IMG/VR virus record: IMGVR_UViG_3300033149_006435
Coordinates: 1-48,755 of that record
Strand: one strand, 5' to 3'
Source: a virus
Length of the DNA: 48,755 nucleotides
Below are positions 1-48,755 of this stretch, piece after piece (the first letter of the stretch is position 1; each line of letters starts with the position of its first letter). The position numbers and the translations under genes are program-made. The notes under the pieces were generated by a model. That model was not told the DNA's origin. It did not search any database and worked only from the letters and a program-made list of their open reading frames with translations.

Positions 1-114
1 GAGGAAGAAGAAAAAGGGGTTAATATAGAAGACACTCTGGAGCCGCAAGAGAGGGCCGCGTTTGACGCCCTTATAGAGTCTGGCTTGGTTGATAAGGATG
101 GTGCAAGACGTGTC
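1..114. repeat. terminal direct repeat, left copy
   Basis: These 114 bases are identical to 48642-48755. The giant virion gene that runs off the right end continues here in the same frame. The simplest reading is an overlap left by assembling a circular or circularly permuted genome. A genuine short terminal repeat is possible, but the repeat lies inside a coding sequence, which argues against it. Confidence 0.95.
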
Positions 115-3100
115 GTAAGTATTACGGAGAAGCGGACTGGGAAAAAGAAGATGGGGCTGGCCGTAGGGAGGATTATTAGATGGGCGAGGGTGCTCGAAGA
201 CGAAGAGATATCGGACAGGGAGAGGGCCGTCACCATCGGTCATGAAGGGTTTGAGGTCTTCCTTAACATGTTTGGCTACGGTCACCCAACTGTTATTAAA
301 GGTCTTAGTATATTATCTAAGTATAGGAAGATGAGGAAGGGAGAGAGTGATGCGGAGTATGCAACTCGGCTGAAGGAGATATTCGCTGACCAGGTTGGAG
401 AGGCCTGGGCAGACAAGGCGTTGAAGAGCAGAAAGCATAAAGGCTTGATGAACTGGCTGCGTATCTTCTATAATGAAGTAAGAGCCGTCATTAGGAGCGC
501 CAGGATGGGCGTGTTGGCTGACGTGGCGGAAACTATGACAGAGGCACTTACTGCGGAGAAGATAGCCAGCGTCGGCGCTCATGTCAAAGAGCTGGGCTCC
601 ATGGAGGCTGTGTTAGAGAGGTACCCTGGCGATACGGAGGTGGATAGGTTTGCCAGACAGAGAGCTGAGGAACTGTTCGGGCCGAAAGAGATGAATGAAG
701 ACGAGATTGACGCCTTCCTTGATGCCTATGATGAAGAGCCAGAGTTTAGGTCTCCCCGTGAAGATATGGAAGTACTTGCAAAGCACCTGAATGCTGCAGG
801 CGTTAGTCGGGAGACTGCGGGGAGGGTACTACGTCTGGCTAATCAGGGAAAGGCGGACGAGGCCGAGATGCTTGTGGATAAGCTAAGGGAGGGCAAGATA
901 GACGAGGTCTTTAGGAGGCGTCTGCTTTTGGCCAGCATTCGTTTAAGGCAACTGAGAGGGGTGGAGGTGAGCTTTAGGAGTCCTGGGGAGCCTGAAGCCG
1001 CGGCTGAGGGGTTTGCTGTTCGAAGGACTAAGCATGCTACAAGAATTATAGGGCCTGGGATGAAATATGTTGGGCATAGGCGTCTTTATGTAATGGATGT
1101 AAGGAATACCCCCGAGTCTTTTGATGCTGTAAAAGTGCAAAGGATCGTGGATGCTTGGGAAAAGACGAAGTCCCCCCTTGGGTATGTGAGCTACAATGAT
1201 ATAGTGAGTGAGAGTGGTCTGCCCATCGAGGATGTTTTAAGGAACTTGAAGGGGATGCACGTAAGAGACCCTCACGGTGTCCGCTTCAACGTAAACCGTT
1301 GGGGGGAGAATGTCTATGTGAAGCTAGTCAAGACCGACTGGATTCCTCCACAATTCCGCGATCCCAATACGGCATATAAGATACATGAAGACGCTAAGTC
1401 TATAAAGGAAAAGATACACGATATTTGGCCTATGATACACTGGCTACGATCGCCAGAGGCTATTGCGGAGGCCTTAACAACTAGGGATGCCAACACCCCT
1501 ACCGAGCAGAAAGTGTTTGAGAGGTACAAGACGGTAGTCACTGGTCTTGTCGAAGCTGACTTGAAGAGGAGCATGGCTACTGGTCTTGATGCAGAGAGGT
1601 TTACCGAGTGGAAGGCCGAGCTTACACAAGAGCAGCAGCTACAGGTTAGGGAGGCTGCGGAAGCTATATATAAAAAGGATTTGGATGCTTTAGGTAAGTA
1701 CGATGAAGCTGTACAAAGGGCGGCTGCGAAGGTTGTTGAATACTTCTATTGGATGCGGGCTGTATACCGAAGCTTTTTGAAAAGGATGATAAATAAGCAT
1801 ATGCCTAAGAGGCTTGTTAGCGCATATACTTATATGATAGAGAATGGTCTCACCCCAGAAGAAACAGTTCAGGTCTATGATAAGGTGGACGTTGCTGAGC
1901 TAACTGAGCTTTATGATAGATACCGCGCTGCCGACACATGGGGGCTTGACAGCTACCTACCCAATTTTGAGCGAGGGCAGTATAGACTTGTCGATGATAC
2001 AGGTACTACAAGGGCCGTGGCGCTGACTGTAGCTGATGCTAAGAGGAAGGGAAAGAGGCTGTTGGAGGACGACCCTGACATTAAGTTGACTATAGAGTCG
2101 GGGATGAAACTTCACGACGTTGTCTCCACTCGGGTGAGTAGGGGCCTATATTGGCGTTTGGTTAGTGAATTTAAAAAAGCATTTGGCGACTTCAACGCTA
2201 GCGCCGAGGACGTAAGGGCGGCGTTGAGGGGTAAGATAGCTATTGAGCCAGCGCCTAAGTTTGCCGGACCCACAATGAAACGCAAAGGCGTGTTGAAAGG
2301 GGAAGACAATATCTTTGATGTTATCTACGCATACTCGTATGCAATGCACAGTAAAGTGTTTCTTGACCCTGTCTTAGACGACGCCCGCGGGGTGTTGTCA
2401 TCGCTTGGCCCGAACCTTCGCAAGGCTCTCCAGCAGCAGATAGATGCTACTAAAGGTAAGTACTGGATAGAGGATGAGATATTTGATAGGCTTATGCAAG
2501 CCGCTACTCTTACAGAGACTGATAAGGGTGTGATAAGGGTTGTTAAGAGTCTGATATCTCCAATGGTAGAGAGGTCAGAGGGAGCCATCGCTACCAGGTA
2601 TGTGGCGAAGGCGAGGATGATGGAGGGTTGGCTAAAGCTGGGGTATAGGCCTGTGGCGGCTTTGATAAACTGGGCTGGAGGCAACGCGCATACATGGGTG
2701 AAGACAGGAAGCACTTACATGAGGGCGGCCAGCGCCTTTCTGAAGACCGAGGAAGGCAAGGCCTTTATGGAGCGTAATAAGTGGGCGATGGGCATTGACC
2801 TTGCCCTCGATGTACGAACGGACGTGGTTAAGGCGAGGCGAGTGGCGCCACTATGGTCTCCGCTTGGACTCTTCGGCTACCCTGAGCCACAGATTAGGCG
2901 GCTTGGACTTGCCGCTAACTACTTGTATGCTAAGCGAAAGTTAGGCATGGGTAGTGATAAAGCTGAGGCCTTCGCCAGACGAGCACTTCGCTTTCAGAAC
3001 TTCACTTACAACATAGCCGCCCTTCCGCACATACTACGCTCTCCCGCTGGGAGACTGGTTGGGCAGTTTAAGACATATCTTATTAAAGAGATAGAGTTCA

Positions 3101-3915
3101 TCCTCTCTCTTAAGAAAGATGAGTGGGTCAAGTATGCCGGTATGCAGATGGTGCTCGGTGGCATGAGAGGATTCTCAGTAGTGGTGAAGTCGTTCCCCCT
3201 CTTCTACGTCCTCTTTGGTTTAGCCGACCAAGACCCAGACGAGTGGCTAGACAAGCTAAACCTAAAGCTGGGCTTTGACGTTAGCAGAGGGTTGGCCGGC
3301 CTCTTTGGGGCAGATATATCAGTACCAGCGACTGTGCAGCTGCCAGGCAGGCTAGAGGAGTGGGCAGGACCTTTTCTTGCTGATTTGTGGAAGCTCTTTT
3401 CCATCCTCTTCCGCAAGGCGGAGGGAGAGGAGATGATGGGAAGAGAGTTTGCTGATTGGGGCAAGGGACTGTCTCCTATTATGTACTACTGGAACCAACT
3501 GTTTGACAGCGTTATGAGCCCTGATGGATGGGTAAGGGATGAAGGAGGCCGTAAGCTATACCAGCCTACTTTGATAGACCAAATACTTTATCTCCCGTCT
3601 GGCGCTGCGCCGGCTGAGTATAAGAAAAAGCGGCTCCTCCTACAGCGCCTTAATAAAGAGTTGGAAGTCAGGAGACGTAACAGAACAAAGGCCGTTGACC
3701 GAATTATGAGGCACTTCCTCAAGAACGAGGAGTCAACTGAGGCCATAAATAATCTTATTGCTAAGTATAGTATAACTGCTGATATGATAAAGCGTCGTAT
3801 GAAGGAAGCTAGTCTAACTCCTGGTCAGAGACTTCTCCTTCGAGCTCGCTTACTTGATCGTCCTTATGTGCTGGAGCAATGGCAGATCTACGGACCTGAC
3901 GAAGATGAGCTCTGA
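1..3915 (+). CDS. giant internal virion/ejection protein, C-terminal two thirds (joins 46806-48755)
   Basis: This is the continuation of the gene that starts at 46806. Position 1 is a codon start, and the joined protein is about 1916 residues. Proteins of this size at the end of a podovirus structural operon are usually internal virion proteins ejected with the DNA. The part near 240-480 has HEGFE followed by a VGEAWAD segment, which resembles a degenerate metallopeptidase-type polyvalent domain with HExxF instead of HExxH (inference). The segment near residues 800-825 (bases 578-680) repeats one found near residues 338-365. The rest is mostly helical, with basic amphipathic stretches and a hydrophobic patch near 3120-3230. 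The end overlaps the converging gene 3809-4282 by 107 bases. Confidence 0.85.
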   Translation, partial: EEEEKGVNIEDTLEPQERAAFDALIESGLVDKDGARRVVSITEKRTGKKKMGLAVGRIIRWARVLEDEEISDRERAVTIGHEGFEVFLNMFGYGHPTVIKGLSILSKYRKMRKGESDAEYATRLKEIFADQVGEAWADKALKSRKHKGLMNWLRIFYNEVRAVIRSARMGVLADVAETMTEALTAEKIASVGAHVKELGSMEAVLERYPGDTEVDRFARQRAEELFGPKEMNEDEIDAFLDAYDEEPEFRSPREDMEVLAKHLNAAGVSRETAGRVLRLANQGKADEAEMLVDKLREGKIDEVFRRRLLLASIRLRQLRGVEVSFRSPGEPEAAAEGFAVRRTKHATRIIGPGMKYVGHRRLYVMDVRNTPESFDAVKVQRIVDAWEKTKSPLGYVSYNDIVSESGLPIEDVLRNLKGMHVRDPHGVRFNVNRWGENVYVKLVKTDWIPPQFRDPNTAYKIHEDAKSIKEKIHDIWPMIHWLRSPEAIAEALTTRDANTPTEQKVFERYKTVVTGLVEADLKRSMATGLDAERFTEWKAELTQEQQLQVREAAEAIYKKDLDALGKYDEAVQRAAAKVVEYFYWMRAVYRSFLKRMINKHMPKRLVSAYTYMIENGLTPEETVQVYDKVDVAELTELYDRYRAADTWGLDSYLPNFERGQYRLVDDTGTTRAVALTVADAKRKGKRLLEDDPDIKLTIESGMKLHDVVSTRVSRGLYWRLVSEFKKAFGDFNASAEDVRAALRGKIAIEPAPKFAGPTMKRKGVLKGEDNIFDVIYAYSYAMHSKVFLDPVLDDARGVLSSLGPNLRKALQQQIDATKGKYWIEDEIFDRLMQAATLTETDKGVIRVVKSLISPMVERSEGAIATRYVAKARMMEGWLKLGYRPVAALINWAGGNAHTWVKTGSTYMRAASAFLKTEEGKAFMERNKWAMGIDLALDVRTDVVKARRVAPLWSPLGLFGYPEPQIRRLGLAANYLYAKRKLGMGSDKAEAFARRALRFQNFTYNIAALPHILRSPAGRLVGQFKTYLIKEIEFILSLKKDEWVKYAGMQMVLGGMRGFSVVVKSFPLFYVLFGLADQDPDEWLDKLNLKLGFDVSRGLAGLFGADISVPATVQLPGRLEEWAGPFLADLWKLFSILFRKAEGEEMMGREFADWGKGLSPIMYYWNQLFDSVMSPDGWVRDEGGRKLYQPTLIDQILYLPSGAAPAEYKKKRLLLQRLNKELEVRRRNRTKAVDRIMRHFLKNEESTEAINNLIAKYSITADMIKRRMKEASLTPGQRLLLRARLLDRPYVLEQWQIYGPDEDEL

Positions 3916-4282
3916 TGAAGCTTACCAATAGCGACAACGCTGCTTCGGGGAGAGCTGATACGCTCTGCATACCAGCAACGGCCTTGGTTACCACACGAAG
4001 GTAGTCACGCCTGCTAAGGCCGTATATTTTGGTATCCTTTTCAGCAAGTGCTAACCACTGCTTATGTTCTGGCTTCTCCCAACAATCGTCAAACATCTCC
4101 TCATCGAAGAACTGGCATTCGTCTGATACCTTATCGCAGAGCATTGTGTGAAGTAGTCTGGCCGCCTCTTTTGTATCGTCTGTCGGCTCTTCCATATCTA
4201 GGCCAGTTATTCTCTTCAAAGCCTTACTTGTAATCACTTCGTCCTCTATCAACTTACGTAATGCTTCTTCGTACTTATCCAT
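3809..4282 (-). CDS. hypothetical acidic protein, last gene of the leftward arm
   Basis: A 157-residue soluble protein, acidic in its first half and helical throughout; no family was recognised. ATG at 4282 is preceded on the minus strand by AAAGGGGG, which is the right arm of the 23-bp palindrome plus flanking Gs, so the palindrome supplies the ribosome site. It is the terminal gene of the replication arm. Its last 107 bases overlap the 3' end of the giant virion gene on the other strand, a tail-to-tail overlap. No terminator hairpin is visible between the two arms. Confidence 0.7.
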   Translation of the reverse strand: MDKYEEALRKLIEDEVITSKALKRITGLDMEEPTDDTKEAARLLHTMLCDKVSDECQFFDEEMFDDCWEKPEHKQWLALAEKDTKIYGLSRRDYLRVVTKAVAGMQSVSALPEAALSLLVSFIRAHLRQVRRSAIAPAHKDDQVSELEGEVSDQELD

Positions 4283-4291
4283 CTATTCCCC

Positions 4292-4314
4292 CTTTGGTAA
4301 ATTATTTACCGAAG
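4292..4314 (-). promoter_or_regulatory. 23-bp palindrome, copy 1 of 9
   Basis: Two 11-base half-sites of the type CTTYGGTAAAT face each other around a single central base. The copy lies between the stop codon of the DUF3987-like gene (TAA at 4315-4317) and the start at 4282. Its right arm on the minus strand (AAAGG) doubles as a Shine-Dalgarno site. The centre read along transcription is A. Confidence 0.85.
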
Positions 4315-5496
4315 TTACAAAACTTTTATGAGTGTATCGTTTGGGTCAGAGTGGTCGAACTCGCAAAAGTGCATCTGCCTCAACGCGCTCATAATCTCTC
4401 TCAGGTCGTTGTCAGTGACATCTTGGTGAAAGCGGCGGAGGAGCTCGCTAGCCTTCATCTGCCCCTCTTGCTGGAGAGTTTGCATAATCCTATACTGAAC
4501 GTCTGCTAAGCGAGATGTGCCTATCCCGCCAAAGGTGCGTCCCATAGGCTTCTCTACTTCTAGGAGGGTCTCCAATGCCCTTGTAAAGTCCTCTTCAGTC
4601 AAGACCATGCCGCCTCCCCTGGAGGCATTCATTATCATACAGAGTTTGAGTAAGTGCACTGGGCGACGTGTACAATAGCCGTCAAACTTGCTATCCTCAA
4701 AAGGCTTATCTTCAGAGTGCTTCGTATACCAAGACACCCACTCGTTCCAAAGCCCGTCCGTCAGCTTGTATTCTCCTTCAGTTATCATAATGTCGTCTAG
4801 GTCGGCCTCTAAGTCGTCCTTTACTGCGATCTCGTCTTTGGTCAAGGTCGGGGCAGCCACTACCTTCCCCTTCTTGGAGGCGTAAACGAATATGATGCGG
4901 CTTAGGAGGCCACTACCCCATGCCTCTTCAGTCAGTGTAGCCCTAAGCAGCTCGGGGGTAGTAGCTCCAAGAAGATTGACCCAAGTAGCTGGTATCTCGT
5001 CCACCAATTCTTTGTTCTTGGGTCTGTATATCCATGGAGCCCTACAATCGTACCAATCTGTTAGGTATGAGATAAGCTCTCTCATCCCGTAACCGAGGAA
5101 CACAGTAAGCTCTGGGCTAAAGATAGTAAGGGAACTATGTTGCCCTTTTATTACGCCGGTCTCTATATCAACGTCTGCCCCAGTCGTGCTCCTATTCAGC
5201 TCTCTTATAAGTCCTTGCTGGGTGGTGCACTCGGCGGCTAAGTGTATACCCTTCTTACGAAGGAATTCAAGGGCTGGCTTCATGGCTGTGCCCTTTCTCG
5301 CGCCGCTAGGCCCAATTAATACTATGTACATGTTAGGGAAGAACTCCGCTCCTACTCCCCACTCTAGTCTACACTTACGCCGTAGGCAAGCTGCTATGAC
5401 GCTTATACCCACCCACTTCTTATACAGTTCGCAAGGCTCACTATTGTGCGTATACCTCATCCAACCGTCCAACCAGTCGGGTAGTCTCCTCGCCAA
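4315..5496 (-). CDS. DUF3987-like helicase/primase-associated ATPase
   Basis: A 393-residue P-loop protein. Walker A is GPSGARKGT at residues 62-70. The layout, with an N-terminal helical part, the P-loop ATPase, and a C-terminal winged-helix-like tail near residues 330-390, resembles DUF3987 proteins, which in phages act as replicative helicases beside a DNA polymerase. It lies 10 bases downstream of the polymerase gene and is probably co-transcribed. The family call rests on the motif and the neighbourhood. A loader or another replication ATPase remains possible. Confidence 0.7.
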   Translation of the reverse strand: MARRLPDWLDGWMRYTHNSEPCELYKKWVGISVIAACLRRKCRLEWGVGAEFFPNMYIVLIGPSGARKGTAMKPALEFLRKKGIHLAAECTTQQGLIRELNRSTTGADVDIETGVIKGQHSSLTIFSPELTVFLGYGMRELISYLTDWYDCRAPWIYRPKNKELVDEIPATWVNLLGATTPELLRATLTEEAWGSGLLSRIIFVYASKKGKVVAAPTLTKDEIAVKDDLEADLDDIMITEGEYKLTDGLWNEWVSWYTKHSEDKPFEDSKFDGYCTRRPVHLLKLCMIMNASRGGGMVLTEEDFTRALETLLEVEKPMGRTFGGIGTSRLADVQYRIMQTLQQEGQMKASELLRRFHQDVTDNDLREIMSALRQMHFCEFDHSDPNDTLIKVL

Positions 5497-5506
5497 CGGT
5501 GCCCTC

Positions 5507-7933
5507 CTAATGAGCGATCTCTTCGTACGTGGCTCGTATTGTCGCGGCCAGCTCGTCGACGCCGCCCCTACTATAATGTAGCTTCTTCATATCTCTAAAG
5601 TTCAGCCCCATCTTAAGGTCGACGGGAATAGTAAACTCTGTCCCTCTCCACACTAACGGTTGCTCTAGGCTAGCCTTCAGTTCAAGTAGTGCAGCGGCAT
5701 GGTACTCCCATCCGACAGAGATTGGTATTTGTAACCATATACTGTCATGTACTTGGTTGAGGAGCTCGACATGACGAAAGTGCTCCTGGTCATGGTAGAC
5801 CTTTAGTAGGCCACGCTCGTTAATTATATCGGGCACGGTACTCTGTGGTATGAAGGCATAGGCGTCACGGAAGAGGTCGCTTCCCCACTCTGCTAGGAAT
5901 AGTCTGGTGCGACCAAAAAGATTGGTGAGACGTCTGGAAAGCCTGAGCTCCTCTCTCACCCACGCATGGTATGAGCTTCGCACTTCCGGATACACCCTAT
6001 GCCAACTCTCTACAAGCTCCTTGGCCTCTCTCTCTGGTAGTTGGTACTGGAGGGCGAACTTCTTATACCCCATATCGTAAGCAAGCTCGTGGTTGGTTTT
6101 CTTCCCCCAAAAGCGCTCGCTGAACCTGCCAGTGCCTAGAGGAGACGACCCTTCCTCGTCGCTGACGTCTTTTGGGTCTTTGCCAAACATCAGGCCAGCA
6201 GTAAGACGATGGACATCGTCGCCTCTGGCAAAGGCCTCCCGTAAGCTAGGCACAGGCCCTATAGCAGCGACTATTCGTGTCTCCGCCGTAGCTAGGTCTG
6301 GTTCATACGCAATGTACCCTTCGTCTGCTATAAGGAACTCCTTAACCTCTGGAGGCTGGTTCTGCAGATTCATACCAGTACCGAATATAGTCTTGCTGCT
6401 ACTAAACCTCCCATTCTTCGTCCCCACGGGATTCACGCTGCTACGTAGGCGATTATCTTCGTCTATCTTTAGGTCAAGGTAAGTACCCTTCAGTTTCCTC
6501 AGACCTCTTATATCTAATATAGTCTGCGCCTCCGGGTACCCTCTGCGGGCTATCCTTATCATGGCCGTTTCATCGTAGGTGACTGTCTCCTCTTTTATCC
6601 CATCCTTCGTCACCCACTTAGTATAAGGCGTAAGCCCTTTCTCATTGGCGAAGTAATCTTTTATCTGCGCACTACTATTGGCATTGAGCTGACGGCCAGT
6701 CTGTCTAACAAGCCTAGCATTCAGCACCTCCAACTTCCTATCACACTCTTTAGCCTTATTAGCCATGCCCTCTGTATCAACCTTGACACCCCTGGCAAAC
6801 ATGAAGAGAAGCGGCTCGATAGTGGCCACTTGCCTTTGGTAAGTTCTCACGTTCCCCTTTAGTCTGTCGGCTATCTTAGAAAATGCCTCCAGTGCGATAG
6901 CACTGTCAAGGCCAGAGTATATCCAGAACTTATCCTCGCTAGTGCCATACTTCATGTGCATCTTGCCATCTGCCTTGTAGTAAGGCTGTCGTGTGTACTC
7001 AGTCGTGACGAAGTCCAGCCCAAACCCGAAGTCCGGATACAGTATCCTATGAGCTACCATGGTATCATCCATGTTGGTAGTTCTAACACCGTACTTTGCA
7101 TACATGAAGGAGGAGTCAAAGAGAATGTTGTGGCCTACCTTCTTCACTTTGACATCCTCCAGTATGCCAGCCAATGTTTTCATAACGCCGACTTCGTGTT
7201 CAGGCGTGAAGTATGGCCTGTTGCTTTTTGTAAGGGGAACGACGATGACGTCGTCCGGCGCCCTTGCTACGGAGAAGCATGACAGCTCTCCCCTAAGCAC
7301 CTCAATGTCAAAGCCTATGATACTAGGAAGGTGTGATAGATAGTGTATAACGTCGTCGTACGTAGGCTCCGTTATAATATTACGCTTCGGCAAGACTATG
7401 TCTGGCGTGGACGACTCACTCAAAGCCAGACATAAGTCCCTTGCTATAAGATGTCGCCAGATATACCGCCCCCTAAGTGCGCCAGCTGGATGGAACGTGG
7501 GTACTATCTTCTTATTAATAAAAGGAGAATGCAGGATGGAGCCACGCCACTGCGTGATGCCCCAGCGCCTAGTAAGAGCGTACAGGGCAGGGTTGCCTAA
7601 TGCTATGACAACATTAGCTTTTGTCATCCTTAGTTCAATATGAAGAGCCTCTTCATACTTGCTATACTCAGCTGTAGTCACCACGCCTTTACGAGTCTTG
7701 CGTATAAAACTCTCAATACCATCGCCGGGAGGCCTCTCCTTAACCACGTTAGTAATATAACAAGAGCTGCGAGCTATGCCAGCTATCTCCAAAAGAGAGT
7801 TCAGCAGGCCTCCGGCTGGAGCGCGGTGGTAAAAGGGAACTCCGTGCTTCTCTTCCTTCTCGCCCGGCGCCTCACCAACTATAGCAATAGGCGATGCCGG
7901 GTCGCCCTCAGGTCTGACTATTACCTTCTGCAT
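5507..7933 (-). CDS. polA: family A DNA polymerase with N-terminal uracil-DNA glycosylase domain
   Basis: An 808-residue fusion. Residues about 15-175 look like a family 4/5 uracil-DNA glycosylase (IVGEAPGEKE, PAGGLLNSLL, ALGNPALYAL, TFHPAG). Residues about 190-345 are a complete 3'-5' proofreading exonuclease (FDIE; NILFD; YSGLDS). The polymerase follows, with TGRFSSS, motif A DLATAETR near residue 546, motif B K-x-x-NHELAYDMGY near 609-624 and motif C QVHDS near 728. Motif C has Ser where Glu is usual, and motif A lacks the usual SQIE. The start at 7933 follows GAGGAAGG. It is the replicative polymerase, and glycosylase-polymerase fusions are known in some phages such as SPO1 relatives. Confidence 0.93.
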   Translation of the reverse strand: MQKVIVRPEGDPASPIAIVGEAPGEKEEKHGVPFYHRAPAGGLLNSLLEIAGIARSSCYITNVVKERPPGDGIESFIRKTRKGVVTTAEYSKYEEALHIELRMTKANVVIALGNPALYALTRRWGITQWRGSILHSPFINKKIVPTFHPAGALRGRYIWRHLIARDLCLALSESSTPDIVLPKRNIITEPTYDDVIHYLSHLPSIIGFDIEVLRGELSCFSVARAPDDVIVVPLTKSNRPYFTPEHEVGVMKTLAGILEDVKVKKVGHNILFDSSFMYAKYGVRTTNMDDTMVAHRILYPDFGFGLDFVTTEYTRQPYYKADGKMHMKYGTSEDKFWIYSGLDSAIALEAFSKIADRLKGNVRTYQRQVATIEPLLFMFARGVKVDTEGMANKAKECDRKLEVLNARLVRQTGRQLNANSSAQIKDYFANEKGLTPYTKWVTKDGIKEETVTYDETAMIRIARRGYPEAQTILDIRGLRKLKGTYLDLKIDEDNRLRSSVNPVGTKNGRFSSSKTIFGTGMNLQNQPPEVKEFLIADEGYIAYEPDLATAETRIVAAIGPVPSLREAFARGDDVHRLTAGLMFGKDPKDVSDEEGSSPLGTGRFSERFWGKKTNHELAYDMGYKKFALQYQLPEREAKELVESWHRVYPEVRSSYHAWVREELRLSRRLTNLFGRTRLFLAEWGSDLFRDAYAFIPQSTVPDIINERGLLKVYHDQEHFRHVELLNQVHDSIWLQIPISVGWEYHAAALLELKASLEQPLVWRGTEFTIPVDLKMGLNFRDMKKLHYSRGGVDELAATIRATYEEIAH

Positions 7934-7961
7934 GGCCTTCCTCTACTGTTTAGCACAGGCG

Positions 7962-9377
7962 TTATGACCGCTCCCCAGTTATGGGGTCAGTCACGCTGTC
8001 AATCCCGTACGATGTATAACGCTTCGGCTCTCCCTCGTCCACCCTTACAACATACGGTCTCTTATAGGGCTCGTTCAGTTCGTAGCCAAAAGCGTACATC
8101 AGTAAGTTAGATGCTGCAAGTATCGTGTTGCCCGAGCCTAGGAAAGGTACTATTACATCGGCATCTGACCCGACAAAGGTGCTTATTATCTCGACCATAA
8201 GTTCAATGGGGCGCTCCGTCGGGTGTATCTTGCGGACAGGAGGGACTGGCTTAAAGTCGAACACATTGCGTCTCCCCTGCCTTGCCAAAACTCCAGACTC
8301 CTTTGTCCCGTAAAAGAACATCTCATAGCAGCTGGCCAAGTATATCTCCGGTCTCATAGTCTGTCCTGTAGGCTTTGCCCAGATAGCCGGTATAGGCCTA
8401 GTCTTAAACCCAACCTTCACCATTAAGCTATGAATGACGTGAAACCATTGAGGACCAAACCAGACTATCACCCAACCGTTCTTCGTAAGCACGCGATAGG
8501 TCTCCATAAGTACATCGCCCATGAAGTCTTTATATATATCAGGCTTGACCTCATTATAGTTATCCGTAGCATAGACAGAGCCATACTCCCTCTTTAGCTC
8601 TTGTAGGCCAATACTATACGGCGGGTCTATCTCTGCAAGCTGCACGCTGTCAGCAGGCACATCCTTAACCTTTTCAAAGAAGTCGCCCACTATGTAAGCG
8701 TCCCTCAGGCCAGCCTTAATCTTCTCCATCGGAGTGGCTGCCATCTTCTTCTCAATCTCTGCAGCTCGCTGACTAGTGTCCGCCTTCTTCTTCATTTGCC
8801 GAAGTATTTTATGAGCCTCCGTCTTATTCTTCGCTTTCTTCAGCTCAGGGAAGAGGTCTATGGCTCTGGACAAAGCAATGTCCTGACTAAGGCCAGGGTG
8901 CTCTATCCCTAACATGCTTGCCGTGTCACGAATAGAGTGACCTGGGGCGTCTGGGGAAGTGCTAGCCTTCTCCCCATACTTCTCCACCATCAAGAGGTGA
9001 ATCCTCTCTTTGGCCTTAATCTCTTCAACATAGTGGAGGTCCTTCCTTCTTATATTTTCGGCTAGCTCTATGATAGCTAAATCGAGTCCCTCTAAGCTGG
9101 AGTCGTATACGTTGGCGGGGATATGGCCAGGAGGGACGATAGTCTTACCAAACTTATACTCCTCTTTTATGCCGCTAACTGCAGCCAGCCTTCTCCCACC
9201 CACCAACAGGCGGAACGGCTTCTCTCCACCCTCCACCTCGACCACGGCGACGGCGTGTATAAGACCTATCTCCCTAATATCCTGTCGTAGACCGTTTATA
9301 TCCCCAAGGTCTTCCCTATTACGATCCTTCGTTTCAATATCGCTTATGGGAATCGTCTCCAAATACGTGCCCTTCAC
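7962..9377 (-). CDS. ParB/sulfiredoxin-domain and DNA methyltransferase fusion
   Basis: A 471-residue protein. Residues 1-115 match a ParB N-terminal nuclease-like domain (VGGRRLAAV, ELAENIRRKDLHYVEE), followed by a ParB helix-turn-helix-like stretch near 145-190. Residues about 230-450 form an N6-adenine or N4-cytosine methyltransferase with catalytic DPPY near 250 and the SAM-binding PFLGSGNT near 405. DPPY precedes the SAM motif, so this is the beta-class order. Its start shares ATGA with the stop of the preceding gene. Likely roles are protecting phage DNA from restriction or marking sites at replication. No cognate restriction gene lies nearby. Confidence 0.9.
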   Translation of the reverse strand: MKGTYLETIPISDIETKDRNREDLGDINGLRQDIREIGLIHAVAVVEVEGGEKPFRLLVGGRRLAAVSGIKEEYKFGKTIVPPGHIPANVYDSSLEGLDLAIIELAENIRRKDLHYVEEIKAKERIHLLMVEKYGEKASTSPDAPGHSIRDTASMLGIEHPGLSQDIALSRAIDLFPELKKAKNKTEAHKILRQMKKKADTSQRAAEIEKKMAATPMEKIKAGLRDAYIVGDFFEKVKDVPADSVQLAEIDPPYSIGLQELKREYGSVYATDNYNEVKPDIYKDFMGDVLMETYRVLTKNGWVIVWFGPQWFHVIHSLMVKVGFKTRPIPAIWAKPTGQTMRPEIYLASCYEMFFYGTKESGVLARQGRRNVFDFKPVPPVRKIHPTERPIELMVEIISTFVGSDADVIVPFLGSGNTILAASNLLMYAFGYELNEPYKRPYVVRVDEGEPKRYTSYGIDSVTDPITGERS

Positions 9378-9595
9378 TCATTACCTCCAATCCGCTTTAA
9401 TACTTCCGCGGCCTGTTCTGGTGTCATCCTATCAATCATGTCGGCGAGCGAGTTCTTCTTAATCTTAGCGCTACGCTTCCTAGACGCAGGGTTGGGCGTA
9501 TGCCTCCTATTCCTTACCGCAAGGATAAGAGAAAGGGCGCTGGCGTTACTCATCTCAGATATGCTAAGCTTACCCAAGTCTTTGAGACTGGTCAC
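9374..9595 (-). CDS. small basic protein with C-terminal DRxTPEQA motif
   Basis: A 73-residue basic protein that shares a 4-base ATGA overlap with the downstream ParB-methyltransferase gene and overlaps its upstream neighbour by 26 bases, so translation is probably coupled. No known domain was recognised. Its C-terminus, MIDRMTPEQAAEVLKRI, resembles the end of the protein at 17150-17494, IIDRLTPDQADFLVTKL. This suggests a shared short interaction motif. Confidence 0.7.
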   Translation of the reverse strand: MTSLKDLGKLSISEMSNASALSLILAVRNRRHTPNPASRKRSAKIKKNSLADMIDRMTPEQAAEVLKRIGGNE

Positions 9596-9812
9596 TTATA
9601 GCTCCTTCCACGTCCCATGTTATATGAACTTTGCGTGCTATGATGAGACCTACCAAGATGTCCTTATCATCCCTCTCCAAGCCATCTACTACATCGCTGA
9701 GGATGGCAGAGAGGAAATCGTTCCTCAAACCCCAGTGTACCTTCTTGTCCAGTCTCGCCTTAATACCTGGCGGCACGTCCGCTATTACTCGTACTCGTCC
9801 TTCAGCTGACAT
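9570..9812 (-). CDS. small ribbon-helix-helix-like protein
   Basis: An 80-residue protein. The N-terminal half, a beta stretch RVRVIADVPPGIKARLDKKV followed by two predicted helices (residues 26-47), has the shape of a ribbon-helix-helix DNA-binding domain. The assignment is by pattern only. ATG at 9812 follows GGAGA at about 8 bases. It is the first gene after a strongly folded 120-base intergenic RNA segment, so that element may control its expression. It is a candidate for the protein that binds the genome's palindromes, though nothing in the sequence links them. Confidence 0.65.
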   Translation of the reverse strand: MSAEGRVRVIADVPPGIKARLDKKVHWGLRNDFLSAILSDVVDGLERDDKDILVGLIIARKVHITWDVEGAISDQSQRLG

Positions 9813-9835
9813 ACTATTCGTCTCCGATTATTTAT

Positions 9836-9958
9836 GACGAGCGGGGCGGGCCGGATTACCACGTTGCCTTACCTAGAACTGAGACTAGTAAGGTCGTACC
9901 GGCCCGAAGTGTTCTTCAGACATAATGGCCTCAGTTGTATAGCCGTCGCCCCGTCGTC
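9836..9958 (-). ncRNA. candidate structured RNA with loop-to-loop pseudoknot
   Basis: No gene fits the 157 bases between 9813 and 9969. Read on the minus strand, they fold as follows. An outer stem pairs 9836-9848 with 9947-9958 (GACGA and GGGGC with their complements, small bulges). A small arm at about 9906-9917 is GAAG-AACA-CTTC. A GC stem pairs GGGCCGG at 9848-9854 with CCGGCCC at 9899-9905. Inside this stem is a 9-bp hairpin (9867-9876 with 9885-9893) with one bulge. Its 8-base loop contains CTCAGTT, exactly complementary to AACTGAG at 9930-9936. It lies just upstream of the gene starting at 9812. It could be a cis leader or a processed RNA; no known class was recognised. Confidence 0.6.
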
Positions 9959-9969
9959 AAAGGCAGTTG

Positions 9970-10398
9970 TTACGCCGCCGGCGGATTGCACCGGACAATG
10001 GCGTTACTGGCAGGATACTCGTCGGTGGCCTCTCTCGTCTCCACCACAGCATACCCCTCTTTCCCTTTCCAGGAGGGAATCTCCCTATTGCCGTTCTTGT
10101 CTTCTTCTCCGAGCTCTAGCTTCTTGGTAATCTCGCAACCAAAAGCTCTGCAAAACTGCTGCATGTTTCCTTGATACATGTTGTCGATGCCTTCATCCTC
10201 TCCTGTAGGGAAGACTAGATAGTGATTGAATATGGCGCTGTTCCTATCCATAGCTCCCTTAAGAGAGACTGTAATCATCTTGTTGCCGGCCTTGCTCTCG
10301 CCAAAGACGGCCTTTACAATGACGAGTTTCTGTTCTCCGTCCTCTAAAAGGACTGGAGGTGTGTAGTCGTTGGCGAAGGCAATGTCTACATAGTCCAT
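9970..10398 (-). CDS. DUF669-like single-stranded DNA-binding protein
   Basis: A 142-residue protein. The start at 10398 is chosen because AAAGGAG from the adjacent palindrome lies 7 bases upstream; a longer reading to 10440 would run through the palindrome. Features fit DUF669, a phage family acting as ssDNA-binding protein: a short N-terminus, SKAGNKMI, a FCRAFG segment near residue 80, and WKGKEGYAVVETR followed by YPASNAI near the end. Its place between the DEDDh exonuclease and the polymerase block supports a replication or recombination role. Confidence 0.7.
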   Translation of the reverse strand: MDYVDIAFANDYTPPVLLEDGEQKLVIVKAVFGESKAGNKMITVSLKGAMDRNSAIFNHYLVFPTGEDEGIDNMYQGNMQQFCRAFGCEITKKLELGEEDKNGNREIPSWKGKEGYAVVETREATDEYPASNAIVRCNPPAA

Positions 10399-10407
10399 GC
10401 TTTTCTC

Positions 10408-10430
10408 CTTTGGTAAATAATTTACAGAAG
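10408..10430 (-). promoter_or_regulatory. 23-bp palindrome, copy 2 of 9
   Basis: Same element as at 4292, but with one changed base in one arm (ACAGAAG instead of ACCGAAG) and the centre base opposite to the other copies relative to transcription. It lies between the exonuclease stop (10437) and the DUF669-like start (10398) and supplies AAAGGAG as ribosome site. Confidence 0.8.
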
Positions 10431-10436
10431 GGTGGT

Positions 10437-11036
10437 TCATCCAAGCTCAAGCGCCTCTCTTACTTCATCGGCAATCCTCCTTTCTACTTGTACGAAGACA
10501 TCCTTAGCTAGCTTAGCGTCGTACAAGGCCCCATGTGCCTTCTCCTTATCAACAGTTACACCTATATGCTCGGCAACTGTAGTAAGACTAAAGTTAGGTA
10601 TACGTGGCCTCTCTGCACGTAGAGCATACGCCGCTAGAAGCATGACGTCCAATGGAGGGTGGAAGAACCAGGAGCCAAAGTACCTATCATTGTTCTTCTT
10701 AAACCACTCCCTTGTTACGTCTACATCAAAATAGGCATTGTAGCCAACCCAATGGAGCTTGTCCGTCTTCTCATACCTATCCACATATCTACTAAGCAGC
10801 TCGATAAACCCCTCATGCGCCTTGGCAGGAGGCAACCACTGCTTAACCTCATCTTCCGTAACACCGTGGACTTTCATGGCCTCTCTATCAATCACGTCTT
10901 CTGGAAAAGGCCTCATCCTGAAGTCAAACTCCTCTGTAAGCTTGCCGTTTACCTCGATCAAGCCAGCCAACTGTATAACTCCATGCTTCTTCGAATCCAG
11001 CCCGGTGGTCTCTGTATCTATAAAGATACACTTCAT
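10437..11036 (-). CDS. DEDDh 3'-5' exonuclease (DnaQ/ExoX-like)
   Basis: A 199-residue protein with the classic exonuclease I motif FIDTETTGL at residues 5-13. A second acidic motif, YNAYFDVD, lies near residue 100, and the C-terminal H-x4-D pair is AHGALYDA near residue 170, which places it in the DEDDh class. These enzymes remove nucleotides from 3' ends in proofreading, repair or primer removal. The polymerase at 5507 already has its own proofreading domain, so this is a separate activity. Its start shares a 4-base overlap with the preceding gene. Confidence 0.9.
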   Translation of the reverse strand: MKCIFIDTETTGLDSKKHGVIQLAGLIEVNGKLTEEFDFRMRPFPEDVIDREAMKVHGVTEDEVKQWLPPAKAHEGFIELLSRYVDRYEKTDKLHWVGYNAYFDVDVTREWFKKNNDRYFGSWFFHPPLDVMLLAAYALRAERPRIPNFSLTTVAEHIGVTVDKEKAHGALYDAKLAKDVFVQVERRIADEVREALELG

Positions 11037-11371
11037 TTCTTCCTACCTCCCTTCTTCGAGGCTGGCTGCTCCCTCTTCTCCCCAAGATCGGGATACAACG
11101 GCCCGCTGCCCGCGCTCTTCTTTTGGTCACTGATGGACTCTGTCTCTGTCGCCATGTACGCCAGGAAGTCTTGGTGAGTAACTATTGGCGTCTCCTTTTC
11201 TACAGAGGAGTTGAGGAAGTCCACAAAGTACGTAACGCCGTGAGCAGGACCTATAGGAAAGCGTTGGCCGAACTCGTCGACTATCCACGCCCTTTTATTG
11301 GCGACTATGATGTTAGCTATATAGCTGAAGTTGACATAGTCCCCTTTCTGAGTTTGATAAAACTGTATCAC
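11033..11371 (-). CDS. hypothetical protein in recombination block
   Basis: A 112-residue protein; no family was recognised. The first 75 residues look like a compact beta-rich domain (FSYIANIIVANKRAWIVDEF). The last 35 are charged and low complexity, ending in KKGGRKK. The start is GTG at 11371, preceded by GAGGAGG at 7 bases. The stop overlaps the exonuclease start by 4 bases, so the two are probably translationally coupled. It lies between the Sak4-like ATPase and the exonuclease and may be an accessory factor of one of them (inference from position). Confidence 0.7.
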   Translation of the reverse strand: MIQFYQTQKGDYVNFSYIANIIVANKRAWIVDEFGQRFPIGPAHGVTYFVDFLNSSVEKETPIVTHQDFLAYMATETESISDQKKSAGSGPLYPDLGEKREQPASKKGGRKK

Positions 11372-11395
11372 TGCGCTGCCTCCTCTTCTCTGAAG

Positions 11396-12256
11396 TTAAA
11401 ATAAAGGCGGCTTGTCCTCCGCTTCCTTTTCAAGGCCGACCTTTATCATCAGTTTCTTGATATTAAACTCTTCATACTTATTCAAATAGGGGGAGTTCTT
11501 GCCGCTTGGTACCTGTGCCAGCCTTGATTTAGCTATTATATTGCCGTCATTCTGTGTTAAGAGACGTACGGTATTACCTTTGGAGCTGGGCACCGCTTCT
11601 GCCCTATACACCTCGTCAAACATAGGCGGTATTTGCTCCTTCAACTTTCCCGTCAGTAGTGGCAAGGTGAGTATCCTCTCATTATCTCCATAGACCTCAG
11701 TAACCTCATGGCATATGAGATAGCAATTGCAAGGGAGGGAGAGGAAGTCGTCCAACGCCAGCTTCAACGCTTCCATCTGTATTTGCCAGTCTTTTTGGTC
11801 AGGTGTCATTTTCTTATTTATAATATAGTCATTATCTGGCATCATCTTCCCGCCAGTTTTTCTCACCTGATCCATAATACTCAGTGCCCATGTTGTAGCT
11901 GAGTCAAACACTAACGTACCCACTGCGTCAAAGTAGCCGCTGTTAGCCTTCTCCTTAAAGTCCTTTTGCCACCTATTGAACGTAGTCTCTTGCTGGCCGG
12001 CCTTGATACGGGAGCCGAAGGCACCCTCGAACCTAGCGTCCACGTTGATATTCTTCCCATCCACATATCTCTTAATAGGCGCCCAGCCGTGCCTATCAAA
12101 AGAGTATACGTGGACTGGCTTGGGGCAAGTCAGGATAGCCGACGTCTTCCACGTGCCTGCCTGCCCGTAGACCATAGTGTTATACCCTACTGACTCCATC
12201 TTCTGATACTGCTCGTGCACTTCTTGAGCAGTCTTGTTGATATTCAGTCTATCCAT
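11396..12256 (-). CDS. Sak4-like RecA-fold recombination ATPase (AAA_24)
   Basis: A 286-residue P-loop ATPase. Walker A is GQAGTWKTS at residues 31-39, with Trp in place of the usual Gly before Lys. Walker B is LVFDSAT near residue 115, and a polar patch ICHEV near 180 fits sensor regions of the family. The short RecA-core layout matches AAA_24/Sak4 proteins, which promote single-strand annealing or exchange in phages. It is flanked by a PD-(D/E)XK nuclease and close to a DUF669-like ssDNA-binding protein, the usual partners of Sak4. Confidence 0.85.
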   Translation of the reverse strand: MDRLNINKTAQEVHEQYQKMESVGYNTMVYGQAGTWKTSAILTCPKPVHVYSFDRHGWAPIKRYVDGKNINVDARFEGAFGSRIKAGQQETTFNRWQKDFKEKANSGYFDAVGTLVFDSATTWALSIMDQVRKTGGKMMPDNDYIINKKMTPDQKDWQIQMEALKLALDDFLSLPCNCYLICHEVTEVYGDNERILTLPLLTGKLKEQIPPMFDEVYRAEAVPSSKGNTVRLLTQNDGNIIAKSRLAQVPSGKNSPYLNKYEEFNIKKLMIKVGLEKEAEDKPPLF

Positions 12257-12264
12257 CGCCCCTC

Positions 12265-13278
12265 CTATTTCCCTATATGTTTAACTGTAACTCCCTCTTC
12301 CTCTTCGTAGCTCCTTGGGTCCCACCTCTCCACTTTGAATCCTTGTGGAACCTCTTTACATCTAGACAGCGGGTTAGGCCAAGCGCTGCAGAAGTCGATG
12401 TAGGGGCATCCCCAATACTGCGAGCAGGCCTCGTGAGCCCCTGTGCAAGGGAAGCACTCCATCCTACTATCGCTAGGGCTACACTTGGAGAGCCTATCAA
12501 ATTCGTTACGTATGCTTAGGACAGCTTCTCTTGCCTCCCACAACCACGCGTTCATCATAACCATGCTCTTCCTAACAGGAACTCTAACATAGTCAGGGCC
12601 ATCTCTTTTGGTAAACCTAATACCGTTGACCTTAGCTCCCCACACTTTATTGCTTGGGTAGAGGCAATGGAGCACGTGTACATAGGTAGCCAAAGCGTGG
12701 GACATCTTCCACTTAGCCACCCACTGCCTACTGAAGGCTCCAGCTGTTGTCTTATGTTCCAGTATATAGACAGCGTCCGCGTGCGGCTCTTCTACCACTG
12801 TATCAAGGCGGTAATAAAGTTTGATCGACTCTCCATCATCGTCGACCCCAATAGGCACCGACCCTGCAACCTCGGTAAAGAGCACTCTCATACCCCTATC
12901 CTGCGCCCGGAACCTCTCTATATACCCTACCAACGCTTCAACTACATAGCCGGGACTTTTTGGAGCGTTCACCAAATCTTCGTCCGGGCCTATTAAGTCT
13001 CTATACTTCACCAAGAACTTCCTATAAGCGTCTGGCACAAACGGCTCCAGGGAGTCGGTCTCTAGTATAAGGTGCCAGTTGTCCATGATATGCGCCATGG
13101 CATAGTGCATACAATGACCAAAGTGTAGGTCGTTGCTGACTCTATCTCTCCTCCACCCAAGCACATACTCGTAGAAGTATTTCCTTTTACAAGAGAGGAA
13201 GGTGGTCAACTTGGAGGAGTCCGTAACGTCCCACGTGGGGTGGTACGGTATTGGGTAATCCTTCTCACTTAGGTCCAC
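12265..13278 (-). CDS. PD-(D/E)XK nuclease, Cas4/RecB-like with Fe-S cysteines
   Basis: A 337-residue protein. Catalytic elements of the PD-(D/E)XK fold are visible: an N-terminal SCKRKYFYEY helix, H54/H58 region GHCMHYAMAH, YYRLD near 160 and YILEHKTT near 175. Cys30 and a C-terminal group of cysteines (CFPCTGAHEAC, CPYIDFC) could bind an Fe-S cluster as in Cas4 and AddB. It is likely an exonuclease that generates recombinogenic ends for the Sak4-like ATPase 8 bases downstream. The start is GTG at 13278 behind AAAGGAAG, 14 bases inside the preceding gene. Confidence 0.85.
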   Translation of the reverse strand: MDLSEKDYPIPYHPTWDVTDSSKLTTFLSCKRKYFYEYVLGWRRDRVSNDLHFGHCMHYAMAHIMDNWHLILETDSLEPFVPDAYRKFLVKYRDLIGPDEDLVNAPKSPGYVVEALVGYIERFRAQDRGMRVLFTEVAGSVPIGVDDDGESIKLYYRLDTVVEEPHADAVYILEHKTTAGAFSRQWVAKWKMSHALATYVHVLHCLYPSNKVWGAKVNGIRFTKRDGPDYVRVPVRKSMVMMNAWLWEAREAVLSIRNEFDRLSKCSPSDSRMECFPCTGAHEACSQYWGCPYIDFCSAWPNPLSRCKEVPQGFKVERWDPRSYEEEEGVTVKHIGK

Positions 13279-13732
13279 GACGCTTCCTTTCGTACTTTAG
13301 CACCTTCCACGAAATCTCCGTATGCCCGCAAGGGTCGTAAAACTTCCCTTTGGCCACGATCACGTCGCGGCTGAGGTGCTGAGGTGAGATTACGTTATAC
13401 ATATGTTGGCGGCCTGACCTCTGGGCTAAGATAACCTTACCACTTTTCACTGCGCACGCGTACTCCCTCTCAGACCCCTTACTCATCGCCCAGCCGCTGA
13501 GCATAAGCATGATGTCGCTCCTACGTATGAGCTCCTCGTTCGCCGGCAGTAAGGCTTTATCTTCACTAAGGATTTTCTCAAAGTCACCAGTGTTCTTGTG
13601 AGGACAAATGACGGCGAAGCCGTTACTCACCCACCAAATGGCCTCGTTCTCTGCAGCAGTAATATTGGCCGCTATCTTTTCAAGAGTGTTGGCCCTATAA
13701 GGGCCGCTGATAAATACTACTCTATTATACAT
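13265..13732 (-). CDS. DUF4406 / nucleoside deoxyribosyltransferase-like protein
   Basis: About 155 residues when started at ATG 13732, which lies behind GGAGGAAGG; a longer reading to 13822 lacks a better site. FISGPYRA near residue 7 is the phosphate-binding loop of the nucleoside 2-deoxyribosyltransferase-like fold. A helix with N and E follows, then GFAVICPHKNTG, and finally MLMLSGWAMSKGSEREYACA, the typical DUF4406 ending with catalytic-type Glu. It may process nucleotides or nucleosides. Its start overlaps the preceding stop by 8 bases. Confidence 0.8.
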   Translation of the reverse strand: MYNRVVFISGPYRANTLEKIAANITAAENEAIWWVSNGFAVICPHKNTGDFEKILSEDKALLPANEELIRRSDIMLMLSGWAMSKGSEREYACAVKSGKVILAQRSGRQHMYNVISPQHLSRDVIVAKGKFYDPCGHTEISWKVLKYERKRRGPK

Positions 13733-14108
13733 CCTTCCTCCAGCTACTTTGGCACTGCGCCCCTCCAAGCATTTCAGTGTCTCCTGCCTCAAGTCTCTCC
13801 CTGACCAAGGCTGCCGCTGCACTAAGGTAAACTATAGCTCCATGTAGCTCCTCCAACACAGCTTCGAGAGACTCCAGCTCACTGCACTCATCCATCTTTT
13901 TAGCAACTTGCCCAAAGTGGAAGCCAACTCCGTACAGTCTGCCAGCTGTCATTATAATCTGGTCATGGAACGCTCTACCCTTACTATGTCGACGCTTGCC
14001 TTTACACTGCGAGGCTTGGTGAAGGGCAGCCAGCAATTCCGTTACTAAGACATCGTAGCCTGGATACGCAGCATATACTGCGTTGACCGCCATGTCTATA
14101 TCACTCAT
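13725..14108 (-). CDS. hypothetical protein
   Basis: A 127-residue protein started at ATG 14108, inside the ligase stop (8-base overlap). It is mostly helical. A central stretch with CKGKRRHSKGRAFHDQ (residues 35-50) and GVGFHFGQVAKKMDEC has conserved-looking His, Arg and Gly. The last 40 residues form one long amphipathic helix with EELHGAIVYLSAAAALVRER. It is not assigned to a family. A regulator or nucleotide-metabolism accessory is possible from context only. Confidence 0.65.
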   Translation of the reverse strand: MSDIDMAVNAVYAAYPGYDVLVTELLAALHQASQCKGKRRHSKGRAFHDQIIMTAGRLYGVGFHFGQVAKKMDECSELESLEAVLEELHGAIVYLSAAAALVRERLEAGDTEMLGGAQCQSSWRKDV

Positions 14109-14946
14109 CGATGACTCCCTTGAAAGATGGTGCATAAGGCACGCCGGCTGCCGTAAGCTCTTGGTATTCGACTACTATCGTTTTTCCAAGAAGCTCGGTA
14201 GGCCACCAGTCCTCCCTCTCTTGTGCAGTGAATCCAGTCCCTACCTTGAAGATAGTACCATCGTCCAGCACACACTCTACTGCACCCAGTGTACCCTTCT
14301 TATAACCATGGATACTCTCTTCTTCTATAGCTCGGAGGACGACGGCGGGAGTCAGCCTGCGTTTCTTGCTCTTCATTATCTCAGTACTTCTCTTCTCCAC
14401 ATACTTGCCGTCATACTTACGTATGATGATACCCTCATAGCCTTCATTCACCCATCTTTCTTTACAGCCCATAATCTCGTCAATGCCGGTGACGACGAGG
14501 GTAGGCACCACCTTAAGGTGGCGGAGCTTGTACTTCTCTATCGCCTTCTGCAAACTAATCATAACCATAGCTCGCTGACTCATGTCTGCACGATTATCAA
14601 TTATATCAAATATATGATACTCTATTATATCGTGGCTTGGGTGAAGATTGACGACACGGGAGGTTATGGAGGTTATGTCTCCCAAGGGAGTGTTATGGAC
14701 GTATAGCTCACCGTCTAGCAGTGCAGGGACTGCGGAGAATAGGTGCTTGACTTCTGTAAGTATGTGGGGCACCGAGACGATCTCATTGTCCTCACTACTC
14801 CTTAATGTTAGCGCTGTTACCTTGTCTATCTTTGTACGGCACCTGACGCCGTTTATTTTAGGCTGCACTAACACAGGGAAGCCCCATCTCTCCAGACGCC
14901 TTTCATCAAACTGGTAACAAAGCATGACTCCACTTCGCTTGCCCAT
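14101..14946 (-). CDS. ATP-dependent DNA ligase
   Basis: A 281-residue small ligase. The adenylated lysine motif is QPKINGVR (Lys29). Downstream are LLDGELYVH (motif III), YHIFDII (IIIa), EGIIIRKYDGKY (motif IV) and IMKSKKRR (motif V), then a C-terminal OB-fold (GAVECVLDDG, FKVGTGF). The N-terminal DNA-binding domain of large ligases is absent, as in many phage enzymes. GGAGGAGG lies directly upstream of ATG 14946. It seals nicks in the replication-recombination module. Confidence 0.93.
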   Translation of the reverse strand: MGKRSGVMLCYQFDERRLERWGFPVLVQPKINGVRCRTKIDKVTALTLRSSEDNEIVSVPHILTEVKHLFSAVPALLDGELYVHNTPLGDITSITSRVVNLHPSHDIIEYHIFDIIDNRADMSQRAMVMISLQKAIEKYKLRHLKVVPTLVVTGIDEIMGCKERWVNEGYEGIIIRKYDGKYVEKRSTEIMKSKKRRLTPAVVLRAIEEESIHGYKKGTLGAVECVLDDGTIFKVGTGFTAQEREDWWPTELLGKTIVVEYQELTAAGVPYAPSFKGVIDE

Positions 14947-14965
14947 CTTCCTCCTCCTACTATGC

Positions 14966-15229
14966 CTACAGCTTGTCTATACACTCCTCAATAACGCCGC
15001 CGAACTCTCTTATCTCGTCGAGAGCGTCCTCTATCTCCCCATACACGCCTCCTCGAGGTACCTTGTTTTCGGTTTCGTTTGGCGGCTTATCCTCGCCCTT
15101 GATAAGGCGCATAGTCTCCTGCATCCTGCCAGCTATGGTAGCCATCGCCTTGGCAACGACGGTGGCCTTCTCGGCTATACGAACTATCTCCAGCTCGCTT
15201 TTCGTCGCTCCAACATCTTCTTTAGGCAT
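14966..15229 (-). CDS. hypothetical helical protein
   Basis: An 87-residue protein with two predicted helices (residues 12-45 and 63-86) joined by a polar linker rich in Pro, Asn and Glu. No family was recognised. GAGGAG precedes ATG 15229. It lies just downstream of an intrinsic terminator, so it is the first gene of the recombination block proper and is reached by readthrough or an unseen promoter. A TTTGGTAAA half-site of the genome's palindrome lies 20 bases upstream (15251-15259). Confidence 0.6.
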   Translation of the reverse strand: MPKEDVGATKSELEIVRIAEKATVVAKAMATIAGRMQETMRLIKGEDKPPNETENKVPRGGVYGEIEDALDEIREFGGVIEECIDKL

Positions 15230-15270
15230 TGTATCTCCTCACGTTTAAACATTTGGTAAAACTTGCGAAG

Positions 15271-15297
15271 ATAAAAAGAGAGAGGGCTTGCGCCCTC
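15271..15297 (-). terminator. intrinsic terminator after 15312-15668
   Basis: On the minus strand GAGGGC-GCAA-GCCCTC (15297 to 15282) forms a stable hairpin with a GNRA tetraloop, followed by TCTCTTTTTATC. It lies 15 bases after the stop of the preceding gene and would limit transcription into the ligase block. Confidence 0.85.
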
Positions 15298-15311
15298 CCT
15301 CCTTTCCCGCC

Positions 15312-15668
15312 TTACTTCTTTTGCCGCTTCGCCTGAAGCTTCTCCAGCATGGCCGCCTGTGCCTCTGGGCTGAGGCTCTCGAAGTGAGCAACGGCCGCGT
15401 CTGTGGTGACGACAGCCCCTAGCCTGGAAACCACGCCAGGCCTATAGGCTTTCATCCTCTCTTTAATCTCCTTATCGGAGACCCCGGCCTCCAGCATCCG
15501 ACGAACGGCTGCGTTGACGCCTACTCGTATCTGCCCTTTGGCATTGTTGTAGACGACGTTTTCTCCAAAGAGAGAAACCATCTCTCTCAGGTCGGCGCCA
15601 AAGTCAAACTCTATTGCAAGACTACGGTTGACTTTGGGAGCACCGGTAACAACAGTCTCAGCAGGCAT
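15312..15668 (-). CDS. hypothetical phage protein, probably well expressed
   Basis: A 118-residue soluble protein. The core, FGADLREMVSLFGENVVYNN near residues 22-43 followed by RRMLEAGVSDKEIKERM, belongs to a type of short protein often seen beside phage replication genes; its function is unknown. A faint resemblance in layout to 24371-24775 was noted but not established. AAAGGAGG lies 4 bases before the ATG. It has a palindrome 60 bases upstream, a hairpin in its leader and an intrinsic terminator behind it, so it may be a separately controlled, abundant product. Confidence 0.75.
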   Translation of the reverse strand: MPAETVVTGAPKVNRSLAIEFDFGADLREMVSLFGENVVYNNAKGQIRVGVNAAVRRMLEAGVSDKEIKERMKAYRPGVVSRLGAVVTTDAAVAHFESLSPEAQAAMLEKLQAKRQKK

Positions 15669-15703
15669 AATGCCTCCTTTCGTGAGTAAGGGTTAGTAAA
15701 ATA

Positions 15704-15719
15704 CCATGCAACGGCATGG
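15704..15719 (-). other. leader hairpin upstream of 15668
   Basis: CCATGC-CGTT-GCATGG is a perfect 6-bp hairpin on the minus strand, followed by TATTTTACT. The T-tract is weak. It may be an attenuator or a stabilising leader hairpin. Confidence 0.4.
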
Positions 15720-15727
15720 CGGTCATC

Positions 15728-15750
15728 CTTCGGTAAATTATTTACCAAAG
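15728..15750 (-). promoter_or_regulatory. 23-bp palindrome, copy 3 of 9
   Basis: Same element as at 4292. Its right edge abuts the folded RNA segment 15750-15836. Unlike most copies, the next obvious start codon (15668) is 60 bases away. Confidence 0.85.
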
Positions 15751-15836
15751 GGGCTAACGGCGACGCTTGCCTATATTACGCAGCCGGGATCGGAGCTGCG
15801 GGGTTGCTGGGACGCAAGATCGCCGCCGATCGCCCC
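15750..15836 (-). ncRNA. candidate structured RNA, nested long stem
   Basis: The stretch between the stop at 15841 and the palindrome folds on the minus strand into a nested stem. GGGGC pairs GCCCC (15832-15836 with 15750-15754). CGGCGGCG pairs CGTCGCCG (15821-15828 with 15758-15765). CTTGC pairs GCAAG (15814-15818 with 15766-15770). A terminal CGCAGC/GCTGCG hairpin lies at 15779-15800. One pair is G-U on the minus strand but A-C on the plus strand, which favours leftward transcription. It contains no gene and no known RNA class was recognised. Confidence 0.55.
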
Positions 15837-15840
15837 GAAG

Positions 15841-16209
15841 CTATTCCTTATCTGGCCTCTCCCCAAACTTAATATCCTCAACGTCAGCTGTTGGTTGAAT
15901 CTCCGCCCATCTCCTGGCATCTGCCTCTATTTGAATCCGCCTGAGTAATGCCCTCTCACCCCTGCTCGTGGTTGCCCTGCCTACCATACTCTCCAAGAGC
16001 CGCTTAGCTTCAAGCGTGCTCCCAATCCTCTTCGTCATCTTGTTACTCTCCAAAACGATCACGTAGTCCTCCAACGCCTTGCGTTGAAGATCAGCTAAGC
16101 TAAGAGGAGGCTCCCCGTTGTCTATGTAAAACTGACAAAGAGTGGCCATTATCCTTATGTCCACGCGAGTCTCGAAAGTTCCCGACTTTACATTGCTTCT
16201 CCCCTTCAT
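15841..16209 (-). CDS. hypothetical protein
   Basis: A 122-residue basic protein. The start at ATG 16209 is chosen one base after the preceding stop, with GAAGGGG upstream; longer readings run into the preceding gene. After a basic N-terminus (MKGRSNVKSG), residues 10-45 (VDIRIMATLCQFYID, SLADLQRKALEDYV) resemble a strand-helix-helix DNA-binding arrangement. The second half is a charged helix. No family is named. It precedes the folded RNA at 15750-15836. Confidence 0.65.
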   Translation of the reverse strand: MKGRSNVKSGTFETRVDIRIMATLCQFYIDNGEPPLSLADLQRKALEDYVIVLESNKMTKRIGSTLEAKRLLESMVGRATTSRGERALLRRIQIEADARRWAEIQPTADVEDIKFGERPDKE

Positions 16210-16210
16210 A

Positions 16211-16444
16211 CTACGACCCCTTCTCTTCCGCCCTACGCGGTGCACCCTCCCTTGTTATTAGAAGCTCTATGTCTCCTTGCTGAAGGTCGGCGTCCGCAAG
16301 CCTATCATCTTCCCGCGACAATTTCGGCAATGGATAGACGGTGGTTTTACACGAAGGACAGTAGGCCTGAAGGTCGCCGTACTCCGCGTGTCTTTGTAAT
16401 CTCATGATACTGCCGCACTTGCTACACCTCGGGTTTTCCATCAT
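16211..16444 (-). CDS. zinc-ribbon protein
   Basis: A 77-residue protein with two CxxC knuckles, CSKC at residues 8-11 and CPSC near 29-32, forming a classic zinc ribbon. A charged tail carries ITREGAPRRAEEKGS. AAAGGAG precedes the tandem ATGATG start, so either Met can be used. The start shares ATGA with the stop of the upstream gene. It is one of at least six small zinc-binding proteins here. A DNA, RNA or protein adaptor role is possible. Confidence 0.75.
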   Translation of the reverse strand: MMENPRCSKCGSIMRLQRHAEYGDLQAYCPSCKTTVYPLPKLSREDDRLADADLQQGDIELLITREGAPRRAEEKGS

Positions 16445-16686
16445 GCTCTCCTTTGTAGATGGAGGCTAGTTGGTACGACGTATTCCTCGTCTTCCAAAGA
16501 GGCCCGCCATACGATGACCTGAGCAACCGCCTTCTCCTCCTGCTCCTTGCCATCGTCATACAAGCGGTGCTCGTCTGCATAGTAGCGTATAGCTCTGGCC
16601 AAAGCCTCTCTGGCGTCATTTTGTGCTATCTCCCTCCTCAGTCTCCGCACACGCCTCACATAACACCTTATCAACTTAGTAATCAT
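16441..16686 (-). CDS. hypothetical charged helical protein
   Basis: An 81-residue protein rich in Arg at its start (CYVRRVRRLRREIAQ) and Glu in the middle, largely one or two long helices. No family was recognised. It is connected on both sides by 4-base ATGA overlaps to the SWIM-finger and zinc-ribbon genes, so the three are probably coupled. Confidence 0.65.
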   Translation of the reverse strand: MITKLIRCYVRRVRRLRREIAQNDAREALARAIRYYADEHRLYDDGKEQEEKAVAQVIVWRASLEDEEYVVPTSLHLQRRA

Positions 16687-16961
16687 TTACGATGCTCCCT
16701 GTCGTCTTGGCGGATTACAACGTAGTCTAACTTCTTGCCATACCCAGCGGCAGCGTACCTTCTCTGCCTAAACGCTTTTACCATCTTGATATGCTTGCAG
16801 ACAGGCACGCGCGCCGGGCAGTTGCACGTATACCCTCCTCGCACTACTTTAACTATGTAGTGAGTAGGGTCGTTCTCCACCCACTTAACGACGTTGAACG
16901 TCATATCGTCTTGTGTACTTATCTCATACTCTATTCTTGGGTTTATCAGGATGTTGTGCAC
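16683..16961 (-). CDS. SWIM-type zinc finger protein
   Basis: A 92-residue protein with CNCPARVPVCKH near residues 46-57, the CxC...CxH signature of a SWIM zinc finger, preceded by the typical beta hairpin HYIVKVVRGGYT. SWIM fingers bind nucleic acids or proteins and occur in recombination accessory factors such as the Shu complex. The first codon is GTG at 16961 behind GAGGAG at a long spacing. An internal ATG at residue 20 has no ribosome site. It overlaps the preceding gene by 38 bases. Confidence 0.75.
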   Translation of the reverse strand: MHNILINPRIEYEISTQDDMTFNVVKWVENDPTHYIVKVVRGGYTCNCPARVPVCKHIKMVKAFRQRRYAAAGYGKKLDYVVIRQDDREHRK

Positions 16962-17157
16962 GGCTTCTTTGCTCCTCTTCTGTTAACCAGACTGTCTCGC
17001 TCTCGCAGCCTGGGCATACTACAGGAGTGTCCTCCAACGGCTCGGCTATCCCGGCGGTGTATAATATGGCTCTTACTCCCACCTGGTAGCCACAAGTTTC
17101 ACAGAAGTAGGGGATACTTATCTCCCCAACTTCAACTAAGTCTCCGGGGTCACGCAT
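16924..17157 (-). CDS. zinc-ribbon protein
   Basis: A 77-residue protein with CETCG at residue 19 and CPGCE near 48, a four-cysteine zinc ribbon separated by a beta-rich 25-residue stretch. The tail is polar and basic. Its ATG lies 8 bases before the end of the preceding gene. No specific function can be given. Confidence 0.7.
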   Translation of the reverse strand: MRDPGDLVEVGEISIPYFCETCGYQVGVRAILYTAGIAEPLEDTPVVCPGCESETVWLTEEEQRSRAQHPDKPKNRV

Positions 17158-17494
17158 AGCCCATCTCCATAAGTTTAGTGACGAGGAAGTCCGCCTGGTC
17201 TGGCGTCAGCCTGTCTATGATAGGCATCAGCTTACCGCCACTCTTCTTCTCTGGAATGCCATTAGTGCCGCCTACCCTCTCAGCTCCAGGAAAGGTTATG
17301 TGCCTTTCCCTATGGAGAAGGAGGACGGCCGTGGAGGCCGACATGCCTAGCTTATGAGCCTTTCTCAAATCCCGATCGAACCTTTTCATCGCCGTCGGGA
17401 CTTCGGCTACCCACTCCTCATAAGGCACTTCCGCCTTGCTTCTATAAGGTATGAGTATGCCGAACTCGTTGTACCTTTCCGCTTGAGCTAGCAT
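17150..17494 (-). CDS. hypothetical protein, first gene after promoter at 17577
   Basis: A 114-residue basic protein. It has a helix FDRDLRKAHKLGMSASTAVLLLH in the middle and a C-terminal IIDRLTPDQADFLVTKL motif that recurs in the 73-residue protein at 9374-9595. It starts about 50 bases downstream of the predicted start of a strong promoter, with GGAAAGGG upstream of the ATG. Function is unknown. Confidence 0.7.
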   Translation of the reverse strand: MLAQAERYNEFGILIPYRSKAEVPYEEWVAEVPTAMKRFDRDLRKAHKLGMSASTAVLLLHRERHITFPGAERVGGTNGIPEKKSGGKLMPIIDRLTPDQADFLVTKLMEMGYA

Positions 17495-17553
17495 AGGCGA
17501 TCCCTTTCCGCAGGTTGGTGGTGGGAACTAACAATTGAAAATAATACAAATAC

Positions 17554-17596
17554 AATATAATAAAACTTTCATCACTTGTCAAGAGAGGCGTGCATT
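17554..17596 (-). promoter_or_regulatory. leftward sigma70-like promoter with phage-specific upstream box
   Basis: On the minus strand: TTGACA (17582-17577), a 17-base spacer, TATATT (17559-17554). Directly upstream lies AATGCACGCCTCTC, which differs in only two positions from the same place in the promoter at 23731. It drives 17494 and the genes to its left. Confidence 0.85.
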
Positions 17597-17605
17597 TTTA
17601 GTCCA

Positions 17606-17788
17606 TCACCTACGCTTTGTTATAGCATTTAACCTAAGCCAACGCTCCTCATCTTCTATAAGGCGGCTGAGTGGGTCTTGGCTAGGGTCAGCTATCATCT
17701 CATGCAAAGGCCTCTCTGCGTCATTCTCGTCATCTGACGTTGGCCAAAAGAACATGCCTGCTGCTCTTATATAATCGTACGCGTCCAT
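17606..17788 (-). CDS. small acidic protein
   Basis: A 60-residue protein started at ATG 17788 with GAAGGGGG from the adjacent palindrome. Residues 16-52 (DDENDAERPLHEMIADPSQD, then a charged helix) look like the acidic linker and first helix that precede region 4 in sigma factors. The protein is far too short to be one and has no helix-turn-helix. It could be a sigma mimic or simply coincidence. It is followed by the promoter at 17577. Confidence 0.6.
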   Translation of the reverse strand: MDAYDYIRAAGMFFWPTSDDENDAERPLHEMIADPSQDPLSRLIEDEERWLRLNAITKRR

Positions 17789-17796
17789 TGTTCCCC

Positions 17797-17819
17797 CTTC
17801 GGTAAATTATTTACCAAAG
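17797..17819 (-). promoter_or_regulatory. 23-bp palindrome, copy 4 of 9
   Basis: Identical to copy 3. It lies between the stop at 17856 and the ATG at 17788 and supplies GAAGG as the ribosome site. Confidence 0.85.
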
Positions 17820-17855
17820 GACAGTATCAGTTTTGTCTTGCCAGCTGTACAAGAC

Positions 17856-18080
17856 TCATCCTGCTCCTGCCACTACTCTCTTCACCACGTTAACGTTGAG
17901 GGAGTATTGGGCAACACTCCCATCACTAGCCACGTCGTTGTAGATGTTCTGCCAACCTCTTGTTGTCCCTACCATGACAGCCTTACCGCTTTTGGTAGAG
18001 CCAACATCCTTACATAAATCGACTGTGATAATAGCCTTGTCTTCCTTTACCTCTACAGTGATGTTTTCGAAAGTACGCAC
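17856..18080 (-). CDS. small conserved-type phage protein
   Basis: A 74-residue beta-rich protein. The pattern ITVDLCKDVGSTKSGKAVMV followed by TTRGWQNI is of a type I associate with short conserved proteins in many phages; its function is unknown. The start is GTG at 18080 behind AAAGGAGG at 5 bases. No membrane or metal-binding features are seen. Confidence 0.75.
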   Translation of the reverse strand: MRTFENITVEVKEDKAIITVDLCKDVGSTKSGKAVMVGTTRGWQNIYNDVASDGSVAQYSLNVNVVKRVVAGAG

Positions 18081-18164
18081 AGCTTCCTCCTTTCTTTGTT
18101 ACTGCTTTTTACTAATAATTACAAAGTTCATCACGGGCTGTCGAGCAAGGCCTAGTTTCTTCGC

Positions 18165-18281
18165 TTATTTCCCTCCTTTCTTCAATTCTCTGTTTATTAA
18201 ATGTAGCAAGTAGAACAGACAAGCCAAAAATCCTAATGCGAAAAAGAGTATGTTTAAAAGAAAAAGTCTCAGACCTTCCAT
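18165..18281 (-). CDS. 38-residue single-pass membrane microprotein
   Basis: ATG 18281 opens a 38-residue frame. Residues 5-29 are almost entirely hydrophobic (FLLNILFFALGFLACLFYLL), followed by a basic tail ending KKGGK, a textbook inner-membrane microprotein with positive end inside. A competing frame on the same strand (from 18288, 58 residues) shares an ATGA overlap with the upstream gene but shows no recognisable composition. The ribosome site is weak (GAGATGAG), suggesting coupling to the preceding gene. It could modulate host membrane functions or superinfection. Confidence 0.55.
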   Translation of the reverse strand: MEGLRLFLLNILFFALGFLACLFYLLHLINRELKKGGK

Positions 18282-18284
18282 TAC

Positions 18285-18569
18285 TCATCTCACTTCCTCT
18301 GTTAGCCACAGAAGGGCTTCTTCCCAAGCGGCAGATTCAGTCTCTGTTGGGAAGTATTTAGGGTCTGTCAAATAATTACCTATAAGCACTAAGCAATATT
18401 GAAACTTGCCGATTCTGAGTTCCATACAACGGTTGCCATCACACCATAATTCTTCCACCCTCTGACGGATACGTTCTCTCGTTTCTGGAGAATTGAATTC
18501 CTTCGTATATGCGTCTCTAGGCTGGTCGCCTAGAGCCTCGGCTATCTTTTCTTTCCTCGGTTTAATCAT
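18285..18569 (-). CDS. hypothetical protein
   Basis: A 94-residue soluble, charged protein with Cys pair CDGNRC near residue 43 and a C-terminal helix rich in Trp (AAWEEALLWLTEEV). No family was recognised. It shares ATGA with the upstream zinc-ribbon gene. The stretch 18.1-20.6 kb looks more AT-rich than its neighbours, which may mark later acquisition. Confidence 0.65.
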   Translation of the reverse strand: MIKPRKEKIAEALGDQPRDAYTKEFNSPETRERIRQRVEELWCDGNRCMELRIGKFQYCLVLIGNYLTDPKYFPTETESAAWEEALLWLTEEVR

Positions 18570-19030
18570 TTTAGCCCCTTTCGCCTCTCTTGAACCTTAT
18601 TAAAAAGTTCATCTGCAATAGACTTAAGAATCCCCTGAACTTTACCCTTCTCTCTGCCTTTCTTTTCTTGTAGTACTTTGTGATATTCCTTACATATTAT
18701 CTCTCTAAATAACGGAACGCTGTGCTTCTTCATTTCTTCTCCATATCCATTCTTCCTTAAAGCGTCGAGAAGCTTGTCAAGCAGCTTTGCCTTTAATGCT
18801 TCTGGTACAGGGCGGTCTGGTGCATGGCGCATAAACATTTCTACTGCTTCGCTACTCCAGGGCTCTTCGTTCAAGACAGATTTAATAACTTTCGCCATCT
18901 TCTCCTCGTCAGTTATTTCTTTCTCCTTCTCCAGCCAACTCTTTGGTGATTCTTCACTCCAACCGCAAGAGTAGCAGAACTTACCAACCGCCCCTTCTTG
19001 CAGGTCTGCTTCACATCTAGGACAGCGCAT
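18566..19030 (-). CDS. zinc-ribbon protein with helical C-terminus
   Basis: A 154-residue protein. An N-terminal zinc ribbon (CPRC at 3-6, CYSCG at 19-23) is followed by about 120 charged helical residues. The ribbon type (MRCPRCEADL...FCYSCGW) is common in bacterial zinc-ribbon proteins and may be of host origin. AAAGGAGG lies upstream of ATG 19030. Function is unknown. Confidence 0.7.
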   Translation of the reverse strand: MRCPRCEADLQEGAVGKFCYSCGWSEESPKSWLEKEKEITDEEKMAKVIKSVLNEEPWSSEAVEMFMRHAPDRPVPEALKAKLLDKLLDALRKNGYGEEMKKHSVPLFREIICKEYHKVLQEKKGREKGKVQGILKSIADELFNKVQERRKGLK

Positions 19031-19051
19031 TCTCAGCCTCCTTTCAGCTTA

Positions 19052-19936
19052 TTACGGCTGGTCAAGTTCATAGACAACTTTGGCGTCCCTGCCGGCGTGG
19101 AGTCTCCATACCTCACCATCGAAAGAAGGTACTAGCCCAGCCCGCCATAGGTCAATACATGATTGGAAGGGATTCTTACCCTTTTCATATTGTATATACT
19201 CCCACTTCTTTATCTTTGGGAATAGAGATGATATATAAGCTCCGACTGAGTCCCCGACTGAAGCCTTGACCGAAGCCCCGATTGAAGTCCTAATTGAAGC
19301 CGAGACCGAATCCCATATCGAGGGCCAGGCTGAAGCCCCTCCCATTGAAGCTCTAACTGAAGCACTGACTGAAGCCCAAACCGAAGTCCATACCGATTGC
19401 CCGACCGAAGCTCTGACTGAAGTCGAGACTAAAGCCCCAATCGAATCCCCGACCGAAGCACTGATTGAAGCCCAGACCAAATCCCTAACCAAAGCCCTAG
19501 ACGAGTCCCTAACCGAAACCCAGTCTTTCAGCAGTTGTATATGCTTTTCTTGTATTCTAGGAGCCTTGATCTTAAACGGATTAATCGGAAACAAAGCTTC
19601 CTCCAATTTGTAGCCAACTCTATCTTCATAACTCTTAGCCAGCCTTCTTAGCTCCGAGTAAGGCACGTACCTAACGAGTCTTAGATATTCATACCTGCGC
19701 TTAAATCTATTGTATTCCACCCTCCTGCCCCACACTTCACATTCGTAAACTCTATACCCTCTCCTCCAGGAATAGATCAACCCGTCAAGGTCAACTGCAT
19801 ATAGGCCACGGGAGGAGCTAATCCATTGGCTCGTTTCAATGTCTGAACAGTAGTATGCTTTATCAAACTCGTATTTAAAGTTCTGAAAGGGGCTCGTAAG
19901 TCCCCTTAGGACTTTATAAAGCTTCAATTTCTCCAT
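19052..19936 (-). CDS. tetrapeptide-repeat (SVxA) protein
   Basis: A 294-residue protein (ATG 19936, one base after the previous stop, GAGG upstream). The N-terminal 130 residues form a cysteine- and tyrosine-rich domain with GLYAVDLDGLIYSW, seen in phage proteins of unknown role. Residues about 147-230 are an imperfect repeat of four residues, S-V-x-A/D (ASVSASVRASM, SIGASVKASVGDSVGA), about 20 units, encoded by a 12-base DNA repeat. About 55 ordinary residues follow. The repeat should form a regular beta or helical rod. Copy number could vary by slippage. Confidence 0.75.
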   Translation of the reverse strand: MEKLKLYKVLRGLTSPFQNFKYEFDKAYYCSDIETSQWISSSRGLYAVDLDGLIYSWRRGYRVYECEVWGRRVEYNRFKRRYEYLRLVRYVPYSELRRLAKSYEDRVGYKLEEALFPINPFKIKAPRIQEKHIQLLKDWVSVRDSSRALVRDLVWASISASVGDSIGALVSTSVRASVGQSVWTSVWASVSASVRASMGGASAWPSIWDSVSASIRTSIGASVKASVGDSVGAYISSLFPKIKKWEYIQYEKGKNPFQSCIDLWRAGLVPSFDGEVWRLHAGRDAKVVYELDQP

Positions 19937-19937
19937 C

Positions 19938-20648
19938 TTAACCTCGCAGGTCGTTCTCAATAGTTGCTCCCCTACGAGTCTTGCCAAGCGAGCCACCACG
20001 CCAATTGATTATCGTAGCACCAGGATGGAGAACTTCTATTCTGCCGTTCCAGAAGTCCACCAGAGTGCCACGGCGGAAATCCACTAACCTACCGCCCCAG
20101 AAATTCTCTATCGTACCGTTGTAGAAATCATCTAACTTATTACCCCAGAAGTGCTTCACCGTGCCATTCCAAAAATGCTCTAGTGTGCTATCTTGGAAGT
20201 GCCCCAACGTGCCGCCTCGGAAGTCTGCTAGTAAGCTGCTTCGAAAATTCATTAGCGTACCGCCTGCAACGACTGGGATATAACAGTTTCGCAATAACTG
20301 TACTTTGGCCTTCCCGATTATCCAGCGCCCACCCATTAGCGCGTTTCTGTCTTCCAAAACCAAATGGTCTCTCAGGTATAGGCGAAATTTGCTTCGCCAC
20401 GACTCAAGCATCTGCTTAGTTACCCAGTCCGGCCTTTTGCCCCTGTAATAAATCTTATACTCTTCAGGCTTTAAGTAGTCTTCCATATTACAGCCATTCT
20501 TAGGACGGCATTCGATTGGAAAGGACTTTGGCGGTAGGGAACTGTCATCTAGACCGAACTCTAAGACCATCTCCGAATGGCTATCTGTAACGTCGGAAAT
20601 CAAAAGGTCGCCGTTAGGCAAACCGTATCCTGATATGGAACGGCACAT
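19938..20648 (-). CDS. octapeptide-repeat protein (GTLxxFWN units)
   Basis: A 236-residue protein. After about 130 ordinary residues, the rest is an eight-residue repeat of the form G-T-L-x-x-F-W/R-N/G, about 12 units (GTLGHFQD, STLEHFWN, GTVKHFWG, GTIENFWG, GTLVDFWN). Regular spacing of aliphatic and aromatic residues suggests a stacked beta-solenoid. It sits directly upstream of another repeat protein with a different period, and the two probably work together. The start is ATG at 20648, one base after the zinc-ribbon gene ends. Confidence 0.75.
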   Translation of the reverse strand: MCRSISGYGLPNGDLLISDVTDSHSEMVLEFGLDDSSLPPKSFPIECRPKNGCNMEDYLKPEEYKIYYRGKRPDWVTKQMLESWRSKFRLYLRDHLVLEDRNALMGGRWIIGKAKVQLLRNCYIPVVAGGTLMNFRSSLLADFRGGTLGHFQDSTLEHFWNGTVKHFWGNKLDDFYNGTIENFWGGRLVDFRRGTLVDFWNGRIEVLHPGATIINWRGGSLGKTRRGATIENDLRG

Positions 20649-20649
20649 T

Positions 20650-20853
20650 TTAGTCCTCCTTATACATCAAGCGTAAGATGTCCTCTACCCTCGCGTTTGG
20701 GCTTTCTTCTGCCCAGGCCTTACACTTCGGACACCTACGCTTAAATATGGGGTGGATGAAATTCTCTTGACACTGACACTCCCAAAAATCTGTCGTAGTA
20801 CAGAACGAGTAATCCTTCCCGTCCTCGCCCTTACTATAGTGATGTTCTATCAT
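20650..20853 (-). CDS. small zinc-binding protein
   Basis: A 67-residue protein from ATG 20853, overlapping the previous stop by 4 bases, with GGAGAGGAAGG upstream. The cysteine pattern CQC...CPKC (WECQCQENF, RRCPKCKAW) forms a probable zinc site. The C-terminus is a short helix. Function is unknown. Confidence 0.7.
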   Translation of the reverse strand: MIEHHYSKGEDGKDYSFCTTTDFWECQCQENFIHPIFKRRCPKCKAWAEESPNARVEDILRLMYKED

Positions 20854-21200
20854 CCTTCCTCTCCTTCCCACCGTCGTCCCTTGTTAGCCTTCAGCAGGTC
20901 TAGAACACCCCTGCCTACCTCTTGGCAAACTGAGCTTAGGCCGGCATGGTCGAATATAAACAACCCCTTATGGTTGTCGCAGTCGTCCCACCGAAAAGAG
21001 TTCGCTACCAGGGACGACTCAAAACATTCGTGAATGAACGTCTCCGCCCTTTGGTAGTTGTCAAGCCCCTTTCGAATCTCCATAAGACTTTGACCAAGGT
21101 TAAAGCGCCCATGACAGTTGAGCTCGTCAACAAGGATTACCTTGAGACGAAAGCCGCTTGCATGATAATACTTGGGTAGTGCTATTTTATTCTTCTTCAC
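20850..21200 (-). CDS. metallopeptidase-like protein (HExxE)
   Basis: A 116-residue protein whose start GTG (21200) overlaps the preceding stop. AETFIHECFESSL near residues 53-65 resembles the active helix of short ImmA/SprT-like zincins, but with HExxE where HExxH is usual. A downstream His (DNHKGLFIF) and another (FDHAGL) could complete a site. Related phage proteins are often annotated only as putative peptidases. Activity is uncertain. Confidence 0.6.
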   Translation of the reverse strand: MKKNKIALPKYYHASGFRLKVILVDELNCHGRFNLGQSLMEIRKGLDNYQRAETFIHECFESSLVANSFRWDDCDNHKGLFIFDHAGLSSVCQEVGRGVLDLLKANKGRRWEGEEG

Positions 21201-21541
21201 AACGTCTCCTCTCCTTGTAGTCGCCTTAGTTTTTCTGCTCTCCTCCTAATCGCGCGGCGAGTGTACGGCTTGCTCAAAAGTCGTTGTACCTCTCGAGAGC
21301 CCAGATCGCCGTGGATGTAAAACTTCCACATAATCTTATCATCTTCGGCAGTCCAAGAGTGTTTGTCGTGGGGCTTCTTCATGCGAGGTGATCTTATCCT
21401 CTGAGACGCAACTCTCCCACCGTCGGGGTTGACTATTGTGACAGTCTTCCCATATCTCTTAGCCCGACGAATAGTCAGAGGCCTTTCCCTTATCTCCTTC
21501 ATAACTCTCTTGAACTGTCTAATACTTTCCTCATTACCCAT
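21197..21541 (-). CDS. Myb/SANT-like DNA-binding protein
   Basis: A 114-residue basic protein. Residues about 62-108 (HSWTAEDDKIMWKFYIHGDL, then EVQRLLSKPYTRRAIRRRAEKL) match the three-helix Myb/SANT or homing-endonuclease-associated DNA-binding domain. There is no nuclease domain. With its Arg-rich N-terminus it is a candidate phage transcription regulator, possibly for the palindromes or the promoter box. This is inference only. Confidence 0.7.
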   Translation of the reverse strand: MGNEESIRQFKRVMKEIRERPLTIRRAKRYGKTVTIVNPDGGRVASQRIRSPRMKKPHDKHSWTAEDDKIMWKFYIHGDLGSREVQRLLSKPYTRRAIRRRAEKLRRLQGEETL

Positions 21542-21552
21542 TACTATTGCAC

Positions 21553-21903
21553 CTACTTAGTTGGCGTGATACCATATAGCTTCAAGAAGTCATCCGTCCC
21601 TGCTAGGATAACCCCGTATGTATACTCCCTTGGACTGAGGTCGTAAGGCTTTGCCACTGCCTCCAGGTCAGTCATCACGCCCCACTCGTCTTTGTACCAC
21701 TCAACGTCCAGTTGCAGGAGGCGCTTCATCGCCCTTACGGCCTCCCGTTTTGTCTTCAGGTACATGCCTAAAGAGAGGCCGCTCCTTATATGAGTAATTG
21801 TCCAGCGGTCTGTCCTGGGCACCCTGTAAACGGCCAGGCCGTCTCGGCAATAAGCAGTTACCGGGACGTCGCCTGGCTTGACTGTTATTGTCCTTTCCTT
21901 CAT
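21553..21903 (-). CDS. hypothetical protein, paralogue of 22896-23282
   Basis: A 116-residue protein started at ATG 21903 behind AAAGGGG. It is clearly related to the protein at 22896-23282: both have VTAYC..GLAV, a T-H-I-x-SG segment, LLKTK/YLKTK-x-EAV and a LDV-[DE]-W stretch, in the same order. The two differ in their C-terminal 25 residues. They probably arose by tandem duplication with two genes now between them. Function is unknown. Confidence 0.75.
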   Translation of the reverse strand: MKERTITVKPGDVPVTAYCRDGLAVYRVPRTDRWTITHIRSGLSLGMYLKTKREAVRAMKRLLQLDVEWYKDEWGVMTDLEAVAKPYDLSPREYTYGVILAGTDDFLKLYGITPTK

Positions 21904-21926
21904 ATCCACCCCTTTGTCTTCTAACT

Positions 21927-22382
21927 TCAATAGTGGATGCTTCTACAATGGCTTCTGTCTCTACCCTTTCTTTGTATGTCTCCCATTTGTATACGTCTTT
22001 CCACCTCCTTCGCGACTATTTTGAATACAGTCTTTACCCTGCCCTTCTTAGTACCAATGCAGGGATTCCCATCAAGAGCGTATCTCTTAAGAGCATCTTC
22101 CGTATACGAGTTGCGTAGTCTCTGTACAGCTATGAAATCTACTATCTCCTCTACCTGCTCCTTCATCTCTCGGATGTTTAGTTTGGATATTACCATATCC
22201 ATTAAGTCCATTATGAACATCCCATACGAATGTGCTTCCAGGATTTCTGCTACTTTCCAGGCCGGGACTTCATCACACTCTGTTAGTCCTTCTTTTCTCA
22301 ATGTTTCTATGTACGCTTTAAAACATGGCCTTGCGTACCTTCTGAAGTCTCTAGGAGTGATTGTTACGTCTTGCCAACGCAT
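21927..22382 (-). CDS. hypothetical protein
   Basis: A 151-residue, mostly helical protein with FIMDLMDMVISKL near residue 55 and a basic C-terminus. No family was recognised. ATG 22382 follows GGAGAAGACAGG. The 97 bases upstream contain a GC-rich inverted repeat (GGCCGTCG against CGGCGGCC) that may fold in the leader. Confidence 0.65.
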   Translation of the reverse strand: MRWQDVTITPRDFRRYARPCFKAYIETLRKEGLTECDEVPAWKVAEILEAHSYGMFIMDLMDMVISKLNIREMKEQVEEIVDFIAVQRLRNSYTEDALKRYALDGNPCIGTKKGRVKTVFKIVAKEVERRIQMGDIQRKGRDRSHCRSIHY

Positions 22383-22479
22383 CCTGTCTTCTCCAGGATA
22401 GTGGTGGTGACGTGAGACGCTGGCCGCCGATATGACGACGGCCGTGTCCCATTCGTCGTTTCTTCTCCCTTGCTGGCTA

Positions 22480-22635
22480 TTAAGGAAGATATTTCTCCTT
22501 GACTACCTTATTTATCTCGTACTCCTCCCCATCTCGGCATACCCAGATTATCTTGTCTGGATACACCACCATAGCGGTGGTGTCTCCAAACTTTAGGAAC
22601 GTCCCTTCCGGGGCGATTCTTATAGTGATTTCCAT
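22480..22635 (-). CDS. 51-residue hypothetical protein
   Basis: A short frame from ATG 22635 with GGAGG 5 bases upstream, ending TAA at 22482-22480. The product is beta-rich, beginning MEITIRIAPEG and ending VVKEKYLP, with a central VVYPDKIIWVCRDGEE. Codon use, spacing and the clear ribosome site match its neighbours. No family was recognised. Confidence 0.7.
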   Translation of the reverse strand: MEITIRIAPEGTFLKFGDTTAMVVYPDKIIWVCRDGEEYEINKVVKEKYLP

Positions 22636-22677
22636 TCCATCCTCCAAGCTATAATAGTGATTGTGACGGCCAGTACC

Positions 22678-22887
22678 TTACTCGTCGGTAACGACTACGC
22701 TCAGGTACTCCTCTGGGTCAACGGAGAGCAACCCGAACATGCTATCAAATACCCAGCAACTGCCTGCCGGGCGTTTTCCGTTCTCATCGCTCTCCAAGAC
22801 GATGCCGACGGCTTTGATTAGCTCGCCGTAGTCCCCACGAGTACAATCACCGTGGGGATTCCTAACAGGAATAATCGCGACCTTCAT
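22678..22887 (-). CDS. 69-residue hypothetical protein
   Basis: Started at ATG 22887 (AGGAGGGAAC upstream) rather than at the longer frame to 22917, which overlaps the gene before it. It is a compact domain beginning MKVAIIPVRNPHGD, with acidic C-terminus. Function is unknown. It is co-oriented and tightly spaced with its neighbours. Confidence 0.65.
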   Translation of the reverse strand: MKVAIIPVRNPHGDCTRGDYGELIKAVGIVLESDENGKRPAGSCWVFDSMFGLLSVDPEEYLSVVVTDE

Positions 22888-22895
22888 GTTCCCTC

Positions 22896-23282
22896 CTATG
22901 CCTGGCGAGAGAGCCACCTTTTCCGTAGTTGGAGCTCGCTCGGTGTGAGGCTGTACGGCTTTGAAAGGTCCTCCAGGTCTGCTATAACTATCCTTCTAAC
23001 ATACTCGCCTGCCTGGACGCCATAGACAGACGAGATCACCTCTACTTGAGACATGACCTCCATCTCGTCCCTAGTCCAGTCGACGTCCAGCTCCAAGAGA
23101 CGATCCGCCGCCTTCACGGCCTCCTTTTTCGTCTTCAGGAGTATGTCTATACTACGACCACTCCCTATGTGGGTGACCACCCAACATGCCTTATTGTTGG
23201 GCGATCTGTGGACAGCCAGGCCACCTTCGCAGTAGGCGGTCACTGTCTGGCCTGACCTCAAAGTTATTGTTGCCTTCTTCAT
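22896..23282 (-). CDS. hypothetical protein, paralogue of 21553-21903
   Basis: A 128-residue protein from ATG 23282 (GAAGGGAGA upstream). Residues 1-90 align well with the protein at 21553-21903 (see that entry). The extra C-terminal part (ADLEDLSKPYSLTPSELQLR) carries a SLTPSE motif that the shorter paralogue also shows in part (DLSPRE). It is possibly a nucleic-acid-binding or host-interaction protein; nothing firmer can be said. Confidence 0.75.
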   Translation of the reverse strand: MKKATITLRSGQTVTAYCEGGLAVHRSPNNKACWVVTHIGSGRSIDILLKTKKEAVKAADRLLELDVDWTRDEMEVMSQVEVISSVYGVQAGEYVRRIVIADLEDLSKPYSLTPSELQLRKRWLSRQA

Positions 23283-23311
23283 ACCATCTCCCTTCGTTGA
23301 AGGAATGTATT

Positions 23312-23329
23312 GGCAGACAACGGTCTGCC
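23312..23329 (-). other. intergenic 7-bp hairpin
   Basis: GGCAGAC-CGTT-GTCTGCC on the minus strand is a perfect 7-bp hairpin in the 142-base gap 23283-23424, without a T-tract after it. It may protect or attenuate the leader of the gene at 23282. Confidence 0.45.
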
Positions 23330-23424
23330 TTTCATAAAGAAACATTAATCCAAGATTTCTTTTTCAATGCCTCCTTCCGCAAAGGCGTGCATACTCCTCT
23401 GCAGAAAGGGTTGACTCGCCAACC

Positions 23425-23646
23425 TCAACCACGGGCTTTTTTCCGTGGTTTCGGAGGAAAGCGCTTCTTCAGCACCTCCTCCACACCCTCTTTCTGGGCA
23501 CGAATATAAACTCTAGGAAGTCCGACACCGCCATAAGCCATTCGGTACCGAACCTCCGACTCTGAATAGCCCTTCTTGATAAGGGCCTCGGTTTCTTCCC
23601 TCGCCTTTTCGACGAGGGAAAGATATTTTTCCCTGGTAATTGTCAT
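23425..23646 (-). CDS. small basic protein, first gene of the leftward operon
   Basis: A 73-residue protein from ATG 23646 (GGGAG 8 bases upstream), about 55 bases downstream of the predicted transcript start. A longer frame to 23736 would begin inside the promoter. A helical N-terminus (SLVEKAREETEALIKKG) is followed by YSESEVRYRMAYG, resembling a small helix-turn-helix, and a basic tail. As the first early gene it may act on the host. Not recognised. Confidence 0.7.
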   Translation of the reverse strand: MTITREKYLSLVEKAREETEALIKKGYSESEVRYRMAYGGVGLPRVYIRAQKEGVEEVLKKRFPPKPRKKARG

Positions 23647-23707
23647 TTGTAGGTCTCCCACGTTTGAAGGAGTATAAAGAAACACTGAAATGTAAATTTC
23701 ATATCCA

Positions 23708-23750
23708 ATATAATGTATAAATGTATTAGTTGTCAAGATAGGCGTTCATT
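23708..23750 (-). promoter_or_regulatory. main leftward sigma70-like promoter with upstream box
   Basis: On the minus strand: TTGACA (23736-23731), 17 bases, TTATAT (23713-23708). Directly upstream is AATGAACGCCTATC, matching the promoter at 17577 in 12 of 14 positions. The palindrome at 23755 ends 5 bases before the box, so an operator role there is plausible. Confidence 0.85.
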
Positions 23751-23754
23751 TCAC

Positions 23755-23777
23755 CTTCGGTAAATTATTTACCGAAG
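23755..23777 (-). promoter_or_regulatory. 23-bp palindrome, copy 5 of 9
   Basis: Perfectly symmetric copy with C at the fourth base of both half-sites. It lies upstream of the main leftward promoter and at the edge of the AT-rich region. Confidence 0.85.
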
Positions 23778-23886
23778 TTGTCCATACATAACGTGTGTTG
23801 CAATAGTTGCCTGTATTGCGTGTAAATAGTTGTCCATAATGAAGTTGTCCATGTAATGGGTGTATGTTGTGTAGGGTTTTGTGTGC

Positions 23887-23915
23887 AAATAGGTAAATAT
23901 GTTTTGTATGCCACC
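23887..23915. repeat. 29-bp inverted repeat, left arm
   Basis: Matches the reverse complement of 24078-24106 in 28 of 29 bases, with 162 bases between the arms. It contains AGGTAAAT, the core half-site of the nine-copy palindrome. Confidence 0.9.
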
Positions 23916-24077
23916 CATGCCCATAAATTATTTTTATGGATTATGTAAGTTATATATAGAGTTAGTAGTATATATATACTCGTATTCTCTCTTTTTTTTC
24001 TATATATATCTCTTTATATATAGAGACGTATACTTCATATTAACCTTCGCTCATTTCATTAAAATTTAATTAATGCC

Positions 24078-24106
24078 GGTGGCATACAAATCATATTTAC
24101 CTATTT
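24078..24106. repeat. 29-bp inverted repeat, right arm
   Basis: Partner of 23887-23915. It contains ATTTACCT, followed directly by a second TTTACCT, so half-sites are doubled here. Confidence 0.9.
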
Positions 24107-24226
24107 ACCTACATATACATACAAAGCCTGCAAATATTGCCTGTTACTTATACATATCGTCCATGGATATGCCTGTTATGCCTAGGTATGGTACTATTAT
24201 GATAGGCATTGTGGACGGGCGGGCAT

Positions 24227-24335
24227 AAAAAAAAGGAGCGCCACGGGCATTGCCGTGGATATCGAGGTAGCTTAAGGCCATCGTTACCCCTACGTATGAC
24301 CTATCGCTAGGGATACCCCGATATTTTGTCGCTCC
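24227..24335 (-). ncRNA. candidate structured RNA with 3' U-tract
   Basis: On the minus strand GGAGCG (24335-24330) pairs with CGCTCC (24240-24235), followed at once by eight Ts, a defined 3' end. Inside are ATATCG/CGATAT, a CCTA-GCGA-TAGG hairpin with GNRA loop, GGGGTA/TACCTC with one G-U pair, and CCACGG/CCGTGG. The GNRA loop and the G-U pair exist only on the minus strand. It follows the gene ending at 24371 and could be its terminator region, a processed small RNA or an independent one. No known class or tRNA pattern fits. Confidence 0.65.
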
Positions 24336-24370
24336 TTTATACGACTTGGCTAGTCCGGGCGGTTAAATGG

Positions 24371-24775
24371 TTACTTTAATACGATTCCCTGCTCGGCCAG
24401 CTTCTTGGCCAAGGTGGGCGACACGTTGTCTTTTGTCAACGTACCGTCGTCAATGGCCTTAGCTAGGACCTCTAGAGCTTCCTCAGTAGTGGGCGGCCTT
24501 GTCCGTCCACCACCGGCCGGTACCAACGGATACGTCGATCCATTGACCTCGAGGCACTTCTTTTTAAACTTATTCTCATCGCTCGCTCCAGCCCGGAGCG
24601 AGTTTTGGATAGCGATTACTCGCTTCCCGAGAAGTGCCTCGGCGATATCCTTAGGCGTGTCGCCTGAGGACTTGAACGACACCGTTATCTTATGGACGAT
24701 CTTGGTGTCTTTATTCAGGCGGACGTTAAAGTCTCGCTTGAATACGCGTTCGGGCAAAGCATTATTCCAAGACAT
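24371..24775 (-). CDS. hypothetical protein, isolated leftward gene at the arm junction
   Basis: A 134-residue protein from ATG 24775 with GGAG 9 bases upstream. A beta-rich N-terminus (HKITVSFKSSGDTPKDIAE) and LLGKRVIAIQNSLR are followed by a Pro/Arg linker (GGGRTRPP) and a helical C-terminal domain (EALEVLAKAIDDGTL). Function is unknown. It lies alone between the origin-like region and the rightward promoter, followed by a folded RNA. It is a candidate early regulator or abundant DNA-binding protein. Confidence 0.75.
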   Translation of the reverse strand: MSWNNALPERVFKRDFNVRLNKDTKIVHKITVSFKSSGDTPKDIAEALLGKRVIAIQNSLRAGASDENKFKKKCLEVNGSTYPLVPAGGGRTRPPTTEEALEVLAKAIDDGTLTKDNVSPTLAKKLAEQGIVLK

Positions 24776-24924
24776 TGCTAGTCTCCGTTCTGCCCGAACT
24801 AGCCGATCGATTGCCAAAGAACAAATAACATCAAAATGTTTGCCCACATGTATTGCAATATCCGTGCCACAAAAGATGAATTTACATAACATATTGAAAT
24901 ACAACGATTTACAAGGGATTGAGA

Positions 24925-24939
24925 ACAATTTTCAATTGT
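24925..24939. promoter_or_regulatory. inverted repeat upstream of 24775
   Basis: ACAATT-TTC-AATTGT, a perfect 6-bp dyad about 150 bases before the start at 24775. It is a possible operator. No clear promoter could be placed beside it. Confidence 0.35.
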
Positions 24940-25078
24940 AGAATCGGTCAAAAACAATGCCGGCCTAGGGGGGATTAGATGTATGAAATAGAGCTGCTGC
25001 CTCCCTCCCACTTCTAACTCAACTTATAAATTTACCAAATGGTACATTCTGCTAGTCCTATTTATACCAATTGTTTCC

Positions 25079-25107
25079 TTGACATCTGTGCCTACTGTTA
25101 TTATATT
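25079..25107 (+). promoter_or_regulatory. rightward sigma70-like promoter of the structural arm
   Basis: TTGACA (25079-25084), 17 bases, TATATT (25102-25107). It lacks the box seen at the two leftward promoters. A single palindrome half-site, ATTTACCAAA (25029-25038), lies about 40 bases upstream. The first gene starts about 55 bases after the expected transcript start. Confidence 0.85.
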
Positions 25108-25167
25108 ATGTTATGTATTGTATTATATATTTATTGCGTTTGCGTACAAATAGATGGAGTTATGACG

Positions 25168-25314
25168 ATGGCTGGTTATGGGAAGAAGAGAGGTATGGGC
25201 GCCGGGAGAGGCGTGCCTGGTGGAGGGAGAAGGAATAGGAACACAAGGCCCTGTACGAGGGGAGGCCCTGGATATGGTAAGGGAGGCGGAAGAGGCAAGG
25301 GGAAAGGGAGGTAA
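25168..25314 (+). CDS. Gly/Arg-rich basic protein
   Basis: A 48-residue protein from ATG 25168 with GGAG 8 bases upstream; ATG 25162 is also possible but too close. The composition is almost entirely Gly, Arg, Lys, Pro and Asn (GVPGGGRRNRNTRPCTRGG), a disordered RGG-like nucleic-acid-binding peptide. It is the first gene of the structural arm and may bind phage DNA or RNA. It is followed 3 bases later by another very basic protein. Confidence 0.65.
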   Translation: MAGYGKKRGMGAGRGVPGGGRRNRNTRPCTRGGPGYGKGGGRGKGKGR

Positions 25315-25317
25315 CCA

Positions 25318-25494
25318 GTGCCACGGCGGAGGAAGGGCGAGACCTTGCAACAATGCGTTAAGAGAGCCATACCTATCATTAAAAGGGAGCACCCAAAAAA
25401 GACTATGAAGCAGGTGCTTGGGCAGGCTTATGGTATGTGTCGGTCTGCCAAAGGTAAGAGGTCTGTTAAGAGGAGGAAGAAAAGAAGGAGGTAA
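25318..25494 (+). CDS. Lys/Arg-rich small basic protein
   Basis: A 58-residue protein from GTG 25318 (GGGAGG 5 bases upstream) to TAA 25492. The ends are runs of Arg and Lys (MPRRRKG, RRKKRRR), with a short helical middle carrying two Cys. Like 25168-25314 and 30480-30680, it is protamine-like in charge and could help condense DNA in the capsid (inference from composition and operon). Confidence 0.7.
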   Translation: MPRRRKGETLQQCVKRAIPIIKREHPKKTMKQVLGQAYGMCRSAKGKRSVKRRKKRRR

Positions 25495-25497
25495 CAG

Positions 25498-25722
25498 ATG
25501 GCTTGCCCTAAGTGTGGTCATCATACCATGCGCCTTGTGAGAGGCGGCTGGGAGTGTGCGAGCCCAAAGTGTGATTATAGGGAGGGCGGTGTGAAGAAAG
25601 TCTCCAACAGGAGAGGCCTTTATGTATTTAGTATAGACCCGGCAGTGACTCAGAGGGAACTGCGCAGGGTTCACGATATGCCGATGGAGGACGTGATTCG
25701 TGCTAGCGGGAGAGGTCGCTAA
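25498..25722 (+). CDS. zinc-ribbon protein
   Basis: A 74-residue protein beginning MACPKCGHHTMRLV, with a second knuckle CASPKC at residues 20-25, a compact zinc ribbon. A basic C-terminal part follows (DPAVTQRELRRVHDMP). GGAGG precedes the ATG, 3 bases after the previous stop. It could be a virion or transcription-associated factor; function is unknown. Confidence 0.75.
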   Translation: MACPKCGHHTMRLVRGGWECASPKCDYREGGVKKVSNRRGLYVFSIDPAVTQRELRRVHDMPMEDVIRASGRGR

Positions 25723-25729
25723 CTCAAAC

Positions 25730-25960
25730 GTGATTTTATGGTGGGTCTGTGATAAGTGTCACTCTATGTATATAAGAGGGCTGAGTGCAGGGGAGGTGCC
25801 GCCGGCGTGGGTTACGTGCCCCTTATGCCAAGCTCATTACTACCTCCCAGTCTGGCCTATACGTAGTCGTGATGAGGAGAAGCCAGCACTGGTGAAAGGT
25901 AGATATACTTTGGATGACATGTTGGCCGTTGTAGATATGGGGCCGACGGAGCGGGAATAG
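25730..25960 (+). CDS. zinc-ribbon protein
   Basis: About 76 residues if started at GTG 25730. A start at GTG 25700 inside the preceding gene is equally possible; neither has a strong ribosome site. CDKC and CPLC knuckles about 27 residues apart form a zinc ribbon with Trp-rich flanks (ILWWVCDKC). It is placed directly before the terminase genes. Function is unknown. Confidence 0.6.
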   Translation: MILWWVCDKCHSMYIRGLSAGEVPPAWVTCPLCQAHYYLPVWPIRSRDEEKPALVKGRYTLDDMLAVVDMGPTERE

Positions 25961-25971
25961 TTTAGTTGCAA

Positions 25972-25994
25972 CTTCGGTAAATAATTTACCAAAG
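25972..25994 (+). promoter_or_regulatory. 23-bp palindrome, copy 6 of 9
   Basis: Same element. AAAGG of its right arm lies 4 bases before ATG 26000 of the small terminase gene and serves as ribosome site. Confidence 0.85.
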
Positions 25995-25999
25995 GTGTT

Positions 26000-26515
26000 A
26001 TGATGAAGCGTGGACGTAAAAAAGGCAGACCGCCTAGCGGGTGCATACTCTCTGGCGGCAGGAAGTATGAGATTCAGCGCATACAAGACTGGCACCGGGA
26101 GGTTATGCGCCTTATTGTGCTTGGGTGGTCTAATAAGGAGATAGCAGCCCGTTTTGGCTGCTCTAAGCAGGCCATAAGCGACATCCGTAATAGTAGTATT
26201 GTCAAACGGCAGATAGACATCATGCAGGCGGCACGTGACCACAAGCTACTAACACCCGAAGCGAAGATGAAGAAGATGTTCATGGAAGGGTTGGACATAC
26301 TCGACGGCTTGCTGAAGTCTGACAGTACTCCTCCCCACCTGAAGACCACCATCGTATTCGGGGTTGGAGACAGGTCTGGCCACGCTCCTACTAAGAAGAT
26401 TGAAGGGAAACACGCCGTTGCTGTCTTTGATAAAGAGACATACGATGAGCTGGCGGAGAGGAGGAAGGCAGCCATCGCTGAAGGAATCATTGTGGAAGCC
26501 GAGGAGGTAACATGA
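26000..26515 (+). CDS. terS: terminase small subunit-like DNA-binding protein
   Basis: A 171-residue protein. After a basic N-terminus (KRGRKKGRPPSG) comes a clear helix-turn-helix (WSNKEIAARFGCSKQAISDI, residues 38-57), then a helical oligomerisation region and an acidic tail. This is the usual plan of small terminases that recognise the packaging site. The large subunit lies 5.6 kb downstream, which is an unusually wide separation. A regulator of similar shape cannot be excluded. It starts at ATG 26000 or 26003. Confidence 0.7.
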   Translation: MMKRGRKKGRPPSGCILSGGRKYEIQRIQDWHREVMRLIVLGWSNKEIAARFGCSKQAISDIRNSSIVKRQIDIMQAARDHKLLTPEAKMKKMFMEGLDILDGLLKSDSTPPHLKTTIVFGVGDRSGHAPTKKIEGKHAVAVFDKETYDELAERRKAAIAEGIIVEAEEVT

Positions 26516-27420
26516 GACAATTAATAACAGTTGCGTTTGTGATCGCTGCCTTCTGCTCTCACTTAATAGGGCAGATACTTACTCCAAGCACGATCGACTT
26601 TCCCCTGGTACGTCAGGCCGTGGAGGGCGGCGATAGGTTGGTTGTACTTACTCCCTGGTACACTATGTTTGGTAATATAAGAGGGGATGCTGCCTTGTCC
26701 GCTCAGCCTGACATTTCTGCCGACTCCATGGCGACATTGACGGGAGATCGTGAGCGGTACTGGAGTATGAAGGTGGTGTCCAGGGACGGCCTAGAGATGG
26801 AGTTGGAGCTTAGGGAATTCGGCTCCGGCGCTGCTAGGGGTAGTTTTAAAGAGACTGTCAATCATCAGGGAGGCTCTCAGTGGACGACAGACTCCCTTTT
26901 CAAAGACGTCTCCGGCCATACTTTTGATTGGTCTGTGTGTTTCAACGACACTGCATATATAGATGCTGGCGACGAGTTTCGCTTTTACTTTTGGAGAACC
27001 CGCTTTGCACAAGGCTCCGATCTGGCAGCGCTTGGAGTATACAGCCTTCCTTCTACTGACACTCTAACCATAGCAGCATGGGACACCATAACAGCAATCA
27101 CTGATACCTTTTACACCGGTGCAGTGCCGGGAGACGTGGGCTATATATCCCTCTTCATAGACCAATACCCCAAAGTGAGCGGGAATGTAAGTTCGTTTGG
27201 GGTGGGCCTTCAGGTGAAGGTGGCAGATGGAGAGTGGTCGCGGCCTCTTGGTAATAGTAGGGATAAGATCAAGACGGTGGTGGATAGTGCTGCCTGTGAC
27301 AGCGCTGTTGTCTCCGAGCGGATAGGCAACATCCCTGCCGACAGTGTAAGGTACGTGTTTTGGGGTAAGAGTGCTGCTGATATTATCTTCCGCAAAATAC
27401 GGGCGCTCTGGAGGGATTAG
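26512..27420 (+). CDS. virion-arm protein with N-terminal signal peptide
   Basis: A 302-residue protein whose ATG overlaps the small terminase stop (ATGA). The first 20 residues (MRQLITVAFVIAAFCSHLIG) are a typical Sec signal peptide. The body is beta-rich with Ser/Thr/Asp-rich segments and a conserved-looking FWGKSAADI near the end. No family was recognised. Its neighbours suggest an appendage or adhesin. A cleavable secretion signal is unexpected in a virion protein, so it may instead act on or through the infected cell surface. Confidence 0.7.
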   Translation: MRQLITVAFVIAAFCSHLIGQILTPSTIDFPLVRQAVEGGDRLVVLTPWYTMFGNIRGDAALSAQPDISADSMATLTGDRERYWSMKVVSRDGLEMELELREFGSGAARGSFKETVNHQGGSQWTTDSLFKDVSGHTFDWSVCFNDTAYIDAGDEFRFYFWRTRFAQGSDLAALGVYSLPSTDTLTIAAWDTITAITDTFYTGAVPGDVGYISLFIDQYPKVSGNVSSFGVGLQVKVADGEWSRPLGNSRDKIKTVVDSAACDSAVVSERIGNIPADSVRYVFWGKSAADIIFRKIRALWRD

Positions 27421-27423
27421 GTT

Positions 27424-28926
27424 ATGAAAACATACTTGAAGGCAATTGCTTTTGTTATACTTTGGTTATCAGGCTGGTCATACCTCATCAGCTATGAGAG
27501 TAAGTTCGCTCCGGGCGTAAACGGGCCTGTGGGTAGGGATGAGTTTATAGACTCCATAAATAATAGGACAGGCCTGGCAGGTGACACCTTGTATATAGTT
27601 ACTGATACACTGGTGATTGGGTCGTCTATTACTGACACTGCCATGGTACTGAGGGCGGAAATGCTGGACTCTGCTGCTGAGGTGGTGGAAGACTCGCTAG
27701 CTGTGTGGGTGCCTCAACTGCAGAGCGAGATGCAGGATAGTTCAGCCAGGGCAGCAGCTGATACAGCCAATGTCCTGAGGGCAGAAATGCAAGACAGTGC
27801 GGCCGTTGCAGCTGGCGATACGGCTGCTGTGTTGAGAGGCGTCATGAGCGATACAGCGGACGTCTTGAGGCTTGAGATGCTGGACAGCGCTGCCTGTGTG
27901 GTTAAAGATACGGCAGACTTACTTCGGGCAGAGATGCAAGACTCGTCAGCAAGGGCGGCATCTGATACTGCAACAGTGCTAAGATTGTATGCAGAGGGGG
28001 TGGCACGAGACAGCGCCCATGACGCTGCTGCGGACACTGCTGTTGTACTGCGAGCTTTCGCTATGGATGTAGTGGAGGACAGCCTTGCCACGTGGATACC
28101 TCAGCTAAGGGGAGAGATGCAAGACAGCTCAGGGCGGGTCGTTGGAGACTCGCTTGTGGAAGTGCGGAGCTTGATAGACGCAAACACCACGCCTGCTGAG
28201 GTGGCCGATATTGTGGAAGACTCATTGGTTGAAGTGAGAGCAGAGATGTTGGATAGTGCAGCGGTGGTGTCTGGAGACACGGCAGCTGTATTACGGGCGG
28301 AGATGCAGGACAGCTCTGCACGAGCGGTCGGTGACACGGCCAACATACTGAGAGCGGAGATGCCAGACACTGCTGGGCGTGTGGTTGGTGACACTGCCAG
28401 TGTGCTAAGAACGGAGATACAGGGTATTGTTGGTGACACTGCCAACGTGTTGAGGGCAGAGATGTCAGATAGTGCTGCTGTTATAGTTAGTGACTCACTG
28501 GCTGCTGCAGACTCGTTGCATAATAAAAAGTTGATTAGCGTGTTGTCTGACTCGAGTTATTCAGGTGAAGTGATATCGCTGATGGCTGGAGAGGACCTAA
28601 CGTTTGGGGAAGTAGTTTATATAAAGGCTGATGGAAAGATGTGGCTGGCCGACGCTGATGCAGCGGCGACTATGCCAGCCAGGTATATGGCACTGGCGAC
28701 CATAAGTGCAGATAGTTATGGCTTATTCCTGCGGAGTGGGATTGTTAGGTGTAGTGGTTGGGGAGCTGAGGCACCCGGCAGTTATGTCTACACGGGCCTG
28801 ACTGCTGGAGCCATTACCACGACTCAAGTAAGCGCCGCGGGAGATCAATCTCAGAAGCTTGGAGTATTGATAGACTCCACGGTGGTTGACTTTGATCCAG
28901 ATATGACGGTGTTGGAGATAAAGTAA
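27424..28926 (+). CDS. repeat-containing fibre-like protein with membrane/signal N-terminus
   Basis: A 500-residue protein. Residues 6-25 are hydrophobic (KAIAFVILWLSGWSYLI). Residues about 70-370 are a string of imperfect 18-19-residue units, D-T-A-x-V-L-R-A-E-M-x-D-S-A-A, at least a dozen, probably a trimeric coiled-coil or helical shaft. The last 110 residues (LTFGEVVYIKADGKMW, then a G-I-V-R-C strand set) are a beta domain of the kind found at phage fibre tips. It is the likely receptor-binding fibre. The DNA repeats invite recombination and length change. Confidence 0.8.
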   Translation: MKTYLKAIAFVILWLSGWSYLISYESKFAPGVNGPVGRDEFIDSINNRTGLAGDTLYIVTDTLVIGSSITDTAMVLRAEMLDSAAEVVEDSLAVWVPQLQSEMQDSSARAAADTANVLRAEMQDSAAVAAGDTAAVLRGVMSDTADVLRLEMLDSAACVVKDTADLLRAEMQDSSARAASDTATVLRLYAEGVARDSAHDAAADTAVVLRAFAMDVVEDSLATWIPQLRGEMQDSSGRVVGDSLVEVRSLIDANTTPAEVADIVEDSLVEVRAEMLDSAAVVSGDTAAVLRAEMQDSSARAVGDTANILRAEMPDTAGRVVGDTASVLRTEIQGIVGDTANVLRAEMSDSAAVIVSDSLAAADSLHNKKLISVLSDSSYSGEVISLMAGEDLTFGEVVYIKADGKMWLADADAAATMPARYMALATISADSYGLFLRSGIVRCSGWGAEAPGSYVYTGLTAGAITTTQVSAAGDQSQKLGVLIDSTVVDFDPDMTVLEIK

Positions 28927-30467
28927 TGGATAGGGCGACTTTCTTAAAGATATTAGCACTTGGGGCAGTTATACCATCTGATGCAAGACGGCTGCTTGGC
29001 CAAGTTGGCATTACGCCGATTACTGACTCAATGTTGAAGGCAACTGACCCAGCACTACTCAACCACTTAGGAAGAGTGGGAGTGGATAAGGATTACGTGG
29101 AGTTCAGCAACGATTATGGCACACTGACTTATGTGAGCAAAAAAGGTAATCAGAGGAGGAATTATTACTCCAAAAGGTACCGTGACCTGGTGACAGGAAG
29201 ACATGTCCACGTTTGCTCAGGGCTGCCTATGTGTCGTCATGATGGCACGAGACTAGCGCCTGGTTGGGAAAGGGGTAATAACAAGTACTATGCTCTCACA
29301 AATATATTCGACGGTGAGGTATCGGACAGCGGGCGGATTGCTATTTCGCCACTGAATGACCAGCCGAACGGAACCCTGGCTGGAGAGGTGCTCGTGTGGC
29401 AGCCACGGCTTTATCTTGGTAACGTGGAGATAGAGCCCATGGATAGGCCGACGTTGTTAGAGGCCGACCCAGTAAACCCCAACTATCGGAACAACGTGTT
29501 ACTTTGGGATTACGGTATATGTAAGCGGCGTGTCCGTGCTATTGAAGGGCGGCTGAGGGAGCGTTGGGTGTTTACCAGCAATCCCGGCGCTGATGTACGG
29601 ATAGTTCATAATCACATGGGAAGAAGGTTAAAGCTTGGAGAGTTTGCGGTGGATGACGACGTTGAGTTCGTCCCGCTTAAGGTATTTGAAGAGGCCAAGT
29701 ACCCTCTTGAGATTTCGGCTGGGGAAACCTTTTATCCAGACGCGGACCCGGAAGCTAACAGCGTTGACGGCTACTTTTATCATTATGAGAACGGACTTGC
29801 GTGGAATGTCCTACATGACGCCGAGGCGGCGAAGCTTGTCTACGACGACGGCACTTCTGGGAACTTTGGCGTATTTAACTATAATAATGAAGGAGGCTGG
29901 TGGATAATTAGGCGTACCTTTATCTTGTTCGACACGTCGTCTCTTGGCGGTGAAGCGACCAGCGCTACATTATATGCACGCTCTCACACTAAACAAGACG
30001 CCATGTCAATATCTCCAACCGCCAACGTCTTCTCTTCAAACCCGGCCAGCAACACTGCACTAGTGGCTGAAGACTTCGATCAGGTAGGGAGCACACCGTT
30101 CTCGTCCGATATCTCCTACGATGACTGGGACGCCGACGACAACGGCTACGACAACAGCTTTCCATTCAATAGCAGTGGACTCGCCGCTATCGATGACGGC
30201 GGGGTTTCTAAGTTTAGTCTACTTGAGTCGACTTATGATGCGCCGGACTCCGAGCCGAGCCCGAGCGTTTGGGATAAGTTGGGCTCTGAGTTTGCTTGTC
30301 GGATGGCTGAGCAGGGCACTGGAAGTAAGCCCAAACTGGTGGTCAACGAGTCACCGCCTGCTGGTATTAGTGTTATAGTTGATGCAAAGGATGGAGCGTC
30401 TGACTTGAGTAAAGTTGACGGTGCCGACGTAGCAGATATTAGTAAGATTGATAATAGACCCGAGTAG
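28926..30467 (+). CDS. adhesin-like protein with degenerate Tat-type N-terminus
   Basis: A 513-residue protein starting inside the previous stop (TAATG). The N-terminus MDRATFLKILALGAVIPSDA matches a Tat signal (RRxFLK plus hydrophobic stretch) except that the second Arg is Ala. The middle is beta-rich. Residues about 325-480 (FILFDTSSLGGEATSATLY) look like a DNRLRE-type domain known from secreted surface proteins. It ends with a short Asp-rich tail. It is the third consecutive gene with a secretion-type N-terminus. A tail or host-surface adhesin is likely. Confidence 0.75.
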   Translation: MDRATFLKILALGAVIPSDARRLLGQVGITPITDSMLKATDPALLNHLGRVGVDKDYVEFSNDYGTLTYVSKKGNQRRNYYSKRYRDLVTGRHVHVCSGLPMCRHDGTRLAPGWERGNNKYYALTNIFDGEVSDSGRIAISPLNDQPNGTLAGEVLVWQPRLYLGNVEIEPMDRPTLLEADPVNPNYRNNVLLWDYGICKRRVRAIEGRLRERWVFTSNPGADVRIVHNHMGRRLKLGEFAVDDDVEFVPLKVFEEAKYPLEISAGETFYPDADPEANSVDGYFYHYENGLAWNVLHDAEAAKLVYDDGTSGNFGVFNYNNEGGWWIIRRTFILFDTSSLGGEATSATLYARSHTKQDAMSISPTANVFSSNPASNTALVAEDFDQVGSTPFSSDISYDDWDADDNGYDNSFPFNSSGLAAIDDGGVSKFSLLESTYDAPDSEPSPSVWDKLGSEFACRMAEQGTGSKPKLVVNESPPAGISVIVDAKDGASDLSKVDGADVADISKIDNRPE

Positions 30468-30479
30468 GAGGTGAGTGCC

Positions 30480-30680
30480 GTGCCTAAGAGATGGATACAG
30501 AGGGCGATCAAACGGCCTGGCGCGCTGAGAAGAAAGCTTAGGGTGAAGAAGGGACGGAAGATTCCGGCGTCGAAGTTGAGGCCGAAGAAGGGAGACACTA
30601 CGAGGACCAAAAGGCAAAAGGCTTTGGCACGTACTTTGCGTAAGCTTAGGAAGAGGCGTAAGCTTAGGAAGAGGCGCTGA
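30480..30680 (+). CDS. small very basic phage protein
   Basis: A 66-residue protein from GTG 30480 (GGAGG 8 bases upstream). It begins MPKRWIQRAIKRPGALRRKL, a pattern I associate with short basic proteins in many tailed phages, and ends in Lys/Arg repeats (KLRKRRKLRKRR). A virion or DNA-condensing role is likely; the exact function is unknown. Its stop overlaps the amidase start (TGATG). Confidence 0.75.
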   Translation: MPKRWIQRAIKRPGALRRKLRVKKGRKIPASKLRPKKGDTTRTKRQKALARTLRKLRKRRKLRKRR

Positions 30681-31147
30681 TGTTCTTCAGACCGACGTAT
30701 TTGATAATACATCACTCTAAGACAAAGGACGGTAAGACTGTCTCTTGGGGAGCTATAAGGAAGTATCATGTAGGCGAGCGTCACTGGAGTGATATAGGTT
30801 ACCATGTTGGCGTGGAGCTGGTGCACGATCATTATGAAGTATTGTTGGGAAGAATGCCATACACTGAGGGAGCTCACTGTAGGGCTGGAGGGATGAATAA
30901 GGAGGCCCTAGGCATCTGTGTCGTGGGCGACTTTGATAATGCCAGCCCGCCAGAAGCGCAGTTCAATCTGGCTGCCAGCGTGTGCTCTTGGCTTTGCCAT
31001 GTGCTAAATATTCCTGTGGATAATATCATGGGGCATAGGGACTATGACCCTAAGAAGACTTGCCCTGGAAGTAAGTTTGATTTGGATGTCTTTAGAGATA
31101 GAGTGAACATGGTCAACGCACCAATCTTCGGCGTTCACCTCAGGTAG
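30680..31147 (+). CDS. N-acetylmuramoyl-L-alanine amidase (endolysin)
   Basis: A 155-residue Amidase_2/T7-lysozyme-type enzyme. Zinc ligands and motifs are visible: IIHHSKT (residues 9-15), GYHVGVE, EGAHCRAGGMN, and GHRDYDPKKTCPGSKF near residues 115-130. There is no signal peptide or wall-binding domain, as in T7 lysozyme, so release needs a holin. It is followed by two or three small genes with membrane segments, forming the lysis cassette. Confidence 0.93.
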   Translation: MFFRPTYLIIHHSKTKDGKTVSWGAIRKYHVGERHWSDIGYHVGVELVHDHYEVLLGRMPYTEGAHCRAGGMNKEALGICVVGDFDNASPPEAQFNLAASVCSWLCHVLNIPVDNIMGHRDYDPKKTCPGSKFDLDVFRDRVNMVNAPIFGVHLR

Positions 31148-31158
31148 TAGGAGGAGCT

Positions 31159-31656
31159 ATGGGAATCTTTAGAATAGTATCGTGGCCTTTTAGGAAGGTG
31201 GGCAGAGGGTTTAAGTGGCTATTCAGGCATTATAGTGAGGAGATTGTAGCCACTATTGAAGAGTTCGCTGCAGCTATCGTCCTAGACCTCATGCCGTCCA
31301 AGGAGCCCGGTCACGCTAAGTTCAACGAAGCGTTGAGGCGTTTGAAGAGCCGTGTGTTGTCGGAAGGCCTTGAAGTATACAACCATGTACTTAGGCGAAT
31401 GATTGAGAAGAGGGTTACCCAGGCTCACGGCGACGATTTGGAAGAAGTGTTGGATAGCGGCTTGCAGGTGGCGATAGATGTTGTTAAGGCCGTGGACTTG
31501 ACTGGCCTAACTGGTGATGACGATAGGCGTGCTGAGGCTGTGAGAAGGTTAGTGCGAGAGTTCAAAGCGCAAGGGAAAGAGTGGCTCAACGTTCCCCACA
31601 TTATCCATGTACTTATAGAGTACGCAGTGTCTAGCGTTAGAGATAAGGAGGAGTGA
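31159..31656 (+). CDS. lysis-cassette protein of unknown role
   Basis: A 165-residue protein with GGAGGAG before the ATG. The N-terminus (MGIFRIVSWPFRKVGRGFKWLF) is amphipathic and basic and could attach to membranes. The rest is helical and charged. It lies between the endolysin and the holin-like genes. It may be a lysis accessory factor or a minor virion protein; no family was recognised. Confidence 0.6.
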   Translation: MGIFRIVSWPFRKVGRGFKWLFRHYSEEIVATIEEFAAAIVLDLMPSKEPGHAKFNEALRRLKSRVLSEGLEVYNHVLRRMIEKRVTQAHGDDLEEVLDSGLQVAIDVVKAVDLTGLTGDDDRRAEAVRRLVREFKAQGKEWLNVPHIIHVLIEYAVSSVRDKEE

Positions 31657-31658
31657 AG

Positions 31659-31913
31659 ATGGAATTCGATGTCGTGCAAGGGCTTACCTACTTAATCGCC
31701 GTCGCCGGTTTCCTCTTTGGCACGGCAGGCTTGGCTAAGTATAGGAAGGCCAAGAGGATTGTAGCGGAGCTTCTCGTCCTGGCCAGAGATGTGGCCAACC
31801 TTATTACAATTTATAAGGCTGCGTCAGAAGACCATGAGTATACGGATGAAGAGCTAAAGGCCATAGGCAAAGCCGCTGTCCCTATCGCAGAGGCGGCGGA
31901 TAAGTATATCTAG
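31659..31913 (+). CDS. holin-like small membrane protein
   Basis: An 84-residue protein from ATG 31659 (GGAGGAG 6 bases upstream). It has one membrane segment at residues 11-28 (LIAVAGFLFGTAGLA), then a basic patch KYRKAKR, a second moderately hydrophobic helix and an acidic tail. Size and place after the endolysin fit a holin or an antiholin. The assignment is by topology only. Confidence 0.6.
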   Translation: MEFDVVQGLTYLIAVAGFLFGTAGLAKYRKAKRIVAELLVLARDVANLITIYKAASEDHEYTDEELKAIGKAAVPIAEAADKYI

Positions 31914-31918
31914 GAGCG

Positions 31919-32170
31919 ATGGTGGATACTTTTGATGTTGGTGCTATTTTAGGCTTTCTCGCAATATGGAAGTTTATTGAGAGGGTTGTGGATACTAGGT
32001 TGGCTAAGCGTAATAATAATTCACGTAAGGGTAATCCTGGCGGAGTTGTCGATGACGTTGTCCTTTTGAACTCATTAAACAACATTGACAACACGCTTGA
32101 CGATCTTAGACGGGACGTGTCTGTTGTAGTTGCTTCATTGGAGCGTATTGAGAGGAGGCTGGATGTATAA
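31919..32170 (+). CDS. holin/spanin-like membrane-anchored coiled-coil protein
   Basis: An 83-residue protein from ATG 31919, or GTG 31922, which has the better spacing to AGGAG. One hydrophobic segment near residues 8-20 (AILGFLAIWKFI) is followed by a polar basic stretch and a C-terminal coiled coil (LNNIDNTLDDLRRDVSVVV). This plan resembles XhlA-type or other lysis accessory proteins. Its stop overlaps the large terminase start. Confidence 0.6.
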   Translation: MVDTFDVGAILGFLAIWKFIERVVDTRLAKRNNNSRKGNPGGVVDDVVLLNSLNNIDNTLDDLRRDVSVVVASLERIERRLDV

Positions 32171-33716
32171 TGGAGGCGAGATAGACCCTGAGCTGAAGGA
32201 AGAAGCGCAGATATTGTTGGAGGATTGTAGAAATAATCTCGCCCTCTTTTGCAAGATGATCTTCCCTGAAAGGTTTGACTTTCCATTCAGTAAGGGTCAT
32301 ATGGAGATATGCAGAGCTCTTGATGACGACTCCATTAAGAAGCTGCTTATTGTAGCGCCTCGTGGTTTTGGGAAGACCACCTTACTTCAGTTGGGCTTTG
32401 CCGCCCAGCGAATACTGTTTAATAAGAGTCGGTTTATAGTGCCTATAAGTAAGAGCGAGATAAACGCTCTTAACCAAACTGAGACGCTGAAGATGCAGCT
32501 AGTCAGCAATTTGATGATTAAGAAGCTTTGGGGCTCTATGAAGACTCAGCAGTTTAGTAAGGAGCAGTGGCGAGCGAATAATATGTTGAGGACAGTGGTT
32601 ATGCCAAGAGGTTCTGGACAGCAGGTTCGTGGCCTCTTACTTGATAATAGGCCTGATTTACTTATAGGCGATGACGTGGAAGACATTGAGGGTGTGGAGA
32701 GCGAGACGCAGAGGGAGAAGCTGAAGCGGAGGATTATGGAGGACTATCTCAACTGTGTTGACTTTAAGAAAAATGATTGGAGGATAGTATTTATAGGCTC
32801 CATGCTTCATGAGGATTCATTCCTTGCCAATATTGAAGATAATTATAGGGCAGCTATTAAGGCTGGGAGGAAGCCCGCCTGGCACGTTATCAATCTCCCT
32901 CTCTGTGACGATAATTATAAAAGCAATTGGCCAGAGGCATATACCGATGAGTGGATTCAAGATAAGCTAGCTGAGTATGCCAGCATGGGTCTTCTTGACT
33001 CCTTTGCCAGAGAGTTTATGGGCGTGCCGACGTCGGCTGAGGCAAACTTTAGACGAGAGTATTTTAGGCAGTATAAGGAGTCGGAACTGCCGGAGGATGT
33101 TAGAAGGAGGTTGGTTAACGTAGTTATATCAGACCCGGCTAAGACGGCGAAGAAGACCAGCTGTGATACTGCTATTGTGGTGTGGGGCATTGACTTAGTT
33201 GGGCAAAGCTATTACCTGCGTAGTATTGTTAGAGAGCATCTGCATTTGGATGAGATTATTACTAGAGTGCTTGACGCTGCTGCAAGGTGGAGAGCAAGGG
33301 CTATTGGAGTCGAGGTGACTGGGTCTGAAGAGCAAATCATGTATCCTTTAAAGAATGAAATGCTTATAAGAAGGCAGGTTTATCACGTGGAGGAGCTTAG
33401 AGCAAGGGGGAAGAAAGAGGAGAGGGCTGCTACTATGTTACCTTATTATAAGATGCACAGGATATTTCATGAAGAGAGCATCGCCTCTCTTATTGAGCTG
33501 CCGCTCTTATCCTTCCCTCGATGTAAGAAGTGGGACGTGATCGATGCTGCTTCATACTTGCCAAAGATGTTGAATGCCGGCGGGCTGTATCTACGTAGCG
33601 ATGACTACGGTGACGCGAAGAGCCTTAATGATTATTATAGAAAGTTGAAGGAAGAGGATGAGAGGACTACCAGACTGCATAGGTGGGAGGTTTGTCCAAA
33701 CCCCTTCGGTAAATAA
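32163..33716 (+). CDS. terL: terminase large subunit
   Basis: A 517-residue packaging motor from ATG 32163 (GGAGG 4 bases upstream, overlapping the previous stop). ATPase: Walker A APRGFGKTT at residues 65-73, Walker B DLLIGDD at 165-171 followed by the catalytic acidic pair. The C-terminal RNase H-like nuclease shows VVISDPA near 320, GVEVTGSEE near 390 and KWDVIDAASY near 470. The last residues, NPFGK and the TAA stop, are encoded by the left arm of a palindrome copy. It packages DNA through the portal at 34315. Confidence 0.93.
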   Translation: MYNGGEIDPELKEEAQILLEDCRNNLALFCKMIFPERFDFPFSKGHMEICRALDDDSIKKLLIVAPRGFGKTTLLQLGFAAQRILFNKSRFIVPISKSEINALNQTETLKMQLVSNLMIKKLWGSMKTQQFSKEQWRANNMLRTVVMPRGSGQQVRGLLLDNRPDLLIGDDVEDIEGVESETQREKLKRRIMEDYLNCVDFKKNDWRIVFIGSMLHEDSFLANIEDNYRAAIKAGRKPAWHVINLPLCDDNYKSNWPEAYTDEWIQDKLAEYASMGLLDSFAREFMGVPTSAEANFRREYFRQYKESELPEDVRRRLVNVVISDPAKTAKKTSCDTAIVVWGIDLVGQSYYLRSIVREHLHLDEIITRVLDAAARWRARAIGVEVTGSEEQIMYPLKNEMLIRRQVYHVEELRARGKKEERAATMLPYYKMHRIFHEESIASLIELPLLSFPRCKKWDVIDAASYLPKMLNAGGLYLRSDDYGDAKSLNDYYRKLKEEDERTTRLHRWEVCPNPFGK

Positions 33717-33726
33717 TTTACCAAAG
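33704..33726 (+). promoter_or_regulatory. 23-bp palindrome, copy 7 of 9
   Basis: Identical to copy 6. It carries the terminase stop codon in its centre and the AAAGG ribosome site of the next gene in its right arm. Confidence 0.85.
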
Positions 33727-33734
33727 GTTGTGCA

Positions 33735-34304
33735 ATGGCAGACGGCGATCTTCATGTAATTAGAGTTGGAGGGCGTACCTTTAGTTGGAGGGAAGGGACA
33801 GAAGACCCTGGAGAGTCTCCGTACTTTCAGACCGATCTCCAATTCTCCACGGCCATAGTTGACCCCAACGGCGTCAAGCTTCTTGGAACCCAGGGGGCTC
33901 ATATAGAGGATGCCGAGGAGCATACTGAGGGCGACGGTGATACTGATGCCGCTACTGATGCTGCTGAGGATGCTGACACTGACGCCGATGAGACTGTCTC
34001 TGACGCAAGCGCGGCGTCCGGCGATCCGGCCGATTTGAGTGAGGCGGTAACTAAGGCCGACCATGATGCTAATATGGTAATAGTGAATGAGATAGGTGCA
34101 GCCGTGGAGGGCAATGCGGCTAAGTATAATGCTCTTGCTAATAAATATAATAGTCTTGCTGCTAAGTACAACGCTACTGCGGCCAAGTATAATAGCCTAG
34201 CCACAAAGTTCAACGCACTACGTGCTGACTATAACAACTTACGAACGCTCTTCAACACATGTCTAAGCCAGCTAGAAGATCACGGCTTGAACGCTAGCTC
34301 ATAG
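33735..34304 (+). CDS. acidic protein with KYNxLAx heptad repeats
   Basis: A 189-residue protein with AAAGG from the palindrome 8 bases before ATG. It has a short globular N-terminus, an Asp/Glu/Ala-rich disordered stretch (residues 60-95), then seven heptads of K-Y/F-N-x-L-A-x (KYNALANKYNSLAAKYNAT), a strong coiled coil. It stands between terminase and portal and may be a small fibre or head-associated structural protein. No family was recognised. Confidence 0.7.
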   Translation: MADGDLHVIRVGGRTFSWREGTEDPGESPYFQTDLQFSTAIVDPNGVKLLGTQGAHIEDAEEHTEGDGDTDAATDAAEDADTDADETVSDASAASGDPADLSEAVTKADHDANMVIVNEIGAAVEGNAAKYNALANKYNSLAAKYNATAAKYNSLATKFNALRADYNNLRTLFNTCLSQLEDHGLNASS

Positions 34305-34314
34305 TGGGGACAAT

Positions 34315-36339
34315 ATGGTAGTTGTATTAAGTGAAGGTAAATGGAATGACGGCGCTGGCACCCTTGGCATGAACTATGGGGCGCACGATTATACTGATAG
34401 GTACCCGCCTGGGCTCAACCTTCGTCCTGACTCGGAGGACCACGGGAGGCTACTGTCTATCTTAAGACAGATGGCTCTTGATAGTAGGAGTAAGATAGAT
34501 AGCAGGTTTGATAGCTGGGACGCCATCGACGAGCATCTAACATCGTACATAGACCTCTCTGCTCAGCAGAAGGAGGACGAGGCTGTAGAGGGCTATGTTA
34601 AGAAGAAGCCTATCCAGATCGTAGTCCCCATGTCTCAGGCTGTGCTGGAGGTATTACTTACATATATGACGGCTGCCTTTCTCGAAGACCCGATCTTCCG
34701 TTATGACTGGGTTGGCGACGAAGATGCGCTGGGCTGTATCTTGCTGGAAAGGTTGGTTGAAGTTCAGACAAGGCGATCCAAGGTTGGGCTGGCTCTGCAT
34801 ACTCAGTGGAGGGATGCGTTTGCGTTGGGCTACGGGGTTGTGAGCCCGCAATGGTATCAGACGTATGGTACTAGGACTGTTATAAGGGACGTAACGAGGA
34901 AGAATTGGCTGGGGAAGACTATAAAGGTCGGGGAGGAAGAGACTTTAGAGTCAGTGTTATTGGAGGAAGGAAACTTGGTATACAACATAAACCCGCGCTA
35001 CTTCCTCCCCGACCCTAACGTTAGTATTAGCGATGTGCAGAGAGGAGAAGGCACGGGCTGGATAAAGCGTACTAACTATGTGAATTTGCTAGGAGAAGAA
35101 GAGCACAATAAAAACTTGTTTAATGTAAAGTATATACAATACTTAGCCAAGGCTACCAGCCATTTGTATACTGACGTGGTTGGGGCCGCTGGGACTAAGT
35201 CCAACGTTCCTGGGGATGAGGCTGATACGACTAGTAGGACGAAGCCTGTTGACGTTATATATCGGTATGTAAGGCTTGTGCCGAAGGCATGGGGTCTTGG
35301 AGACGGGGAGTATCCGGAGAAGTGGCTGTTTGGCATAGCTGGAGATCAGATAATCATCCAAGCCCAGCCGCTAGGGCTGAATCACGGCATGTACCCCGTC
35401 GCGGTTGCTGCGCCTGATTACGATGGCTACTCCGTCACTCCCATATCAAGGTTGGAGAGTATCTATCAAATGCAGAAGCTTGTTGACTGGCTCTTTACGA
35501 GTCACGTAGCTAATGTGAGGAAGGCTATTAATGATATGATAGTTTATGACCCAACTATGATTAATAGTGCTGATATAGACGACCCAACCCCGGGAATGAA
35601 AGTGAGGCTAAGGGAGAATGCGTGGAGTCAGGGGAACATAGACAACTATATTAAGCAGTTTAGGGTGGCAGACGTTACGGCTAGTCATATGAACGACTAT
35701 AGGGTGGTGGCTGACTCTGTATATAGATTCACTGGTGCGGTGGATCAGATGCAGGGAGTTATGAGAGCTGGTGGAGAGAGGAGGAGTGCTAGCGAGGCCA
35801 GAGGAACTCAGATGAGTGCGTTGAATAGACTGGCAAGGATGGCGTACTTAATAGGTATGCAGTCTATGCAGGATATTGGTTGGATGATGGCTCACCACAC
35901 GCAGCAGTTCTTGTCAGAAGCAACTTACGTAGGCGTGGTTGGTCAGCTGGAGGAGCAGCTGAGGAATGAGTTCGGGGTTAGTGTGAGAAGAGGGAGGGTG
36001 GCTATCAGTCCAGAAATGCTGAATATAAGATTCGACGTCTTACCTAGGGATGGAACTATCCCTGGCGGGCAGAATATAGAGTCTCTACTTGCAGCATTTC
36101 AAACTATTGCAAGCAGGCCGGAGCTGGCCGCAAACTTTGACATGACTAGGATATTTCTTCACATTATGCGGGAGACGGGCGTGAGGAACGTGGAACAGTT
36201 CCGTGTAAAGACGGCGTCCGACGAGACCGTGCAGAGGCAAGTAGAAGCAGGTAATATAGTACCAGCAGCAGGAGGAGAAAGTGCTGAGGCCGTTAGAGAA
36301 GCAACCAGAGGAGCTTCCGTCGCCGGAGCAATGGGATGA
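34315..36339 (+). CDS. portal (head-tail connector) protein
   Basis: A 674-residue protein of the size and place expected for a podovirus portal, after the terminase and before the scaffold. KKKPIQIVVPMSQAVLEVLL near residue 100 and the helical body with GVMRAGGERRSASEARGTQM near 480-500 (the clip/wing region) are typical. The C-terminus is Gln/Glu-rich. The next gene starts inside its last 59 bases. Confidence 0.85.
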   Translation: MVVVLSEGKWNDGAGTLGMNYGAHDYTDRYPPGLNLRPDSEDHGRLLSILRQMALDSRSKIDSRFDSWDAIDEHLTSYIDLSAQQKEDEAVEGYVKKKPIQIVVPMSQAVLEVLLTYMTAAFLEDPIFRYDWVGDEDALGCILLERLVEVQTRRSKVGLALHTQWRDAFALGYGVVSPQWYQTYGTRTVIRDVTRKNWLGKTIKVGEEETLESVLLEEGNLVYNINPRYFLPDPNVSISDVQRGEGTGWIKRTNYVNLLGEEEHNKNLFNVKYIQYLAKATSHLYTDVVGAAGTKSNVPGDEADTTSRTKPVDVIYRYVRLVPKAWGLGDGEYPEKWLFGIAGDQIIIQAQPLGLNHGMYPVAVAAPDYDGYSVTPISRLESIYQMQKLVDWLFTSHVANVRKAINDMIVYDPTMINSADIDDPTPGMKVRLRENAWSQGNIDNYIKQFRVADVTASHMNDYRVVADSVYRFTGAVDQMQGVMRAGGERRSASEARGTQMSALNRLARMAYLIGMQSMQDIGWMMAHHTQQFLSEATYVGVVGQLEEQLRNEFGVSVRRGRVAISPEMLNIRFDVLPRDGTIPGGQNIESLLAAFQTIASRPELAANFDMTRIFLHIMRETGVRNVEQFRVKTASDETVQRQVEAGNIVPAAGGESAEAVREATRGASVAGAMG

Positions 36340-36628
36340 GTTTGTAAAGCATCCTTGTTGGAAGGCTATGGTGGAAGAGATGACAGAGGCCAAGCGTCGT
36401 TGTATGGTTCTCCTTTGTTCCAATGAAGCGCTTAAGACATTAGGCAGAGACAACTTTCCCGAGGTCAAGTTTGAGCGAGGGAGGTTGTTTAGCATAGAGA
36501 CGTTTCTCGATCTACCTTTCACATTACAGCTACGAGCTCAGGAGGAGAAAAATGACAGAACTGGAAAGACAAAAGTTGGAGGAAGAGCGAAAGAAGGAGC
36601 AGGAGGCTCAGGGAAGAGAGATGCTTGA
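36281..36628 (+). CDS. small protein between portal and scaffold
   Basis: A 115-residue protein from GTG 36281 (GGAGGAG 3 bases upstream). It overlaps the portal gene by 59 bases and the scaffold gene by 77 bases, all in different frames. The central part (HPCWKAMVEEMTEAKRRCMV) is a helical domain common in this position in phage operons. The tail is basic and Gly-rich. It may be a packaging or head-assembly cofactor. Confidence 0.7.
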   Translation: MLRPLEKQPEELPSPEQWDEFVKHPCWKAMVEEMTEAKRRCMVLLCSNEALKTLGRDNFPEVKFERGRLFSIETFLDLPFTLQLRAQEEKNDRTGKTKVGGRAKEGAGGSGKRDA

Positions 36629-37484
36629 GTTTGAAGGGGTTGTGCCGGAAGAGGAGAGTAAGCCTGATGAGGGGCAGCCGGCTGAGGAACCTGCTGAAGG
36701 CGAGGAGCCAGCAGAGGAGGAAAAGCCGTCTGATGAGTCTTCGACAGAAGAAGAGTCGGAGAAGCCGGAAGAGCCCGAGGAGTCGGAAGAGCCGAAGGAG
36801 CCAGAGGAGGAGTCTGAGACCGAGCTTTTGAAGAAGAAGATAGCCGCTCTGGAAGAGCAGAATAAAGCTCTCTTTGACCGTCTTAATGCTGAGGGGGAGC
36901 CAGCGCCGGCGGTTCCTGCAGAAGAAGAGGCACCGCCGAAGGGTGCTGCGAAGCAGGAGGAAGAGGTCAAAGTAAGTGAGTTTGTCTCAGAGGACGAGCA
37001 TACTGAGATGTTCAGTAATCGTGACGTGCTTAATAAAGTATTGAGCAGAGTGTATCATGCAGGGCGAGAGGCCGCTATGAGGGAGCTGCCTGAATTGGTT
37101 AGACCAGAGGTGAGGCGGCAGATGAGGATAGAAAGACGTGTTGAAGCCTTCTTTGAGGACAATAAGGACTTACTTCGGGTACGTAAGTATGTAGGAAAGG
37201 TCGTGGGAGACCTTGTGGTTAAAGGAGAGACAGACATTGACTCTGCTCTAGCCAAGGCTGGTGAGTTGGTTAGAGAGGAACTTAAAATACCGAAAGAGGA
37301 GGTAGTTATAGAAGAGAAGAAGAGCAAGACTAAAAGGAAGTCTAAACAGCCATCACCTAATCCAGCCTTTGCCGGGCCGCCTGGAGGTGGCGCACCTGCT
37401 GCACCGGCTGGAAGGAAGACAAAGTTGACTGCTGACCAGGCTGAGGTCAGCGAAATGATTGACTTTGCAAAGGAGAATGCATAA
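36552..37484 (+). CDS. scaffolding protein
   Basis: A 310-residue, highly acidic protein. The first 130 residues are Glu/Pro-rich and disordered (EESEEPKEPEE), then a coiled coil (LLKKKIAALEEQNKALFDRL), a helical core and a basic Lys-rich and Pro/Gly-rich end. Composition, length and place immediately upstream of head proteins fit an internal scaffold. Its last base overlaps the next start (ATAATG). Confidence 0.85.
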   Translation: MTELERQKLEEERKKEQEAQGREMLEFEGVVPEEESKPDEGQPAEEPAEGEEPAEEEKPSDESSTEEESEKPEEPEESEEPKEPEEESETELLKKKIAALEEQNKALFDRLNAEGEPAPAVPAEEEAPPKGAAKQEEEVKVSEFVSEDEHTEMFSNRDVLNKVLSRVYHAGREAAMRELPELVRPEVRRQMRIERRVEAFFEDNKDLLRVRKYVGKVVGDLVVKGETDIDSALAKAGELVREELKIPKEEVVIEEKKSKTKRKSKQPSPNPAFAGPPGGGAPAAPAGRKTKLTADQAEVSEMIDFAKENA

Positions 37485-37879
37485 TGCTTACTTTTAAGCA
37501 GATGATCGAGAGTAGGATTTACAAGCGTAGCTGGGCTGGGAAGAGGAACTGCACCAGTGCTGATGATGATGCAACCACTGTCAACATAGACCCGAAAGAC
37601 CATTTTTGCTATGTTGAAACGGTTAGCAGCAGCTATGGCACTGTGACGATAAAGCTCCCGCCAGTCGGCCAGTGCGCTGGTGGATTCTACTTTTTTCAAG
37701 TGAAGACCGTGGCTAACAGCAAGCACGTGTATGTCTTGGCTAACGGAGAGACTGGTTTGGGCAACCAGGACGGAGACGACAAAACGATGCCGTCTTGTGA
37801 CCTGGATACGAGTCTGGATCATGTTATGTTATGGAGTTCAGGCGAGCATTGGTATGTGGTCTTTAGCGAAATGGCCTAA
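37484..37879 (+). CDS. head/decoration-type structural protein
   Basis: A 131-residue beta-rich protein between scaffold and capsid genes (DHFCYVETVSSSYGTVTIKL, ending YVVFSEMA). The pattern and size resemble small capsid-decorating domains. It is related in style to the next gene, with which it may have common ancestry (both end in a Trp-containing strand after a hydrophobic hairpin). Function is inferred from place. Confidence 0.65.
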   Translation: MLTFKQMIESRIYKRSWAGKRNCTSADDDATTVNIDPKDHFCYVETVSSSYGTVTIKLPPVGQCAGGFYFFQVKTVANSKHVYVLANGETGLGNQDGDDKTMPSCDLDTSLDHVMLWSSGEHWYVVFSEMA

Positions 37880-37891
37880 GGGAGGTGTCTC

Positions 37892-38248
37892 ATGGCAGGT
37901 AACTGGAGACAGACTCTTATCAGAGGTGCTACTGCTGTTAAGATCATTACTACCGACTCTGCCCCAGACGTTACGTATACTTTAAATATATACGAAACCA
38001 CCGGGGACACGGCCGTAGATCAGTCTCTTGGAAACGCGCAGGCTGGCCAGTTGATGCTTGTAGGCTCTGGGAGCGGTTACAGCTCCAGCGGCTCGATCGT
38101 TATTACTGTGACTAACTGTCGTGAGAGTAATAACATCTTCACGATAGCTTCTGGTAATAAGAATGCCTACTTTGTGCTGGAGTTTGATGGGCAGAAGTGG
38201 GAGCTTCTGGAGACATCTCAGAGTGGCGTTACGCAGTCTGCGGCGTAA
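37892..38248 (+). CDS. head/decoration-type structural protein
   Basis: A 118-residue beta-rich protein with GGGAGGTGT before ATG 37892. Gly/Ser-rich middle (GSGSGYSSSGSIVITVT) and the ending FVLEFDGQKWELLETSQSG are typical of small head or fibre beta domains. No family is named. Confidence 0.65.
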   Translation: MAGNWRQTLIRGATAVKIITTDSAPDVTYTLNIYETTGDTAVDQSLGNAQAGQLMLVGSGSGYSSSGSIVITVTNCRESNNIFTIASGNKNAYFVLEFDGQKWELLETSQSGVTQSAA

Positions 38249-38260
38249 TTGGAGGTAATA

Positions 38261-39079
38261 ATGTCCGTAATCAATAGCCTGATACAAAAGGCAGGTCTGT
38301 GGACTCCAGATGGAGTGAATTTGGAGTTCTTCAGAGATGGAGGGTTGCGGCTGTTTGGTAACAGACGGCACGATGCCCTCTATAACGTCCATAGCACCGC
38401 CAAGTGGCCTGTTGGTACTAGGTGGCAGCTTGGAGATAGGACCTTCTACTTTGCTCTTGCCAACGGCGATTTGCCTGCTGGTAACTTGACCCAGACGGCA
38501 GCCAATGGCGGAGCAACCACTGCGCAGCAGGACTGTACTGTGGCGTCGTCGGGTACTGCTGGTGGTAGGACGGTAACTGTCACTATCAAGACTGACACGC
38601 TGGTGGCTAACCAGTTTAGGAATGGCCTACTGGTAGTGTCTGACGGTTCCGCTGCGCAGGGTGTAGGGCAGTCGTTTAGGATTAAGTCTCACCCCGCCGG
38701 CTCCGGGAACGTTGTATTCACACTCTACGACAAGATTCCAGTTATTATCAACTCGACCGGCGGCAAAGTAACGATTATGGCTAACAAGTACTACAAGGTA
38801 ATTCCAGCGCCAGCCACTACGGCGTCTGGGGCACCTGCTGGCGTACCGTTAGTCAAAATCCCTGACGGATACTATGGCTGGATTCAGACGTGGGGGCCTT
38901 GCGGGGTCCTATCCAGTAATGCAGCTATTACAGTAGGCAAGCCTGCTGTCGTTGCTCTTGTTACTGGGGCGGTTAAGATTCAGCCGGGTACCGCTGAAGA
39001 TGAGTGTGTTGTTGGCGACGTGCTGATGGCTGGAGATGCCACAGACCACGTACTTATAGATTTGAAGTTGGCACCATAA
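38261..39079 (+). CDS. probable head decoration or minor capsid protein
   Basis: A 272-residue protein from ATG 38261 (GGAGGT 4 bases upstream). Thr/Gly/Ala-rich beta strands (GGRTVTVTIKTDTLVANQF, GGKVTIMANKYYKVI) and a C-terminal GDVLMAGDATDHVLIDLKLA resemble capsid-stabilising proteins encoded directly before SU10-type capsid genes. It is probably abundant in the virion. Confidence 0.7.
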   Translation: MSVINSLIQKAGLWTPDGVNLEFFRDGGLRLFGNRRHDALYNVHSTAKWPVGTRWQLGDRTFYFALANGDLPAGNLTQTAANGGATTAQQDCTVASSGTAGGRTVTVTIKTDTLVANQFRNGLLVVSDGSAAQGVGQSFRIKSHPAGSGNVVFTLYDKIPVIINSTGGKVTIMANKYYKVIPAPATTASGAPAGVPLVKIPDGYYGWIQTWGPCGVLSSNAAITVGKPAVVALVTGAVKIQPGTAEDECVVGDVLMAGDATDHVLIDLKLAP

Positions 39080-39092
39080 CAGGAGGTTACAG

Positions 39093-40451
39093 ATGGCATA
39101 TGCTGGAATGAGAGGGACTGGTGATTGGGTAACCGATCAGAGGCCTTTTCACTGGAGAAAGGAGATGCTGCGTGTTTGGCCGCAAGGGAATATGCCGATT
39201 ACGGCTATGACGAGCAATATGCGTAGCGTGGTTGTGGACGACCCGAAGTTTAACAGGTGGCAGAAAGTGTTCCCCGCTCAGGCCGCGACTTTGACAGGGG
39301 ACGGTGTGTATGAGGATGCCGGCCTGACCACTGCTTATAGTAGTGGGGACTCGTACTCGGCAGGCCAGGTGGTCTATTGTAAAATGTCTCTGGCCAGTGT
39401 GAAGGAGTTTAGGGTTCGTCACTATGTCCTTCTAAGAGCGTCTAGTAGTGTGGACGTGGATAAAAGAGGCGAAGTTGTCTCCGTCGTAAGAGATGGTGAT
39501 GACTCTTATATCGGCGTCGAGCTTTTGGAGGATGACAATACAAGCGGCTACGACCTTTCTAACGTGAATAGGGTCTTGATTATCGGTAACCTTAACCCTG
39601 AGGCTGCTGAGCCGCCGGCACCTATCGCCTACGATCCGAGCTCTGACTACAACTATACCCAGATCTTCTGGAATACGTTAATGCAGACCGGAACTGCCAT
39701 AGCGGTTGGTGGAAGTCTCCGTACACCTGACGACTATCTTGAAGCCAAGATGGATTGTTGGGAGCTGCATGGCGTAGAGATGGAAAAGAGCTTCCTCTAT
39801 GCAGAAAGGCTTGAAACGACTGACCCAGTCAATGGGCAGAAGAAGAGAGCCACGAGAGGCCTTATCAAGGCTATTCAGGAGGACGACTGGGCCGGCACCA
39901 ACTGTGTGAAGGACTTCACCACCACTACTACAATTAGTGATGATACAGCTGGTGACGATCACGACTACAGTGGCGATCTGTGGACTCAGTCTGGTGGTAG
40001 GTTTATCAACTATTACCTGAAAAACCGCGCTCGTTATTCCAAGACCCGCAAAGTCCTCGGCATTTGTGGGGATGGGGCGTTGTTAGGCATACAGCAGATC
40101 GTGGAAGAGAACGGCATGATGACTATCGAGACTCGCCAGGTTGACTACGGTATTGAGGTAGTCAGGTGGATTAGTGTCTTTGGCACTATTGATCTCTTGA
40201 TTCATCCTCTCTTTTCACACGAGCCGACCGACAACTATCGCTTGGTAATCTACGAGCCGAAGGAGCTGATGATTCGCCCTCTGAAAGGTCGTGATACACG
40301 GTTCCTGAAGGACCCCAACTTTAACAAAGGTGGGGAGAACGCTATTGACGCGAAGAACGAGGGCTACCGTAGTGAGGTTGGTCTGGACTTCGGCAACCTG
40401 CGTGGGTGTTGTGTTTTGGACGGTATCGGAAGAGACAACACGCAAGGATAG
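39093..40451 (+). CDS. major capsid protein (SU10/DUF5309-like)
   Basis: A 452-residue protein with AGGAGG 8 bases before ATG. The N-terminal arm (WVTDQRPFHWRKEMLRVWP) and the C-terminal half (LGICGDGALLGIQQIVEENG, LLIHPLFSHEPTDNYRLVIY) match the HK97-fold capsid family of SU10-like phages. It is the last gene before a strong terminator-like hairpin, consistent with very high expression. Confidence 0.88.
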   Translation: MAYAGMRGTGDWVTDQRPFHWRKEMLRVWPQGNMPITAMTSNMRSVVVDDPKFNRWQKVFPAQAATLTGDGVYEDAGLTTAYSSGDSYSAGQVVYCKMSLASVKEFRVRHYVLLRASSSVDVDKRGEVVSVVRDGDDSYIGVELLEDDNTSGYDLSNVNRVLIIGNLNPEAAEPPAPIAYDPSSDYNYTQIFWNTLMQTGTAIAVGGSLRTPDDYLEAKMDCWELHGVEMEKSFLYAERLETTDPVNGQKKRATRGLIKAIQEDDWAGTNCVKDFTTTTTISDDTAGDDHDYSGDLWTQSGGRFINYYLKNRARYSKTRKVLGICGDGALLGIQQIVEENGMMTIETRQVDYGIEVVRWISVFGTIDLLIHPLFSHEPTDNYRLVIYEPKELMIRPLKGRDTRFLKDPNFNKGGENAIDAKNEGYRSEVGLDFGNLRGCCVLDGIGRDNTQG

Positions 40452-40474
40452 GCCGCTGGAAAGGAGGCCTAAGC

Positions 40475-40513
40475 AAAGGTGGAGGGCGCTTGCCGTTGGC
40501 GCCTTCCACCTTT
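40475..40513 (+). terminator. terminator-like hairpin after the capsid gene
   Basis: AAAGGTGGA-G-GGCGC pairs with GCGCC-T-TCCACCTTT through about 15 pairs with one G-U, around a 9-base loop. Its 3' end (CTTT) is the first four bases of palindrome copy 8. The T-run is short, so termination may be partial and tuned by the palindrome. Confidence 0.7.
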
Positions 40514-40532
40514 GGTAAATAATTTACCAAAG
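40510..40532 (+). promoter_or_regulatory. 23-bp palindrome, copy 8 of 9
   Basis: Perfect copy with T at the fourth base of both half-sites, sharing four bases with the terminator hairpin. AAAGGG of its right arm lies 9 bases before ATG 40542. Confidence 0.85.
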
Positions 40533-40541
40533 GGTGCTGCC

Positions 40542-41282
40542 ATGAACTTGTTGGAAGTAAGAATAGATTTTATTAAAAAGAGCGGGTTTCGAGATTTGGT
40601 CAAGCGCGGTGGTTACGCAGATAACGGAGCCAACGCCTTTATACAAAGTGGGGCAAGGCTGCTCGACACCCTTCAGCCCAACCCTGCTTGTATCAGGTCG
40701 CACTTGACTGACTTGACGGAGAACCAGTATCAGGTTACTTTCTCTGACTGTCGTGTGGTCGACTCTGTGTGGGTGATAGACGAAGATGGCGGGAGAGATA
40801 ACCAACTGAAGAGGAAAACAATAGGGGAACTTAGAGACCTTTACCCAGGCCCCTTTAGTGATATAGACACAGGTATACCGGCCTATTATGCTCCACTAAT
40901 AGGAGTTGACCCATCCATGCAAGATGCTGTGGCGGGCGATTATAGTGCCGACTTCCTCGACCTTCTGTTTGGGAAGGCCTACGCGACGACTGGTATTATA
41001 ATCATGCCTCCGGCAGACCAGGCGTATACGCTGGAGGTGCATGGGAGATGGTTCACTAAGAGGTTAGAGGAGGATACTGACGAGAGCTGGTGGAGCATTA
41101 ATAGGCCGGAGTTGTTAGTGTTAGCAGCTATGTGTGTGAGGGAAATGTTCTTTAGGAACACTGAGGGGGTTAGGGGCTATCTTGACCCAAACTTCGGCTC
41201 CCTCGCGTTGATGCTGAAAGGTATTGATAGAGATATGGCCGCCCAGGAGGCTATAAATAGTGGGAGGAGGATAGTAGGATGA
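40542..41282 (+). CDS. head-to-tail adaptor (tail tubular protein A-like)
   Basis: A 246-residue protein, mostly helical at both ends with a beta middle (CRVVDSVWVIDEDG, YTLEVHGRWFTKRL). Length, helical C-terminus (LLVLAAMCVREMFFRNTEG) and place between capsid and nozzle genes match podovirus adaptor proteins that extend the portal. ATG 40542 is used because of the palindrome-borne ribosome site. The upstream in-frame extension would cross the hairpin. Confidence 0.75.
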   Translation: MNLLEVRIDFIKKSGFRDLVKRGGYADNGANAFIQSGARLLDTLQPNPACIRSHLTDLTENQYQVTFSDCRVVDSVWVIDEDGGRDNQLKRKTIGELRDLYPGPFSDIDTGIPAYYAPLIGVDPSMQDAVAGDYSADFLDLLFGKAYATTGIIIMPPADQAYTLEVHGRWFTKRLEEDTDESWWSINRPELLVLAAMCVREMFFRNTEGVRGYLDPNFGSLALMLKGIDRDMAAQEAINSGRRIVG

Positions 41283-41659
41283 GTCATAAAAGGACGTTCA
41301 TCTCTACAAGAGACAAGGTGAAGAGGCTGCCGAAGCCTAAGTATGTGCCTTGTCACGTATACGTCACCTCCCTCTCTTTAGACGGCTCGTTTGCAGAGCT
41401 GCATAAGATGACTTTTAACAAGGCTGGACGTGTGCGAGGTGGCTCCGTCGTATTCCGTATCTTGTCCCAAGATATGACTCCATTAAAAATAAGTTTGCCA
41501 AACGGAGAGTCATGGACGATCCCAGTGAGCCAGGGGAGGAATACCGTAAAGTTCAACTGTCCTGTAAAGAAGGGTTCAAAGTTGGTGTTTGAGATCGGAG
41601 GCACGGTCGAGATAAGAGATGCCTATATATGGTATGAGTTTGCGGAGGGTGCAAAGTGA
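41279..41659 (+). CDS. small tail-associated beta protein
   Basis: A 126-residue protein starting with ATGA overlap. Beta-rich (PLKISLPNGESWTIPVSQGR, KGSKLVFEIGGTVEIRDAYI), it is likely a small structural component of the tail. No family was recognised. The nozzle gene starts inside its stop (GTGA). Confidence 0.65.
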   Translation: MSHKRTFISTRDKVKRLPKPKYVPCHVYVTSLSLDGSFAELHKMTFNKAGRVRGGSVVFRILSQDMTPLKISLPNGESWTIPVSQGRNTVKFNCPVKKGSKLVFEIGGTVEIRDAYIWYEFAEGAK

Positions 41660-44151
41660 GGGAGTATCCACTGAGCTTGAAAGACTCACTAAAGGTTGGG
41701 CTAAGGAGAGATCATAGGTTGGGGAGGAACGCCCCTGGCCTAATCGAGTGTGTTAACCTCAAGCCTCTCGATGGCTCCCTTGTATTTGCCGAGGCCCCAA
41801 CTCAGCCATTCCCTACGCCTCCAACCATACAGTGGCCTTATCCTCAGCTTATTAGGGGTAAGGGGAGAACCCTTCTTGTAGAGAAGAGTGCGCTTTACTA
41901 TGTTAACGAGGCAACGTGGGGTCTCACCAACATCCCTGTATACAACTTATTAGGGACGTTGAATAGCCTTATAGTCAACGGCGCTTTCTCCACCGACCCC
42001 GACATAGGGCCTACGTGGGCGTACGGAAGTCAGTGGGTGTGGGCTGACGGTAGGATGGAGAGAACTCCTGGCTCCGGCGACCCTGTCGGCGACGGTAATG
42101 AGCTGATTATTGATGGTGATTTTGACGCGGTAGAGGGCGATGGGAATTTGCCTCATTCAGACTATTGGTCGTGGAGTAATATCAATTATCGCTTACACGC
42201 TGGCAGTAGCCCTCCAGCTAAGACTTGTGTTTGTATAGGAGATAAGGCGTTTTATCTTGGAAGCGATACCTTTACTCCCGAGGCTGGGCAAAAGTATGTT
42301 GTTAGCTTCGAGCTTTACGCTTGTGCTGATATAAGCGGTTGTGTTTGGGCGAGTGAGTATGGTGATAGTGGGGAGGCTATTAGAGCTTCGCTTGGAGGAG
42401 CCAACGGTCCTTACTACAACTCAGACGGGGTAAAGCTACTTACCATTACTGCAGAGGATGCTAGCGGGTTTCAGCTTAACGGGGTGGCCGACTCTTACAG
42501 TGGTAGGAAGATGTTTGTCGATAATATTTCTGTGCAAAAGTGGGATCACGACGAGAGCGTAGGCCCGGATAGCCTATACCAACTCTTTACAGATATGGTG
42601 TCTTCCCCTGTGGAAGGGAAACGATACAAAGTAACATATACTGTGACTTGTAGTGCTGGAACAGTAACCATGGCTTTGGGTGGTACTAGTGGGGAGACAA
42701 GAAGCGCCTCTGGCACGTACACCGATTTCGTGGTATGTGGTTCTGGCGATAGGATTAACTTTCTGGCTAGTGAGACCTTTGAGGGGTCTATTGATGACGT
42801 GAAAGTTATGGAAGACATACAGCCTGGCGATGGCAACGGCTGGCACTTTATGGACTTCTTCGATGTCTGGGCTTTGTTCAATACGAAGAGTACAGTCTTT
42901 GTATTAAAGAGGTCTGCCCTTGGCGGCAACGACGTGGCACAAGTGCAGAATGAGGTGACTATTAAGACTGGCTGCGCTCATAGGGGAAGGGCGATTATGG
43001 GAGGCTTTGACGCCAGTAACTTTTGGAAGTCCCAGTGGGTCACTTTTTGGAACAGTTGGATAAGCAAGATGGGTTTGTCTCTGCCTACCATTTCTGGTAC
43101 GGGCCCTGGCGGTAACTTTGTTATGTGGAGTACTATCGGCGGCGGCGACGCTTTCAACGTACTCTTCCCCGCCACAGCCCAAGAGGGGCTGGTAGGCAGC
43201 CCTACGACTGACGGGTCGTTGGGGGAGTCGATAGGTGGAGCGTCAGGGTCACAAACGGAGATTACAGACCCTTATGCAACTGGGGAGGAGATACATTCAG
43301 CAGACAGGCCTCTTATATTTGACTTGTTTGAGAGAGGAGAGTGGGGCCTCATGCCAATGCCTTGGCAAGGGGACGTGCTTCATGTTAGGCCTCTTGGAGA
43401 AGCGGTGATGGTTTATGGAGAGGACGGGGTGGCTGCCCTGACTTTATTCCCAGGAGATGGCGTGGTGCCACCGACCTACGGGTTGAAAGAGCTTAATATA
43501 AGAGTTGGGGTGAAGAGTAGGGACGCTGTTGGAGGTGACGAGAGCAGTCACGTTTATATTGACGCAAAAGGCGCCTTGTGGGCAATAGGCCTTAGCTTGG
43601 AGCCTGTGAGGCTAGGTTACCAAGAGATTTTCAAGGACCTCGATAATATAATGATCTCCCATAACCCTGGCGGAGGTCAGGGAGGGGAGTTTTACATATC
43701 CAACGGGCGCACTTGCTATGTCTTGACTAAGGATGGTTTGGGTAGCGTTGATATGCCCATATCATCCCTAGCCTATATAGATGGCACGGTGTACGCGCCT
43801 AATATGAGACTCTCTGGAGACACTACCTTATGCAGCATTAAGAGCGACACGTTTGATATGGGCGTTAGTGGGATGAAGACTATACGGGTGGTGAAGGTGG
43901 CCGCTGATCTTTTGTATAATGTAAGAGTTATTATACATTATTGTAGTGATTTTGAGAGTGGCGAGTTTGAGGAGAGCGAACCTATAGAATGTAATGAGGC
44001 TGGGGTGGCTTATCCAGGAATTACGGCGTACTCTTTCAGATTGGAGGTGTTAGGGGAGAGGAAGCCTGGAGAGTATCCATCTATAAATGACGTCGGTATA
44101 GGTTGGTGCCTGATAGATAAAAGATATACGAGAGGTATTTATGCTAGTTAA
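41656..44151 (+). CDS. tail nozzle (tail tubular protein B-like) with carbohydrate-binding inserts
   Basis: An 831-residue protein from GTG 41656. The outer parts (CVNLKPLDGSLVFAEAPTQP, LLVEKSALYYVNE; later GEAVMVYGEDGVAALTLFPG, SHVYIDAKGALWAIGL) are the beta-propeller of podovirus nozzles. Residues about 106-385 hold jelly-roll carbohydrate-binding modules. One begins GAFSTDPDIGPTWAYG, is interrupted near residue 143 by a second (LIIDGDFDAVEG ... MFVDNISVQKW), and resumes near residue 301 (GKRYKVTYTVTCSAGTVTMA ... GSIDDVKVMED). They probably bind host surface glycans. Confidence 0.85.
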   Translation: MREYPLSLKDSLKVGLRRDHRLGRNAPGLIECVNLKPLDGSLVFAEAPTQPFPTPPTIQWPYPQLIRGKGRTLLVEKSALYYVNEATWGLTNIPVYNLLGTLNSLIVNGAFSTDPDIGPTWAYGSQWVWADGRMERTPGSGDPVGDGNELIIDGDFDAVEGDGNLPHSDYWSWSNINYRLHAGSSPPAKTCVCIGDKAFYLGSDTFTPEAGQKYVVSFELYACADISGCVWASEYGDSGEAIRASLGGANGPYYNSDGVKLLTITAEDASGFQLNGVADSYSGRKMFVDNISVQKWDHDESVGPDSLYQLFTDMVSSPVEGKRYKVTYTVTCSAGTVTMALGGTSGETRSASGTYTDFVVCGSGDRINFLASETFEGSIDDVKVMEDIQPGDGNGWHFMDFFDVWALFNTKSTVFVLKRSALGGNDVAQVQNEVTIKTGCAHRGRAIMGGFDASNFWKSQWVTFWNSWISKMGLSLPTISGTGPGGNFVMWSTIGGGDAFNVLFPATAQEGLVGSPTTDGSLGESIGGASGSQTEITDPYATGEEIHSADRPLIFDLFERGEWGLMPMPWQGDVLHVRPLGEAVMVYGEDGVAALTLFPGDGVVPPTYGLKELNIRVGVKSRDAVGGDESSHVYIDAKGALWAIGLSLEPVRLGYQEIFKDLDNIMISHNPGGGQGGEFYISNGRTCYVLTKDGLGSVDMPISSLAYIDGTVYAPNMRLSGDTTLCSIKSDTFDMGVSGMKTIRVVKVAADLLYNVRVIIHYCSDFESGEFEESEPIECNEAGVAYPGITAYSFRLEVLGERKPGEYPSINDVGIGWCLIDKRYTRGIYAS

Positions 44152-44584
44152 GCTGTCTGTTGATGGAGTAACTAAGCTTTGGGGGGAGTTGAAGAGAGCT
44201 GCTGTGATGGCCGTCCCTCCCAACGTGTCTGATTTGGAAGAGCACACCAACAACGTGCTTGCAGCTATACTTAGGGGAGACCTGGAGTGTTGGATTATAG
44301 CAGATGAGAAGAGTAGCCCGGATAGGCGTGCTAAGGGAGTGGCTTTTACAGGGACTGTGATGGATAGCTTTTCCATGACTAAGAACCTCCTCATCTACGG
44401 CGTCTTTAGTTATGAGAGAGTTAGTATGAGGTTGTGGAGGGAGGGGTTGGAGACTTTGAGGAAGGAAGCTGAGAAGAGGGGATGTAGATATATTATAGGA
44501 TATACAAGTGAGCCGAGGATGATTGAGATAGCTAATATGTTAGGCGGGGATACAAGTACTATTCTCGTTAGACTGGAGGTGTGA
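44141..44584 (+). CDS. GNAT-fold-like internal virion protein
   Basis: A 147-residue protein starting 11 bases inside the nozzle gene. The pattern (VLAAILRGDLECWIIADEK, a central hairpin GVAFTGTVMD, then LRKEAEKRGCRYIIGYTSEP and a closing strand) is that of a GNAT acetyltransferase-like fold, found in short proteins at the start of podovirus internal-protein clusters. The usual acetyl-CoA Q/RxxGxG/A motif is not seen, so it is probably structural. Confidence 0.65.
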   Translation: MLVKLSVDGVTKLWGELKRAAVMAVPPNVSDLEEHTNNVLAAILRGDLECWIIADEKSSPDRRAKGVAFTGTVMDSFSMTKNLLIYGVFSYERVSMRLWREGLETLRKEAEKRGCRYIIGYTSEPRMIEIANMLGGDTSTILVRLEV

Positions 44585-44586
44585 TA

Positions 44587-45651
44587 ATGGCTGGATCGGG
44601 AGGAGCAAATAGTTGGCCGGAGTATATGCAGTCTACGCACATGATCGCGATGACTGGTCAGGAGGCGAAGGAGACTATATACGATCATTTGTCCTCTCTT
44701 GACCTTGATTTAGCACAGGACATCCACGACGCGAAACACAGCAACCCATTTGCTGCTGCCGTGGCGTACGATCCTGAAGAGATACTTGAAGCTGTGCAGG
44801 CCCGCTTTGACGTTTTTGACGCCGTTGTAGGCGGTTTGGATGAAGAGGCAGACTGGCTATCTATGTATATCAAGGCCAGGAATGGCGTGATTTTGGATCG
44901 TACGAGCGGGCTTCGTGAGCCTGATGATCTTCCAATCGAAGACGCGGTTATTGTAGATGATGTTGACGTGGACGCTGCTGTTAGTGAGTTTGATAGGAAT
45001 AGCGTCCCCACGCTAATGCGCTCTGTTAATAGGCTTGCCGGCTCCATGGTTTCCATAAATGCAGTACACAGCTCCGCGTTTATCTTAGGCCTTGCCAAGC
45101 TGGAGGGGGAACACGTGGGAAGGGTGGAGAAGTATAGGGCTGATTTGGAGATTCAGAGTAAGACCAATAGGCAGACTCTTCAAGCAAACGCTGATATGAA
45201 GGAGAGGGAGCTTAAGAGTATTGAGGCAAGGGATAAGAGGGCGCTGACTGTGGCCAACCAGAGGTTTGATAAGGACATTGAGCATAGGGAGAATGTAACT
45301 CTTGCTCAGCAGAGGGCCGACGCCGTGATAAGGATGGTGCAGATGCTTGCCACAAAGTTGGAGAGTGGCAGGGCGGCGGCGGTAGTTCAGACTGAGATAG
45401 CTAGAATTACTGGGGACGCTTATCATAGACAGGCTGAGGCCGACTTGGAGATAAGTGAGCAGGACGCTCTGTGGGACGTGAGTCTTTATACGCCGCTTGC
45501 CAACTTTATGGCGTCTATTATGGGAGCTCCTATGCAACCTAAGGGTTTGAGTAAGGGACAAAAGATAGTCTCCGGAGCTCTTAGTGGGGCGGCTGCTGGT
45601 GCACAGATCGGATCGGCTGGGCCGCCGTTGGTGGCCTGGCCGGAGCTATAG
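44587..45651 (+). CDS. internal virion protein with apparent frameshift at the C-terminus
   Basis: A 354-residue protein from ATG 44587 (GGAGG 7 bases upstream). A helical body with a long coiled coil (residues about 195-300) leads to a C-terminal glycine-zipper, SGALSGAAAGAQIGSA, typical of membrane-inserting ejection proteins. The zipper breaks off at PPLVAWPEL. Adding one G to the GGG at 45619-45621 restores GAAVGGLAGAIGGAL and a stop at 45663-45665. So there is a 1-base deletion, an assembly error, or a frameshift site. Confidence 0.75.
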   Translation: MAGSGGANSWPEYMQSTHMIAMTGQEAKETIYDHLSSLDLDLAQDIHDAKHSNPFAAAVAYDPEEILEAVQARFDVFDAVVGGLDEEADWLSMYIKARNGVILDRTSGLREPDDLPIEDAVIVDDVDVDAAVSEFDRNSVPTLMRSVNRLAGSMVSINAVHSSAFILGLAKLEGEHVGRVEKYRADLEIQSKTNRQTLQANADMKERELKSIEARDKRALTVANQRFDKDIEHRENVTLAQQRADAVIRMVQMLATKLESGRAAAVVQTEIARITGDAYHRQAEADLEISEQDALWDVSLYTPLANFMASIMGAPMQPKGLSKGQKIVSGALSGAAAGAQIGSAGPPLVAWPEL

Positions 45652-45673
45652 GTGGAGCGTTATAGAAAGCTAA

Positions 45674-45696
45674 CTTTGGTAAATAATTTACCGTAG
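45674..45696 (+). promoter_or_regulatory. 23-bp palindrome, copy 9 of 9
   Basis: Copy with one changed base in the right arm (CCGTAG). It therefore lacks the AAAGG ribosome site, and a separate GGGAGG follows before ATG 45715. Confidence 0.8.
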
Positions 45697-45714
45697 AGCG
45701 GGAGGACGACAATC

Positions 45715-46806
45715 ATGCCGAGAAGACTGGATACAATTGACTTGTTGCATTGGGAATATCCTACTGATCTTACATCTTATCCAGGTGAAAAGAAGCTCCT
45801 GTCTAGCCCGAATGTAATTAGAGACATCGTGGGCGGCCAGAGCGTCAATCCTCAACGGAATCTCACGTCGCCTCCCCGGCAGGCTCAGCAAGCTCAAAAG
45901 CCACGAAGTACGTCTGTTGCTGGTATATCCGGCCTTTTAGCCGATCTTGCCCAGGCCTTTAGTGCTTCTGACCCTCAAAGCTGGCAGCACCAGCTAGGCG
46001 CCATGGTAGCGGCAAAGGCCACTGCGGATGTTTATAGTAAGTATGCTAAGAACTTGAAAGCGAAAAGCCCTATGGAGGGCTTGACTCCACTAGAGAGAGC
46101 AAGGATAACGCCAGAGCAACGTGCGGCCGGTATGGAGGCCATAGTGGCTGGAACGAAGATGAGGCAGGCGGAGAGAGGGCTGGATATAGAGGAGAAGCGT
46201 GCAGAGGCTGTGAAGGGGTACTATGAAAGTATGGAGGACTATTACGAGTTTTTGAAGACCAAGACTCCTGAAGAGAGGGCGCAATATAAGATAGTAGAGA
46301 CGGAAGACGGAATAATTTCGTATAACCCTGTTACGAAGGAGTCCCATATCATAGGGCAGGCTCCCAAAAGGGCAGAGAAGCCTGTAGGAGAAATGCCGGC
46401 TGGGCAGAAGGCCAATCTTATAAGAGGTCTGGTGAGGGATGCTGCAACTGAGGCTGGTAGGGAGCTAGAGATGCAGGGAATTGGGCAGGTGGTTATGAAC
46501 GCTGACGGCTCTGTCTCCTTCCGCTTTCGCGACCCCAACGTTGACCCAAGAGTGTGGGAGACTGCGAAACAGCGGGCTCTCTTTAGGTCGGTTAGGCAGC
46601 AGCTGGACGCTGGTACTATAGATGAGAAAACGGCCAACGCTATTCTTGGTATAGAGGAGCCAGCAGTGACTCCAGATAGAGCCGTGGAGTACGTGCCTGG
46701 TAAGGCTTATCAACCTGGAGAGTACTTCCTCTTAGAAGGTGTTCTCCACCAGGTAGCTGCCGACGGAAAGAATTATTTTAAAGTGGAAGGGCAAGGAGGT
46801 AAATAG
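45715..46806 (+). CDS. internal virion protein
   Basis: A 363-residue, largely helical protein with Gln/Ala-rich and coiled-coil stretches (residues about 130-180) and a small C-terminal beta domain (AVEYVPGKAYQPGEYFLLEG). Place between two ejection-type proteins and composition fit a T7 gp15-like role in the core that passes DNA through the envelope. Its stop TAG overlaps the next start by one base. Confidence 0.7.
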   Translation: MPRRLDTIDLLHWEYPTDLTSYPGEKKLLSSPNVIRDIVGGQSVNPQRNLTSPPRQAQQAQKPRSTSVAGISGLLADLAQAFSASDPQSWQHQLGAMVAAKATADVYSKYAKNLKAKSPMEGLTPLERARITPEQRAAGMEAIVAGTKMRQAERGLDIEEKRAEAVKGYYESMEDYYEFLKTKTPEERAQYKIVETEDGIISYNPVTKESHIIGQAPKRAEKPVGEMPAGQKANLIRGLVRDAATEAGRELEMQGIGQVVMNADGSVSFRFRDPNVDPRVWETAKQRALFRSVRQQLDAGTIDEKTANAILGIEEPAVTPDRAVEYVPGKAYQPGEYFLLEGVLHQVAADGKNYFKVEGQGGK

Positions 46807-48755
46807 TGCCTACTCTTGAAGAGCTTAATAGAAGGCTGTCTGGTCAGACTACTGAAGAGCCCAGCAGTGTTGGCGAGCTGAGACCGCTTGCAGAGCTTAA
46901 TAAAAGGTACGCCCCTGCTCCAGCCCCGGCTCCAGCTGCGCCTACGCCCGAGCCCGTCAGTGCTCCTAAGGAGTTGTACAAGGGTCTAATGCGTGGTGGG
47001 ATCGGCTTGTATGGGAGCATAGCTGGGACGTTGCCGAGGATGCTAGGCGAAGTGTATGGTGCTGAGACTCTTGCTAAGTTTGGACAGTTCGAGCAAGCCT
47101 GGGCTGCTGCAGAAAAGGAGAAGTATAAGAAGCATCCAGAGCTGCGAGCCAGTATATGGGAGACCAAAGGCGGAGTGTTCGTGAAACAGCCTGCCGCGTG
47201 GCTGGCGGCTAACGTGGGCGAGATAATGCCATCCTTTGCCGCATCTGTCGTCCCTGGCGTCGGCGCGCATAGGCTGGCTACTATAGCCGGCTGGGGTAGT
47301 AAGGCTATCAAGTTTGCTACAGCACTGGCTGCTGGAGTGGGCGGTGGCAGCCTGGAAGGTCTGGCGCTCTACGATGAGCTAAGGGATAAGGGGTATAGCC
47401 CCGACGATGCTGCTGCTAGGGGTGCCCTTATGTTAATAGGTAGTGGCCTCCTTAACGCGTACCAAGTGGGAAAGCTGGTGACTCCTGGAGTTAGGAGTCG
47501 TATGGTTCACTTGATAAAGAGTGGTGCTGTTGAGGGATGGACTGAGTGGGCTGAAGAGCCCCTTGCTGGAGCGTTGTCTGGTGAGCTGGCTGCAGGGAGT
47601 AGACAGATGTTTGTAGAGAGGATGAAGAATAGCCTTGATGTACTCCTCGCAGCCGGTGTTACTGGCGGCATAGGTGGTGCCGCTGTAAGTCGTGTTGAGG
47701 CTCCAGCAAAGCCGTCGCCTGGGACTGCCAAAGAGATAGCGGAGGAGGCTGAGGCAGCAGGGTACGTTGGGCCTAAGATAACTGTTGAAGAGGTAGGTGG
47801 AGCCGAGCAAGCCGACTTTGTAGATAAGCGTGTTGAGGAGCTGGGGTCTTATGAGGCAGTGAGAGAGGCTTATCCGGGAGAGAGTGCGGTTGATAGGTAT
47901 GCTAAGACAAAAGCAGAAGAATTATTTGGTAGGGGTGGGCCTGTGGAGACTCCTTCGTTAGGTCAGGTCGAGGCTGAGCAGGCTGCTAAAGAGCTGGTTG
48001 CGGAGCCAGCTGAAGGGAAGGTAGAAGAGGAAGGAGTCTCCGAGCCTACCCCTATGGATGACATAGAAGCACAGGCAAGGAAGTGGGAGGAGAAGGCCGA
48101 TGCCTTGGTCATAGAGCTTGAGAAGCTTGATGCCGAGTTTTTGGAAGCTGATGAGGAGACGAGGAGAAAGCTGGAAAGGAAGATGGAGAAGCTTGAGAAA
48201 AAGGTGGATGCCTACACTGAGAAGGCTAACACTCTGCGTGGTAGGCCGCCTGAGGTAATAGCTAGGGAGGCTGAGGAAGGACGGAGGTTGGATGAAATAG
48301 CTAAGGTAAAGGAGGAGCTTCGTGTCATCTATCCTTATATGAGTGATGATGAATTGGAGCATGCCGCAAAGCGGCATCTTGCCTGGACTGCTGCTTCTAT
48401 GTATCAGCCGAAGGAGTTTACTAAAAGGGAGCCTGAGCCAGGGATGAGTAGGCGAGACCTTGAAATAGCTACGGGAAAGAAAGGGGAAGAGCTTAGGCAA
48501 GAGCTCCGCAATCTTGGATGGAGCGACGAAGAGATAGAGGGCTCCGTCTTTTACGGGCCTGAGCCCACACCCACGCCCGAGCCTGCCGTCCCAGAGATAG
48601 AAGAGGAGGCCGTCCCAGAAGAAATTCCTGGTGTGGAGATCGAGGAAGAAGAAAAAGGGGTTAATATAGAAGACACTCTGGAGCCGCAAGAGAGGGCCGC
48701 GTTTGACGCCCTTATAGAGTCTGGCTTGGTTGATAAGGATGGTGCAAGACGTGTC
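46806..48755 (+). CDS. giant internal virion/ejection protein, N-terminal third (continues at base 1)
   Basis: First 650 residues of a 1916-residue protein. GTG 46806 lies 5 bases after GGAGGT. There is a Pro/Ala-rich start, then several Gly/Ala-rich hydrophobic segments (FATALAAGVGGGSLEGLALY, VLLAAGVTGGIGGAAV) that could insert into membranes, then a segment near residues 338-365 (GSYEAVREAYPGESAVDRYA) repeated later in the protein. A strong coiled coil (residues about 418-480) and an acidic linker lead off the window. At position 48755 the frame joins base 115. Confidence 0.85.
   Translation, partial: MPTLEELNRRLSGQTTEEPSSVGELRPLAELNKRYAPAPAPAPAAPTPEPVSAPKELYKGLMRGGIGLYGSIAGTLPRMLGEVYGAETLAKFGQFEQAWAAAEKEKYKKHPELRASIWETKGGVFVKQPAAWLAANVGEIMPSFAASVVPGVGAHRLATIAGWGSKAIKFATALAAGVGGGSLEGLALYDELRDKGYSPDDAAARGALMLIGSGLLNAYQVGKLVTPGVRSRMVHLIKSGAVEGWTEWAEEPLAGALSGELAAGSRQMFVERMKNSLDVLLAAGVTGGIGGAAVSRVEAPAKPSPGTAKEIAEEAEAAGYVGPKITVEEVGGAEQADFVDKRVEELGSYEAVREAYPGESAVDRYAKTKAEELFGRGGPVETPSLGQVEAEQAAKELVAEPAEGKVEEEGVSEPTPMDDIEAQARKWEEKADALVIELEKLDAEFLEADEETRRKLERKMEKLEKKVDAYTEKANTLRGRPPEVIAREAEEGRRLDEIAKVKEELRVIYPYMSDDELEHAAKRHLAWTAASMYQPKEFTKREPEPGMSRRDLEIATGKKGEELRQELRNLGWSDEEIEGSVFYGPEPTPTPEPAVPEIEEEAVPEEIPGVEIEEEEKGVNIEDTLEPQERAAFDALIESGLVDKDGARRV
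48642..48755. repeat. terminal direct repeat, right copy
   Basis: Exact copy of bases 1-114; see the left copy. Joining the two gives a circular map of 48641 bp. Confidence 0.95.

Follow-up and report, generated by a model that had tools for sequence, protein, structure and literature searches.

The window analysed here consists of one viral record, 48,755 bases long. A run of minus-strand genes spans roughly 4.3 to 14 kb and encodes, in this order, an exonuclease family protein, Sak4, a small protein, a DnaQ-like exonuclease, P0002, P0001 (separated from P0002 by an intergenic gap), P0004, a fusion of a ParB-like protein and a DNA methyltransferase (MTase), a DNA polymerase A with a uracil-DNA glycosylase (UDG) domain, and a DUF3987 primase (Table 1). 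The gap had been described as the only long one in the replication block, and indeed it is the sole long gap within 4315-12256. P0001 has no Pfam match and is proposed, by eye, to be a ribbon-helix-helix (RHH) regulator; homologues occupy the equivalent place in several related loci (L012, L016, L020, L021, L025, and L049). Its Shine-Dalgarno (SD) sequence, GGAG at 9822-9825, and its start codon both lie outside the fold described below.

Searched alone, P0002 yielded no useful match. Iterative profile and HMM searches placed it in a family represented once in each of 150 loci; four of the eight members tested matched Pfam DUF669 above the cut-off, and some matched the PHROG "single strand DNA binding protein" (best 4.5e-4). 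DUF669 proteins adjacent to sak4 are phage single-stranded DNA-binding proteins (SSBs; PMC5928155), and by these profile matches P0002 is assigned to the phage DUF669/SSB family found beside sak4. Its longest ORF appears over-extended, because it contains a strong SD (AAAGGAG) as well as one copy of a palindrome; the true start is probably the ATG at 10398, which this SD precedes. The palindrome, TTYGGTAAATWATTTACCRAA, occurs in nine near-identical copies in the window, where none would be expected by chance. Most copies precede gene starts of one or the other strand by a short distance and extend into the SD, and relatives carry their own versions. These palindromes are candidate operators, possibly for P0001.

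Table 1. Genes and predicted RNA features in the window, and folded RNAs behind or near ssb-like genes in related loci (coordinates of the respective locus).
Feature	Position	Strand	Remarks
sak4 gene	11396-12256		
P0002, upstream gene, DUF669-type phage SSB homologue by iterative HMM family	9970-10440	minus	longest ORF
Intergenic gap between P0002 and P0001	9813-9969		157 nt
Branched RNA, four-way junction with kissing contact (predicted)	9836-9958	minus	MFE -53.4 kcal/mol, z -3.96
Outer stem, 5' strand	9948-9958	minus	GACGACGGGGC; pairs with 9836-9847; pair probabilities 0.97-1.00
Side arm	9919-9947	minus	GAC-GGCU-AUACAACUGA-GGCC-AUUAU-GUC; predicted fold
Kissing strand 1, side-arm loop	9930-9936	minus	AACTGAG; exact complement of 9877-9883
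Small hairpin	9906-9917	minus	GAAG-AACA-CUUC; pair probability 0.98
Inner stem, 5' strand	9899-9905	minus	GGGCCGG; 7 bp with 9848-9854
Top hairpin	9867-9893	minus	CCUUACUAG-UCUCAGUU-CUAGGUAAGG; 9 bp; pair probability 0.97
Kissing strand 2, top-hairpin loop	9877-9883	minus	CTCAGTT; duplex about -5.0 (loops only) to -7.8 kcal/mol
Inner stem, 3' strand	9848-9854	minus	CCGGCCC; abuts outer stem
Outer stem, 3' strand	9836-9847	minus	GCCCCGCTCGTC; one bulged C
P0001, downstream gene	9570-9812	minus	small protein; proposed RHH regulator
ParB-like/DNA methyltransferase fusion	7962-9377	minus	PHROG and Pfam matches
TTYGGTAAATWATTTACCRAA palindrome copies	4293, 10409, 15729, 17798, 23756, 25973, 33705, 40511, 45675		
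R1	L099 4680-4747; L100 4691-4752; L101 4683-4752; L103 4686-4755; L105 4687-4751; L106 1806-1875; L107 4692-4759; L108 2000-2053; L132 2791-2856		
R2	L080 2821-2902; L392 426-505		82 nt
tRNA-like RNAs	L077 2205-2350; L381 5583-5737; L054 4480-4637; L025 499-618; L008 3643-3775; L059 2538-2730; L064 about 1565-1700		118-181 nt
Long-stem element	L006 1128-1211; L010 5224-5302; L013 5663-5731		

The predicted RNA fold in the gap

Most of the gap is taken up by a 123-base stretch that, according to folding of its minus strand, very probably forms a compact branched RNA. The preliminary description had named an outer GC stem, a side hairpin, a GC stem, and a 9-bp hairpin, all of which were found by folding at the positions it gave, together with a small hairpin that it had left unnamed. 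The outer stem comprises 11 bp with a one-base bulge and likely stacks coaxially on the inner stem. The exact complementarity of CTCAGTT and AACTGAG, also pointed out before, was confirmed. In the minimum-energy fold both heptamers are part of hairpin loops, AUACAACUGA in the side arm and UCUCAGUU in the top hairpin, so that their pairing would be a true kissing contact compatible with the intact fold; the predicted kiss has 6 bp, or 7 bp once one closing pair opens. A nested helix forced from the two heptamers is 4.8 kcal/mol worse and has a probability of about 0.0004, and the branched fold is therefore preferred.

The fold is beyond chance, as had been supposed for the combination of helices and tertiary contact. 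Dinucleotide shuffles of the minus strand reached -37.9 +/- 3.9 kcal/mol, compared to -53.4 kcal/mol for the native sequence, and none of 200 was as stable; in a further set 2 of 1000 shuffles were at least as stable, and a loop-loop kiss of 6 bp likewise arose in 2 of 1000. Folding of the entire gap weakens the z-score to -2.95, and several other stretches of the genome reach a similar raw stability. The plus strand comes close, at -51.8 kcal/mol, as is inevitable with perfect stems. Support for the fold is statistical and positional.

Comparison with Rfam, which the preliminary description had proposed, gave no family match: none of the Rfam 15 families matched in the window at the gathering score, and a search of 9700-10100 up to an E-value of 5 returned chance-level matches only. 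Identity as a tRNA or tmRNA was rejected, because neither ARAGORN nor Rfam recognizes the RNA. Intrinsic terminators have a G+C-rich stem followed immediately by a run of U; here the outer stem is followed by the tail AUAAAUAAUC, which contains no U-tract, and this identity was rejected as well. No terminator-like site was found within 9500-10500, nor any promoter-like site on the minus strand around or ahead of the element, which is present as a single copy. A decayed gene, the alternative raised earlier, was also dismissed, since stops close all three sense-strand frames, the sole fully open frame is antisense, and no gene is found at this site in relatives. The absence of a GC-skew turn at 9.9 kb argues against a replication origin. 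As for the "riboswitch-like leader" previously suggested, a structured RNA between the genes, with pairing between two loops, is supported, but a riboswitch is not: the SD is not sequestered, the start codon is outside the fold, and the terminator/antiterminator part of an expression platform was not detected.

The site behind ssb in related viruses

No nucleotide homologue of 9836-9958 was found in phage records or, by blastn and nhmmer, among the loci collected first, and the collections searched contained no close relative and no alignable homologue of the RNA or of its very fold, although records closest to the window might be missing from them. Scans with the ParB-MTase or the upstream gene product as the single query protein likewise yielded no close relatives. 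Profile scans retrieved loci in which the polymerase is 40-48% identical or the methyltransferase up to 44% identical and the gene order is kept. A scan of bacterial genomes added five loci; behind ssb, L381 and L382 have a tRNA-like RNA and a hairpin.

The 170 nt behind the ssb-like gene were folded in 133 non-duplicate viral loci, with the DNA that follows the remaining genes in each locus as controls. The median z-score was -2.35 behind the ssb-like gene vs. -0.84 behind other genes, and values below -3 were obtained for 38 vs. 12%; part of this difference may arise because the ssb site is a real gap, whereas controls frequently extend into coding sequence. Enriched at the ssb site were terminator-like sites (36 vs. 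4%) and perfect stems with a minimum of 10 bp (50 vs. 10%), as were stems of this length that enclose an inner domain exceeding 20 nt (22 vs. 6%), and most of the closest scored relatives possess a stem of at least 9 bp there. The contents of the site vary by lineage and include plain terminators or simple hairpins (T-runs accompany many of these), long stems with inner structure (L004, L006, L010, L013, L043, L085, L094, L111, and others), tRNA-like RNAs, and the motif R1. The place behind ssb is kept structured across the lineage without conservation of sequence or fold: related phages often have a folded RNA there, though almost never the same one, and the RNAs compared at this site showed no common core.

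Several of these RNAs recur (Table 1). R1, a hairpin motif of about 65 nt found in nine or ten loci (within the range L099-L108, and L132) and not elsewhere in the loci searched, lies approximately 7-15 nt past the stop codon of the ssb-like gene and has an SD just downstream. It consists of a covarying outer stem (CGGCGG/CCGUCGG), an inner hairpin whose loop reads GCCCCC, and a CCCUCC strand; 16 of its 24 pairs show compensatory changes, and G-U pairs are conserved. Rfam gave no credible match in the four loci tested, and R1 is a new motif. Its covariance model finds nothing in the window up to an E-value of 5. R2 is a new element behind the ssb-like gene, with the conserved blocks GGUAAGGCAAGCCGG...GCUCCGGUAAUCC and, between L080 and L392, one compensatory change in the long stem and one change to G-U. 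Two short blocks, AGGTAAGGCAA...GGTAATCC, are common to the window and L080, but homology to R2 is not claimed: the R2 covariance model misses the window (1.9 bits, wrong register), and local alignment lies within the range of shuffles. The paired blocks have eight matches in viral contigs, which is near a rough chance estimate, and among these the stem is present only in L080 (as L388) and L392.

Other relatives encode oversized, irregular tRNA-like RNAs directly behind the ssb-like gene, mostly with an acceptor stem, a Leu-like GGCGGAA 5' part, and a T-arm; CCA is encoded in L054. ARAGORN misses them in the loci tested. Those of L077 and L381 are homologous, and in them a variable hairpin replaces the D-loop position. 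The tRNA-like RNAs behind ssb resemble allo-tRNA-like and other irregular tRNAs (PMC7609411), from which the RNA in the window differs in lacking a T-arm and in being unmatched by tRNA models. Lastly, in L006, L010, and L013 a long-stem element with covarying stems carries GAGAGGCU...AGCAAUCC in an internal loop and is located behind the ssb-like gene or close to it; L010 has two elements, of which this is the second. The pair GAGAGGCT...AGCAATCC seen in these three loci was rejected as a wider motif, because most of its matches across viral contigs look like chance; only in these three does it occur at the ssb site together with the long closing stem.

Possible functions of the RNA

Conservation of the place without that of sequence or fold points to a generic signal, such as termination, 3'-end protection or processing, and the lineage-specific contents fit a need for a stable fold only. 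The same finding, a site retained behind ssb with neither sequence nor fold preserved, disfavors a riboswitch-like ligand pocket. We therefore favor, over a ligand riboswitch, a role as generic punctuation between the ssb message and the RHH-ParB/MTase-polymerase message, although we would put the chance of this being correct at about even. The RNA would lie within a polycistronic early message, directly 3' of the SSB-family (DUF669) gene and ahead of the RHH, ParB-methyltransferase, polymerase, and primase genes. The 11-bp stem stacked on the 7-bp stem would close the fold and the kissing contact would lock it, and this compact structure might stall RNases or direct them to the 3' end of ssb, by nuclease resistance or by cutting. 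An abundant ssb message could thereby be protected and parted from the downstream message, and the fold may set the ratio of the two operon halves. Stacked, the two stems could reach about 18 bp, and RNase III sites are near-continuous helices of about 20 bp; cleavage here is putative. At the same junction many relatives have an intrinsic terminator and others a different long stem or a tRNA-like RNA, and the version in the window is one without a U-tract. Yet a generic processing signal would need no kissing contact. The intrinsic terminators and RNase III-type hairpins of phage operons, such as the T7 early sites and lambda sib, are comparable as stable folds at a fixed gene junction, but they are single hairpins, whereas the RNA described here has a four-way junction, a kissing contact, and no U-tract.

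Since the element lies within a few nucleotides of the leader of the next gene, it could, by position alone, equally well act on that downstream gene. If it served in cis as the regulatory leader of the RHH/ParB-MTase operon, the RNA would bind a protein (e.g., SSB or RHH) or a metabolite and switch downstream expression. In favor of this, a compact fold with a kissing contact precedes a gene start, and the conserved CCCUCC of the sister motif R1 could, as judged by eye, pair with the SD that follows. A precedent is T4 gp32, which binds an mRNA pseudoknot; this translational operator, which overlaps the start of translation, is situated upstream of its own ssb gene. The intergenic RNA is likewise a pseudoknotted RNA tied to a phage ssb gene, but is placed downstream of it. 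In addition, its SD and start codon are free, a terminator/antiterminator pair is missing, the nested alternative is energetically remote, and relatives show no conserved core. We regard a leader as unlikely, although one that binds SSB or P0001 is the main rival reading; the riboswitch and tRNA-like readings are unsupported.

A DNA element (a cruciform or a replication or recombination site), or a chance fold without function, is improbable. Both strands fold about equally, replication genes flank the site on both sides, and other genome stretches are equally stable, but the single-copy element coincides with no turn in GC skew, the conserved G-U pairs of R1 favor an RNA of the message strand, and the site is structured across the lineage. 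Slightly more doubtful still is a degenerate or remodelled tRNA-like RNA, one of this lineage's irregular forms behind ssb, in which the long stem would be acceptor-like, the side arm D-like, and the arm stacked on the acceptor T-like, with an additional short arm and a D-loop/T-loop kiss. The order of arms agrees, no spacer separates the T-like and acceptor-like stems, the T-like loop ends in UAAUCC, oversized RNAs with true T-arms occupy the same site in L008, L025, L054, L059, L077, and L381, and in L064 the T-like loop is split by a hairpin. However, a canonical T-loop and the GG of the D-loop are lacking, the tRNA elbow does not work by seven Watson-Crick kissing pairs, and ARAGORN and Rfam (even at an E-value of 5) gave no match. 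Least probable is a free small RNA that is released by processing and acts in trans or dimerizes: its fold is self-contained and its complementary loops could pair between molecules, as in the packaging RNA of phi29, which is similar in size (about 120 nt), junction fold, and two complementary hairpin loops and forms rings on the portal by loop-loop kissing, but phi29 is another phage type with other gene neighbors, neither a promoter-like site ahead of the present RNA nor homologues were found, and it has no known target.

Two other RNAs are comparable in position. The STAXI motif comprises pseudoknots near genes for single-stranded DNA-binding proteins and possibly functions as DNA or RNA (PMC2864571). 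It resembles the RNA described here in being a pseudoknot element next to such a gene, but consists of tandem small pseudoknots, often with UUCG loops, whereas the window contains one copy without UUCG that the STAXI model of Rfam does not match. The L17 downstream element (PMC2864571) is also a structured RNA 3' of a conserved gene, in a 3' UTR position, but L17 keeps one fold, while at the ssb site sequence and fold change between lineages.

More broadly, and rather speculatively, phages with Sak4 and a DUF669-type SSB might maintain a fast-changing niche for structured RNAs behind ssb, ranging from terminators to oversized tRNA-like RNAs, of which the RNA described here would be a kiss-held, cloverleaf-like form. 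Such a niche could serve a common, so far unrecognized step, e.g., one by which the ssb message is protected, processed or autoregulated. To our knowledge, folded RNAs 3' of genes have seldom been described in phages. One junction behind a recombination SSB stays structured across a wide lineage while its sequence and fold turn over, which makes it a testable case of function without conservation of fold and points to places where new phage RNAs, like R1, R2, and the oversized tRNA-like RNAs, have been missed by homology-based catalogues.
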